A stretch of DNA of 64,000 bases, from contig OZ025258.1 of NCBI GenBank assembly GCA_964019135.1, positions 12,555,771 through 12,619,770 of the forward strand, read 5' to 3'. Source of the DNA: Arenicola marina. Its lineage: Eukaryota > Annelida > Polychaeta > Arenicolidae. Under the pieces are notes generated by a model. It was given only the letters and a program-made list of their open reading frames with translations, searched no databases and had not been told where the DNA came from. Below, one piece after another: positions 1 through 64,000 of the stretch. The translations under genes were made by a program, and so were the position numbers. Positions within the stretch are counted from its first letter, which is position 1; every line of letters starts with the position of its first letter.

Positions 1-290
1 CTATAGTATAACTGCAGTAGTACCACAAACATTACTGTAGTAAAACCATAGTATTACTGTAGTCAAAGTATAGTATTACTGTAGTCAAACTATGGTATTA
101 CTGTAGTAAAACTATAGTATTGCTGTAGTAAAACTATAGCAAACTATGGTATTACTGTAGTCAAACTATAGTATTACTGTAGTCAAACTATGATATTACT
201 GTAGTAAAACTATAGTATTACCGTAGTAAAACTACAGTAATTTTGACTATAGTAATTTTGTGGTATTTTGGCCACTGTAGTATCCTTTTT
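1..290. repeat. AT-rich minisatellite array (CTATAGTATTACTGTAG-type unit)
   Basis: About a dozen imperfect copies of a unit near 22 bases, with core CTATAGTATTACTGTAGTAAA, end in a unique-looking tail reading TTTTGTGGTATTTTGGCCAC. The core is itself an imperfect palindrome. The array starts before the window. Confidence 0.85.
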
Positions 291-546
291 TCTCTGCTTA
301 ATTGTGAACCTGTTCAATTAAGCTTATAGTATATTATTAAGATAAATATATATTGCATGATAACTCACAATATAAGCATGTTACTTCTTACATATTATAT
401 TTGCCAAAGTTGTTAAATATTGGTTCAAGCCCCTCATGTTATTTTGAATTGTTTGTACATAATTTAATTCCACCATTTTCCAGCATACTCTCCAAATTTC
501 ATTTTTATTATAATGTTGCTGATTAGATGTAACTCTAATGTTTCAG

Positions 547-2212
547 TCATCGGGTAAGGAAAAAACTGACCAAACCAATGTCAAGGCCATGCAGAAACAG
601 ATCACAGAACTGACTGCTGCACTGCAAAAAGAAAAAGAGGAAAACGAATCATTGCAGATTAAACTGGATTCTCTCATGGGTAAGAAGACAAAATGGATGG
701 TTGGTTGTATATTCAGGATGCTTTAATCACTTTTGTGGTCATATCGGGTCAATGGGACAAAGAAGGGAGAGTGGAGTCATGTCCCCTGGGTAACCTTTAC
801 TGTTTGTGAAGAACATAGGATTTGTTTCTGCAACCACATATCAGGTGGCAAGAGCATGCATTGAGCACTCTTGCCCTCTGAGTTACCAAGCTGCCTCAAA
901 GACAAACTGAAAAACATTAGTTTGTTACTGTAGTGCAGATAGTATTTATCACACTGTATAATTTCTCCAGAAGTTATTCACCATTCAATTATAACATTAA
1001 AAATTATTTATTCAATGATTATTTATGTGTGATGTTAAGTCATTAAAATAGGAAGATTGCTTTTTACTTTTCCATTTCTCCAACAGACCTCAGACAAACT
1101 GTAAAGACCTTAAAGAAGGCGGTGGAAACCCTCCAAGACAAACAGATAACACGGAGAACTGAGCCTATGCCAATTACCGGTACACCTAGGCGACCCACTG
1201 GAACTGATCCTGTATCAGTAACTTCATCGCCCAGCACTACACAGGCTGGTCAGGTCATCACTGACGATGGCATGGTGTGTATATATGCAAAGCTAGGGCT
1301 TGCTGTCACAGATGACATACACAGATAATTTCAATATGAACTCATAATAACATGATTATGATATGAGAGAAGCTAGTTAGATGCATTTATGGCCTGGTTC
1401 ATGCAAGCAAGCTCTTTTATTAGTCTCAATGTAGTAAAACTAAATCCAGGCCTCGTACACATTTCCTCATCGTCTGAAGGTGGTTATATATACCAAAAAT
1501 TCATCGTGAATAAACGTTAAAGTGACAGGGCTATTTTTTTTCACTAGGATGTGAAAATCAGTTGACTAATTAAGTTTGCATTGCAAATTACCTTCTCAGG
1601 CGCAGATTGGAACCAGCCATGCGGACTAATTAGGTTTGCATTGCAAATTACCTTCTCAGGCGCAGATTGGAACCAGCCATGCGGTGAAGATGCAAATGTC
1701 CTCCCTAAAGAGATGCAAACACCAGGACTATCGGCGCCTAACAACCGATCTAATGACTGTGGTGTTTAGCCGTGAGGAGATGGCGACGCACTCACTCAGT
1801 GGCCAGCGGGCCGCAAACCAGGAGGTGGGAAAGCCCAAGATTGACCCCGACCGCATGGAGGCAATACGAGGTATAATTGTTATCTGCTTATATCTGACAT
1901 CCAGTCTTCTATTCCAGAAACTTGAAGATGTAATGAATAGTATGTTTTACCAAACTGGCACAGAATAAAAACCATCTTGGGATTGTAAGAATCAATTTTG
2001 GAAAAAATGCTATGTATTTATACATCCTATCTTATTGTGAAGATTTGTTGCACCTTGCTTTCTACACTGCCGTGTTTGTTTCAGAGTATATCATGGGGAT
2101 CTTCCCTGATACCACGTATGGCGATATGAACCGCATCATGACAACAAAGTTGAATAACGAGGGAAAAATGATGAAGAGGGAAAAGCCGATGGGGAATACC
2201 CCGGCCAACTAA
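547..2212 (+). CDS. BEN-domain protein, last four exons (copy 1)
   Basis: Four exons fit together with consistent phases: 547-679, 1,087-1,274, 1,660-1,870 and 2,085-2,212, each with AG acceptor and GT donor, the last ending in TAA. Exon 1 encodes a coiled-coil-like, Lys/Glu/Gln-rich stretch (QKQITELTAALQKEKEENES). Exon 2 begins with more heptad-like sequence and continues into a Ser/Thr/Pro-rich linker. Exons 3 and 4 form a BEN domain: a hydrophobic helix followed by FSREEMATHSLSGQ, then DPDRMEAIRE, then YIMGIFPD. BEN domains bind DNA or mediate protein contacts in chromatin and transcription factors; coiled coil plus C-terminal BEN is a common layout. The 5' part of the gene is left of the window, so the start codon is not seen. 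The family call is secure; the target and function are not known. Confidence 0.8.
695..900 (-). mobile_element. Degenerate SINE in BEN intron 1
   Basis: This stretch is clearly related to the SINEs at 13,743-13,975 and 14,428-14,655. It shares the GGTTGGTTGTATATT start, the GTCATATCGGGTCAATGG block and the CATGTCCCCTGGG block, and ends with CAGGTGGCAAGAGCA. It is shorter and more diverged. The duplicate lies at 3,504-3,709. Confidence 0.65.
1565..1684 (+). repeat. 60-bp tandem duplication spanning a splice acceptor
   Basis: An exact-length 60-base segment is repeated in tandem (1,565-1,624 and 1,625-1,684) with one base difference. It contains the 3' end of the intron, the CTTCTCAG acceptor and the first 25 bases of BEN exon 3. 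There are thus two acceptors, at 1,599 and 1,659. Using the first brings in a TAA after nine codons; the second keeps the BEN frame open. The same arrangement is present in copy 2 at 4,374-4,493. Confidence 0.9.
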
Positions 2213-2664
2213 GTTAACACGTCAGTTTTACTGTTTATGCCCCTACTTATATGTTTAAGGCCTAATTTACCTTATAAAATCCATCATTAGTTAACTTTGA
2301 CTAACCTACCGTTGACTGTTTTTGTGTCATATTATCATTTAGGAAATGTTTTATCTTAATTAATCACTTATATACCGGTAATACATTTTATCTTCTCACA
2401 AGTATGCCTCATGGTATTAGTGCTACGTGGTAATCAAACATGACATGTAATATTTCAATTGAATAAATTACGTCATTAAAGTAAATTCCTTTGTTTAAAT
2501 TGTATTGTCTTTAATCCGCAAGCTATGTATATAGTAACTGAATGTGCATGGATCGAGCTTCCACATGCTTCTTACAGTTTGAAGTAAGTGATTTACGTTA
2601 TATGCAAATCAGCATTGGCTGGTGAATATTCAAGGATGTATGTATAGCGCCATAGAAAAGCTGA

Positions 2665-3100
2665 AATATAGTATAATTAAGTGTGATGGAATTCCAGTAT
2701 GATATTATATTCTGACAGGATATAGTTGAACTATAGTCATACTATGACATAATCAACTATAGTATAACAGTAGTGCCACTAATATTACTATAGTATAACT
2801 ACAATATTACTATAGTATAACTGCAGTAGTACCACAAACATTACTGTAGTAAAACCATAGTATTACTGTAGTCAAAGTATAGTATTACTGTAGTCAAACT
2901 ATGGTATTACTGTAGTAAAACTATAGTATTGCTGTAGTAAAACTATAGCAAACTATGGTATTACTGTAGTCAAACTATAGTATTACTGTAGTCAAACTAT
3001 GATATTACTGTAGTAAAACTATAGTATTACCGTAGTAAAACTACAGTAATTTTGACTATAGTAATTTTGTGGTATTTTGGCCACTGTAGTATCCTTTTTT
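2665..3100. repeat. AT-rich minisatellite array, second copy
   Basis: This is the same array as at the window start, here seen with its left part. From about 2,665 there are looser copies (ATAGTATAACTA-type), followed by the regular units and the TTTTGTGGTATTTTGGCCAC tail. It lies between the two BEN-exon units, so the duplication junction falls inside or beside the array. Confidence 0.8.
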
Positions 3101-3355
3101 CTCTGCTTAATTGTGAACCTGTTCAATTAAGCTTATAGTATATTATTAAGATAAACATATATTGCATGATAACTCACAATATAAGCATGTTACTTCTTAC
3201 ATATTATATTTGCCAAAGTTGTTAAATATTGGTTCAAGCCCCTCATGTTATTTTGAATTGTTTGTACATAATTTAATTCCACCATTTTCCAGCATACTCT
3301 CCAAATTTCATTTTTATTATAATGTTGCTGATTAGATGTAACTCTAATGTTTCAG

Positions 3356-5021
3356 TCATCGGGTAAGGAAAAAACTGACCAAACCAATGTCAAGGCCATG
3401 CAGAAACAGATCACAGAACTGACTGCTGCACTGCAAAAAGAAAAAGAGGAAAACGAATCATTGCAGATTAAACTGGATTCTCTCATGGGTAAGAAGACAA
3501 AATGGATGGTTGGTTGTATATTCAGGATGCTTTAATCACTTTTGTGGTCATATCGGGTCAATGGGACAAAGAAGGGAGAGTGGAGTCATGTCCCCTGGGT
3601 AACCTTTACTGTTTGTGAAGAACATAGGATTTGTTTCTGCAACCACATATCAGGTGGCAAGAGCATGCATTGAGCACTCTTGCCCTCTGACTTACCAAGC
3701 TGCCTCAAAGACAAACTGAAAAACATTAGTTTGTTACTGTAATGCAGATAGTATTTATCACACTGTATAATTTCTCCAGAAGTTATTCACCACTCAATTA
3801 TAACATTAAAAATTATTTATTCAATGATTATTTATGTGTGATGTTAAGTCATTAAAATAGGAAGATTGCTTTTTACTTTTCCATTTCTCCAACAGACCTC
3901 AGACAAACTGTAAAGACCTTAAAGAAGGCGGTGGAAACCCTCCAAGACAAACAGATAACACGGAGAACTGAGCCTATGCCAATTACCGGTACACCTAGGC
4001 GACCCCCTGGAACTGATCCTGTATCAGTAACTTCATCGCCCAGCACTACACAGGCTGGTCAGGTCATCACTGACGATGGCATGGTGTGTATATATGCAAA
4101 GCTAGGGCTTGCTGTCACAGATGACATACACAGATAATTTCAATATGAACTCATAATAACATGATTATGATATGAGAGAAGCTAGTTAGATGCATTTATG
4201 GCCTGGTTCATGCAAGCAAGCTCTTTTATTAGTCTCAATGTAGTAAAACTAAATCCAGGCCTCGTACACATTTCCTCATCGTCTGAAGGTGGTTATATAT
4301 ACCAAAAATTCATCGTGAATAAACGTTAAAGTGACAGGGCTATTTTTTTTCACTAGGATGTGAAAATCAGTTGACTAATTAAGTTTGCATTGCAAATTAC
4401 CTTCTCAGGCGCAGATTGGAACCAGCCATGCGGACTAATTAGGTTTGCATTGCAAATTACCTTCTCAGGCGCAGATTGGAACCAGCCATGCGGTGAAGAT
4501 GCAAATGTCCTCCCTAAAGAGATGCAAACACCAGGACTATCGGCGCCTAACAACCGATCTAATGACTGTGGTGTTTAGCCGTGAGGAGATGGCGACGCAC
4601 TCACTCAGTGGCCAGCGGGCCGCAAACCAGGAGGTGGGAAAGCCCAAGATTGACCCCGACCGCATGGAGGCAATACGAGGTATAATTGTTATCTGCTTAT
4701 ATCTGACATCCAGTCTTCTATTCCAGAAACTTGAAGATGTAATGAATAGTATGTTTTACCAAACTGGCACAGAATAAAAACCATCTTGGGATTGTAAGAA
4801 TCAATTTTGGAAAAAATGCTATGTATTTATACATCCTATCTTATTGTGAAGATTTGTTGCACCTTGCTTTCTACACTGCCGTGTTTGTTTCAGAGTATGT
4901 CATGGGGATCTTCCCTGATACCACGTATGGCGATATGAACCGCATCATGACAACAAAGTTGAATAACGAGGGAAAAATGATGAAGAGGGAAAAGCCGATG
5001 GGGAATACCCCGGCCAACTAA
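3356..5021 (+). CDS. BEN-domain protein, last four exons (copy 2)
   Basis: This is the duplicate of the copy-1 exon set, shifted by 2,809 bases: 3,356-3,488, 3,896-4,083, 4,469-4,679 and 4,894-5,021 (TAA). All splice sites and phases are kept. Two residue changes are visible: Thr to Pro in the linker (RRPTG to RRPPG) and Ile to Val at the start of exon 4 (EYIMG to EYVMG). No first exon or promoter lies between the copies, only minisatellite and intron-like DNA, so copy 2 could be expressed only as part of a longer transcript or not at all. Unit 2 also lacks the AATAAA that follows copy 1. Confidence 0.7.
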
Positions 5022-5127
5022 GTTAACACGTCAGTTTTACTGTTTATGCCCCTACTTATATGTTTAAGGCCTAATTTACCTTATAAAATCCATCATTAGT
5101 TAACTTTGACTAACCTACCGTTGACTG

Positions 5128-5325
5128 TATTTTGTACTACAGTAAAACTATAGTATTACTGTAGTAAAACTATAGCAAACTATAGTATTACTGTAGTAAA
5201 ACTATAGTATTACTGTAGTAAAACTATAGTATTACTGTAGTACAAAATACTACAGTGGCCAAAATACCACAAAAATACTATAGTCAAAATTACTATAGTT
5301 TTATCATAGTTACACTGTAGTAAAT
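5128..5325. repeat. Minisatellite array, inverted copy with 15-bp inverted repeat
   Basis: The same repeat family is found here, but the tail sequence around 5,250-5,300 is the reverse complement of the one at about 236-285. A 15-bp exact inverted repeat (TTTTGTACTACAGTA at 5,130-5,144 and its reverse complement at 5,233-5,247) brackets several core units. The BEN-exon block is therefore flanked by arrays in opposite orientation, which suggests a foldback or MITE-like element rather than a simple satellite. Confidence 0.75.
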
Positions 5326-5893
5326 TTTCATAAGGGTGTAGCTATGAGAGAAAGTTGGTGGGTACATAGTTTAAATTTAACACTGTTTAGCTTCACTAGT
5401 TTAGGGTCATTTCCCGAAATCCCACATTCTTCTATATCATTTTTATATTTATTATGTGAACATTGTGTCAAGAATCGAATAAAACCTTGAAACCAAGATT
5501 TGCCAGTGAGTAGCAATGCGAAACAAAGATTCACTCACGTATTGAACAGAGCCCTCAAAGATTTTTTCATCCAATGAATAAAACCCTGAAACAAAGATTC
5601 CCTCGCGCACTGAACAGACCCCTCAAAGATTCTGTCACCCAATGAATAAAACCCTGAAATAAAGAAACGCGTCGACTATATTATAAAACAAATGTTATAT
5701 CGCGCACTATATGGAAACCGTGAAACAAAACTGTCGATCACGCATTGGATAGAACCAGGAAAGAGGGATACTGCAACGGTTGTTTTCGGTATTAATCCCA
5801 ATTTTGTCCAGTTTTTTGGACACTGAATATGTCTATACGGTAGTTGAAAACGTTATCTAGCTTGCAAGGGTGCATCGGCATTTATCAAGAGTG

Positions 5894-6093
5894 NNNNNNN
5901 NNNNNNNNNNNNNNNNNNNNNNNNNNNNNNNNNNNNNNNNNNNNNNNNNNNNNNNNNNNNNNNNNNNNNNNNNNNNNNNNNNNNNNNNNNNNNNNNNNNN
6001 NNNNNNNNNNNNNNNNNNNNNNNNNNNNNNNNNNNNNNNNNNNNNNNNNNNNNNNNNNNNNNNNNNNNNNNNNNNNNNNNNNNNNNNNNNNNN
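5894..6093. other. Assembly gap (200 N)
   Basis: Exactly 200 Ns, a default scaffolder gap size. The paralogous repeat copy at about 11,505-11,530 runs straight from TTTATCAAGAG into GGAAACGAACTTG with no intervening sequence, so the true gap may be near zero. Confidence 0.98.
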
Positions 6094-6789
6094 GGAAACG
6101 AACTTGCCCGTAAGTTGCAATTACGCGCTCGCGTCGCCACAATGAACAAATTAGGTTTAAAGGTTTCACCGCCACTAGCTCGAGTTTCCGTTTAGTTTAG
6201 GGATATTTTCTTCATTTTCTTCATTCTCATATCTTATTACCTGAGCTCAAGCCTCAGTCAGACCCAAGATGGACGAGTTTGACAGTGATGTCATTAGGAG
6301 AGAGGTGATGCTAAAAGTACAGGCAGCGTTTTTTTTTTAAACAACAAATTCCAACACCCTCCAGTAACGTATTGCGGCGATCATAATGAATGCAGACGTT
6401 CAGCACACCACCGAGCGGTTTACTTTCAGCGACCGCACAATTACTGTACATCTAACGGCAGCAGCTTATGATGAGTAATTTGCCTGTTCATCCCTTTCAG
6501 TATGCAATGGAAATCAGGAGCAGACATCCGGCGACTGGGTGTACGTTTACAAACAACATAATGGCTCATCTCTATCCATATAGCGTAGGTTTCCACAGAT
6601 GTATAAACCATGTTGCTGTTGTTTGCGTATCAATTTGCGTCATTTAAAAAGATTAATCTTATACATGTATACCGGTTCTACGGATTAAAACCGATATTAC
6701 CTTCTGTCGGAAAATAAGTCAATGAGGGCTAGCTGACAAATATATGTGGAAAGAGAAACAAATTAAATCAAATACTAGTGTCTTAAGTC

Positions 6790-6932
6790 ATTATTGCGCC
6801 CAAGAAGGCTAAATTGAGCAGAGAAGCCTCTCGGGACAATAAAATGGGGTTGGATAAAATTCCGATTCCAGGATTCAAACCCACGACCTGTTGATCTGCA
6901 GCTCAGCTGCTTACCAAGTGAGCTAGGTAGAC
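6790..6932 (-). mobile_element. tRNA-derived SINE
   Basis: Read on the minus strand it has an A-box-like TAGCTCACTTGGTAAGCA, then a B-box-like GGTCGTGGGTTTGAATCC, then a body with TTGTCCCGAGAGGCTTCTCT. The layout of a Pol III head followed by a shared body is typical of SINEs. The same element sits in the paralogous repeat at 12,218-12,343. Confidence 0.7.
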
Positions 6933-7394
6933 TGTAATGTATTGAATCTCCCCGATCCCAAACTCAAATTAGCAAATTAAAGAGTACACAGTTGTTGATT
7001 TGCGCCCGCTAGAGGTAGCTATTACTATAATCAATTAATATCATTTATAACACCATCAGGATATAGTGCCAACTGACCCGTGGCAAGTGTAAAGTTTAAT
7101 CCCGCTCAAGAACCAAAAGTATGGGCCTTTGTTGCGCAGGTAGGGTGTTCTCTTTGTATACAGAACGAGTCCCGAGTGCTATGATGACAGTTTTCGTCAT
7201 AATTATTTTCATTGTATTGTGGAGGTTTTGCCTGACAGTCCCACTCAATCTGCTGACGAGCGCGTGTCAGCCATCTATTTATTGTTTATTTAGTGGTTAA
7301 CTCTCGGGTCACCGGATTTTATCTCGGATGGATTTGGACGTTATTTACCATGTTATTTATGTAATAGTATCTCATATTTCAGGTGTTATTTGGT

Positions 7395-7806
7395 TAAAAT
7401 AAACTTAATTCACCCCACTCGCATTTGTTTACTCTATTTGAAGGGGTAGTCATGTGAGCGAATGTCGCAACCTGATTCGCTAGTTTTACGGAGTAATGTT
7501 AGTGACGCATGCTGTTGCTAGGTAACATAGTTTAGTATACATGGAGAGCTGACAAAAGAGATAGGCACTCTGCCTACGGAGTCTTTACCGTAAGTGTCAA
7601 ATTCATTGACTTATATACACCGGTATTTATGTTAGTTAGGCAGTTCCCTTATTATAATAGCGTATTTCCAACCAGTAACTATGGGATTAGTAGTCCTACA
7701 AGCAAGCTGCTGTGGCTACCGCCAACAGCGTCGTAGTTCCGCGACTGGACCCATATCGGAGCGGACTATGGTACATCTATGAAACTATGGAATTAGTAAG
7801 GTAACG
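7395..7806. other. Unassigned stretch with an X-box-like site
   Basis: I see no gene here. The stretch includes GTTGCTAGGTAAC at 7,514-7,526, an imperfect palindrome close to the RFX X-box consensus. It may be a chance match or a promoter element. Confidence 0.4.
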
Positions 7807-9880
7807 CAGGGTGTTATCGACACTGGGGAGTTATCGACACCCATAAACAAAAAACACTATAATTTATTACTGCGTATGCGCAAGACTGTCACATTCAGAA
7901 CTAAGTTTCCCGCCGAAATACTCTCTTCGGTGAATCTACACGAAGGTGAATAGCATTAGAATTTTGAGAGCTAAGATTCGAAATTTCTACGTAACCGGCC
8001 GTCTCGTTGACAAAATGGCGGCCGTTAACTGTTGTGTTAAGGTACAAGGCATTTATGGTTCACTGTTACACAATGTACTTATCTGTTTTATTGCATAATG
8101 GTAATGCAAAGTTGTTGTGATAGCCTTGTCATAAGTTGTATCCAACTTTTCATGTTTATGTTAATGAGATGCGCCTTAGGGGGGGGGGGGGGGAGCACAA
8201 TTGCTTCTGAAAAAAGTGCGAGGCCGGATGTTATCGACACCCGCATGTCAAATCGACCCTTGGGGCATGTGCAAAGTGCACTCGTGATACTGGGGGTTTA
8301 TATCAAATACGCTCTGCATATTACCGATCGACAAAGTAATTTAACGGACGGACAATTTGATATCCAATAGAAGGCTATGTATGGTGTTTCCGTTCTAAAC
8401 GAAGTCTGGTCCTGCTATTCAAAAAAATACTACTGTGGTTCGTCCGTTTACATATATACGCCATGAGAAGGCGGTTAGACCGTTAGTACATTGCGACTTA
8501 AGTATTCTCGTTCCATTCGCACAATAAGTTTTACCCTCAGAAAATGGCAAAATACTTTTTTTTATGAACTGAGAGGTCTGAGAGTTTATAGCCCCGATGT
8601 CAAATAGTCCGTCCCTGACTACAGCGCAAACCATAGAAATAAAAGTAATTTTATGTTATTCAGATCATGGCCTCTCAGCTCCGCGTGAAACGCGTTGGTT
8701 ACAAGCCCGAGAATATGGCATTGGCCATAAAGATGGTCCGCGATGCGGGCATGACTAAGAAGGCGGGCTGCTCGGCACTATGGCGTCTCTCGGACAACCC
8801 TGTTGGACAAGTTGTCTGGCAGGGTGCCCGAACCACCTACGCATCCTGGTTCCCAGCCTGTGTTGACTCCTGCTGAGGAGGAGAGGCTGGTTGCCCACAT
8901 AATGGGCATGTGTGACTTGGGGTTTCCCGTCACACTGGCGGAGCTGAAGCAGGATGTAAAGCGCATCCTAGATGTTGATGGCCGTGAGACCCCGTTTAAG
9001 GGTAACTTGCCAGGTACGAATATACGGTTCGTTATTGCTTCTTTCGACGTGTTTGACAATACGATGGTTAATTTACTGTTAGTGCTGTAGTATTTACTCA
9101 CGCTGGATGAATAAAATTAACGTAGGACTAGGTCTTATATATAAACGGATAAAATTAACCCACATGAACACGTTTTCATATCACTATATTGACAACCATT
9201 TCTGGCACCAATATGTTATAGATAGATATATATGTTACCATGCTACGTAACAGATACATTTTTCGGTCTAATTATATCAATTAATTTCCCCGGTCACATT
9301 TTTTTGTAGGGGATGACTGGTATCGGGCCTTTATCCGCCGCAATCCATCGGTGGCGGAGAGGGCTCCCCAAGCTCTGGGGCAGCGGAGAGATTCTGTTTC
9401 GTTGCCTCAGCTCGAGGCTTGGTTTACCTCCCTGGAGGCGTTTGGGCGACGTGAAGTCCCGGATTGGGATACCTTGATGAAGGATCCACGTCGCGTCTTC
9501 AACGCAGATGAGTCTGGATTTCCGCTCTGCGTTAAGACTGGGAAGGTTCTGGCGCCGCGAGGACGCAAGAGCATTTTTCAAGTGGTCGCGGGTGGGAAGA
9601 CCCAGTTGACGGTCTTGGCGGCGTTCAACGCCATGGGCGAGTATTCCCCTCCCCTCATTGTTTACCTCGGCCAGAGGCTTCGAGATATCGGTCTGAGTGA
9701 CTTTCCCACAGCTCTCTTTGGCACATCGGAGAGCGGCTGGATGAACAGCGACTTGTTTTTTGAGTGGCTAAGCGCGCTGGTTAAGTTTGCGCAAGAGCGG
9801 AACATTAGGTCTCCGATTATGTTGTTTGTTGACGGCCACTCAACGCACATACTACGACGACTACTGATTCTTTCGTGGGT
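7807..9880 (+). mobile_element. pogo/Tigger-like DNA transposon, decayed, right end lost
   Basis: The probable left end is CAGGGTGTTATCGACACTGG near 7,807; related phrases (GTTATCGACACCC) recur at about 7,832 and 8,228. Many pogo-superfamily elements begin with CAG. An NRF1-like site (ATGCGCAAG) lies near 7,875, and AAAATGGCGGCC near 8,013 gives a YY1-like site with an ATG, followed eight codons later by a possible donor AAG|GTACAA. The transposase occupies 8,667 to about 9,880. No matching right terminus is found: the sequence passes directly into an unrelated dispersed repeat at about 9,881. Confidence 0.6.
8667..9880 (+). pseudogene. pogo-like (CENP-B/DDE_1) transposase remnant
   Basis: Exon A (8,667-9,013) encodes a psq-type helix-turn-helix (ENMALAIKMVRDAGMTKKAG), then LDKLSGRVPE and a second DNA-binding region (LTPAEEERLVAHIMGM), ending at a CAG|GTACG donor. 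Exon B starts after TTTTTGTAG at 9,310 in matching phase (DDWYRAFIRRNPS). It continues into the DDE_1 catalytic core with the first Asp in FNADESGF, then TVLAAFNAMG, SGWMNSDLFFEWL and the second Asp in LFVDGHSTH. A frameshift lies near 8,785-8,803 inside the first helix-turn-helix, and the region with the third acidic residue is missing because the coding sequence ends at the junction near 9,880. The element cannot move by itself. The superfamily call is secure. Confidence 0.8.
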
Positions 9881-10235
9881 TACCGCTGGGGAAGCTGGGG
9901 AAATTGGGTATAATTGAGGTGGGATTGGCAGTTTGGTTCGATTGCGGGGAATTACTTTTGAGAAGTACATCTGTCTTAGTGACAGTGCCATTGGGGTAAT
10001 AAAGCTGCAAACCGAGTGAAAGACTTTGTTTACTGCCGCACTCAAGCGCCGAACGGTCAATACGCTACAATATTTATAATATAACTTTGTGGAGAATAAT
10101 CAGTAAGTGTTTAATCAGACCCATTTTACGATGTAATTCATACGAAGATAAATGACGCGAACATTTTTGCGGCCACCTTTGCTATTTACATGGGATATAT
10201 GTGGCGTCACATTCAGCGTTTCACAATGGACAGCG
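9881..10235. repeat. Dispersed ~0.35-kb repeat with TATA-like motif, copy 1
   Basis: Starting at GGGGAAATTGGGTATAA this stretch matches 15,482-16,010 in the same orientation. Shared blocks are GAGGTGGGATTGG, AAGTACATCTG, GTGACAGTGCCATTGG, AATAAATGACGCGAA, and the end GTCACNTTNAGCGTTTCA. Copy 2 is longer inside. There is no coding potential; the family is unknown. Confidence 0.7.
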
Positions 10236-10956
10236 ATAGGATTATAAAACGGAGTCTATTCGACGGATTTGAATTGTGATGGAGTTGGACGTCACGGATG
10301 ATGCCACATGTAACGCAGTTAGGTTCACTTGTGTGTGGTTGATTTGACTGGACGTGTGGTTTTGCATTTATGCAAGGATGTTGAGACTGGAGTTGGAGCC
10401 TGGAGGGAGGCTGTTGTGATTGAGTGTGTGAAGAGCCTAGTTTGAATCCGAAGTTTATCATGAGGTGTGAAAGGGAGAAAGATGGGTAGTTATTTATCTT
10501 TCCACTTTAATTATGGAAGATTGTGTTAATGGTGACTTGAGGTGGCTGTAAATTAAATTCAGTTGGTAGCGTTGGACAGTTAATGAAGTTGGTGAAGGTG
10601 TAGCTGTTAGGAGAGGTTGGAGGCTACTTAGTTTAAATTCAATATAGTTTAGCTACACTAGTTTAGTGTCATTTTTCCTAATCCCACATTCATTTATACC
10701 AGTTTTATATATGTTATGCGAACATTGTGTCAAGCATGGAATAAAACCTTAAATCAAAGATTGTGCCACACTGAGCAAAGATCCGAAACCAATATTCCCT
10801 CACGAACTTTACAGAACCGTCAAAGGTTCTGTCCCCCAATGAATGAAGCCCTGAAAAAAAGAATTTCTCACACGTCAAAAAGAACATGGAACAAAGATGA
10901 TGTCGTAAACTAAATGAAATTGTTAGCAGCTTGGGACGGTTAATGATGCTGGTGAA
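10236..10956. repeat. Diverged partial copy of the 5,333/10,957 repeat start
   Basis: From about 10,560 the phrase GTTAATGAAGTTGGTGAAGGTGTAG and the following TTAGTTTAAATTCAA, CATTTATACC and AATGAATGAAGCCCTGAAA blocks are a diverged version of the sequence that starts the repeat at about 10,915. The repeat therefore begins with two tandem ~370-base subunits, the first older. The stretch 10,236-10,550 has nothing recognisable. Confidence 0.6.
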
Positions 10957-12633
10957 GGTGTAGCTATTAGAGAAAGTTGGTGGGTACATAGTTTAAATTT
11001 AACACTGTTTAGCTTCCCTAGTTTAGGGTCATTTCCCGAAATCCCACATTCTTGTCTATCATTTTTATATTTATTATGTGAACATTGTGTCAAGAATCGA
11101 ATAAAACCTTGAAACAAAGATTTGCCAGTGAGTAGCAATGCGAAACAAAGATTCTCTCACGTATTGAACAGAGCCCTCAAAGATGTTGTCATCCAATGAA
11201 TAAAACCCTGAAACAAAGATTCCCTCGCGCACTGAACAGACCTCTCAAAGAGTCTGTCACCCAATGAATAAAACCCTGAAATAAAGAAACGCGTCGACTA
11301 TATTATAAAACAAATGTGATGTCGCGCACTACATGGAAACCCTGAAACAAAGACTGTCGATCACGCATTGGATAGAACCAGGAAAGAGGGATACTGCAAC
11401 GGTTGTTTTCGGTATTAATCCCAATGTTGTCCAGTTTCTTGGACACTGAATATGTCTATAGGGTAGTTGAAAACGTTATCTAGCTTGCATTGCAAGGGTG
11501 CATCGGTATTTATCAAGAGGGGGAAACGAACTTGGCCGTAAGTTGCAATTACCCGCTCGCGTGGCCACAATGAACAAATTCGGTGTAAAGGTTTCACCGC
11601 CACTAACTCGAGTTTCCGTTTAGTTTAGGGATATTTTCTTCATTTTCTTCATTCTCATATCGTTTTACCTGAGCTCAAGCCTCAGTCAGACCCAAGATGG
11701 ACGAGTTTGACAGTGATGTCATTAGGAGAGAGGTGATGCTAAAAGTACAGGCAGCGTTTTTTTTATAAACAACAAATTCAAACACCCTCCAGCAACGTAT
11801 TGCGGCGATCATAATGAATGCAGACGTTCAGCACACCACCGAGCGGTTTACTTTCAGAGGCTGCTCAATTACTGTACATCTAACGGCAGCAGCTTATGAT
11901 GAGTAATTTGCCTGTTCATCCCTTTCAGTATGCAATGGAAATCACGAGCAGACATCCGGCGACTGGGTGTACGTTTACAAACAACATAATGGCTCATCTT
12001 TATCCATATAGCATAGGTTCCCACATCTGTATAAACAATGTTGCTGTTGTTTGCGTAACCATTTGGGTCATTTAAAAAGATTAATCTTATACATGTATAC
12101 CGGTTCTACGGATTAAACCGATATTGCCTTCTTTCGGAAAATAATTCGATGAGTGATAGCTGACAAATATATGTGGAAAGAGAAACCAATTAAATCAAAT
12201 ACTAGTGTCTTAAGTCATTATTGCGCCCGAGAAGGTAAACTTGAGCAGAGAAACCTCCCGGGACAATGAAATGAAAATTCCAGGATTCAAACCCACGACC
12301 TGTTGATCTGCAGCTCAGCTGCTTATCAAGTGAGCTAGGTAGACTGTAATGTATTGCATCTCCCCGATCCCAAATTCAAATTAGCAAATCAAAGAGCACA
12401 ATGCTATGATGACGATTTTCGTCATAATTATTATCATTGTATTGTGGAGGTTTTGCCTGACAGTGACACTCAATCTGCTGACGAGCGCGTGTCAGCCATC
12501 TATTTAGTGTTTTTTTAGTGGTTAAATCTCGGAATACCGACAATAAATATAACCTATGTTATCTCGGATGGCTTGGACGTTATTTAACATGTTATCTAAG
12601 TAATAGTATCTCATATTTCAGGTGTTATTTGGT
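10957..12633. repeat. Dispersed repeat, copy 2
   Basis: This is the second copy of the 5,333-7,394 repeat, contiguous across the place where copy 1 has a 200-N gap. Its right end (CAGGTGTTATTTGGT, 12,633) is the same as in copy 1, so the right boundary is well defined. It lacks the ~175-base segment present in copy 1 near 7,000-7,170. Confidence 0.8.
12218..12343 (-). mobile_element. tRNA-derived SINE in repeat copy 2
   Basis: This is the counterpart of the SINE at 6,790-6,932, with the same A-box and B-box-like sequences on the minus strand and the body phrase TCCCGGGAGGTTTCTCTG. It was part of the repeat before duplication. Confidence 0.7.
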
Positions 12634-13742
12634 CCCCTTGAGTCGTCCCCCTTCTCATCTGTAGATCTATGTAGAACTGTAGAGGTTCAGTATATATGAT
12701 CTGTATTTCTATGGGTCATGTTTATGTACGCTAGTCTGACACGCACTCTTAAGCATCATAACGCCCTACATTTAGGTCTTGACGCCCAGCGTTTGATAGG
12801 GCCAGTCACCCCCTAGCGAGTCGTCCCTGTACCATAGTCATTTATAAGGTTGCTACCTGGAGATTTCAAGTTCCGACCTGCATAGATATGGCCATGTAAT
12901 TGTGCCAATAAAATTACGCTGGTTAGCTGTGTTATTAACTAGAACATTTCGTTGCGTATTATATCACCGTCGGCGCTTGCCCTGTATGATGCATAAGCCA
13001 TGCCTTATTCAGATCTCGATTAAATCAGAAGTAGTCCAGCTAACAAGTTAACGTCATGACAACGTTTTTTGCGGGTTTGGTTTGGGTTGAGATAACGTAA
13101 ACAATGTATGGTTTTTTTTTACGTTGCCCGAACGTTTTCAGATAACGTCAGCTTTTTGTGAGAAACAACTGCGTATATGTTAAATTAATCAGAAGCATGA
13201 TTGCCAAATACAATCAACTACACATTGGTTTCATGATGTCAAACTTTTCAGGTAACGTCCTAACGTTGGGAAAACGTCCACTCCCGACTTCTCACCATTT
13301 TGTATTTATAACAACTGCTACACGCAGCAAAGTTTTATTAGTCACTAGAAATGGCAAATGTTTTTTTTCTATGGGATAAAGGCAAGAAAATATTACTTCA
13401 ATGTTTGCGAAGTCGACGAATAGCTAATAGTTCCATGCACAGGTTAATTTGCCTGTTTATCCGCCAACTAGCCACTGGCAATTCCGTGTCATCCTCGGTA
13501 CTAGATAGTCCCAAAACGCCCAGGGTCGTTACAGTATGCATAATAAAAAATCGTTTTACTGCTGATTATTCGCTTCGCCGTAATGTTCCTTAGCATGGAA
13601 CCGAGTAAACATCTACACTGTTTGCCAGGCGGTATCGCTATCTAAACCCAATATGATTGATCCATATGATCATGATTGAAACGCAGCGTACAGTCAGTAA
13701 CACGAACATGCATGAAGCCATCGATGAAACCATGTTTACGAT
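12634..13742. other. Intergenic, no gene seen
   Basis: Between about 13,020 and 13,290 the tetranucleotide AACGT or its variant TAACGT recurs about ten times in 270 bases. The other ORFs here are short and show no family resemblance. Confidence 0.5.
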
Positions 13743-13975
13743 TGGTTGGTTGGTTATTATGGACGCTTTAACCACTTTTGGTCATATCGCGTCAATGAGA
13801 GAAGGAAGGGAGAGTGGAGCCATGTCCCCGGGGGTAACCCCCTACTCTTTACGAAGAAATACATGGGATCTTTATCCTGTGACCACACAGATATTGCCAC
13901 TGCAGGGCTCGAACTACCGATCTATGTGCCGTTAGGCTTTCAGGTGGCCAGAGCACTCAATGCGAGGGCTCTAAG
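13743..13975 (-). mobile_element. tRNA-derived SINE (family shared with 14.4 kb and BEN intron)
   Basis: On the minus strand an A-box-like TGCTCTGGCCACCTGAAAGCC is followed by a B-box-like GGTAGTTCGAGCCCTGCAG. The plus-strand blocks GTCATATCGCGTCAATG, GGAGCCATGTCC and CCCCCTACTCTTTACGAAG are shared with 14,428-14,655. Confidence 0.7.
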
Positions 13976-14427
13976 TCTCCATGTTTACGAGATAAAGAGT
14001 TCTGAAATCAAAGGCCTCGAGCACAGAGACTAGGAACAGAGTAATATTTCTCCGGATATTACAGAAAGAAATGATCGCCAAAAATATGGAAAGTAAAGTT
14101 AAATTAGTTACATCGCTGTTTTTGCGCTGATATCTAATCCTCGCCTAAAGATCGAACCTCCAACATATTAAAATATGGAACGCGCTCGTTGGTAAAAACG
14201 TAGCGACATCCGCGAGCGTACGTTCACCGCTAATTATTTAATTAAACAAGCGTGTTCATAATATTATATGTTGCAGAGAATAATCAGTTCCGTGCGTATT
14301 CAAAGACACGCATGGGTTCTCACATTCAGCATTTCAAAGAAGCTATAAGCTTGCATATATTTGATCACATACACATGACATACAGAAACTGAACAGATGT
14401 TAAACTTTCTTCTACAGGTGCTGTCTG

Positions 14428-14655
14428 GTTGGTTGTATATTTTGGATGCTTTAATGAATGCTGGTCATAACGCGTCAATGGGAGAAGGAAGTGAAGAGCG
14501 GAGCCATGTCGTCGGGGTGACCCCCTACTCTTTGTGAAGGAGGACATGGGATCTTAATCCTGCCACCACACAGACATGACCACAACGGGACTCGAACCAC
14601 CGAACCACATGCGTGCCGTTAGGGTATCAGGTGGCTATTGCAAAATTGCTGTTGG
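14428..14655 (-). mobile_element. tRNA-derived SINE, second nearby copy
   Basis: Same family and orientation as 13,743-13,975, with the blocks GGTCATAACGCGTCAATGGG, CCCCCTACTCTTTGTGAAGG and CACACAGACATGACCACAAC. The B-box-like sequence on the minus strand is GGTGGTTCGAGTCCC. Confidence 0.7.
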
Positions 14656-15481
14656 AGGAATCTCCAAATAGGCGAAGGATCTTGCCTGGGAAGAAGTGTA
14701 TACCACAATTCATATGCATAATAGATATGCATCAGTGTAAAACATTTACATAATATCAATATTAATTCTTCTCAGCTTTTTAAGCTGTTAATTTCAGCTT
14801 TACATGTATAACGTTATCTATATATATATGCAGTCTTCCAGAATAATTGTTACACTCGATTTCTGGCTTGAGAATATTAATGATGGATTTATTCAATATC
14901 AAATAAATTAATATATATAAATTGTATAGGCAATTTTACTAAAGCTATTTGGTTCCTTCTTCTGAATATACAATTGACATACACTTTTTTTATTTATTCA
15001 TCAATAAAGCGCAAAGCAAATCAATTAACTATGTCGTGTATATAATATACTGGTGGGCTGTGGGCAACGGAGCTTCAAGCTTTGTCATGTGCAAAATTTC
15101 TTTGGATATTACAGAAAGAATCAAAGAAAGCCAGAAATGGGACATACATACGTTCGCCCATAATTATTGATTCAACGAATGTATTGTAGTGAATTAGCCT
15201 TATACGGTATCTGCCCTCATGAGATGTTAAGAATGTCTGAGAGTAATTATAATTATATTATTGCACTAATGGGGAGTGGCTAACTTCAAGTTACGGAAGG
15301 GTGGTTATAAAGACAGTTGCCGTCATCTAATTATGACGTGGCTAGTGCGTGTGTTGCTACGTTACTTTGGTATTGATGTCGTCACATACAGGTGAGAAAC
15401 CAGGTAACGAAAACTTGATGTTGTGACTGGTGTGACGACTACTGATTTGGCCGTCGGTTACTACTATTATTCTTATCGCTG
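14656..15481. other. AT-rich intergenic, no gene seen
   Basis: TATATA-rich stretches occur near 14,815-14,830 and 14,905-14,925. I see no coding or structural feature here. Confidence 0.5.
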
Positions 15482-16010
15482 GGGAAATTGGGTATAAATA
15501 GAGGTGGGATTGGTAGTTTGGTTGGATTCCGCGGAAATACTTGTCAGTAAGTACATCTGCCTTCGTGACAGTGCCATTGGCGTATTAAAGCTGCATACTC
15601 AAGTGAAAGACTACTACAGTGTTTACTACTGCACTATCAAGCAAACAGCCTGTCACGGCGCGCCGAACTGTCAATACGAGGAATTTGTATAGGCTTTGCC
15701 TGCTTTCCAATTGCCAAATAAAAATATGTTTAAACCAATACGCTGCCGCAATGATAATTATTATCAACACTTTAATATTATATAATATTATTAACATTAT
15801 AGAATATTAAAGTGTTTAATCAAACAGTTTGTCTAACAGGGGTTCTCCCCTTTACGATCCAATTTATGCGAAAATAAATGACGCGAATATTTTTGGCAGC
15901 CACCATTGCTGTTTACATGGGAAGAGACATCAGGAGGCGACGTGTTTCATTCGTTAGATGGCGCTATATGTGCCGTCACTTTTAGCGTTTCAAAAATGAT
16001 TAGCGATTTG
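15482..16010. repeat. Dispersed repeat with TATAAATAG motif, copy 2
   Basis: The longer counterpart of 9,881-10,235. It opens with GGGGAAATTGGGTATAAATAG, a good TATA-box match, followed by GAGGTGGGATTGG. It ends near GCCGTCACTTTTAGCGTTTCA. About 100 AT-rich bases near 15,720-15,810 are absent from copy 1. Confidence 0.7.
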
Positions 16011-16689
16011 AAACGTTTTCATACTTTGAGACGGGAAAAAAAGAAAGAAAAGGACCCTCATTTCCAGAGCACACGCTGCTGAGCGGGCATGTGAGGCAGT
16101 GGACATCAGCACGTTGTTTGAAGTGCACAAACGTCTTAACGTAATCGGTGAGGGATCAGCCTTTTTTCGTGCGAACGCTGTGGGGACATATATGAATCCG
16201 AGTATAGGTTTCACATCTGCAAGAGGACATCATGGCCACATCAATGAAAACAAATCCAGGAAAACACATCACAGGAGATAAGATATGGCCAAGTCCCTAA
16301 AACAACAAATTGTAATGATGCCCATATCAATATTACATTGCAAAGAAAGTGGTTACGTTTTTCACGGAACAAACATCGGAATCTGAACGGGCTACGGAAC
16401 GCGATTGGGGTGCAGCCAAAGCCGAGCATCGTGTCATAAAGTAAACTATAAAGGAATAAGGTCTTACAAATCGCAATACGGTGTTAAATTTTTTTATTTC
16501 AAATGGTTGAAAGTAGGTCTGGACTGAGGTTAATGCAGGCTACAAATGAATTTGTAACAAATAATTTTGTAATCCCCAAAACATTTCACCAACCCATGGT
16601 GTTGTTTTTATGATAATCTATATCACACAATGGCTGTTGTAGTGATAGACAATACCCCGTATCACACTTCGCTCACGGATGACACGAAA
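16011..16689. other. Intergenic, no gene seen
   Basis: A short ORF at 16,099-16,281 shows no family resemblance. No repeats other than AT-rich runs are apparent. Confidence 0.4.
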
Positions 16690-16862
16690 TGTTGGGTGTT
16701 TTAGGCGGCTTTTGTGCACACAAGGCCTAAACTCGACCAAGGAACTGCCCGGGACGATGAAAGATGAATGGATGAAACATGCCTCAGATTAGAACCCAGG
16801 ACCTATTGATCTTCCGTCTAGTGCGTAAACCACTACACCAGTGAAGTCCCGGATAAAAACAA
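16690..16862 (-). mobile_element. tRNA-derived SINE with CCCGGG core
   Basis: On the minus strand the head reads GGTGTAGTGGTTTACGCACT (A-box-like) and GGTCCTGGGTTCTAATC (B-box-like), then the body CGTCCCGGGCAGTTCCTTGG. The body matches the bodies of the SINEs at 6.8 and 29.7 kb although the heads differ. Confidence 0.65.
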
Positions 16863-17139
16863 GTGTCCATCGTCATTCGCAAAGAAACAAAATAATACGA
16901 GACTGGCTTGATGAGAAAGGTATATATGTTGGAGGAGTCTACATACACATACTTATGAGACAAGCACACTTTTTTATACAAGGAAGCGCTTACTTCCCAA
17001 ACCAGTGAGTCTAAGTAATACCATGTAAAACTATTGGTAGAAGTTGCTTGATATTCGAAACGCGATCAGTTACTGGCCCACAAGCTGTAAAAAACCCATC
17101 CCTTTTAGGAATTCAGAACGAGGAAGACTTCAAAAAACC

Positions 17140-17361
17140 AGAAACGACAAGGCCTCACTACCGATCCGACAAGAGATACAAGGTGGATGTCCTCGCCAAG
17201 GAGTCTGGCCACACATCCGGCGCCATACCCTTCGGCTACGTACCGCCTTACCATGGCAATCTCGACCCCATTGAGATGGTGTGGGCGGTAGAGAGGGGCC
17301 ACGTGGCTATCCGAAACTTCACTTAAGTCAGGGAGGACGTCCGCCAATGGCTGAAGAATTA
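17140..17361 (+). pseudogene. Tc1/mariner-like (DDE_3) transposase tail
   Basis: The reading frame contains PPYHGNLDPIEMVW, the classic end of the IS630-Tc1-mariner catalytic core, where PYHxxLNPIE-W carries the third acidic residue. It is followed by GHVAIRNFT, then after one stop codon by VREDVRQWLKN, which fits the usual C-terminal helix. Only the last ~75 residues are recognisable; the DNA-binding and first catalytic parts are absent or too decayed. It is a dead fragment. Confidence 0.7.
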
Positions 17362-17364
17362 AAT

Positions 17365-17849
17365 TTCGTCCCAACCACAGTAGTATTCTACAAACTAAAT
17401 AGGTACATGCATGCATCACTGGCTTTTTATGAATCCTTTTTGTATCAAGCGGTATTTACTTTCGATAATGTTTACAATTATGGGTAAATAGGTACATCTC
17501 GGTGTATGAGTCAGAAATTCACATCTCATCATATTATGTTTCAATTTGATGTATTATTTCATGTCACAAATATTGGAGATTAAAACAGGAAACACATACT
17601 TTGCAAAACCAACTTAAGATTTATAAAGGGAATGCGGTCGCACACGAACGCAGGATTAGGAGACTAGACAACCGGTGCTCACCGCGGTATCAATGCGCGT
17701 AACATTTACATATATAGTGGGGATTGCAATCCGACTAGTTCTAATTATCGGTGTATTGTTAGCTATGTTCCGATGTTTTGTATCTGAGCTCTACGACTGT
17801 CCATCTATAAACGCAGGTAAAGCGCAACGTAAACCTATGAGGGCCTACA
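17365..17849. other. Intergenic, no gene seen
   Basis: I see no gene, repeat family or motif of note in this stretch. Confidence 0.4.
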
Positions 17850-18084
17850 CATAAATCAACGGGCACTAGGTCCCCGGAGAAACAAATCTAATAGTCCCGA
17901 ATATCGAAGTCGTGAATAAATATCCGCATGACAAAGAAAGAAACTAACCACCGAGCAGACCTAATCAGTCTCCGTGACAGACGCAACAACTCACTCATCC
18001 CGATAGAGGACAGTCATTCCGTCTATATGCGTTAGCGAGACACCCGCTGCCGGAAGAATGCGCGAAACCTATAAGTCTAACTAG

Positions 18085-18384
18085 GAGCGCGTTTGTTTAT
18101 TCTCAACCTGTTGAAGGTTTAATGTTTACGTTTAGCTGTGTTGCAGAATCTTCAACCTAAACGTGTTGAGGATAAAAAAATGCATTTATTGTGTGTTGGG
18201 GTTTCCGTTGAATATGTTGACGTCATGGTGTAAACCAATGTGTCAACAAGGTTGAACTTGTTGACAAAGTTGAAGTAAACTTGTTGAGGTTTCATTTTTG
18301 TTGAGAATAAAAAAACGCGCTTGAGCAGGTTTACGTTTAAGGTTTGTTTAAACTTAAACCTGTTGAAAATAAACAAACGCGCTC
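18085..18384. mobile_element. 300-bp MITE with GAGCGCGTTTGTTTATT termini
   Basis: The left end GAGCGCGTTTGTTTATTCTC is the near-perfect reverse complement of the right end. TAG is duplicated at 18,082-18,084 and 18,385-18,387. Copy B retains a single uninterrupted AACTAGGTCAGG at 31,394-31,405, which is the unoccupied site. The interior is a patchwork of GTTGA/TCAAC-rich sequence with no coding potential. A 3-bp target duplication suggests the PIF/Harbinger or CACTA group, but TAG is not the usual TWA, so the superfamily is open. Confidence 0.85.
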
Positions 18385-19544
18385 TAGGTCAGGTCGACGT
18401 CAGGTCAAGGTTACATAGCAGGGCTTCACGTGCCCGGAGATCACTGGTCCCGTGCGTCACGATGACGCAATATTAGAGTTCTATCTTTCGGCGAACGACA
18501 GGTTAAAATGGCGGCGGCAGTTACGCTTTGAAACGAATCCGATATCCTTAAATATCTCAAATTATTGAAACCATCCATCCAATTTTAATGTAAATTTATG
18601 ACAATAGTGTTTATATATTTATTTGGCAGCCTTTTTATAATTAAAGTAGCCAATATTTGATACCAGTATGGAGATTATTCCTGATGGGTTTCTAGCTTTT
18701 AAACTGATTTTAGCTTTTCTTTAATTACTGGGGTTAGCCAAGTGGGGTCCAGTGTGTAGCCTGAGGGTTTGTTAATTTCCCCTAATACCGTGCTGGCCTA
18801 CAATAGACGCATCATTCCTAGGGTTGGACGCCATATGTACGTCAAAAAACGTTATGATCTGATTTTCGAAGCGCCCGAGAGACATTTGAACTGAACGTTA
18901 TGATACTAATTCTTCCTATTATATTAAAGATTTTCAGATAAGCTATATTTTAATTCCGAATATCTAGATAATCCGCACATATGCATCATATTTCAGTGAA
19001 AACCGCGGTAACTTCTTGCTCATGGGCGCAGCCATTCTACTTTTGTGAACCGCGTTGTAATTGGCTGAGCAACCACTATGTTGTTAAACGCGCTCTCACT
19101 GGCTTATCTACCGCCATGTATTGTAACGTGTCATTATTTAGGTCGCTATGGAAAGACAATATAGTCGTCGGTAACCAATTTATGTAGTACCTATAGAGAA
19201 ATTATAGATGCATGAAAACAATGGGGTATTTAGGGTTTTCAGGGTTTCTGGGGTTATCAGGCTTTTAGCAAGTATAAAAGGGAAAGCAGACGACAAATTA
19301 GGGTTCTTCTGTTTATTCCTTGGTATACAGCCGCTTGAGAGCTGTAAAATTATTTGGCGAGGGAATCCGTAGACGGCAGTATGACCGTGAGTAACATACA
19401 GTAAGCTTAGTCTCTCAATCTGGCCTACCTGATGGCTTAGGGGACAAGTATGTGAACCCTAAGGGGTTATTTATTTGTAAATAATATTGTAAATAAGATT
19501 GTACTTAGGGAAACTTATTGTTCTCTATACTATAGACTTATAAT

Positions 19545-19680
19545 AGATAGAGATGGTCAGTCGACTGGTGTTGTGGCACCAATATTTATGAATCACTACA
19601 GTTCTTCTATAGATAGAGATGGTCAAACGACTGGTGCCTGGCCAACCATATTCAATTTTATAAATTATAGATTATAGCGA
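19545..19680. repeat. Minisatellite with ATAGATAGAGATGGTC unit
   Basis: Two copies of a ~60-70 base unit containing ATAGATAGAGATGGTCAN and CGACTGGTG. More copies occur at the matching place in copy B (36,330-36,540) and a single copy near 21,985. Confidence 0.75.
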
Positions 19681-19796
19681 GCGTAGCGAGCCCTTTAGAT
19701 AACACACACGTAAAAAACTGACAAAATCTGTATCTTCATCCCATAGTGTAAAGAGCGAAAAAAAATTAACAGGAAGTCGACCCCCAGCGTAACATG

Positions 19797-19834
19797 TTTG
19801 CGCATGCGTTTAAATGCATTGTGGGAAATGTCAT
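19797..19834. promoter_or_regulatory. NRF1-like and ZNF143-like sites
   Basis: TTTGCGCATGCGTTT is a strong NRF1-type palindrome. It is followed within 15 bases by GCATTGTGGGAAATG, close to the ZNF143/Staf element. Both mark TATA-less promoters in animals. CGCGCG-rich sequence follows near 20,000. No confirmed gene starts here. Confidence 0.4.
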
Positions 19835-20137
19835 GTTTATTTTTTTGTCAAAAACTTATATGCAGCCCAAACCCGCACATTCACAAAAGAATGTACATAA
19901 TTGGTAGATAATTCACATACAAAAACATAATTTCAACTGATGAAACGCTGATCATAGCGACAACATGCATGTTTCCACTCTCCTGACAGAGGGCGCTCAA
20001 CACGCGCGCGCGCTGCATTTTCTTGGTGGCAGCACAAGTCGAACGCGCAGACGACAGTTTCAGATCTGTCAGCAGTTTAGCAGGATTCGTTGATGTTACA
20101 ACATGTTAACGTCTAGTCTAGCTTCTGTAATTTTTTA

Positions 20138-21180
20138 TCAAGGTTGGTGATACATTAAAGTGCTAAGGTAACTTATTTGTGTCATATTTAGATCTAGCCT
20201 AGGAGGTAGATCTATTTGACAGTTCATGAGGCGCCAGTGTAGGATCCATAGAACAGTTTTGACCCTGACCAGGGGACCATTTGACGCTTTTAGCTAATGT
20301 TTACTGAGCCTTTCAGTAAAATAGACTTCTAATTGACTAGATCTAATATAGATCTAGCTGGAAGTTAAGTTAATGTAAGTTCCCTAGATCTAGTTTAAGT
20401 TGGATCTAAGCTTTAAACAATTTGAGGCAAAAATTGCTTCGTTAACGTTAAAACATGTTTATAGATCTAAGACTAAGACTTAGGATCCAGATCTAAATTT
20501 AGATCCGTTAGGCCTACAATCTAGTTTAGCTTTTGTAAATATAGATCTAGATCAAGGTTGGGCATCCAATAAGTGCTAGATCTAACGTCACATTTAAAAC
20601 ATATGAGTTTCACCACTTATTTGTGTCACATTTAATTAACTGGGTTATTTGACAGTTCATCAGGCGTCCGTGCAGGATCCGTCAAAAAATGTTGACTGGT
20701 TCCTGGACAGGCTAAAGGAACCATTTGATTGGGACAACCGTCTTTTAGCCTTTCATTAAAATAGACTCCTAATACAGATCTATCTGGATCTAAGCTTTAA
20801 AAAAAATTGATGCAAAAATTGCTGTTGTTAACTGATTTTTAACAAAACTTTTAATTAAGCTTAGTCTACATCTAGAGATAAGTTAGATCTATTAAGACCT
20901 TCGAACATCTATCCATTGGCATTCTTTAATAAGCTTACTTTAAAAAGTAACCTTACTCTAATTATCGAATCAAAAGCAAAATCTGTGTTCATTCAAGTGG
21001 GCTGTTTGAAAGTTCATCAGGCGTCTGTGTTTTTTTTGGTTTATAACAAACCCTTCACTTAAGATTAGTCTACATCTAGAGATAAGTTATCAAGATCTTC
21101 GAACATCTATCCATTAGCGTTCTTTATTATATTCAAAAATTAGTACAGTAGTCCAATTATCAAATCAAAACAAGTTGTGC
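20138..21180. repeat. AGATCT-rich diverged tandem repeats
   Basis: Three diverged units can be traced by the anchor GACAGTTCATSAGGCG, at about 20,218, 20,651 and 21,009. A second anchor, TCTACATCTAGAGATAAGTTA, occurs at about 20,868 and 21,070. The stretch holds about ten AGATCT hexamers, far above the one expected per ~4 kb. It may be an old composite element. Confidence 0.7.
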
Positions 21181-21293
21181 TCCCCTTCTTTAGTATATCT
21201 ATTTCCAAACTAAAAGCTTCTATCACAGCTGCGTGTCATTTGGGATCTCTGTCTATCGTAGACTACTTATTGCTGGTGTTCCTGCGTTGAATA

Positions 21294-21586
21294 ATGGCGG
21301 ACCACACTTACATAAAAAAGTATTCAGAGTGCTTCACACTGGGTAACCGTAACACAACCCAGTCAACCAGTCGCCCAGTTTCAAGTTCTAGAGATCTTGA
21401 GCATAATTACTCACGCTTATTACATGAGCTGAGTCGTGAAGTTACAAATCCAAATCAGGGAGCAGGAAGACAGGAACATAATTATTGCCGGCCACATCTA
21501 TCTGACCATGGCACTTTACCTACACCATGCAATGATCCCTCCCCACAAAACACGGCACTTTTAAACTTTGAGAACGAACATTTTCG
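21294..21586 (+). CDS. Candidate first coding exon, unknown product
   Basis: An ATG in good context (ATAATGGCG) opens a frame of at least 97 codons (MADHTYIKKYSECFTLGN...). The product is hydrophilic, Ser/Arg/Asn/His-rich and resembles nothing I know. A possible donor CG|GTCAGT lies at 21,587; otherwise the frame ends at 21,680. It sits downstream of NRF1/ZNF143-like promoter sites but also inside a repeat-rich block. It could be a real first exon, part of the repeat, or chance. Confidence 0.25.
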
Positions 21587-21680
21587 GTCAGTAACTTTTT
21601 TTCATTGCCTTAGCATATTTTTAGATGGCAATTTCTCTCGAACAAAACTTTACAGATCACAAATAAAGCAACCTAGGTAG

Positions 21681-22689
21681 ATCTAACCTAAATCATGACA
21701 GATTTTGTGAGGGGCAGGTCATTTGACTACAAATCAAATGTACTACTAGACTACTAGATCTACTTTTTCAGTACCAAAACTTTGATATTAAATATACAAA
21801 ATAGCATAATATGTAAAACTTCACCTTTAAAAAGAACAAGTCATAAGGTTATGAGAAACAGTTTAGCCCAGTTATCATCAGTGGGGGTCCAAAAAATTGC
21901 TTCACAACAAAGTCAAAAGCCTACGCTCGCCTCCTAGGTTTTACCTACAACATATTAGATCTAGCCTGGTTCTAAATAGGCTTATAATAGATAGAGATGG
22001 TCAAAGGGCCGATGCCGGGACATCAGTATACATGTAACATGTAACTACTATCCGGAACGTTTAATACAATTATAGGTATCTAGCAGAACCTATCGACTTG
22101 GGTGTCTTTACTTCTAGCCCAGTGAACTTAACCCTTCTGACAACAAGCTGATAGGCAGAAGAGTCAAGCAATTGACTTTAAATTGAATGCATCCTATGGT
22201 CCAAGTAATGTCTAAAGAAAGGGTCGAGGCGATTAGGAGAGGTAGGTTCGTCGTCATAATCGACAATCATTCATCGAAGCGAGCTGGGTGATGGAATATG
22301 CTACTTTTTTGACCATGTGTATGGCATGGCTCGTACACCCCCGTTAGGGTTGAGGTCGTGAGGGTCATGCGTCCACTTTACTTCGAGCTTCTGTACGTCG
22401 AGCCGACTCTCGAAGGGACACAGATATTTAATCTATTATGTCTGTGGTTCGTTAATGGTCCTCTAGGCCTACATGCTAGCTTTAGATAAGCGAGCTTTAA
22501 TCCCGACTAAACAGAGAAGGGAATTAGCTAAACACAACCCGCCCAATTCTTCATCGGAGATAACGAACCTGGGTTGACTACAAATAAAAGCTAAATTTCG
22601 CCACAGTCCAAAGCGATTTAAGCGCCCCCTAACGGCGGCAGCAACCCGCGGACAGCGAAATCCGCTACACTTCCCGTTCAACATTCCTG
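21681..22689. other. Intergenic, no gene seen
   Basis: This includes a single ATAGATAGAGATGGTC unit near 21,985 after TAGATCTAGCCTGGTTCTA, a phrase that also follows the minisatellite in copy B near 36,538. A CpG-rich patch precedes the X-box at 22,690. Confidence 0.4.
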
Positions 22690-22702
22690 GTTGCTAGGCA
22701 AC
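22690..22702. promoter_or_regulatory. RFX X-box-like palindrome
   Basis: GTTGCTAGGCAAC is a palindromic match to the RFX-factor X-box, within a CpG-rich patch (22,610-22,700). RFX sites mark ciliary and other promoters. No gene start is visible beside it. Confidence 0.4.
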
Positions 22703-24360
22703 AGCTAGTGAACTGGTTGCCAGTTCACTCAGATTTGCATTGACAAGACAGTGACAGCGACAGTCGATATCATCGCTTTATAACAAATTATCATCGGCAC
22801 ACATCGTGTCGGGTGAATCACAATCAAGGTGATTATTAGCAGTCACATATGATGAAAAATGAAACTTGTATCCCATAAAAATTTTACTATGTTACAACAT
22901 ATCAGTCCAGAGTTCAGAATCTGTATTTTTATGGCACGAGCATGTATGGGTGAAAAATACATGCTTTACCATGGCTTGAAGGGTAGGCAGGGGTACGTAC
23001 ACTACAATCTATAGCCATAGCCTTTGAATATTAACCAATGATCTGTCTTTCAAAGACATCAGTTAAATGAATACTTCATCATAGATAGGTAGATGGAACA
23101 ACCATTTTGTCCCAGAATTCTTAGCCTATTTGGTATGATTTACTTACTTGAATACTGTTTGAATTTTGATGTACGTACACTACAGAGGGGTACGTAGGCT
23201 ACAATCAAACTTCATGTGTGCATATCTAGGGAATATAACAATATTGAAGTCAATCCTTTTCATGGATCATAACATAATTATAGAATAAAACAAATAATTA
23301 CTTCATTTATCTTGCGAATTCAAATAATTACTTCATTCAATTCTTGCGAGTACACTACATAATTTTCACCATATTTTGGCTATTGTCATCAAAGTGGATT
23401 TTCATAGTACTGAAGGCTTTGCTTGATATTATTCATTTATAATGGTTATTTTGCTTGTAATAGTAAATTTTGATTATTTGTTTCTTTAATACAATGTCTT
23501 TATTATATTTATATCACCCAATTACAAATCATTGTGGTAAATGGGTGTTTTCGTAACAAATGGTTACTTTTTTTAGAAGTGTCATTACAAATAAATGACG
23601 CAACACCCGTTCACTTCAGCCAATTATAACTGGACTTAATGCATTATTAGATAAATAAACATCATTATTTCACTATTGCATCAATATTACTACTAAAAAT
23701 ATACAGACTGAACATTAAGATATTTAAAATGAACACTCGTAACAACAGAATTTCATTCATTTTAGATCATAAAATGAATGTAATTTTGTCAAAAATGTTT
23801 AGATTTGCATAATTGTTTCTTTAAAGTGCATGGTGCCCCTATTTAGAACCTTATTTCATCAGTGGACATTGGTAGATTATTGCTTAATCTCCCCATATAT
23901 GTCCATAATTTTTTTTATCAAAGCGGGGAAGTATTATTTTGTTCCATTCAAAACTGCTGTTTCGTGGCTTGTCCCGTTGCCCGATGAAAACACATGCTTT
24001 TGTTTACATTGCGGGTTTCAGTCCTTGTGACGTCACTTGAGGCACCCAGCCCGCACGCTGCGCTTACATCGCGTCGGTGTACCTGCAAACACATTATTAT
24101 GAACGGTTCGCTGGTTGTCCTCACTTGTTATGGTGGTTTAAATATTGGTCATTGGCGGCTCTTATTTAACTGAACACACGGTTCATTTGTTCCCTGATCG
24201 GATCAATAACAGAAAATCACGTCTGCATTAGTCCTAGCCCTGGTTCTATGGCTGTAAGATGGGCAGGCTCTGTCCGAGTTTGCCACTTGCAGGGTACTAC
24301 AGCATAGAACGGGCTACTCCCGCCCTGGCTTTAACCTATGATAAGGTCTTTGCTCTGACA
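22703..24360. other. AT-rich intergenic, no gene seen
   Basis: The phrase GTACGTACACTACA or close variants occurs three times (22,993, 23,170 and 23,348), and CAAATAATTACTTCATT twice around 23,300. I see no coding sequence. Confidence 0.5.
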
Positions 24361-25690
24361 TTAGAACTACCCTCGCCTTAGCCAAAGGCGGAGCCAGGGC
24401 GGGAGGGGGGAGGGGGCCCCCCCGCCCTTTTAGAGCTGAAATTTATACCATTTAACATATGAAAAACAAAAGCAAAGCCATCTCTCGAAATTCCCCCGCT
24501 CTATCAAACATATCTGGATCATACCCTGTTAGCCGACATGAGGCACGGTAAATCTTATGAGGCTAATGACCCAACACTAATTTATATCTAGGGGGAAAAG
24601 GTCCATGTTGTGACTCAGACCATTCACCCTTTACAAGCTGTCATCTGTGAAGCACATTTCCCCCGAATCATACCAACACGATTAAGTCTGCCGGGCCAGT
24701 GGGTTTGGGGGGGGGGGGGGGGGGGGGGGGGCACTGTTTTAGGCCTTAACCCTCTGGTGTGGGAGGGGCGGTTCCGGGGACAGGGGGTCCCTGGATGCCC
24801 AGTATGAAAAAGATACCCCTACAGAGATGATATTTTTTGTAAAAAAGATGAAGATGACCCTTTAGAACTAAAATATTTATCGAGTTAGGCCTGCCCCACT
24901 AAACTGATATTTTACATGTAAACCAACACTAAATTTGAGGACGAAGGGGAAGTTCTGGTGCCACCCTGGGGGCACGCAACAGTGTCTCTAGGGGGGCGGG
25001 GGGGGCGCAAGGGGTATTTCCGTTCCTCGGGAACGGGCTTTTCTTTTTCCCCGTGAATTGGAAATGAGGAAAATAATTCTTCGTGAACTGGGAATGGGGT
25101 AGATCTATTGACCGACCGCCGTGATGAAAAATCACCATCTCTATGGTGGGTCGGCCGGGAAAGAAAGAATAAACTATGCTGACCTGCATGGAAATGCGAC
25201 GTAGAAAAGATGGGATTTTGAAGGTAATAATTAATTTCCGCAAAACACCGTTTTGTTTTCGCTGTGCCCCCCCCCCTCCCCTACTGATTTACTGTGCCCC
25301 CACCCCCATTCAAAACGGAAGGGAAAGTTTGACACACCATTTTCAGGAGGGAGCCAAAACCCCGGGTGCAGAACTTTCAAAGTGGCGAAACAACCGCCCG
25401 GGGAAAGCAACACTAACTTTCTGTCCTAGCTCTAGCTCTCAAAATTTAACCACAATATCCGACTAATTCGTATTTGACTGTAGACCAAGTTTATTCTAGT
25501 CTTAGAATCTAAGCTGATCTATAGCAGCCGTGCTGGGCTGTCACTGATTATCGTGCAAGTTAATAGATCTACAATTTCAGTGTAAATGTTTGTAATATTT
25601 TGTTCAGAATATTGAAGATATCGACAGGGGTGCTGGGTGGATAAACGTGTGATAGATCTATGTATGGTCCGGGCCCCAGTGGAAATGCAA
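24361..25690. other. G/C-run-rich intergenic
   Basis: The stretch has a 25-base G run at 24,707-24,731 and many shorter G or C runs near 24,400, 24,990 and 25,265-25,310. ORFs here are low-complexity and show no family. Confidence 0.5.
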
Positions 25691-25699
25691 AAATCGGAA

Positions 25700-25772
25700 T
25701 CGACCTCATCAAGGATCGAACCCCGGTCACTCCGGTAAACGTCGAACGCTTAACGACAGCGCCACTTTCTAT
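25700..25772 (-). mobile_element. tRNA-like SINE head or tRNA pseudogene
   Basis: On the minus strand TGGCGCTGTCGTTAAGC resembles an A box and D-arm, and CCGGGGTTCGATCC is a good B box, at correct spacing (~40 bases). The acceptor ends do not pair as in a real tRNA, so it is more likely a SINE head. Confidence 0.5.
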
Positions 25773-26099
25773 CCCTCAAAACGGTGTTTTTATGGTGATT
25801 TGTACAGTGGGTAGTTTCCAAACAATGTCCATGTTTTATCACATAATTTGACCTGTTAATCCATGTTACCGAATTACAACATTTGCGGCCAAACAACATT
25901 AATATACATATATTATGTGCAAAACACGTGTAGATTTAACCAACCATGCGATGTTCCCAACACGTTCTGGGCCAGGCCCAGGGAACTCAGACACAGCCTC
26001 ACACGTCACAGGTCAGTTGGTGCCATACGCCGAAACTTAACATAAAGACAAGTCATGTCACATAGAAAAAAGTCTACTAAAACGTGTGTCTACGGTAGC

Positions 26100-26270
26100 C
26101 TGTCCAATAAACGCTAGATGGCGCTGCGAAATGACGTCGCGCGGTTCGCAAATGTGTGATTTAGGGGGTGCTTCTGTTTCCGCGATCGGCACACCTACAG
26201 TTCTTATTGTAGTTACTTCCGCTTTATCCTCCCGCCATGGCGGCATTTTCAGGATGATTTGTCTGCTTGG
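26100..26270. promoter_or_regulatory. CpG-rich promoter-like patch
   Basis: The patch has a CRE-like TGACGTCG, an ETS-like ACTTCCG and a palindromic CCGCCATGGCGG (YY1-like) in 150 bases, with raised CpG compared with its AT-rich surroundings. No exon can be tied to it. Confidence 0.3.
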
Positions 26271-26313
26271 GGAATTCAAATCGACCAAAAATAAAGCTTT
26301 TAGAGCCAGATGA

Positions 26314-27529
26314 ATAGAGAGGTATGTAGGAATTTAATAGAAGTTGAAATCGGAGAACTTTCCGGCACGGGAATTTGAATTTAGAAGCCCTTATAACCCC
26401 ATAGAGACAATTGTTAGTTCTGTATCTAAGGTTGCCTGAGTGTGCCAGCTTTCGATTTGACGCGCCCCCCTCCGAGTGGGCGATATTAGGAGCCGTTACG
26501 GACTTTGCGTTGCGTAAGAGATCGACGTCAACATTTAAATAGCTTCTGTTAAATTGATAGTGCGCGTAAATAGGGACGGCAGCATGTATATTTAGCCTAG
26601 ATTTATGTGTTTGTTTGTGGATTACATGCTTTCAATACCAATTATTGAAGTATTTTACTATTTTTAAATTATTTAAAACTTTATTTCGAACTTGCTCCGA
26701 TTTGTTTGACCATTAAAATGATAGTATTTATAGATCTGCCATGCATTTATTCATACTTTGGTATCATTGCACATCAACCTTGACTTAGTTAGGATAAATT
26801 TATCTTTGTATATTTCTTTTATGATATTTTTTATAAGTTTTAATTAAACTTATTTGATATTTGTTTAATTTAAATTAATAACTGTCGCAATATCTTGTGT
26901 TTAATATACTAACATTATTTTTCTAAACACATTATCAGTCTGATATGTTAATATTAGAACTGAACTGAGGGATATTTTATGTTTAACTCTATTCTTATAA
27001 TTTATAAATTTTATATGGGGGGGGGGGGGGGGTGGTTACATGTAATACAATTCAGCCATATCTGCTATTTTTACATTTCTATGGACTGATACATAGTTGG
27101 GAGGAGATACTTATATATTATATAACTGACAAACTAATCAATATTTAATAAAAGGGTTCAAACTGCTTCTGATAATTTTAATCACTTTACAATATCAACA
27201 TATAGTTATACTGTTCTGTACTATCTAACCTCTAAATAGTATACAAATCTTAAGGAAGTGATTTTATAAACTATGGAAGGCATTTAGCGTAACAAGTACA
27301 CAGCCATCCCTAAATATTCTACCACCTTAAAGAATGCTTTCCTCTATAGAAGTTTGTTTCTGAAGAAACTGAGGTAGGGATATATTGCTCTCTAGCTCGG
27401 TTAATGAATATAATATCTTTGTGGAAACGAAGGGTTTACACTTGTGTAGCCAGGCCTGACTCTAGTACATAATTTTGAATTTCCTCATAACATGCCAATG
27501 GTTTAAGAAATTCATTAAGGGTAATTTGC
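26314..27529. other. AT-rich intergenic, no gene seen
   Basis: The stretch has long A/T-rich sequence and a 16-base G run at 27,017-27,032. I see no coding sequence. Confidence 0.5.
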
Positions 27530-27700
27530 GATCATGAGGTCTATGCATGTACTGCCAGGGCATGATCCTCTTCTCTCATTTCCTTGGTATAGTTTCTTGG
27601 TTCCAATCCAGGCCTTGGCACCTAATGGCATCCATTTATTGTCCTGGGAGGTTGCTACATCCACTTCAGTGCATGTGTGTTTTGATCCCAGTCAGTTTTC
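27530..27700 (+). mobile_element. SINE with CCTGGGAGG core
   Basis: The B-box-like GGTTCCAATCC is followed by ATTGTCCTGGGAGGTTGCTA, the same body phrase as in the SINEs at 6.8, 16.7 and 29.7 kb but in plus orientation. The A-box is not convincing. Confidence 0.5.
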
Positions 27701-28359
27701 AGTGAAAAGGTGATTATGCCGCATGTAGACATATACTAACTGCACAAGTAATATTCATAAGATTTTATTCACAGGGTGGAAGCGCTAGGTAGTCAATGCA
27801 AGTCCTTTCAAGTATTGTTTAATGCATGGTTAATGTCTTATGGTAAAGGATCCAGCCTTTTCTGCATGCACTATTCCAATATGTGTCTGTTTTTACTTGG
27901 AACCTAAAAGAAAATCAAACACTCATTGATGTACAGCATTAAAGTAAGATGACGAAGTTTAAATGTTTGTATCCTGTTAACAAAATGGCCAGATACCAAC
28001 TTTAAAAAGGGATACAATAAATTAATTCAACAAATACATTAAAACAATTATTGCCAAGCAAATATGTAAATAATTGTATAGAGTTATAGCAATCTGGTAT
28101 TCTAGTAGTGATAAGATAGCATATATTTGTTACCATAGTGTAAAATAAGTAAACACTTACCTCAATCTCTTTAATGTTTTATCCATGTCACAAAAAATTG
28201 TGCACTAAAATCTTATACTATAGCTGAAGTCATTTTGTAGTAGTAATCAACAACATGACATATCATACTCAAAAATGTTTTCGAAGTAAAGGTAGTTAGA
28301 TTAGTTCTGTTTGTGACAATTTCACATTTTTTATATTTAATAATAATTTATATAATTTT

Positions 28360-28660
28360 AAATAACATATTTTATTAAACCTAATATAGTTATAGAAATA
28401 ATTTAAGGTGAGATTAACCATATTATAAAAGTATTATAAATTAATATTAATTATTCCTTGATATAATAAATTATTTTTTAGGCACAAAACAAGTTTTTCA
28501 GATTTGTGTTGATAATATTTCACATAATATAATAATGTATTTAAATATACCTAATATCATAATAAAAATAATTTAAAGGAGGATTAATGATATAATAGAA
28601 GCATTATGAAGTGATGTTAATTATTCCATGATATAATAAAAACTTTTAAAGGGTATAAAT
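28360..28660. repeat. AT-rich tandem repeat, ~170-bp period, two units
   Basis: The blocks CCTAATAT, AAATAATTTAA, GGATTAA and TTAATTATTCC recur 170 bases apart (for example TTATTCCTTG at 28,451 and TTATTCCATG at 28,621). The units are diverged, and a weak third may begin near 28,740. Confidence 0.65.
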
Positions 28661-29739
28661 CACCATACAATTTTTTTTTACATTTTTTCTTATTGTTAAT
28701 ATTGAAAATTTAATTAAAAAATCAGTGATCGATGGTTAATTATCAAAATATATTATATTTATAAACGTAATAATGAATTTAAATAATGACATATTCAAAA
28801 ACACATCACTCGGCCAAGTTTTATTGATTTATCTTGGACCAGTCTGAAGAAAATGGCAAAATAGTGACAAATTAGTTTAAAATTGGCCTTTTTTTACCCC
28901 GCGAAATCACAGAAATGGATACGGTGACCGAAATCTATATAGTGCTATAACTTTTTTATTTATTAATATTTTTTCACCAGATCTTTTTTATTAAGTTTCT
29001 GATGCACTCTAGTTTCTAGATAGACATTAATAAATGGCTTTATCCGCATTTAAGTTTTTTACCTGGACAGGCTATCTACGGCATTTATGACTTTGACTTT
29101 AAACTTACGGGACTATAGTCTGCCAAGCAGAGTTAGACAGTTTAAGTTAGGCCCTAATTCCCGGCCTAAAGACGAGTAGTACTTTCCGCCTCTCTGTTTG
29201 TCAATTTATCTATTAGATCTGTAAACATGTGCAGTAAACATGTGTCTGACTTGTTTTACAAAGGTAGCCTACTTGCCGTTGCCCGTTCTTTGCCTTTTGG
29301 TCAATGATGTTGATCCTGGGTCTAGAAAAATGGAAATATCTCTCCTTATCATTTCGCCCTCGCCTGCTCGCCGCAGACCGCATGTTGGCCGTCACAGAAG
29401 CTACAATGAACGCCGGAGCGCGCGATTGCCATGGTGACGGTTTCCATGCAGTTGTCACGAGTTGCACGTGTATCGCAAGCCATAACGGAATTAATTCGTT
29501 TTTTAAACAGGCTATATTATAAAACCGGTTTGGCGCAAAGCAACGTCCTTGCCTCGTGAAAAGACAATGGCGCATGACGTCATCAGAGGGAAATGAGTGA
29601 CCTCTATCCATATTCCATAAGGGACTGACCATTTAATATTGGTGTGTGTGTTTATGTGGGGGGGGGGGGGGGGTATATGTTGTTAAACAAAATAGTTTTC
29701 TACAACAAAAATGAGATGCTGCCATAAGAACCGCAATTT
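28661..29739. other. Intergenic with CpG-rich patch and X-box
   Basis: ATTGCCATGGTGAC at 29,425-29,438 fits the RFX X-box well and sits in a CpG-rich patch (29,340-29,470). A 16-base G run follows at 29,658-29,673. Overlapping ORFs on both strands at 29,213-29,632 have no family resemblance. Confidence 0.4.
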
Positions 29740-29865
29740 TTTTCTTCTAAATTGCTAAAGTGGGCCAAGAAACCGCCCGGGACGAGGACGTTAGATTAGT
29801 GGATGAACAGGCTTACAGCCACTTAGTCCACTGGCCCTAATTCGTTAAGTGGCTTGCTCGTCCTA
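29740..29865 (-). mobile_element. SINE with CGTCCCGGGCGG core
   Basis: On the minus strand the body reads CGTCCCGGGCGGTTTCTTGG followed by CCCACTTTAGCAATTT, matching the SINE bodies at 16.7 and 6.8 kb. The head is too diverged to show clear Pol III boxes. Confidence 0.5.
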
Positions 29866-31147
29866 CAGCCACAGAACTGGGGCTATTAGTCCCCTTCACC
29901 CCCCCCCTTCCAACACACACACACACCAACTGTTTTTGTTGGCGTGTTTCATTTCTCGACCACCCCGCTACTTCTACCACAATATCATTAGGCTATGAAC
30001 TTAATCATGTTTCAATGAAATGCAGTCAGTTCTGGAATGTTCATATGTAAGGGTTAGTGAGAGCGTGATCATAAAAATTAAGATATAACATTATATAATA
30101 TTTTATAGCTATATATAAGCTTGTATATATAGGCCCTATATATTAACATTACAAAGCAGGTGCCTATGTCATAATGCGCCCATGTATGTTTAGTACAACG
30201 AGCGCGTGAAATATAGGTCCGCTGTAGTAAATGCCTCTAAAAATATGTACATATACAACCATCAAGCCAAAGTCGCTCTTAGCATGTCACTTGTTAGCAT
30301 GACGCTGTTAGCTCATTCACGGATCACGATCACTGACATTATGACTTACGACAGGCCACTTCATCACTCACAGGCTCGCACTAAAGTGGCAGCAGACATC
30401 AGTCTTTTTGCCGGTGAAACGCTCCTGTTGGCATAACAAATTGCAATTTCACAAAACAGTCACGTTGCCGACCATGTAAATTTTGGACACATTTTAAAAA
30501 GAGAATGGCGACTGAATCCCGTTAGAAGCGCCTTCAAATTTATTACATCGCTTCTCAAAAACTAACTTCATATGATTCTTGTGCTCATGATGCACACATT
30601 GCTGATATAGCCCCCTAATTTCTCCTTTTTGTCACGTTTTGCTGAAGTTTTTTCCGCTCTCTCGCGGCCATCATAAATTACCACCGAAAACTACTGGAGT
30701 AGCCACACCATCTTCATGTGGTCTGGAGTGCCCGGAATTCCCTGGTCGGAAAAGCAAGGAAAAATTCACTCTTCAAATATATCTGTGATATTTTCGTTCA
30801 ACTCTCTTGTTTGATTATCTTTCACATTGGTAGTTCACCTCCTCTGTGAAATTTAGGTGCTGACATAATTCCACACATTCTGTACTTGTCATGTGTGCAA
30901 CACATATTCGGTGTTTAGAATCTTTAATTTAAAATGAGGTATATGACATCCGTTTTGCTAAATCAGACCAGTTCAAGTTGAAAAATTGCTTATTCTGTAC
31001 CTTTAGATCATGAATTAGTTTCAACTTATTGGACAAACAGGTAGTGTACTATTATAGCAAGCTCTCGCCATAAGGTTTATATTTCATATCAGAAATTAGC
31101 ATGGAGGGACTTGTGGCCCTACTCCTTGAATTGGGCGACTTGGGGCT
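29866..31147. other. Intergenic, no gene seen
   Basis: CA/TA-rich microsatellite patches lie near 29,900 and 30,070-30,130. I see no gene or repeat family. Confidence 0.5.
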
Positions 31148-31459
31148 AGGCCTACACATAAATCAATTGCCGGGATTTGGGACCAGTTCTCCAGAGAAAC
31201 AAATTGAATAGTCCCGAATATCGAAGTCTTGAATAGATCAGCATGACAACGAAAGAAACTAACCACCGAGCAGACCCAATCAGTCTTCGTGACAGACGCA
31301 ACAACTCACCAATCCCGACAGAGGACACTCTTTCCGTCTATATGCGTTAGCGAAACCCCCGCTGCCAGAAGAATGCGCAAAACCTACAACTGTAACTAGG
31401 TCAGGTCGACGTCAGGTCAAGGTCACATAGCAGGGCTTCACGTGCCCGGAGATCACTGG

Positions 31460-31783
31460 GCGCATTTCTTTGGTAACCCGCGTGTATCCCTGCGGTGGCC
31501 CGAATACACACATTACGCATCGGTCCACCGCCCGACACTTCTTTCACCCGGATATGGGTGCGCGCGCATCCATTCGGTATGCCGATGTGCCCCGTTCAAA
31601 ACAGCACGGGACATTCGGGAGAAGATGGCGGCTGATTGAAAGGTGATAAGAGTAGGTTGGTTCCGGTGCCCCCTACGTGCACCGGATGTGAACGGTGTGT
31701 GCATTTCATTGGAATAGGCATATCCCTGTCGGCACATGTTGCGGGTCCCGGGCGGGATACCGAAGATACCAAAGAAATGAGCC
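31460..31783. mobile_element. 324-bp terminal-inverted-repeat element
   Basis: The left end GCGCATTTCTTTGGTA and the right end TACCAAAGAAATGAGCC are inverted repeats. CACTGG occurs on both sides (31,454-31,459 and 31,784-31,789) but only once in copy A (18,442-18,447), which is the empty site. The GC-rich interior with GGATATGGGTGCGCGCGC has no coding potential. A target duplication near 6 bp does not point to one superfamily. Confidence 0.8.
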
Positions 31784-32307
31784 CACTGGACCCGTGCGTC
31801 ACGGTGCGATGACGCAATATTAGAGTTCTATCTTTCGGCGAACGACAGGTTAAAATTGCGGCGGCAGTTACGCTTTGAAACGAATCCGATATCCTTAAAT
31901 ATCTCAAACTATTAAAAAAACCATCCATTTAGATTAAATGTAAATTTATGACAATAGTGTTTATATTTTGATTTGGCACCCTTTTTTTAATTAAAGTAGC
32001 CCATATTTGATACCATTATGGAGATTATTTCTGATGCGTTTCTAGCTTTTAAACTGATTTTAGCTTTTCTTTAGTTTGTGGGGTTAGCCAAGTGGGGTCC
32101 AGTGTAGCCTGAGAGTTTGTTAATTTTCCCTAATACCGTGCTGGCCTACAATAGACGCATCAATTCCTAGGGCTGAACGTCATATATACGTGAAGAAACG
32201 CTATGATATGATTTTCGAAGCGCCCGTGAGACAGTTGAAGTGAACGTTATGATTTAGTGCCTGGTTGTTTGCACCCCACCACCTCCGTTGGCCACAATCA
32301 GTACTTT

Positions 32308-32366
32308 GTCAGTCAGCCAACGGCGGCCCTATGAATTATACATAGGGCCGCCGTGGGCTGACTGAC
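32308..32366. other. Near-perfect 26-bp stem hairpin
   Basis: The arms at 32,308-32,333 and 32,341-32,366 are reverse complements with a single mismatch, separated by a 7-base AATTATA loop. The stem is GC-rich (GGCGGCCCTATG next to the loop) in AT-rich surroundings. CCGTTGGC at 32,285-32,292 could pair with part of the left arm instead, giving a competing fold. It lies near the left edge of the 3.5-kb insertion in copy B. Confidence 0.9.
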
Positions 32367-33039
32367 GCTCATACAGCAGACGTAATATTCCTGGGATGTG
32401 GGTATGCTCCTGTTACTCATGTTAATACCACTACAGGAGGTTGTTATCCATAGTAGAAAAATTAGCTGATTAACGGAATCCAAAATTATCTGTCGCACAT
32501 TATATTCCTAACGAGTAGATCTATTCTAGCAGTCTAATGCAGTAACGGTTGAAATATATTCATGGGACATTGGACGGTACGCTAATAATTCACTGGCCTA
32601 ACTACAACACCGCCCCCCCCCCCTTTTTTTTGCAACATCGAATAGACCGTTCCTGATACTCCAGGCGAGATCTATCGTCAAAAATATACCCTGCATGTTA
32701 CGGGTTAGAAAGCAGATTCTCGCATGCGTTTACCATGCATGCATATGGAGTTCGGGTTCACGTGCCTGGCTTCAACGTTTCTTTTGCCAGGGATAGATTG
32801 GTTCTATTGCATAGTTACTCACAGAACAAACAAACAAGAAGATGTCTCTATAAACCTTCCTGTAATTATTACATTATATAATGATTGGTTGTTGGCATCC
32901 GTCCCGCCTGCGAAAGACAATGGATTTGCAGCTTTGTTTGGTTTAAGTTATACGATTCGTAGCGCGGCATTTACGCGTATGACTGAATAAACCTATCTGT
33001 GATCGACAGAGCTTACCGCAGTCATCGCAACGGTGACCT
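32367..33039. other. Insertion sequence, no gene seen
   Basis: This part of the 3.5-kb insertion in copy B carries no recognised coding sequence. A plus-strand ORF at 32,724-32,990 has no family resemblance. Confidence 0.4.
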
Positions 33040-35660
33040 GTCGATAGATCCTGGTTTGTGCTCGCTGGTGGACGCCTAGATTGGCGTTTAAAAGTCCAGT
33101 TTCACAAACCAAAGCCCGTCGTGGTGGGCCATTCCGTCACGCACGACACGTGCCCATCCCCTCTGTTGGGATGCCAGATCCTCCCAAGAATCTGGATCAA
33201 TGCCGAAAGCCTTCATGTCCCGCTTACAAACATGCTTAAACCTAAGCTTTGGCCGTCCAGTTGGCCTTTTGCCGTCGGCGAGTTCACCTTATAGCACATC
33301 CTTAGGAATGCGTTCATATTGCATACGATGAACGTTCCCAAGCCAACGTAGACGACTTTGCTTCACAAGAGAAAGATTGCTTGGTAGGTTGGCCCTGGCT
33401 AACACTTCAGCATTCGTGACCTTGTCTTGCCAAGATAAGCCTAAAATGTTTCGCAACGAAAATGGAAGTTATTCAATCTACTTTCTTGGCCACAATACGT
33501 AGTCCACGTTTCACTGCCATACAGCAAGCTACTTAGAACACACCCCGTGTAGATTAGCATTTTGGTGCGTATGGTAAGTTTTGAATTACGCCAAGCACGT
33601 TTGTTCAGTCTACCAAACATGGTGACTGCCTTCCCAATTCGAATATTTATTTCCTCGTCCAGGGATAGATTATCCGTGACGGTACTTCCCAGGTAACAAA
33701 CTTATTAACCACCTCTGAAGGCATGTTGTTAAGGGTAATTACTGGTGGTGTGATGACCCCTTAGCTCAGCACGACTGTTTTTTTTAACTCTAATAGTCAA
33801 AGCAAATAAAGTACACGCATTTGAGAGCCGATCCATGAGTCTCTGTAGCTGGCTTTCTGAGTGCGCAACCAACGCTGCGTCTTCAGCGAATAGCAGTTCT
33901 CTTATTAGGCAGCGCCTCCGCTTGGGCTCAGCGCGCAATCTTGAAAGGTTGTACAGCTTCCCATCAGATCTGGTGTGGAGTTGAACACCTTCAGCATCCT
34001 TATTACATGCATGAAAAAGAGAAGAAAGATGCATGAAAAAAAGAAAAAGATGCCAAATAAAGTTGGCGCAAGGACACAACCCTGTTTCACGCCATTTCTG
34101 ACTCGTTCAGCACAGTACAGTTTGACGGAGCTACGTCCGAGAAGCTCCGTCGAACTGTACTGTGCTGAACGAGAGTTCATGAAAGGAGCGGATAAGGTTA
34201 AGTAGTTTGCGGGGGCAGCCAATAGACTCCAAGATTTGGTATAAGCCAGATCGGCTGACAGTATCAAAAGCCTTGGTAAGATCAACAAAAGCAAGGTAGA
34301 GGGGCTTGTGCTGCTCTCTACATTTCTCTTGGAGTTGACGCAACGAAAATATCATGTCAACACTTGATCGTCCGGATCTGAATCCACATTGCGCTTCAGG
34401 ATATACTCTATTAGCAAGGAGTTGCAGTCACTTTAAGGCAATTCTGGCCAAGAGCTTACCAGTAACACTTAAGAGTGATATTCCGCGGTAATTGTTACAA
34501 TCACCCCGGCCCCTTTGTTTTCGTACAGTGTAACTATATTTGCATCACGCATGTCCTGTGGAACAATACCGCTGTTCCAGCAAAGGACGAGAAGTTGGTG
34601 AAGATGAGGCAGCAACATAGTTTTCCCACGCTTTATTACTTCTGCTAGAATCCTGTCATTGCCAGGCGATTTCCCGCTGCCCAAGGAATTGATTGCATCA
34701 CTCAGCTCGCGAACTTTGGGAACTCAGTCCAGATCGTTCATGACGGCAGTCGGGGTAATGCGTCAAGCGCCGTTGCCGATACATAGTGTTCCACCGAGCG
34801 AGACAACTGCTTGCTACGATCTGTAATCACCTCGCCATCAAGTGACTTTAAGGGGGCTGTTTTAGTGATCTTGGGGCCCAGGGCTTTCTTAATTCCGGTA
34901 TACATTGCCCGCATATTCACTCTATCGGACGCCTCCTGGATCTCCTCGCAAAGGTTTATCCAGTACTGATTGGCGCCGTAACGCGCTGCTTTTTGTGCTG
35001 CATTTCTCGCCAACCTCAGCTGTAACAGAGACGTGTTTGTCGGATTTTGATTGTGTTGTGTTTGTTTTTCATTTTTGGCTTCAATAACAGGTTCCATCTC
35101 TGCTGAGTGAGTGGCAAACCAATCCTTGTTGACAGATTTCATTTTCTCGAACGATGCCAACGCAGCGCCGTAAATGGCAGAGGCAGCGCGGCCAGCATTC
35201 TTGTACATCAGAAGATTGTTGATTGGCTGGCAGCGTCTGCTCCAACGTTTGCCGAAAGAGACGACGCTTGTCGCTCTCCTGCGTGCCAAGTGAGTCAATC
35301 CGAGATTGAGATTTATTTTAGTGGTATAGATTTTCCTAGGGGTAATCATTACCCTGCTCCCGACAAGCGCATAGCTCCAATAAACTCTGTCCGTTCTAGT
35401 TGATCTTTCCAACGCCAAAATGACCTATGCAACTCGGCCAAGACCCATGGTCATTCCCAACGCGTGCGTTAAAACCCCCGAGAATAAACAAATGATCGCC
35501 TTTTGGCGCCTGATTTATGACCCCCCTCAGAGAGTCGTAAAAACGGTCTTTGTCGTCAGCGGTGGCGTAAAATGTTGGAGCGTATACGCTGATTATGGTA
35601 GCGGACGCCCCATTTGAGTGCATGCGAAGTGACATTATTCTTTCAGAAACTGCGACAGGC
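33040..35660 (-). mobile_element. Non-LTR retrotransposon (LINE), 5'-truncated and dead
   Basis: A minus-strand LINE occupies most of the insertion in copy B. In order it has the end of an endonuclease domain (35,396-35,635), a linker (34,738-35,418), the reverse transcriptase (34,684 to about 33,750) and a C-terminal region to about 33,040 with phrases such as KRPTGRPKLRFKHVCKRDMK. The single-ORF style is like the RTE-related endonuclease/RT elements common in marine invertebrates, but I cannot fix the clade. Confidence 0.75.
33729..35635 (-). pseudogene. LINE endonuclease-reverse transcriptase, inactive
   Basis: The endonuclease block reads FILGGFNARVG where GDFNARVG is expected, so its Asp is lost. 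RT motifs recognised are SPGNDRI, LAFVDLTKAFDTVSR, GVKQGCVLAPTLF and LLFAEDAALVAHS. The last carries FAED in place of the catalytic FADD. Several frameshifts separate the blocks (for example between 34,469-34,684 and 34,131-34,355). Its dead catalytic residues show that the insertion is old. Confidence 0.75.
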
Positions 35661-36329
35661 GTTTCGATTGTTCTTGGTTCACTCGATTAGAAACAGTTTA
35701 AAAGTTTTATCTGTTAGGCTTCTGTGGGGATTTCACCCCAAATAATTCTTACTATTAAATATTTTCAGATTAGCTATGTTTTAATTCCGAATATCTAGAT
35801 AATCCGCACATATGCATCATATTTCTGTGAAAACCGCTGCAACATGTTGCTCATGGGCGCACTACTTTTGTGAACCGCGTTGTAATTAGCTGAGCAACTT
35901 ATTAGCTTATCTACCGCCATGTATTGTAACGCGTCATTATTTAGGTCCCTATGGAAAGACAATAGTCGTTGGTAACCAATTTATATAATGATAGATGCAT
36001 GCAAACAATAGGGTATTTAGGGTTTTCAGGGTTTCTTGGGTTATCAGGCTTTTAGCAAGTATAAAAGGGAAAGCAGACGACGAATTAGGGTTCTTCTGTT
36101 TAATCCTTGGTATACAGCCGCTTGAGAGCTGTGAAGTTATTTGCCGAGGGAATTAACAAGAGATCCATAGACGGCAGTACGACCGTTAGTAACATACAGT
36201 AAGCTTAGTCTCTATCTGGCCTACCTGATGACTTATGGGACAAGTATGTGAATGCTAAGGGGTTATTTATTTGCAAATAATATTGTAAATAAGATTGTAC
36301 TTATGGAAACTTATTATAGTTCTCTATAG

Positions 36330-36540
36330 TATAGGCTTATAATAGATAGAGATGGTCAGTCGACTGGTGTTGTGGCACCAATATTTATAAATAAATTAAT
36401 ATAGTTCTTTCTATAGATAGAGATATTCAGTCGACCGGTGCTTGGCACCAATATTTATGAATCACTACAGTTCTTCTATAGATAGAGATGGTCAAACGAC
36501 TGGTGCCTGGGCACCCATATTTATAGATTATAGATTATAG
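36330..36540. repeat. ATAGATAGAGATGGTC minisatellite in copy B
   Basis: Three units of ~65-68 bases start near 36,345, 36,413 and 36,478, one more than in copy A. Confidence 0.75.
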
Positions 36541-38905
36541 ATCTAGCCTGGTTCTATATGGGCAGTTTTACAGTCATGGGGACCTTTGTGTCTCACTGGG
36601 GTCAAAAAATAAAATTCTTTATTTAAGTGTAATTATGTTTCATTGTGGTAGTATAGACTTTCTAGTGTCACGAGAAATATGTTACATTATAAAAAATCCC
36701 TACTTAATAAGCTTTTGAGCGGAGAAACAGTGAATATAATAAAGTACTGTTATTGGCTAGGAAATTGATAGAAAATAACATCAAAGTATTCAGTAACATC
36801 AATAAAATCATGCAGACTTATTTGATAGATATAAGTCATGGCTTCTACAGCGAAAACGGATTTAAAATATCCTAAAAACTCTGTCTATTATGAATTCCAA
36901 GAAGGTGTATGATGCACAATTGTCACATAAGATCATGCCAACTGTTGTCAGAATCAAACTAGGCATTATATAGACACAAGAAGTCCAATTTCGCCTTGCA
37001 TTCGATGTCTATTGAATATAGGTTTTGTTGTTTCATGGGCATAGTTGCCATAATATTGTACTGAGCTGTCAAAAAAAACTCTCCGTTCACACCTGACATC
37101 ATTCAGATAGGACAGATTTGTTTGACAGCTAGTATATTTTGAGAGAATTTTGTCTTAGTGTAATATAGATTAACACAAACCATTTTCATACATGTATATA
37201 CCTTAAACACGCAAGCAACATGCCTTTCACTGACTTCACTTCATTGAACCATGATTCATCAAACAATTAATCATATGCATAGCTATGCATAGTATATGCA
37301 TAGTTTTAGCTTAATAATAAATCCTCAGCAATAATTTGTATACCTATACATGTTGTTGTTATATAGTCCAGTTTGGTAGCTTTCTATTTAACCCATATAA
37401 CAACATGGAAGATGTCGGAAAGGACATGTTTTTGACCACACATTTAAGTAGCAAATGCTATGGTGCTTAACCAACTTAAATCGCCATATAGCGTTAAATT
37501 AACGCATTCTATTACCATTTTATTATTTTAATCTGGCACGATCATATCTGTTAAAAACCTCTAACCTCCCTGCATCTAGCAATCCCATCACCACCAATGC
37601 TATTCATCAAAGTTGCCAAAACCATCTAAAGAGGACATGCAGATGATACTGGGAAGGGACAAAGAACATCTGTCTTGCAGGACAGTGGGCTGAAAGGACC
37701 TAAAGAGAGAGGTTACGATCTAATGTCAAATTAAATGTCCTTTCCGACAAACTTGCTGCCAATGTCATAGCTGCTGCATTGTGATACATACAACTTCTAA
37801 CTGGAGCCAAACTGATGTGCAAATCATTCTATCCATGTTGAATCAACCAAACAACATAGAAACATATTGAAAAGTTCTTATATTTTTCTGTGGTATTTGG
37901 TCAAGATTGTGATGCAAATTTTTACCATCATTAAACTCACGAAAAATGGTAATTTACAGCAATATCCTTAATCAAACTAAACTTAAAGGAAGACGGGTAG
38001 CTAGTGCTTATCTGAACAACAGTTAAAAAAAAACTGAACTGATTTTGATTTTGATTTTGAGTTGCAAGGTTTTTGAAGAGAAAATACAACGTGCCGGAAA
38101 GGACATTCAGATCTTTGACATACTTTAAGTCTTACAACTTTTTCTAAAAAGCAGAAAGACATTGCAACATATGTTACAAAGATTAGGCATTCAACAAGAT
38201 ATCTCAAAAAAGCCCTCCTGTTCCAAATACAGTGTCTGTTTACAGAAAAAAACAAGAAATATCCATGTGTCGGAAAGGACATCATTTTGACGGAAATTTG
38301 AGTCACTGTGTTCAGAGTTTTATTACTCTTGTATGGTATGTACTTTTATCTGGGGACTTATTTTTTCTTTTAAGGACACCTTTCAATAACTAATGGATAT
38401 TCAATCAATCCATAAGTAGTTAAAAATCAATGGTTAATTATCAGATAAGATCAAGTCGGCAAGGACTTTTTATTTCCAGTTATGGATTAATTCGTAATTA
38501 ATGGTAGGTTTGTTTACCACTACTACATCTACACCAGCTACACGCCTGCACTCGTTACCAGTCAAATGTCGCTGTGGGCGTATACGGGTTATGCGGGTCT
38601 AGGGTCTTTAACGACAATATTCACTTGTTAGTACTGGGATTTTCACAAGCATGTGCATACCAATTTTGCGATAAAGCATCCTTTTAATCTCTGAGTAACT
38701 CCCCTCACGAAGTACATGATCCCTAACCTTGTGACTTAACCGGACAAAGCCATATATAAAAAGCCAATTATTTTTTGTTCTATATCTTGATATAATATTT
38801 TGACGCCTGCATCATATAATATAGAAATCTGAGCCAAGACAATGTTTTTTTGCAATGCGACATTGAGTTATTCAAGTTATTTTGTACTCTGCAAGCTTCA
38901 CTTAC
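36541..38905. other. AT-rich intergenic with a repeated CGGAAAGGACAT motif
   Basis: I see no gene. The 12-mer CGGAAAGGACAT occurs at about 37,416, 38,094 and 38,272, and in reverse complement at about 37,735. A minus-strand ORF at 38,001-38,306 overlaps two copies but has no family resemblance. Confidence 0.5.
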
Positions 38906-39839
38906 TGTCGTAAGGGAAGTACAGTCTTTCAACAGCATGCTGTGAAATACTTCCAGGTATCCCGTGTGACAGAACTTCGTCATGTGGGGAAGAGCCTTCA
39001 GAGTTTTTTGTGGAGGACAATCGTCTGCAGAGCCTTAAAGGCCGGCGAGTCGATCGCGAGCCAGGCGGTTTCCTGGGTGTCCTTTTCGGATAGCGGAGGG
39101 TGTTCGCATGCCTTGAACACCTTGTTCCCTGTCCATGCGTGGCGGTTGCAGGTATGATGCAGTACTGAGATCCACCTCTCCCTAAAACAACATTTGCAAC
39201 ACATGAAACTCTCTTCATACATAACCTTTCAACACTTTCCTGGTCCCGTGACGCGTGCATGCATCCTAGACGGATAGATAGGCTTGAAATGAGGCATAAC
39301 GCCATCAATGTCTCAAATCAACGCATTATGCAGATTAAAACTTGAAAGTTCAATCGGGAGACCTTGATGGCCTTTTCAAATTCTATTTCTTTTTCTTGCA
39401 CGAGCATATAAGCACCGCTTTTGCTCAGTTTGCACATGAAAATGTAATGTACATGTTTTTAGATGCAATAAACCTATTATATTATAATTCCGGGCCGAGC
39501 ATGTAACTATCCATAAGTTTGGAATGAATTCAGTCGACTGTTTACTCGCCGTTACCCTAATAAAGACTAACTAAACTTAGAAGCTGTTCGTCGCCGTTGC
39601 ACGTTGAAGCACACCACCATATGTGGTTGGAGATGCTTTGTATCCATCCAAGGAGCTCTTCACAGAGCTTGGGGCGGGCCTCAGCTGTTAGTTTCTTTTT
39701 CAAGCTTTTGCTCAGATGCCACACGTCAAACTGGTGGTCAATCTGTGAATGAACATAAACTATATGTTGCCGGGTAGTCTGAGCGGTTTTCGGTATTCAG
39801 TTTATTTATGTTAATTTTGTGCGGGGTTTCGCGGGCTTC

Positions 39840-39965
39840 CGGTGCGCCAGATTCTGGTGGTCCTCAGAGCGTGACTTGCTGCAGTGGATCCACAGAGAGA
39901 GCACACACATCAAGATTTAGTCATCAGGAAACTTATTTTACCCGTTCAGACCACTCGGCCACAAC
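39840..39965 (-). mobile_element. Possible tRNA-Leu/Ser-derived SINE head
   Basis: On the minus strand GTTGTGGCCGAGTGGTCTGA is a very good Leu/Ser-type A box and D-arm. No clear B box follows. It lies in an intron of the THAP gene. Confidence 0.35.
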
Positions 39966-41438
39966 TCCCGGTTTTTCCGCTGACACTAAATAATGTAAAT
40001 GTCAATGCCACTTTGCTGAGTTGTGTGAGTGCATCCGGTAAACAGCCGAACAACACCCCCTCCACCCCGTAACATATACTAAGATGTGTTCAATAAAATT
40101 GCAATACAATGGCCGTCGCGGCAGAGACTAACGCGACTTACACTCATGCAAACCATAATATATAGTGATTATATTTTCTTTAGCGTGTAATATAGACACC
40201 CAACAGTCGGAAAACATAAATTTTAGTGACGAAACCCTGTGGGCTTTTAGTCCAAATCTAACCTGTGAAAACTCCTCTCTCATCATGCTTCCAATCATCA
40301 CATGTCTATCCGTAGCAATAGTGCGGGTTTGAGCTCCAGCGTCAGCGATTTGGGATAGACAACGTCTCATTCCGACGGGTTCCATATGATTCGAATTCTT
40401 CACCTGAAATATACCATGGCTGGAGCAATATTTCAGTCATAATTCATAATAGCAAGTAAAATTGACCACATTCCTGAATATACCCTTGCCACTGCTTTAG
40501 CAAAGTAATAATTTAGTACCGGTACTTCGAAAATTGTCTTTATATAATCCTACACAGTAATAGCTTACCGAAGCTACAAATCCCCAAATTCTAGTGTATA
40601 CCCTAGTCAGATCACTTAAACTCAAATTAAAACAATTGAATACACTACTTTGGCCATTTACAAATGATCTAGGTTCAGAACATACCTCCGACACTTGCAC
40701 CAATTGCAAGGATACAATCAGCCCACTGGCCAGCGTGCCAGCTCCGTCCACGTGCATGAGGGAGTAGGATCCATATGTAGCGGAATGACCAGAGCTATCA
40801 CATCGGCCGTCGCCTCCAAGGACAAACTCGGGAAGTGCCCTGAGCGCAGAGAACGCATTTGGCCCTCGTCATGCCACGCCTCCTGAACGATGGGACACCA
40901 GCGATTCTTCTGGATCTGGCTAAAGGTCGCCCGTGACACAATGCGGAGAATTCAGGACAGCTGCAAATGCTCGGATTGCAGCATGCGTTGTGCCTGAGAA
41001 CAATATCGTTGCTGCCACTAGCAACTTGCCGACCGGCGTTTGATGTTGTACTGGTACGAGAGTTCCTTATATACTGATGTCCTTCGTGGCACCTCGTCTC
41101 ATATGTCAAGTCAAGTCAAGTCAAATATCATTTATTCAAACCAAGTGTACAAAAGAAAAGAAAGAAAGAAAAAAAAATAATAATAGTAGTAAAACAGGTA
41201 AAAGAAGAAAAGCAAAAAAGTATACACTTGGTTGGGGAGACTCCAACTAAAACCCTAGCTGGGTTGCTGGCGTTGGAGCCACCCAAATATTAAATAAGAA
41301 AAAAATCGTTAAGCGGCATATAAACTTGAAAACAAATGATCCAACACGGGCCCACCACCACAACAATGTTGTGCGGTTAAAACAAATGCAGGAGGGTTAC
41401 AAAATATAATGTCATAGTTATTAATTACAATAAAACCC

Positions 41439-44400
41439 TCAAGTCAGTTGCACGCGGCAGGTATAACAGTGTGGAATATTACAGTTATAAGAATATGTAT
41501 TAACAATAAGGTGTTTAATATATTTTGAATACCCTTCTAAACTATGCGTATGAACCTTTTGAATAATTTGGCTTGGTTCATTATTGACGACTTCAACCAG
41601 ACTATATCTAATACATTTCGTAACAAAGTCATGCTGAGCTCTAACGGTGGGAGCATAGTTTCGGTAGCGAGTATAATGAGTATGCACGTCGTCATTTCGG
41701 ACCATGGACAGTTTATAAAAATAGCCAGGTAATTTTTCATTAGTTAATTTGTGACAAAATTTTAATTTTTTTAAACGATGTATGTCTTCTAATTTTAGTA
41801 GATTTAGGCGCTTAAACAATGGTTCTGTATGTGCGCTATACCCACTCAAAGTAACAATGCGTATGGCTTTTTTTGCAGTTTACCTAGTCTGTCTGCTTGA
41901 TAACCCCAGGCTAGAATACCATAGTTTAAGTGCGGTAATATTAGAGTGTTATATATAGTCAATAGAATATGCTTAGGCAGGGTATATTTTAATTTGTATA
42001 AAATTCCAATTACCTTAGATATTTTACATGCGATTTTTTCGATATGACTGTGCCACTTCATGTGTTTATTTATGATTACACCCAGCATATCAAAATTGTC
42101 CACATGCTCTAAAATAGTGTTGTTCATGTAAAGCTGGGGAATTTGCACTCTCTTTTGTGGCGTATGACATACCATAAACTTACATTTGTTAGGGTTTAAA
42201 GACAGACGGTTTATATTTAACCAGTCGCCTATTTTAGACAGTTCATTATTTAATATATCGCTGCAATCCAGGGCAGTGGACTCCTTCATAATGGGCCTTA
42301 GAGTACTCAATAAACTGGTATCGTCCGCATAAATGATAAATTTAAAGAGGGTACTGGCGGAGACTATATCGTTGATATATATTATAAATAAGAGGGGGCC
42401 AAGAATTGAACCCTGCGGGACCCCTGTTGTTATAAGAGAAAGGTCTGAATCGCTATTTTCAATATGGACGTACTGCTTACGACCTTTTAAATAACTAGTT
42501 AAAAGCAGACCTGCGTTTCCCGAGACTCCATAGTGGTCTAATTTTTGTAAAAGAATACTATGATTAATCGTGTCAAACGCTTTGGAGAGATCAAGAAATA
42601 TATTGATAGGCACATCTCCCACCTCCATCTCCTGCAGAGTCCGATCGACTAATTCGAGGATTGCTAATTCTGATGAGTGTTTGGCCCTAAAATCGTACTG
42701 ACAGTTATTTAATAACTTATCAATTTGAAAGTGTTGATACAGCTGTTCAACTATAACTTTCTCAAACACTTTAGAAAAAGCGGGCAATACTGATATCGGT
42801 CTGTAATTATTTACTAATTTTTCATCGCCGCTTTTAAACACCGGAATGACTTTAGCTATTTTTAGTTTATCTGGAAAAGATTCCAGTTGTAATTGACTGA
42901 TTAATGACATGAGAGAGAGCTTCGCTTACTTCTGGTTTTATGTCTTTCAGGAATTTAACAGAAATATTGTCATGCCCATAACTAGCCTTTGGCTTTAAAC
43001 CATCAATAACCCTTTCAACCATCAATAACCCTTTTACAAGGAGCATGCAGATACTTTTTGAAGGAAATATCACAGGTCTTATTTAGTTTCCCAGCGAGAT
43101 TTGGTCCAATATTAGTAAAGAAGGCATTAAACTTAGTAACTATTTCAAGTTGGTCTGAGGTTGCTTGCCCGTCTATAGTGAAATAATCTGGGAGTTTTTT
43201 CTTATCCTTTGACCTGTTTAATATGTCTTTAAGAGTACTCCAGGTTTGTTTCATATCACTTTTACATTTTTCAAAACGGGACTGAAAATATTGTCTCTTT
43301 GCTAGTTGAATATTGCGCCTTAAAATGCCATTATACGTACGAAGATTAGTGTTAAGCGTATCATATAGTTCACTCTCCACTGGGGTTGTTTTTACCTTTT
43401 TGTATAGTTTATCACGAAAGGCAATCGACTTCAATATACCGGCCGTAATCCAGTTTGCTTTCTTATGCTTTCGCTTATTAAATTTTACAGTTCTGATTGG
43501 AAAATGCTTCTCTTTTAGATTGAGAATAATATCTTCAATTATGTTGTAGTTGTCATTCGGGTTTGCTATTAAACTAGTATCCAGTTTATCGGAAACGTCA
43601 ATCGATGAAAGCTCATTTCTCAGGTTTAACAAACCTTCTGGGTAAAGCTTCTTGATTTTTACAAACTTAGGCGTTTTAGCGCATTTTTGTGAGGTGCGCA
43701 TACAAACAAAATAAGGTAAATGGTTAGAGATCAATTTTACAATTACCCCAGCAGTGGTTTGTAACGTATTTGGCGAAAGTTTGCAGTAAAAGTTATCTAT
43801 CAAAGAGGGTCTATTTTTTGATAACCTAGTTGGAAGCGTTATTTTAGGAAAAAAACTCAATGTGGTGACAGTCTCAAAAAAATCGTTTATGACAGCTTTA
43901 TCATAAATTTTAAGGAGATCAATATTGTAATCCCCAGCAATGACCACTTCCTTGTTTTGTTTATCAATCGATCTAAGATACTGGTTGAACTGTTCAGTGA
44001 ATACTCTATAGTTTTCGTTCAAGTCTCGTGGAGGTCTGTAAATATTACCTATAATAATATTCTTTTTCATAAATCTGCCAGATATGTTCACAAATTGTCC
44101 TTCCCAATTAGTTTTTTCTCCTGTATAAGATATAGAGGTATAATCATATTCCTCCTTTAAATATATAATTAAACCTCCATGAGCATCCTTGTGATATAAT
44201 ATTGTAACCATGTAAGTTAAACAGAGTAAGATCGGCATCAGCCGATAACCAAGTCTCTTGGATACATATAGCGCTAAAATCATGACCTCGTTCTCTTACT
44301 GTTTCTAAAAATATTCATTAAATTTTGCAGATATGGAACAACAATTTAAACTTAATACAGAAAAATCAGACGAGTTACAATTCAAACAATTAATTAAGTG

Positions 44401-44565
44401 ATCATCGTCATTATAATAAGGGGAGTGTTGAATAAATGCAGGTTCACCATTAGGGTTAACATTCCCTTCGTTATCGCCGTTCATCTTCAGAGTTTCAATA
44501 AGTGAATTTTGATTTACACCACCAAATTGTTGTAGAATGTCACCATCAAGATCCTTCTCTAACAT
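41439..44565 (-). pseudogene. LINE ORF2 endonuclease-reverse transcriptase
   Basis: The endonuclease begins FSVLSLNCCSISAKFNEY and continues with IIIGNIYRPP, VVIAGDYNIDLL and ISNHLPYFV. RT motifs are VIPVFKSGDEKLVNNYRPIS, FLDLSKAFDTINHSIL, GVPQGSILGPLLFIIYINDI and FIIYADDTSLL, with the catalytic YADD intact. The C-terminus has LILPHLNYGILAWGYQADRL and ends near 41,439. The frame is broken at about four places: near 44,290, near 43,030 (where an 18-19-base tandem repeat of CAACCATCAATAACCCTTT occurs), near 42,890 and near 41,850. Confidence 0.85.
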
Positions 44566-45650
44566 AAGAGGAATACAGTTGACATATCATAACACAGGAT
44601 ACACTGCACTCTCGCGAACAATGTACAACAGTTATTAATAACAAATAGTGAGCGATAATAAGGTAAAGACACATAATTGCACCCTACTCTAGCATTAACA
44701 GATCCGCGTGAAACAAGAACTGAAAAAACGCCATATTTACAGTTAGGTTCACCACTATTAAACATACGGGGAACCAGTTAGGGCCATATCTTGGCGGCAG
44801 CATGAGCACAAAAAAACAGAAAAAAAGCGAACAAGGACAGTTGGGGGGTGGGGGGGGGGGGAGGGGCTGGGCTTGAGCCAGGGTTTTATGAATTGAGGCT
44901 TGGGAGAGAGAGCAGATGAGATATTAAGTTTTGACTGCAGAAGCCCATTACTTGCACGGTACGATGGTTCCGCGTGTGCGGCAAAGGACCGCTGCTGTGC
45001 CGTCCGGGCGTCCTAAAGCAAAACTACCACACGAGCTATAAGCTATTAACTCACATTAGGAACGCAAGCGGGCAGTGACGGGAGCTGACCACACACCATA
45101 TACCGGCCACAAGCGCTAGCAAGGTCTGGCAATTAGTGCCTGAGTGAAACTGGCAGTTTGAAATCGTTTGCAGCAATCTAGCGAATTGCAGGCATTCTCA
45201 GTTTAGACAAATTGACTTCAATCTGACATGAAACTTACTTCACTTCAGTGCAAGTCACGACAAAAATACCTTTGGTCTGAACAAACCGCGAAATGTGAGT
45301 GGCAATACATTATACACAGTTATGTTTCACTACCTCGTTCAGTGCTACAATGGTACAATGCCCCATGCATAGAGTGACATTCAGCAGTTGTTGGGTTATG
45401 TACACCATTCTCAGGGCTGGAAGTGCTGGAGGTAAACAAGAGCGAGGGTGGGGGGTGGGGGTACTGGTGGTGTACATTGCAATAACGGTTACATTATCGT
45501 ACACACATACAGACGCACATTATGACAGGATGTTGTGATATTCTGGAACAAACGGTGTATACAAAATGAGAAGTGATAGATAGATATCCCAACCATCAAG
45601 ATGAGCAGAATAGCTGTGTAGTCCAATAAAGTCACTTAAATGTTAATCAA

Positions 45651-46959
45651 TCACGGCTGTAGGCGCATTTCCTCACGTTTCATGAGAGCTGCGTCAGCTG
45701 CCTTTTCATGAATGTCAAACCTCTTGCCAGCTGTTATTCGTCCCGGATGAGTCGTGGAGATGAAGACAACAATGTCAATTTGCTGTCGTCTCTGAAGGAG
45801 GTATCGCAGGTGATTACCTGCCCCGTGATTGCCGTCGTCTTGCCAGCTCTCTTGAAACTTAGCCTTGGTATCCGACAGCCTGAAGGCTGCGACGTTGTGG
45901 GCTGATGCCGCCAGAACAGGATTCAGGAGCAGCTTCCTGTAGGCTTGACGTACTTCCTGGATGGTTCGGGCTTGTGCCACGGTTGCCATGATGGATACAC
46001 CATTGGAAGTGATAGGAGCGCCTGGTATCAGCTCCGGCGCTTTCCTTTCCGAGGATATTTCTTTCTTCCAGAGACATGTCAAGGATGCCCCTTGCTGACA
46101 CCGCAGGTAGGTAGTCATTTTGCTTGTCATTGTTAATGTATAGGGCATTGTTTGTAATCCTGGTTTTGATAGATTGCGGTGCTGCACGGGTCTTCATTAT
46201 TTGAGCCTGTTCTCCGAATTTGCGTCTTTCCTCAAAGATCTCAGGTGGGTTGTGGGGTGATACTTTTATCTTGTCTTTCCCTTTTGGAAAATGCTCCCGA
46301 CCGAACTGCAGGATTTTCTCTGCGTCCTTGTAATTAAGCAGTTTGACCACAATTGGTCTGATTCTCTTAGAGCTTGTGATCTTTGGGCCAAGCCGATGGC
46401 ATCTCTCTATGGTGGGGTGACATGAGTAGCCATACCTGGTGAGAGCTGATATCACAGTCACTTCGCAGTCTTCACTGGCTTCAGGCTCTGGAATCTGGTG
46501 AAATAAAAGATTATTCCTCATGGACCGCCATTTGATTTCGACACAGTCATCCCGAAGCTGTCTGAGCATAATATCCTGCTTCCCAACAATTCCTCTCATC
46601 ACATTTAGCTCTCTTTTGAGGTCCTTGTTATCCATTTGTAAAATGGCCATCTGACTGGCTAAGTCACCGGCATCTGCTTCATGGGATGCCAACTGTTCAG
46701 TAATACCATTGGGTCCATATATTTCACTGGTATGCACGTCCTGTTGAGACGATATGGTGTCCAGTTTGCTGTGAATTGAAGCCAGTGACTGCGCGATCTG
46801 CTCTATGTCACACTCCTTTGTTGATATGGGGCCGTCGCTCGAGTCGTCGATATTGGCCCCTATATCGCTCAGAGACTCGCTTTCACTGCAAATATTCATC
46901 TTTTTGTTTACTGTGTCTTCACTTTTAGTTCTGAATCTTTTCCTCGACCTCTTCCCCAT
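45651..46959 (-). pseudogene. LINE ORF1 protein
   Basis: An N-terminal basic segment (MGKRSRKRFRTKSED) is followed by an acidic/Ser region and a coiled-coil-like stretch (LASHEADAGDLASQMAILQM). Next comes an RRM-like part (MRNNLLFHQIPE, IERCHRLGPK, RPIVVKLLNYKDAEKIL) and a C-terminal domain. This is the layout of L1-type ORF1 RNA chaperones. A frameshift near 46,040 moves the C-terminus (PELIPGAPITSNGVSI ... LMKREEMRLQP) to another frame. Confidence 0.75.
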
Positions 46960-48111
46960 TCAGCCGTGTGTGTTATATCGTTCAAGAGTAGCCCACAACA
47001 GAAAAATATCGAAAACTTTGCTGCCGCCAAGAAAACACACCTTTACACCGCCGCCATGTTTGTTTGTTTGTTCATATGTATTCATGTTCCCAACGAATTC
47101 AAAATCCGTCTCTACTGCGGCACTGCCGCAATCAGAGCAACATTTCAGGAGCTGCAATAATTGCTTGTGAAACACAATGTATGTCCCACCCTCCTCGGTG
47201 GGCTCTTCTTCCAACTCCACATCTGAATCCGTCTCAGAGCTCGGTTGGAATTCCGATGTACTGTCGGTGCCGGTGCTGGGTCCCGTGTCCGACTCACTCT
47301 TGTCAGACCCTGGCTGAACAGGCTTTTCTGTCGACATCGGTTGTATGGCAGCCGTTATGGGTCCCGATATATCTGTCTGAGTCCCCACTGTCAAACTCCT
47401 TCTGTACGATGCATACGGATGGTCGACTTTCGTCCTCTTTGGTGTACCGAAAGATGTTAACGACAGTCGTTTTCTGGAAGTCTATAAAAAGGGGAAAATA
47501 ATTTTGTATGCGGATTACCAACCATTCAGTCTACGCCATGGTCTATGCCACATAGATAGGATACATTGATAAATTAACATCGTTAAAAATTAGTGGCAAT
47601 AAAATTTGGGGCAATAACGAAGTAACACTCAACAATTATGCGATTAAGACATTTACATACCGCGGGAGTACTCCTCTCGGAAGACTGCGCACTGTATGAC
47701 CGCTTGCTCAGAGTTCATACAGGCAAAGTTCCATCAAATTCATTCCTTTTTAAGGCAAGCACTAGAAAAATTTATAGACTTTTCAAGGACAATGTTTACC
47801 TTCTCTGGTCTACTTCATGCATACAAATTGCAAAATTTGGGATTACATTTTTTGCATACAATCTTTGATATGCGGAAATAAGGAAAGACAACAAGAAGGC
47901 AGTGTCCACGTTTATTTATTACCAACCAACTTTACTTTTATTAATTGCTACTTCTTAAATTCAGCCAGTTTCTGTTTTTCCAGGCATCAGTCAAAATTCA
48001 AGCACTTTTCAAGCCTCCTCGTGTCTTCCTGAAAATTATTTGCAAGTTTCCATATCACGAGGTTATTTTTGCAGATACAGTAAACTCCCGTGCAGACAAC
48101 ATTTAACTGAC

Positions 48112-49690
48112 TGAATGAATGAATGAAGTTTATTTCCAGTACTGTAGGCGCAACGCCCATGGTACATGAACAATTCATACAATATATATATATAATTTAA
48201 CGAAGACAATACAAAACACATTCATAGTCATAGACACGCTGCACATATATTCAAATTTAATTTAAAGCTGCGAGAAGGTTTGTTCGCGTACGGTGGATGC
48301 TAAATATATAAATGCTGCTAATTTCTTTATTCTGTTGCTATCTGTTGAAGCCATAGTTAAACTAAAATTATCTCAGCTTGGATCTCCTAAGACAAAATGA
48401 GATAGATATATCTGGCGCATAGATTGATATAGTGGCCAAATCAGTAAAAAGTGGTATTCATTTTCTACTAGGTATTCCCCGTGTTTTTCACAATATTTAT
48501 AAAAAAATACTTAATTCTGGTGGTACATGTATATGCCTTCCTTCTTCAATCGCTAATTTATGTACACTACATCTAAATCTCGACAACGCGATTTTTTTCT
48601 TTACAGTACTCACACAGTACAAGTAACATTCCATTTCAATAACAGATTAAAATTCTATAGTGCTTCGAAGCTTACTATTTGAACACATTTCCGAGTACCA
48701 CTCTTGCTGGCCGATGTCCCTGAGTCTTTGCTTTGCTTCGCTTAAAAATACTTCTGTGTTTCCTACATCTTGCACAATGCAACAATACCCGAATCTTAGC
48801 CTAAACATAAAGTCTTTGACCTCGGTCGCCCAGGTTTCCTCTGCCAATCCCATCGAGTTTATAGATCATATGATAACAAGCCTTCGGCAACCGGCTCTCA
48901 TCCATTCCCAATAAAGTGCACCAAAATTTCAAGAACTTAAACTTAAATACAACATCTATCTTGTACCTGCCACATTCACCTAGAACAACTGAATTTGAAG
49001 TGTGGCTGTGCAGTTTCAGAGCATATTTACACAATTACGTTTGAATCCTTTCGATAGCATAATGTGTGTTAAAGCCCCAAATTTCACTTCAATATGAAAA
49101 GATGGGTAGCACCATTTTATCAAATAAATTACACAGCATTTTGACATCAATAATTTAAGCTTTGTTGCAGTTTGCAGAATAAACACAGCTGCTTTCTTCG
49201 CTTGTTCAGCTAGGGTAGGTTGTGACATTGACCAACATAGACGACTAGAAATGATAACCCAAGATATTTATAATATGATGTAGCTTCGAGTTGGACTCCA
49301 TCAAGATATCATTTCTAATTTTGCCGCAGTGGGCCCCCGTTTCTAAATACCATAACTTCTGTTTTATCCAAGTTTACTTTTAAACCCCATTCTTTGCAGA
49401 AGACTGACAGTGAATGTATTTGTTTTTGTAGGCGGCCTACAGTGTCACTTAGCTGGTTTAGGTCATCTGCATAGAACAGGGCTGACAAGTTATCAAAGTT
49501 TTCATTTATAAAGATACCATTTGTACCAGACTTTGCAAGATCATCTAACAATGTATTTACATATATAATAAACAATAGTGGGCTAACTTGGCAGCCTTGC
49601 CATGTACCTATTTTCATATGAAATGATGCAGAGACTAGGCTGGATAATTTGACCTTTAGTTTTATGGGGCCAGTCTGATAAAATTGGGGC
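48112..49690 (-). mobile_element. 5'-truncated LINE of a different family
   Basis: The RT end (49,315-49,617) reads KIGTWQGCQVSPLLFIIYVN and ALFYADDLNQLSDT. The C-terminal part is spread over frames to about 48,250 and includes VLGECGRY, LDGIG and EYHFLLIWPLY. It ends in GGAAATAAACTTCATTCATT, an (ATTC)n tail. This family differs from the LINEs at 41.1, 53.0 and 63.1 kb. It lies inside the THAP gene's first visible intron. Confidence 0.75.
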
Positions 49691-49899
49691 TGTGTGTAAA
49701 AGACCTTATCAAATTATATATGAATCTAGCTGAATTAAACCATAGGTTACCATTTTTTCTTGACATATATACTTACATAATAGTATATGTGTGGAAAATA
49801 TTGGAAATGGGGAATTAATGTAAGGCCATATAATTAAAATCACTGCAATTCAGCCAGTTTTTAATATATTGTATCTATGGGGTATAATTAGCAAGTTTG

Positions 49900-50175
49900 G
49901 AAAAAAAGACTGAAGAGAATCACTTAATATATATTTAATATTACTTATATATTTAACAACATTTACATATTTAACATTTACATATTTAACAATATTTATA
50001 CATTTAATAATAATATATGACAAGCTTATATTAAACATATTATATTTACCTAATATTTATATATTATTACTATTTATATATTATTAATATTTTATACATT
50101 ATTACTATTTATATATTATTAATATTTATATATTATTAATATTTATATATTATTAATATTTGGTCTATATATTTA
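49900..50175. repeat. AT-rich simple-sequence array
   Basis: Short units such as TATTTATATATTATTAATAT repeat between about 50,040 and 50,165, and ACATTTACATATTTAAC units between 49,955 and 49,995. Confidence 0.7.
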
Positions 50176-50323
50176 ATAATATATGATAAGCTTATATAAA
50201 CGTATTTGTGTATAGTTTACAATTAAATCATATTATATTAAACAAACGAAATTCCAAAATTCAAACAAGTGCTTTACCCCAATACTGAAATTTTAAAAAC
50301 ATGCATTGGTATGCCCCACCCAC

Positions 50324-50763
50324 CTTCTTTTGTTGACTTCGTCGAAGCCTTTCTAATTTTGCGATCTGGCTGATCGAGGATGTCGTTGGCGGTTGGTGAG
50401 CAAAGACACTAGGTACAGCATTAGGCCTCAATCGCCGTAATCTTTTTGAGGGGTTCTCTATTCCTAAGAAAGTTCTATATTTATCCTCTTCAAAACAATC
50501 TGCTGTGAAATGTTCCGAAGACAGTCTTGAATGAGGAGTTGGGCAAAAATCGGCTCTCGATACGGCACGGAGTTACTGCTGCAGCAGAGGTGCTTGCCCA
50601 GGGCCCAGGAGAAACGCATGAAACGAGAGGTCAGGGGTACGATTTGTGGATGAATTGCGGCAGTTCTAAGCCGCGCAGTAGCGCAAGTTCTTAGTGTTTC
50701 ATGGAAAAGTACCGTCCAAACAAATTGATATACGTCTTGCGACGATTGTTTCCGTAACAATGC
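50324..50763 (-). pseudogene. THAP zinc-finger exon (decayed)
   Basis: The best frame reads NCRNSSTNRTPDLSFHA, then PHSRLSSEHFTADCFEEDKY, then LRRLRPNAVPSVFAHQP, the standard order of THAP motifs (Cys pair, SFH, CSEHF, AVPSIF). The third zinc-ligand Cys is Ser here (RLSSEHF). In-frame stops occur before NCRNSS and before LRAVSRADF. The exon closes with QQKK and a consensus AAG|GTGGGT donor at 50,324, phase 0, which fits the acceptor at 47,481. The start of the exon is uncertain. THAP fingers bind DNA and occur in P-element-type transposases and their domesticated relatives. Confidence 0.75.
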
Positions 50764-52969
50764 CATGATTGGAGTTAGAATCGCAGCTCTTTATATTAGC
50801 GATGATCACACGCTTTTGTTTTGCTCCCACAATAGTCGCAATTTCCGGTTTAAATAAATTAGAGTATCGCCTCCTTATTGGTCAATCGCGGTCCCACCTC
50901 CAAAAAGGGCTGCCACTCATGAGACAACCGCATTCTGGTCTATCAACGGTCTAACCACTCATATATTACATAAATCTACTTGGATGGTTATAATTCTGAT
51001 ATGCGCAGTGGTTAGTTGTGCATCCAAGGACAGCCTTAGCCGATCTTCGGTGTCAGGCAAGTGAAGGCAAACAGCCGGCAGGTAGGCAGCAAGTACAGCC
51101 CGTTGATGCTACGCATTGACGTAGAGCATAAGTATGCCCTTCTCGTAGGGGCTCGATAAGATTCCGTAGTGACTGTACAGCCCTATAATCTGAACGGTGA
51201 TTTGTCGTCTATGCTCTGGTTTCCTTGTGAGTGGAATCATATCAAACTTCACGATCTGTACACCCCACGACAAAACATCTTGACGGCATTAAAGTGTTTG
51301 TGCCACGCCAAAACGACTTTAGCTCATATTAATCTTCTGTGTTTCCACGCTTATATTATAGAGCTGTAACGCCCCAAATAGTAGAGGGTATACTTTTTTC
51401 ACTTGTTTTCGCACCTACCTATTCAACTTCTGCGAGCGAGGAAAGTGACGTCAAAGGGGAATACAAACGCATGTGCTTTTATATTGAGACTCAGATTCTT
51501 TCTGCTCATTGGCTTGAACTGAACGAAACGCGATCAACCATGAAAACAACACACGCCCTCGACAACAGATGTCTACGGACTGCATCAAAGCTCACCTGTC
51601 AGTCTTGTGACATCATTGGGGAAATTTCAAATAACGCTCAGATGCAATGCTCCCAGAAATAGACCCGCAGGACCTCACTTGTGCTACTACTACTTGCTAC
51701 TTGAAATAAAAAATGTTAACTCCCATTAAAACATATTGTTATTTGTTTATGTTCCCTAAACCAAGTTAACCTTGAGCAAGGCAAAATCGTGGCACGAACA
51801 CTTTAGGTAAGAAAAAATACCGCTTTGTAGACTGTGACGACCACTAAACCCACCGGTCACTTATGCTGGGACTGCGTGTGGCACGGCGCTCTTCTGACCT
51901 AAACAACTTTCATGTGGCTACTTAGCTATTCGAGACGTCACATCGCAGCCCCGAATATATAATATGGTGGCTGCAGACATTATAAGCAACATATAATTTG
52001 CTTACACAATCAAATATCACTTTGTGACCCGTAAAACAGCCGACTGCTACTTTACATACACATATATCTCTACGCGAACGGTAAAACAGCCGACTACAGC
52101 CTAGTAAACAAAATATAATTACCTCACACATCAGATATACATTGGTGACCAGTAATGTAGGCTATCCCGGTATAGCACATGAACATTTTCTTATAATTAT
52201 AAATTCAAATGTCACTGTGAATCTACAACAGCTCACCGCGTCCTTAACACCATACAAGACTGTGATATTCACAGTTTTGTTAAACGATTGAAAACGAAAT
52301 AAAAAAAAAATTGTTGTCTTGGCATAGAATATAAGAAACATTGGGCCTCCGATGTTTAGCACATGATATCCTCACTTGCTGGAGATACTAATTGGATTTT
52401 GCATAGCAGAATAACTTTGAAAGGTCAGATACTACATTCCAAAAACTACAAGCATATATCCGAGTATTGGACCAAAATTCTATTGCTTATGATCTCATAG
52501 ATGTCGAACTTATTTCTGATGTATGCATATTTACCGAAGGCAGAGATGGGCACTCTCTATGCGAGGAACCGAACCACAAAGAGATGACTTGACACAATTT
52601 AATGCAAACAATATAGTGTATTGGTTCAGGACTAGCAAGCTGTATACAGGAAAGCAATACCTCTCGGCTCGGTGTTTGTATCGACATCACCAGGTGACAG
52701 TTAATGATATGTTATATCATCCTTCTTCAAAGGTTGATATCAAATGGGATTAACGGTCACTAATTATTGGGACCAATGTATTAGCTTTTCAGCGCACAAA
52801 TTTAAAGTCAGCAATACTTCACTATAAGAAAAAAAACGCAGCAAATACATCCGATGAAATTGCTCAGACATTCTATAACTTACATTCTGAGTCAATGATA
52901 TTAATGTGAATATAGTTCCAAACAGCAAATTGCAAATCTTCATTCTGCAATTTAATTCATAATTATATT
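50764..52969. other. Intergenic, no gene seen
   Basis: Around 51,985-52,165 there are imperfect tandem units sharing GTAAAACAGCCGACT (52,030 and 52,080) and a TTGGTGACC/TTTGTGACC phrase. The ORF at 51,339-51,662 has no family resemblance. Confidence 0.4.
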
Positions 52970-53425
52970 ACTCTCGCAATCTTAAAACAGCCTAAATTAA
53001 AAGACCTACATAAATTACAAGAACTTGAGTTTACTATAAACTTGTTAATAACGAACTGCCATTATATTTTTATCAAGCGAGTACCTTTTGAAGTGTATAC
53101 GACATATAATACCAGACAAAGGCGTACTGTTCACATCCCAAGAGCCAAATCATAAGTTTGCCGATCACTGCATTAGACACAATATACTAACCATAATGAA
53201 TAACACACCACAAATCATCTTAGACAAAGCAACATCACATGGTTTAAAGGGTTATCCACAATACATAAAAAATGACATGTTATTAATCTAGCTTTTTAGG
53301 TAGCTCTCAGGCGAGCGACTAACCGTCTTAATCGGAGTTTCCCAAACTAATGTCAATGTATTTTCTCTTGCCAGTTCTATTCACTTTACGTTTTTATTGA
53401 TTTGTTGCACGTTGAAATAAACGTA
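52970..53425 (+). mobile_element. LINE C-terminal fragment
   Basis: The plus-strand frames LKQPKLKDLHKLQELEF, FADHCIRHNILTIMNNTPQI and LKGYPQYIKN parallel the C-terminus of the 41.1-kb LINE (CIRYSLVEVVNNEPSQIIQK, LEGYSKYIKH). Frameshifts split it, and it ends near GTTGAAATAAACG. Confidence 0.65.
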
Positions 53426-54100
53426 TATCCTATATCCCAGCCTATCCATGCTGGGGAGGCTGTGATGATCACTCCCAATACATGCCGGAAGCGCTAACAC
53501 CACACGTTGTCAGGATACCCCTCTGATAACCATTTCAACATGATGGGCTCGGCTTTTACATGGTACTAACGTATACCGTTACACTGCAGTCTCAAACATC
53601 CTCTCTGAGGTGAATGTGACAAAGAACTCCGATGGTATTACCTGTTGATTGCGGCCAAGAAGTGCTTTTATATATTTTGATTGAATAGACGTTTCGTAAT
53701 TAATACTGTCTATTTATTATCATTATTGTCGCCCATGAGCTATTGTTGACAGAAGCTGACTACAAAGGCTGATTAAATTAGAAACTTAATATCCAGCCAG
53801 GCATAGAAGCCGGCAATGCGTGAAAGCAATCTATATGGATTTGATTTGATTGGGGTTTAACCGCACAATCTATTTGGAAGTATCAGTGATGATTAGTTAT
53901 GTGCGAATCTATAGGTTCAATCTGGCACATATGTGGCCAAGCACAGCTATCATTTACAAAGTAACACTTATCAAAAGAAGTAATTAAGTCACAGCTGTTA
54001 TGTAAGTAGCATGCAGTCACATCGTGTCAGACCATATTTGTAGTCCGTTCCTTAATTTTTCTCCTCCGTATGGAGGCGTTTAGATTGGGCGAGAACTCTG
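53426..54100. other. Intergenic upstream of receptor gene
   Basis: I see no recognised gene or repeat in this stretch. Confidence 0.4.
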
Positions 54101-54330
54101 ATGGAATTGGTGACGGCGCGGCAAACGCTCCCAACGCGTCATAACTTGGTGACCAATAGAGCGATCGATACTCCGAGCTGAGCCCCGCCCAAGCTGGAGT
54201 CCTTTTTCCTTAATCGGTAGGCAATGTGTCTTCGGTCTTTAGGGAAATCATAATTTAGAATTTATTTGGCGTTGACTCCCATGAGCCTTTGCGCGGGATT
54301 CGCGGATTCGCTTCCGCCAGCGCATTCCCG
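54101..54330 (+). promoter_or_regulatory. Probable promoter of the receptor gene
   Basis: A CpG-rich patch just upstream of the receptor carries a CCAAT box (GACCAATAGA, 54,151-54,160) and a GC box (CCCGCCC, 54,184-54,190). No TATA box is at a proper distance. The transcription start is probably between 54,200 and 54,400; the 5' UTR then runs to the ATG at 54,555. Confidence 0.45.
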
Positions 54331-54554
54331 CGGCACATGCTCTAGAGGAACCAACGGGAAAGGACGCACATTTGGACAGTGATATTGCTAACGTGATATC
54401 GCCGGCACGTCGCCCCACATATTTGGTGCCAGTTCAATTGACACTCGAATATTTTCCACACAAGTTCAACCTTATAACTATACATCGGACGAAGCTCCTT
54501 GTAGTTTTTCAGTCATTCGCAAACGAGTCAAGGCTGATAATTTGGCCAGTTAAG

Positions 54555-57500
54555 ATGGAAACGCCGAAATTGATGGCTTGGGTTCTTCAGATGGTGGTAT
54601 GTAGTCACGTGATCATGTGTGAACGAGTTTCGTGGAACAGCGTAATAAAACACCAACATGAACTAACTGACCGTCAGGTCAATCTCGCAGTGGGAATTGC
54701 ATTAATGTTGTGCAACAAGCTCGACGAATGTCATGGAACGAAATCCAAATCTATCATCACCTACAAAGCAGTTTTATACACCGCGATTGTAAAGGTCATG
54801 GATGAATGTTCACCAGAAATAGCGTGTAAACAGGAAAGAGTACGCATCAATGGCAAGATAAGTGAACCATTACCTCTGTTGGTATCTTGTGGTAGTTTGT
54901 ATGCAAGGACCAGGGGTTTAGTGGACATGGCTTGGTCGAGATCTGGCTCGGCCGCTGTCGCGTGGAACGTCACTATTGTAAGGGTGAGGTCCCTAAAGGA
55001 TACCAACCTCTGCGAAGCCGTGGAGCATCTTATACTACGAGAGTCGGATCGGGTCCTGGCAACTCTCTGCGGCGTGTGGCCCTCGCATTCCTACGTCACA
55101 TCCGGACCAAAAGTAACAATCCTCTGGAAAGCTGTTGTTAATATGTCTTCGGATGCCGAGTTTTGTTTGACATTTGCACAAGTGGCATCCGGATATAGCA
55201 TTGACGCCAAAGTCGACAAAGAAGGCGGGGAAGCGTTATGTCATAATTACCCCTATTTATGTTTCGCCATTGGGGGAGTCCGGCTTCGAGGACCACCGTT
55301 GGATGCATTTGACGTCATAGGGAAGACTAAGTACTACAGCTGGTGGATATCTGAGGCTATTCTGACTACGCCTGTGATTGTGATATCCAAGTTCCAGTGT
55401 CCCAACCGAGAGTATGCAAAATATGTAGCACTTGTTATTGTGGATGGTTTGCAAGAGGTCCAGGATCCTAGCACTGCATTTAAAAATGTTGTCTTGGGCG
55501 AGGCATCATGTCGAGATTTTAATCTGGGTGACAGACGTCATCAAGCCAGTGTGGGAGACGCAACAATTATAGTAAGGGCCGACGGCAAGTCGGTGTTCCT
55601 GATTGACATAAGTCGCACAGTGATTGGCGTGTCATGTCCGGGGCCAAATTGTGTCCACCAACGTCACGTCATCGGCGAGGGCGACGAGATACTGTTTGAA
55701 AGTAACTCGCGCTACACAACGCTGTCCCACGTGATTCTATACGTCAACAGCTCTATCGCCAGATACGTACATATCAGGAATCTGTCGGTAACATACGACG
55801 GCCTTACTTACTTAGGGTGCAGAACCGGAGGCATGTTCATACTGAATCAGGATCCGCTCAATGTCATGGGAAAGATTTGTTCTCCGCGGCTAGCCGCTAT
55901 CTGGAGCAGGCCTCTGGGACCTTTCGGTGTTCATTTCGGCGGCAAGCCATTGTCATTTGTGGCCAAGACATACAGTGGAATCGCGGTCATTACCCTCAAT
56001 GGCATTGCTCAATTGTCGCCTTGCTTTGGTCTCGTCAATGGCCATTTGATGCCGACGAATCTAGGCCACGGAACATCTTGGGGCGTGTTACCGTCAGTGG
56101 CTAACATCACTGGGTATGCAACTAGCAAGGTTAAATACTTGTTCATTGAATACGTACCAAGCGAATGTCTCGTCGTGCAGCTAATTCTCTCCGAAGATAA
56201 TTATTACTGGAAATTGCATGAGAAATTGAGTGTGAAATACATACCAGTCGGTGATGACGTCAACTCGATATCGCGTGCAATATCGGTCAATGCAGTTCAG
56301 AACATCGATCATGGTGACTTTGACAGTATTCACAAAGTCCAACAGGCCCGAAGGCCTTCCTGCTATTTCAAAGTTTCTACATATGACTTGCACAGTAGGG
56401 AAAAATTTCAAATAATGAAGTTATTCGATCTCGCCCCAGATCAATCTATCATTCACAAACTAAAGTGGCAAGTTTGGGGGCAGATTGTGCAACAGGACTC
56501 AAGTTCAATTTGTTTATTAGGCGGAAAGACAATACGCTTGACATCGGAACCTAACGAGTTGAGCGAATTGTTATGCCTGCCAGTGGAAGAGACCAACGCG
56601 TGGTGGCCGTCTGTCTTTGCTGCTCCCGATATATACTGCAGAACACCACGCGTTGTTTGCGCCAGTACCGTAATACCCGGTCAGTATAGTTCATCTTTCC
56701 TGGACGTGTCCATGGTTATTTCCAAGCCTCTTAACCTAGGTCTCAACTGCTGCCTTCTGCAAATAGCTCTTCACCGCGCATGCGGATTAACTGGAAGTAG
56801 CGATATTGTGCTGGGCACACATTATAGCTCTTTCAAGATAATTAAATATACAGCGAGCTTCATATGGTCAAGAGACACACCTATAATTGGATCAAAGGAG
56901 GCCGGGTCCTGGTTTAACTGGAAGCTAGACAATCATGAAAATGACTATGGGCTACAAATGGTCTTTAATGACCGTTGGAGCAATGCATCAACGTGCGAGA
57001 CCATGGTGCGTTATTACCATAACATAGTCAAACAAACACCGGCTTCGCTAATGGCGTTATCACTGCGGAAATCTCCACGTGGTCCGTGGCACATGACAAA
57101 AACTGGAGCCTTCTACCAAATCAAGTTGGTGCCGAATCTAACTTGGAATTCAGCCAAAGCCTTCTGCCAGTCCGCGGGGTATGGCCTCCTTAGCCTCAGC
57201 AGCGACATGGAACTGGAACTTCTGATGAAGTTGGTGTTCGAGAACCCGACAACAGCACAAGCCCATGCCTCAGTTCAAATGATTTTCTTAGCCATGCACA
57301 TGACGAATTTGGTAAGGATGGTTGGCTTATAATGTTTACGCTCATCAGTTTAGATGTCAGCGAGCAACGGACGCCACCATGCATGACGTAATATAGCAGC
57401 CATGCTAATGTCGAGTAATTTCTTTGTAGGAATTCGACACATTACATTTGCCGTTAGACGATTGCGAATATAAATTTATATGTCAATACATATGATGGGT

Positions 57501-60500
57501 GTTGATGTGATTGAAGGACAGATTCAGTCATCTTAACGCTCAGTTTAAGTCGAGTAAATGATCTTGTTATGATATTTAATCGCATTATATTTATTAACAT
57601 ATTAGACCATTTGTTTACCATTGTAAGCACATTTTATTACAGACAAATTATGCCAGACCAACCGCAGCCGAGGCGCTCAAAATGAGAAACAAGAACCACA
57701 TGCTATGGTATCCCAGCAAAAAAATCGCATACGGTCGAAAATTCGGAAAATATGCATCCTTATTTGATTCGGCGCTGGTGAAATCTGCATTGCAAGGAAA
57801 CCACATATACCAACTCAACAGTTCCATGTGTCCGGCGCTGACTGTATTTTCAGCCAGTCAGTTTGTCTGGGTCGACATTCCTTGTGAGGGCAGTGTCGAG
57901 AGATCATTAATAGTATGCGAAGGACGAAGTTGGCATAATAATAATAATACCCATCTGATAACCAGCAAATGGTCTAATGAAAGCCAGTTTAACGTGTGGC
58001 CCAGGCAAGCGTTGGAATGCCGGGACCAATGGGACGTGATTGGCGCCTCCTGTTACCGACTCTTCACGCTGCCTGCAATCAATGGAACGGCCGACTGTCC
58101 CCTGGCGAAGAATGTCTGCCTCAGGAGGCAAAGCCACGTGGCAAGACTCTCATCCCTAGACTCGGGTCCAGGACTTCACTTCCTTTATTACATTTGGATA
58201 CGGATTGACCGGCCGTTGAAGAACATGATATACTACGGAGAGAGTACCTTGACGTGTGTCCAAAGAAACCTGTCGCAGTACGCGTTCCATTTCCAGAGTT
58301 CCTTTTTCGACGTGGATTCCCAGAGGAATGGGAGCCTAACAGACAATAGCTCCCACGTGTTGTGCGAGATCGCACTGGATTCTGTCAATGTCACTTGTAT
58401 GTCAGGGCAGGCGATGTGTGCCGAAGGTACGTGTGTTATCGATACTCACTGGTGTGACGACGTCGTGGACTGCCCCGACCAATCAGATGAGATTAATTGC
58501 CAATCCACAAAGGCGGTGAAAGTCCCTCACAATGGGGGGAATGTGTCCTGTTTTAACGCTCGTTATCCTGACAATTGTACGTGTTCAGGGCTGTACTACC
58601 AGTGTAGACGCTCCGGGAAATGCATACCCGTGGCACACGTATGTGACGGGGTGATCGATTGTGCCTTTTGTGAAGACGAATTGTATTGTTTGCCGTCACG
58701 TCAATTGAATAATTCAGAGTTTAACTGTTCTCATGGCGGCCTCAAAACCTTTATCAGCAGCCAAGCCAAGATAGTCACTGTCAATAGTTCCAATATTAAA
58801 ACACGAATTCGCGAGAACATTGCCAACGCTCTAGATATACATAGTGTAAGCTGCTGGAAATCTGAGTCGCATGTTGCCCGCCATAAGATATGTGTCTACG
58901 AGCGGGATAATAAGGGGGCGACTGCGTACTGTAAGTACGAGGAACACCTGAGTGACTGCTCCGAGTACGAGTGTCCCACGATGTTCAAGTGTCCCTTCGG
59001 TTACTGTGTCCCGACCTACTATATGTGCGACGGCCGAGCAGATTGTCCTCACGGGGAAGACGAGGTGCGTTGTGAGCGGCTCTCGTGCCCAGGACTGCTC
59101 CTCTGTCGTCACGACCAGGTCTGTGTCCACCCTAGAAATATCAGGGACGGTGTCGTCCAATGCCCCTCGTCATCAGACGACGAAGCCAGCCAACAAGGAC
59201 TCGCTTGTCCCCATCGGTGTCAGTGTTTCGGCACAGCTTTGTTATGTGTCGGTGCCGAATTCACTAACATCCTTTTCCAATGGCAGCATTCCCTCAAAGC
59301 ACTAATCATTCATCAAGCTAAAGACCCACGCCCTTGGTTATTGCTGGAATTAATTGACTGTATGATATTTGACCTTTCGGATAACGGTATCGACATTATA
59401 CCAACGAACGCCTTCAAGGAGAAATCACAGCTCCGCCGCCTTGATCTGTCACATAACCGCCTTACTTTCGTCTCAGAAGGGACGTTCGCGAGACTCATCA
59501 ACTTGAAGGAATTGTTGTTAGGTAACAACCTACTTGTGAGGTTAGGCACGGGTACGCTGGAAGGCCTTAACAACTTGCAATTACTTTCTATGAACAACAG
59601 TTTTGTGACGCGCCTACCGAACTGTTTCTTCCGTGGTGCACCGAATATTGCAAGCCTTGATCTGTCAAATGGGAAGCTAGAAACTTTAACTGATGATGTA
59701 TTTTGTGGAGGCCAAACGAATATGCAGCAGCTTGACATATCGGGCACGGCTATCGCAGAAGCTATGTTGGCTGGCATGCATCATTTTCCTAAGCTACGGC
59801 TTATCACTGTATCGTCAGCGGCGCTGTGCTGTTACGTCACACACCCAGTGAAGTGTGAAGTTAAGGAAACCGATGAATTGATAAAGTGTGGGGACCTCTT
59901 GCCCACCAAAGTGACCCGTTTGTTCTTGTGGATTGTGTCAGGTTCGTCCATGATACTAAATGCTTGTAGCCTGGTGCTGACTTTGTCAGTCCGGAAGGAT
60001 GTGATGCACAAGAACGCACTGGCTGCCATGTTCTCCATACACACTGCAGTGGCAATCCATGGTGCCCTGATCGCCACGGTGGACGCACAATATAGGGAAC
60101 GGTTTCCTTTCTACAGGACTCAGTGGGTGGATGGATCATTTAACCGGATTTCGGGATTGACATGTAGTGTGCTGTGTCACACGGCACCCATTTTGTTTCT
60201 TATACAAAGCAGCGTCCAGTATATCTCAGTGATGCATCCGTTCAAACGACATAATCTAATGTCCCACGCGAAATATTTTCTCTTTATTTCGGCTGGCATA
60301 ACTTCGCTAACGTTACTTTTCATACTGTTTCACCTCTTTGCCTTTGATCGCGATGACGTTTCTGCCGTGTTCGGCCTCAGTGTGCCCCCAACCCACAGCC
60401 GCACCGGTAATTGGCAGTATGGCGCCGCTTTCTTTATCGGATTGAACCTTGTCCTTTATGGCCCCAACGTTGTGTTATGTATTTTAACAGGCAGGTTGTT

Positions 60501-60780
60501 GGTGATATCTAGCTGTTTGGCAATCGGCGGTCAGGCATCTAGATTATTAAAAAGGCGTGCCGCTTACAAGTCATTCACCAACAGTGCTACTGCCGTTTTG
60601 TCATGTACATTCATCATCCTCATACAAATATTACTGCTGACATCTTCTGAGGAGCGACGCATACTACTTCTCCTCATTTTGCTGTACACACCCGGACTAG
60701 TCAATGTTCTGCTCTCAACCGCCAACTCAATCGCAGGGTTCAGACATCGTGTTAAATCAACTGCACATGGGCCGCAGTGA
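54555..60780 (+). CDS. Multidomain LDLa/LRR 7TM receptor (GRL101/type-C LGR-like) with C-type lectin domains
   Basis: Two exons, 54,555-57,311 and 57,643-60,780 (TGA), join in phase 0 through a 331-bp intron (TTG|GTAAGG ... TTACAG|ACA), giving about 1,964 residues. The ATG at 54,555 is chosen because A at -3 and G at +4 are favourable and it starts a signal peptide (METPKLMAWVLQMVVCSHVI). Residues ~25-850 form an ectodomain I do not recognise. C-type-lectin-like domains follow at ~851-1012 and ~1045-1162, then LDLa modules at ~1171-1205, 1231-1268, 1358-1396 and a degenerate one to ~1437. A CPHRCQCF LRR cap, about six LRRs (~1492-1642), a Cys-rich hinge and seven hydrophobic segments (~1678-1952) complete it. 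LDLa + LRR + 7TM defines relaxin-receptor/GRL101-type receptors, which sense peptides at the cell surface. The usual Asp in TM2, the DRY motif (here VQY) and NPxxY (here NVLLS) are missing, so G-protein coupling is doubtful. Confidence 0.85.
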
Positions 60781-61489
60781 TGGCCTTTACAGAGTAACAC
60801 ACAGTGATGTCGAGAAACACAAAGTGAAATGCTCGTGGCGTAACATCTAATATGTTACATCTGTGTGTTACGCGTGAAAAGCCAATTATTTGAATAGGGC
60901 AATGATGTTGTGACAAAAATACACCCGCAAAGATTTGCAGCTGGCGTTCATATAACTGATTGTATTTGTAACTTAAATTCACCTATATAGCAGTCGCAAA
61001 TCTATTAATATATTATTATTGTTTGCCCGTCCTGGCGATGTATAAACCAATGTGAGGCTGTTGTGTCGATTGGGAATGGTAACGGAAACGGGGAAAATGC
61101 AATGGTGACTGCAACCTGTATGCGGCAGGTCTGTATTGGGTTGAGACAAGTAAGAAAGCCCTTTTTGATAATTCATGTATTGATTATATTCTAGAATATC
61201 TTTTAGTACATATAATTGCGATGTATAATGAGGTGTTAGCTCCGTGCTCACGTCAGGATAAAATAAATATATGGACAGAGAAACGTGTTATGTGATTGGT
61301 GGTGTCATATTTGGAATCGTTGTTTACCAGGCCTCACTGGGGTGTGTGATTAACCCGCTGACTGCTTTGCTTGCAATGAAATCTTGCTCTCTTTTCCAGA
61401 CAGTTGGTTTGTGGCACTCATTTGTCCATTACACAAGAAATGACAAAAAATGAATAGTTATCACCGTTATTTTATGATGCCCTGTGAAA

Positions 61490-61495
61490 AATAAA
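61490..61495 (+). promoter_or_regulatory. Candidate polyadenylation signal of the receptor gene
   Basis: AATAAA is followed within 20 bases by an A-rich run and a TGTGTG element. Another AATAAA lies at 61,262. Either would give a 3' UTR of about 0.5-0.7 kb. Confidence 0.45.
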
Positions 61496-61499
61496 GTCT

Positions 61500-62062
61500 T
61501 CATAAAAAATGTGTGTACTAGACTAATTGAGTCAGTCTTCAAATATAATATAATTGAAAAAGAACAAGCTAGCTAGCTTCAGGAAAGGGAGGTCAACCGT
61601 TGATAACCCATTTATACTTCAAAGCTTGTCACAACATTATGTCAAAGAGGGAGGTTTTATTGTATTTTTGTAGACTTCATGATGCAGTCCCTCAAAAAAA
61701 GTTACTATCGGCTAACGAATTGTGGAATTTATCCGTTAACCTAGCTACACTTAAAAGTACTGTTTTTTTATAATGAGGTTTAAGATCTAACGAAAAATGA
61801 CATTTTCAAAAAAATATTAAATGGAGGCCATGTTATTATCTTGTGTATTCATCTATGCTGGATAAAGGCAAAGTGTATAAATATTCAATGTGTGAGCCGC
61901 AGAGAGTACGAGAGAGAAAAGAAACAACACAGTTCATGACAGTTGACAAGTGTAATATGTAAGGTCAAGGTCTTGCTACATGTAACGTCATCTCGATGGG
62001 GGAGATTTCCTTATCTCAATAAGCATATTGTTACATCCTCCTTGTTATAACAGAGACTTTCC
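61500..62062. other. Intergenic, no gene seen
   Basis: AT-rich, with no recognised feature. Confidence 0.4.
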
Positions 62063-62192
62063 ACAATTTCAATTGTAGTAGAATTTCAACAATTTCAATT
62101 ATAGTAGAATTTCAACAATTTCAATTATAGCAGAATTTCAACAATTTCAATTATAGTAGAATTTCAACAATTTCAATTATAGTAGAATTTCA
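62063..62192. repeat. 26-bp minisatellite, five units
   Basis: Five head-to-tail 26-base units (ACAATTTCAATTATAGTAGA plus six more bases) start at 62,063, 62,089, 62,115, 62,141 and 62,167, differing at two or three positions. A degenerate sixth follows. The array abuts the 3' edge of the Ty3/Gypsy remnant. Confidence 0.9.
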
Positions 62193-62198
62193 ACAAAT

Positions 62199-63110
62199 TC
62201 AAATATGGTATTCTTCGTATCGCTTCGGTGCACGTTTCGTCCTTGTCGACCTCCGTGGTCCGGGGTCAGCGCTTGTTGGGTCAGTTGTAGGAGTTGGTGA
62301 CACTAGGATCTTCTTCTTCTTGTCGTCGATGGGCGTGTTCTGCGCATCAGGAGCAACCATGTCCATGGTTGTGTCAGGGTGTGCTGAGTGCGAGGAGTGT
62401 GATTCCCCTTGGTTTATCTGATGCTGGTCACTTTCAGGTGTAGTGACAGGTCCCAAGTGTACTCTCTATATTACGCCTGTAGCATGTTCCTGCGTCGTCT
62501 TGGACTTCGTAGGACCTTTCATCCAACCTTTGCGTGACAGTAGCTCCTTTCCACGACTTATCTCCAAGTTTAAACGGTGTCATGAGCACTCTATCATTGG
62601 AGCGTAATTCGGGCAATTCATGTGCTGATCGATTGTAATAAATCGCCTGACGGTCTTGCATGGCTTGTAGGCGATGTCTGTCGCATTGAACATCAGAATT
62701 AGGGGTCAACAGGTTGGTCGTAGATCGTGGTCTTTGTGCGTCTTCCAATAAGTCGTTGTGCAAGGCTGCTCCCTATGCCTTGTGATGGGGTGTTGCGAAT
62801 ATGCAGAGGTGCAAGGTATTGGTATTCATGAGCAAGCTTTGCCTTGCGGATCATTCTCTTTGCAGACTTGTCTCTAAACCGTTGGAATTCATCTGACAAG
62901 AATTGTGGGCCACAGTCAGATACCACAATGTCTGGAATCCCCATTCGGGCAAAGTGTGATTGTGTATGTGTGATTTCAATTCTGCATTCATTCCTGGCCA
63001 ATACACGGATTCGCGCGCACGTCTGAGACATCCTTCTATGCCAGTGTGACCAACGTGAAGGTCGGCATTGATTTGATTCCTCAGACTGCGGGGTATGATG
63101 AGCCTTTCTC
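62199..63110 (-). mobile_element. Ty3/Gypsy LTR-retrotransposon pol remnant (fossil)
   Basis: On the minus strand the end of an integrase core (GIPDIVVSDCGPQFLSDEF), the connecting region, a C-terminal beta-barrel-like part (GDKSWKGATVTQRLDERSYE) and a basic tail (RRSTRTKRAPKRYEEYH) are recognisable in order. This is the C-terminal part of a Ty3/Gypsy polyprotein. It is broken in a few places, and the protease, RT and RNase H regions and both LTRs are not seen. It abuts a LINE 3' end at about 63,120. It is probably of moderate age, since its motifs are still easy to read. Confidence 0.8.
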
Positions 63111-63120
63111 CTCAATTCAA

Positions 63121-64000
63121 TTTTCAATTCAATATCATTTATTTGGGCAAGAACGAGTGCATACAAACGTAAAAATACAAAACAAAGTGGTAACTTAATT
63201 CATTCTTACCCTGGAGACTCCTATTAAGACCACGATGGTCGCTAGCATAAAAGCCACCGCAAAAAAAAAAAAAAAAAAAAAATTATCGCTTAATCGTAAG
63301 AGGGTTACATTGCACTCATTTGTATAAAAATGTAGGGATCTTGCGAGAGATAAATTAAAGACACATAGCCCATTTCTAGAGATATATAAAACAGGGGAGG
63401 ACCTCTAATAACCTAATCATTTTTACAAATATAACAATTAACTAAATGACATTCCAGAGAATACTTCTCGACTAAGAAATTTTTGACATATCTTGAAAAA
63501 CCGTCCAGTACATGTGTCTCAATCTTATTCAATATAATATCTGGCATTTGGTTTATGCATCTGGCAACGCGATATCTCAAACATTGTTCGGCAAACTTAT
63601 GCTTCACACGTGTAACTAGCAGATCATCCTTGTGTCTTGTGTTGTAATTATGCAGGTCCGACAATTTAGAAATAGACAATTCAGTTAAAAAATAATCTGG
63701 CAGATCACCGTGGAGATACTTGTAATAAAATTTTAGTTGGTGGTAAATCATTATATCAGCCAACTTCAATATACTAAATTGTTTAAATAATGGTTCCGAA
63801 TGAGAACAATAAGAGCTCTTGGCTATGATACGAGTCGCCTTTTTTTGCAATAGCCTTATACGATCAGCTTGATAACCCCATGCTAGAACATTATAATGTA
63901 AATGGGGTAGGATTAAAGAGTTGTATATAAGTTTCAGAACATAGGATGGTACGGTATGTTTTAACTTGCACATAACTCCAATAACCTTAGATATTTTAGA
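63121..64000 (-). mobile_element. LINE 3' end (same clade as the 41.1-kb LINE), runs off window
   Basis: The open frame 63,973-63,413 encodes the RT C-terminal region (LILPHLHYNVLAWGYQADRI, FAEQCLRYRVARCINQMPDI, VLDGFSRYVKNFLVEKYS), ending at a natural-looking stop after CYICKND. The 3' UTR has a 22-base A run on the plus strand near 63,261-63,282. The end reads AATAAATGATATTGAATTGA and further TTGAAT-type repeats. This part has no frame breaks, unlike the 41.1-kb copy, so it may be a younger insertion. The rest of ORF2 lies beyond the window. Confidence 0.85.

What the first reader, a model, noticed from the sequence alone, without database searches (positions are those of the whole stretch)
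54555..60780. Giant LDLa/LRR 7TM receptor with an intact frame but without the usual class-A switch residues
The 7TM block keeps the TM1 Asn (ILNACSLVL). It has no Asp in the TM2 position (FSIHTAVAIHG), VQY instead of DRY after TM3 (QSSVQYISVMHPF), no CWxP in TM6 and NVLLS instead of NPxxY in TM7. Even so, ~1,964 codons are open and the LDLa Ca-binding acidic residues are kept. That pattern suggests a selected, possibly non-G-protein-coupling receptor, such as a decoy, adhesion or immune-type sensor, rather than a pseudogene.
Basis: partly seen in the sequence, partly recalled or inferred. Interest (0 to 1): 0.72.

Follow-up and report, generated by a model that had tools for sequence, protein, structure and literature searches.

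The report
Expanded lectin-LRR 7TM receptor family member
This is an intact gene for a very large animal cell-surface receptor with lectin-like, LDLa and leucine-rich modules on a seven-helix membrane domain; it belongs to a multiplied gene family whose membrane domain is still under selection although it has lost the standard G-protein-receptor switch residues.

Summary
Two open exons (54555-57311, 57643-60777; phase-0 GT-AG intron) encode 1964 aa; splice sites, start codon and odd 7TM residues recur in paralogues. The gene is not alone: 22 loci, whole or broken, lie on contig C19 (16 near-full-length exon-2 matches at 90-91%), six on C6 (61-65%), four on C18 (36%), more distant relatives elsewhere. 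It is GRL101-like (type C LGR) in architecture; exon 1 adds about 840 aa, perhaps CUB-like, and half of a C-type-lectin-like domain completed by splicing. The 7TM is the most constrained part (dN/dS 0.26 against 0.75 for residues 501-870), so it is not a pseudogene. Loss of D2.50, C3.25-C45.50, R3.50, W6.48/P6.50, P7.50 and Y7.53 is shared by C11 and C19; distant relatives keep these in graded fashion. "Selected, non-canonical receptor" is supported; "non-G-protein-coupling decoy" is not shown, since RXFP1, the nearest solved relative, also lacks R3.50. CTL+LDLa+LRR+7TM clusters are published (Biomphalaria SudRes2), so this is a new variant of a known kind. Function and expression are untested.

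The parts
54555..57311 (+). Exon 1: signal-like start (by reading), large ectodomain with possible CUB-like domains, then first half of a C-type-lectin-like domain (57075-57311)
   Evidence: Open 919 codons; related exon 1 on C19, C6, C18, C2, C12 and in L029, L030, L032, L038, L039, L040; CUB-type Foldseek hits on a low-confidence model
57312..57642 (+). Phase-0 intron (331 bases) interrupting the C-type-lectin-like domain
   Evidence: Boundaries conserved in 8 of 8 intact C19 copies; phase-0 intron read at the corresponding place in L029, L030, L038, L039
57643..60777 (+). Exon 2: second half of lectin-like domain, possible second lectin-like domain (by reading), LDLa repeats, LRRs, hinge, 7TM, short tail
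   Evidence: 49 matches in own genome
57643..57918 (+). Second half of the C-type-lectin-like domain
   Evidence: Alignment of the spliced domains of 5 family members; their profile hits C-type lectin structures
58396..58500 (+). LDLa repeat 1
   Evidence: Pfam PF00057, 3 stretches in exon 2, only the best with coordinates; this one placed by reading
58582..58689 (+). LDLa repeat 2
   Evidence: As above, placed by reading
58972..59073 (+). LDLa repeat 3
   Evidence: Pfam PF00057 best stretch, exon-2 residues 445-477
59086..59208 (+). Fourth, degenerate LDLa-like stretch
   Evidence: By reading only
59206..59907 (+). Leucine-rich repeats with Cys-rich ends and hinge
   Evidence: Pfam LRR_8 E 1.7e-23; model strands
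59908..60723 (+). Seven-helix membrane domain lacking most class-A switch residues (ends of helices approximate)
   Evidence: AlphaFold model with seven long helices, mean pLDDT 74.7, pTM 0.60; Foldseek TSHR, LGR4, FSHR, LHCGR; residues
60214..60222 (+). V-Q-Y at the DRY position (3.49-3.51)
   Evidence: Q and Y in 20 of 20 C19 loci examined
60703..60717 (+). N-V-L-L-S at the NPxxY position
51836..62656 (+). Approximate extent of homology, in pieces, between this locus and the C19 array (segmental duplicate, intron kept)

Best explanation
[quoted passage not shown] Most likely the distal modules bind variable external, immune or chemosensory ligands, and the LDLa/LRR/hinge part relays binding to a conserved seven-helix domain. 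That domain transmits by a non-canonical route, because the sodium-site Asp, the R3.50 lock, the W6.48 toggle, the P7.50/Y7.53 microswitch and the TM3-ECL2 disulphide are gone. Shown: gene structure, domain order, family expansion, constraint on the 7TM, shared loss of the motifs in C11 and C19. Inferred: cell-surface expression, ligand class and manner of transmission.
For: Two open exons with conserved splice sites. Family in own genome. 7TM dN/dS 0.26 and lectin region 0.31 against 0.75 for residues 501-870; among the C19 copies 0.27 for the 7TM and 0.89 for 501-870 as ratios of pooled proportions (intervals). Intron divergence 0.134-0.138, close to dS. In 20 of 20 C19 loci 2.50, 3.25, 3.50, 3.51, 45.50, 7.49 and 7.53 are as in C11; 3.49 is V (9) or I (11), 7.50 is V in 19. 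N3.25 and Q3.50-Y3.51 also in the one C6 copy sampled (L046). 7TM fold, Foldseek to LGRs, family profile best to RXFP1. Lectin-like domain. A Biomphalaria cluster of CTL+LDL+LRR GPCR genes lies in a resistance-associated region (passages of PMC12297450).
Against: No expression, ligand or signalling data. The C11 branch cannot be polarised on its own. LRR intervals include 1 for 2 of 4 partners. The 7TM of this copy has no Pfam 7tm_1 match. The exon-1 model is poor (mean pLDDT 39). The clade's place in the tree is weak (79/83). In Biomphalaria the validated variant and the top outlier lie in a neighbouring non-GRL101 gene, so even there an immune role is not proved.
Confidence: 0.5

Rival explanations
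1. It still couples to G proteins: other residues do the work of the lost switches, as RXFP1 has Lys instead of Arg at 3.50.
For: RXFP1 in 7tmw reads E-K-Y at DRY, in a chain named as RXFP1 plus Gs alpha; the review passages contrast type B with type A and C LGRs, which use canonical GPCR pathways (PMC4561518); L032 in the same genome has K3.50; ICL3 has 1 variable site of 26; intracellular loops are not relaxed.
Against: RXFP1 keeps D2.50, the Cys pair, CWIP and NPILY; here all of them are lost or changed except N7.49.
Confidence: 0.27
2. It is a decoy, scavenger or scaffold receptor (as type B LGRs or decoy chemokine receptors): it binds ligand and internalises or recruits partners without G-protein signalling.
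For: Nearly all class-A switches lost; type B LGRs do not act through a canonical GPCR pathway (passages of PMC4561518); the DRY motif of decoy chemokine receptors is often degraded (passages of PMC3405870); only 20 residues follow the NPxxY-equivalent.
Against: In most decoy chemokine receptor groups the diverged sites are biased to the intracellular side; here the loss also covers the extracellular disulphide and the sodium site, and intracellular loops are not more variable than helices.
Confidence: 0.2
3. A recently decaying paralogue that happens to be still open.
For: Many array copies are broken: 12 of the 20 fetched C19 loci lack an intact two-exon frame; the C11 copy sits alone, away from the array.
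Against: 7TM dN/dS 0.26 with upper bounds 0.45-0.52; at each of two branch lengths 0 of 400 neutral simulations without a stop.
Confidence: 0.03

Closest known systems
Biomphalaria sudanica SudRes2 GRL101-like receptors (PMC12297450, passages only)
   Same: 7TM with LRR, LDLa and C-type-lectin-like ectodomain; cluster of paralogues, two of twelve incomplete
   Different: Here a further exon-1 region of about 840 aa and a 7TM without the class-A switch residues; the passages seen do not speak of the 7TM motifs or of a CUB-like part in the snail; no link to resistance was testable here
Lymnaea GRL101 / type C2 LGRs (PMC8286064, PMC11863921, passages only)
   Same: Several LDLa, then LRR, then LGR-type 7TM
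   Different: Lymnaea GRL101 has twelve LDLa and six LRRs; here three LDLa and one degenerate, plus a lectin-like domain. No GRL101 sequence was compared here
RXFP1 (relaxin receptor, type C1 LGR)
   Same: Best solved match of the family profile; lacks R3.50 too (Lys)
   Different: Keeps D2.50, Cys pair, CWIP and NPILY; no exon-1 or lectin part (recalled)
LGR4-6 (type B LGRs)
   Same: LRR-7TM fold; an LGR kind that does not use canonical GPCR signalling
   Different: 17 LRRs and no LDLa; no lectin domain (recalled)

Membership tests
Type C LGR (GRL101-like, C2) | LDLa modules N-terminal to LRRs and an LGR-type 7TM | tested here: met
Type C LGR (GRL101-like, C2) | Several LDLa (C2) rather than one or two | tested here: met
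   3 Pfam stretches plus a degenerate one by reading
Type C LGR (GRL101-like, C2) | 7TM groups with GRL101/relaxin receptors in a tree | tested here: inconclusive
   Family profile best to RXFP1, LRRs included; no GRL101 sequence at hand; tree of own-genome rows only
Class A (rhodopsin-like) GPCR, canonical | Pfam 7tm_1 match | tested here: not met
   No match for this copy at E up to 1; 5 of 13 family members match at that limit
Class A (rhodopsin-like) GPCR, canonical | D2.50, DRY, CWxP, NPxxY, C3.25-C45.50 | tested here: not met
   of the positions looked at, N1.50, Y3.51 and N7.49 are kept
SudRes2-type CTL-GRL101 receptors | C-type-lectin-like + LDLa + LRR + 7TM in one protein | tested here: met
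   the lectin domain of this copy alone has no Pfam match; spliced domains of 4 of 4 relatives tested match Lectin_C at E below 0.003, 1 of 4 over the cut-off
SudRes2-type CTL-GRL101 receptors | Role in parasite resistance | not testable with these tools
   No phenotype or expression data
Decoy receptor | Binds ligand without signalling | not testable with these tools
   Needs cell assays
Pseudogene | Broken frame or neutral evolution | tested here: not met

The most novel reading that the evidence does not exclude
A lineage of LRR-7TM receptors has stepwise abandoned class-A switching while its seven-helix domain stayed under purifying selection, and has been multiplied and fitted with lectin and CUB-like modules as a family of membrane-anchored immune or chemosensory recognition receptors that signal by another route.
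Probability: 0.33. Interest if true: 0.75.

Novelty: new variant of a known kind. Interest (0 to 1): 0.5.

Why it matters
One genome holds a graded series from a receptor with ordinary class-A residues (L033) through partial losses (L029-L032, L037, L038, the C18 sample) to near-complete loss (C19 and C11), with related LDLa-LRR-7TM architecture. That makes it testable whether LRR-7TM receptors can leave G-protein switching while the 7TM stays under selection, and whether GRL101-like clusters form recognition families beyond snails.

Tried and rejected
Pseudogene or chance open frame: rejected. Retrocopy: rejected, intron and flanks are shared with C19. Loss of DRY as proof of non-coupling: rejected because of RXFP1. 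Pfam for exon 1: no family for this copy; among 4 relatives' exon 1 only one weak, sub-cut-off mTERF hit. The AlphaFold model of exon 1 is poor, so its CUB-type hits are only a hint. Naming the animal: two marker families (Bindin, Haemocyan_bet_s) gave no match, and the tool says that this does not show absence; left open. Plasmid collection: no match. Papers: seven searches (two returned none). No listing showed a report of this motif loss in GRL101-like receptors, but only listings, and passages of six papers (PMC12297450, PMC8286064, PMC6267866, PMC11863921, PMC4561518, PMC3405870), were seen.

Errors of mine on the way: one search failed (wrong file names; redone). One search printed several motif residues at wrong positions; searches give the right ones except for TM6, whose column labels are one too high (W6.48 faces C1907, P6.50 faces F1909, by the alignment). 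An earlier count said Q-Y-I for the DRY equivalent and F for C45.50; the right readings are V-Q-Y and G.

Rows dropped: of 20 fetched C19 loci (L009-L028), 8 intact ones (L009-L016) entered dN/dS; L017, L018 and L019 were extracted but dropped (stops, and in L019 a lost donor); L020-L028 were not put in the codon alignment (frame breaks or stops). L036 and L041 were left out of the tree. L034 and L035 end before TM7 in the frame used, so their TM7 columns are not counted.

Full report
The gene. The window holds two long open exons on the + strand: 54555-57311 (919 aa, from an ATG followed by a signal-like stretch, by reading) and 57643-60777 (1045 aa, stop at 60778-60780). In the genome of the window (867 Mb, 762 contigs, unnamed; the window is C11:12555771-12619770) the same donor, acceptor and start recur in 8 of 8 intact paralogues, with introns of 302-359 bases. 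The open frame is not chance: 0 of 400 neutral simulations stayed free of stops at 0.03 substitutions per site, and 0 of 400 at 0.06.

The family. Exon 2 has 49 matching stretches in the genome, exon 1 has 54; the tool scores only the best candidates, so these are lower bounds. On C19 (30.08-30.61 Mb) I count 22 loci, whole or broken, plus two fragments of the 7TM end; 16 have a near-full-length exon-2 match at 90-91%, and neighbours are mostly 18-21 kb apart. Six exon-2 copies lie on C6 (61-65%), four on C18 (36%), and single or clustered distant relatives on C17, C8, C2, C12, C20, C10, C14 and C9. Of 20 C19 loci fetched, 8 (L009-L016) are intact in both exons; the other 12 have stops or frame breaks, and L027 and L028 have about 1.4 kb inserted in exon 1. 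Some C19 copies recur about 93 or 99 kb apart almost unchanged (dS 0.004 for L011/L012 and 0.001 for L014/L015, the latter not a 93-kb pair by place but L014 and L015 are), so the number of independent copies is smaller and assembly duplication is not excluded. The window copy is a segmental duplicate: homology with the array includes the intron and runs in pieces from about 51.8 to 62.7 kb.

Architecture. Exon 2 holds three Pfam LDLa stretches and LRRs but no 7tm_1 match even at E 1. An AlphaFold model of the last 546 residues, made with 12 relatives, gives an LRR arc and seven long helices (mean pLDDT 74.7, pTM 0.60); Foldseek's best hits are TSHR, LGR4, FSHR and LHCGR structures (E to 5.9e-18, TM-scores about 0.4-0.6). 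The family profile's best solved match is RXFP1 (E 1.9e-113, LRRs included). The last 79 residues of exon 1 and the first 92 of exon 2 form one C-type-lectin-like domain. Spliced domains of 4 of 4 relatives tested match Pfam Lectin_C at E 1.7e-4 to 2.8e-3 (1 of 4 above the curated cut-off), and the profile of five members hits C-type lectin structures to 3.5e-26; the window's own domain alone has no Pfam match. The intron cuts this domain in phase 0 at the corresponding place in L029, L030, L038 and L039 too, by my reading of their donors and acceptors. The rest of exon 1 has no Pfam match; a poor model (mean pLDDT 39; stretches of about 111-210, 251-300 and 311-360 at 50-68) has PCPE-1, C1r/C1s, cubilin and neuropilin among its top hits (E from 1.3e-7, target TM-scores mostly 0.1-0.35), so CUB-like is a hint only. 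By reading, residues about 1045-1165 look like a second lectin-like domain.

Switch residues. Ballesteros-Weinstein numbers are recalled and placed through the alignments with RXFP1 and the canonical relative L033. This copy has N1.50, H at 2.50, N at 3.25, V-Q-Y at 3.49-3.51, G at 45.50, C at 6.48, F at 6.50, N7.49, V at 7.50 and S at 7.53. In 20 of 20 C19 loci 2.50, 3.25, 3.50, 3.51, 45.50, 7.49 and 7.53 are the same; 3.49 is V in 9 and I in 11; 7.50 is V in 19 and F in 1. The one C6 copy sampled, at TM3 and TM7 only, has N3.25, G-Q-Y and S-V-L-L-S; the one C18 copy sampled keeps C3.25, R3.50 and P7.50 (read without gaps). Of 12 other relatives, R3.50 is present in 11 (K in L032) and C3.25 in 11 (N in L041, a C6 fragment that keeps R3.50); D2.50 is present in 3 of the 11 that cover it. 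The whole set, NPxxY included, is seen only in L033. So the loss is graded, near-complete in C19 and C11, and partly sampled in C6. In the tree of 14 rows the C19/C11 group sits on a long stem of 2.24 changes per column; its place is weakly supported (79/83).

Selection. NG86 dN/dS of C11 against 8 intact C19 copies: 7TM 0.26, lectin region 0.31, LDLa 0.33, LRR 0.44, residues 1-500 0.61, residues 501-870 0.75. Among the C19 copies the pooled ratios are 0.27 for the 7TM, 0.50 for the LRRs and 0.89 for 501-870. Bootstrap intervals for the 7TM lie within 0.14-0.52 for the 4 partners tested; those for 501-870 reach or nearly reach 1, those for the LRRs include 1 for 2 of 4 and those for 1-500 for 2 of 4. 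Intron divergence (p 0.134-0.138) is close to dS (0.12 overall, 0.15 in the 7TM). Within the 7TM, hinge and extracellular loops vary least (5 of 80 sites over nine sequences), helices 30 of 178, intracellular loops 6 of 44 (extracellular against helices p 0.03, not corrected for several tests; extracellular against intracellular p 0.20; intracellular against helices p 0.82); helix ends are approximate. The copy is therefore under constraint, most in the membrane domain. The C11 branch cannot be split from the array's stem without the C6 genes, whose letters could not be fetched.

What it does. Best reading: a recognition receptor whose distal ectodomain diversifies and whose lectin/LDLa/LRR/hinge/7TM core is kept. 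The loss of nearly every class-A switch, shared across the array while the 7TM is constrained, argues for non-canonical transmission. But RXFP1, with K3.50, is in a chain named as RXFP1 plus Gs alpha, so coupling by other residues stays open; and type B LGRs show that an LGR can work without canonical GPCR signalling. A decoy role is possible but unproved. An immune role is suggested by architecture and by the Biomphalaria SudRes2 region with ten CTL+LDL+LRR GPCR genes and two incomplete ones; there the validated variant lies in a neighbouring Zn-RING-IAP gene and the authors say that variants may not be causal.

Verdict. Observation confirmed; interpretation partly supported; new variant of a known kind (CTL-bearing GRL101-like receptors), interest 0.5.

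Noticed in passing
window 41846-44295, - strand: Non-LTR retrotransposon remains: reverse transcriptase (PF00078, E 3.3e-32) and a weak endonuclease match (PF14529, E 4e-4); the neighbouring 45859-46959 frame looks like an L1-type ORF1 by reading (no Pfam match)
   Followed up: partly
window 62699-63199, - strand: Weak integrase-core (rve) match, E 0.0048, below the cut-off: possible retroelement fragment just downstream of the gene
   Followed up: no
window 9285-9917, + strand: DDE superfamily transposase fragment (PF03184, E 5.8e-5)
   Followed up: no
G000 C19:30.08-30.61 Mb: The array has higher-order repeats of about 93 and 99 kb with almost identical gene pairs (for example L011/L012 and L014/L015); either very recent duplication or uncollapsed haplotypes
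   Followed up: partly
L009-L012, L014-L017, C-termini: 8 of the 9 loci L009-L017 have a different cytoplasmic tail after STAN than C11 and L013
   Followed up: no
L033, L034, L035: Distant relatives in the same genome with ordinary D2.50 and DR; L033 also CWIP and NPILY; useful as canonical controls
   Followed up: yes
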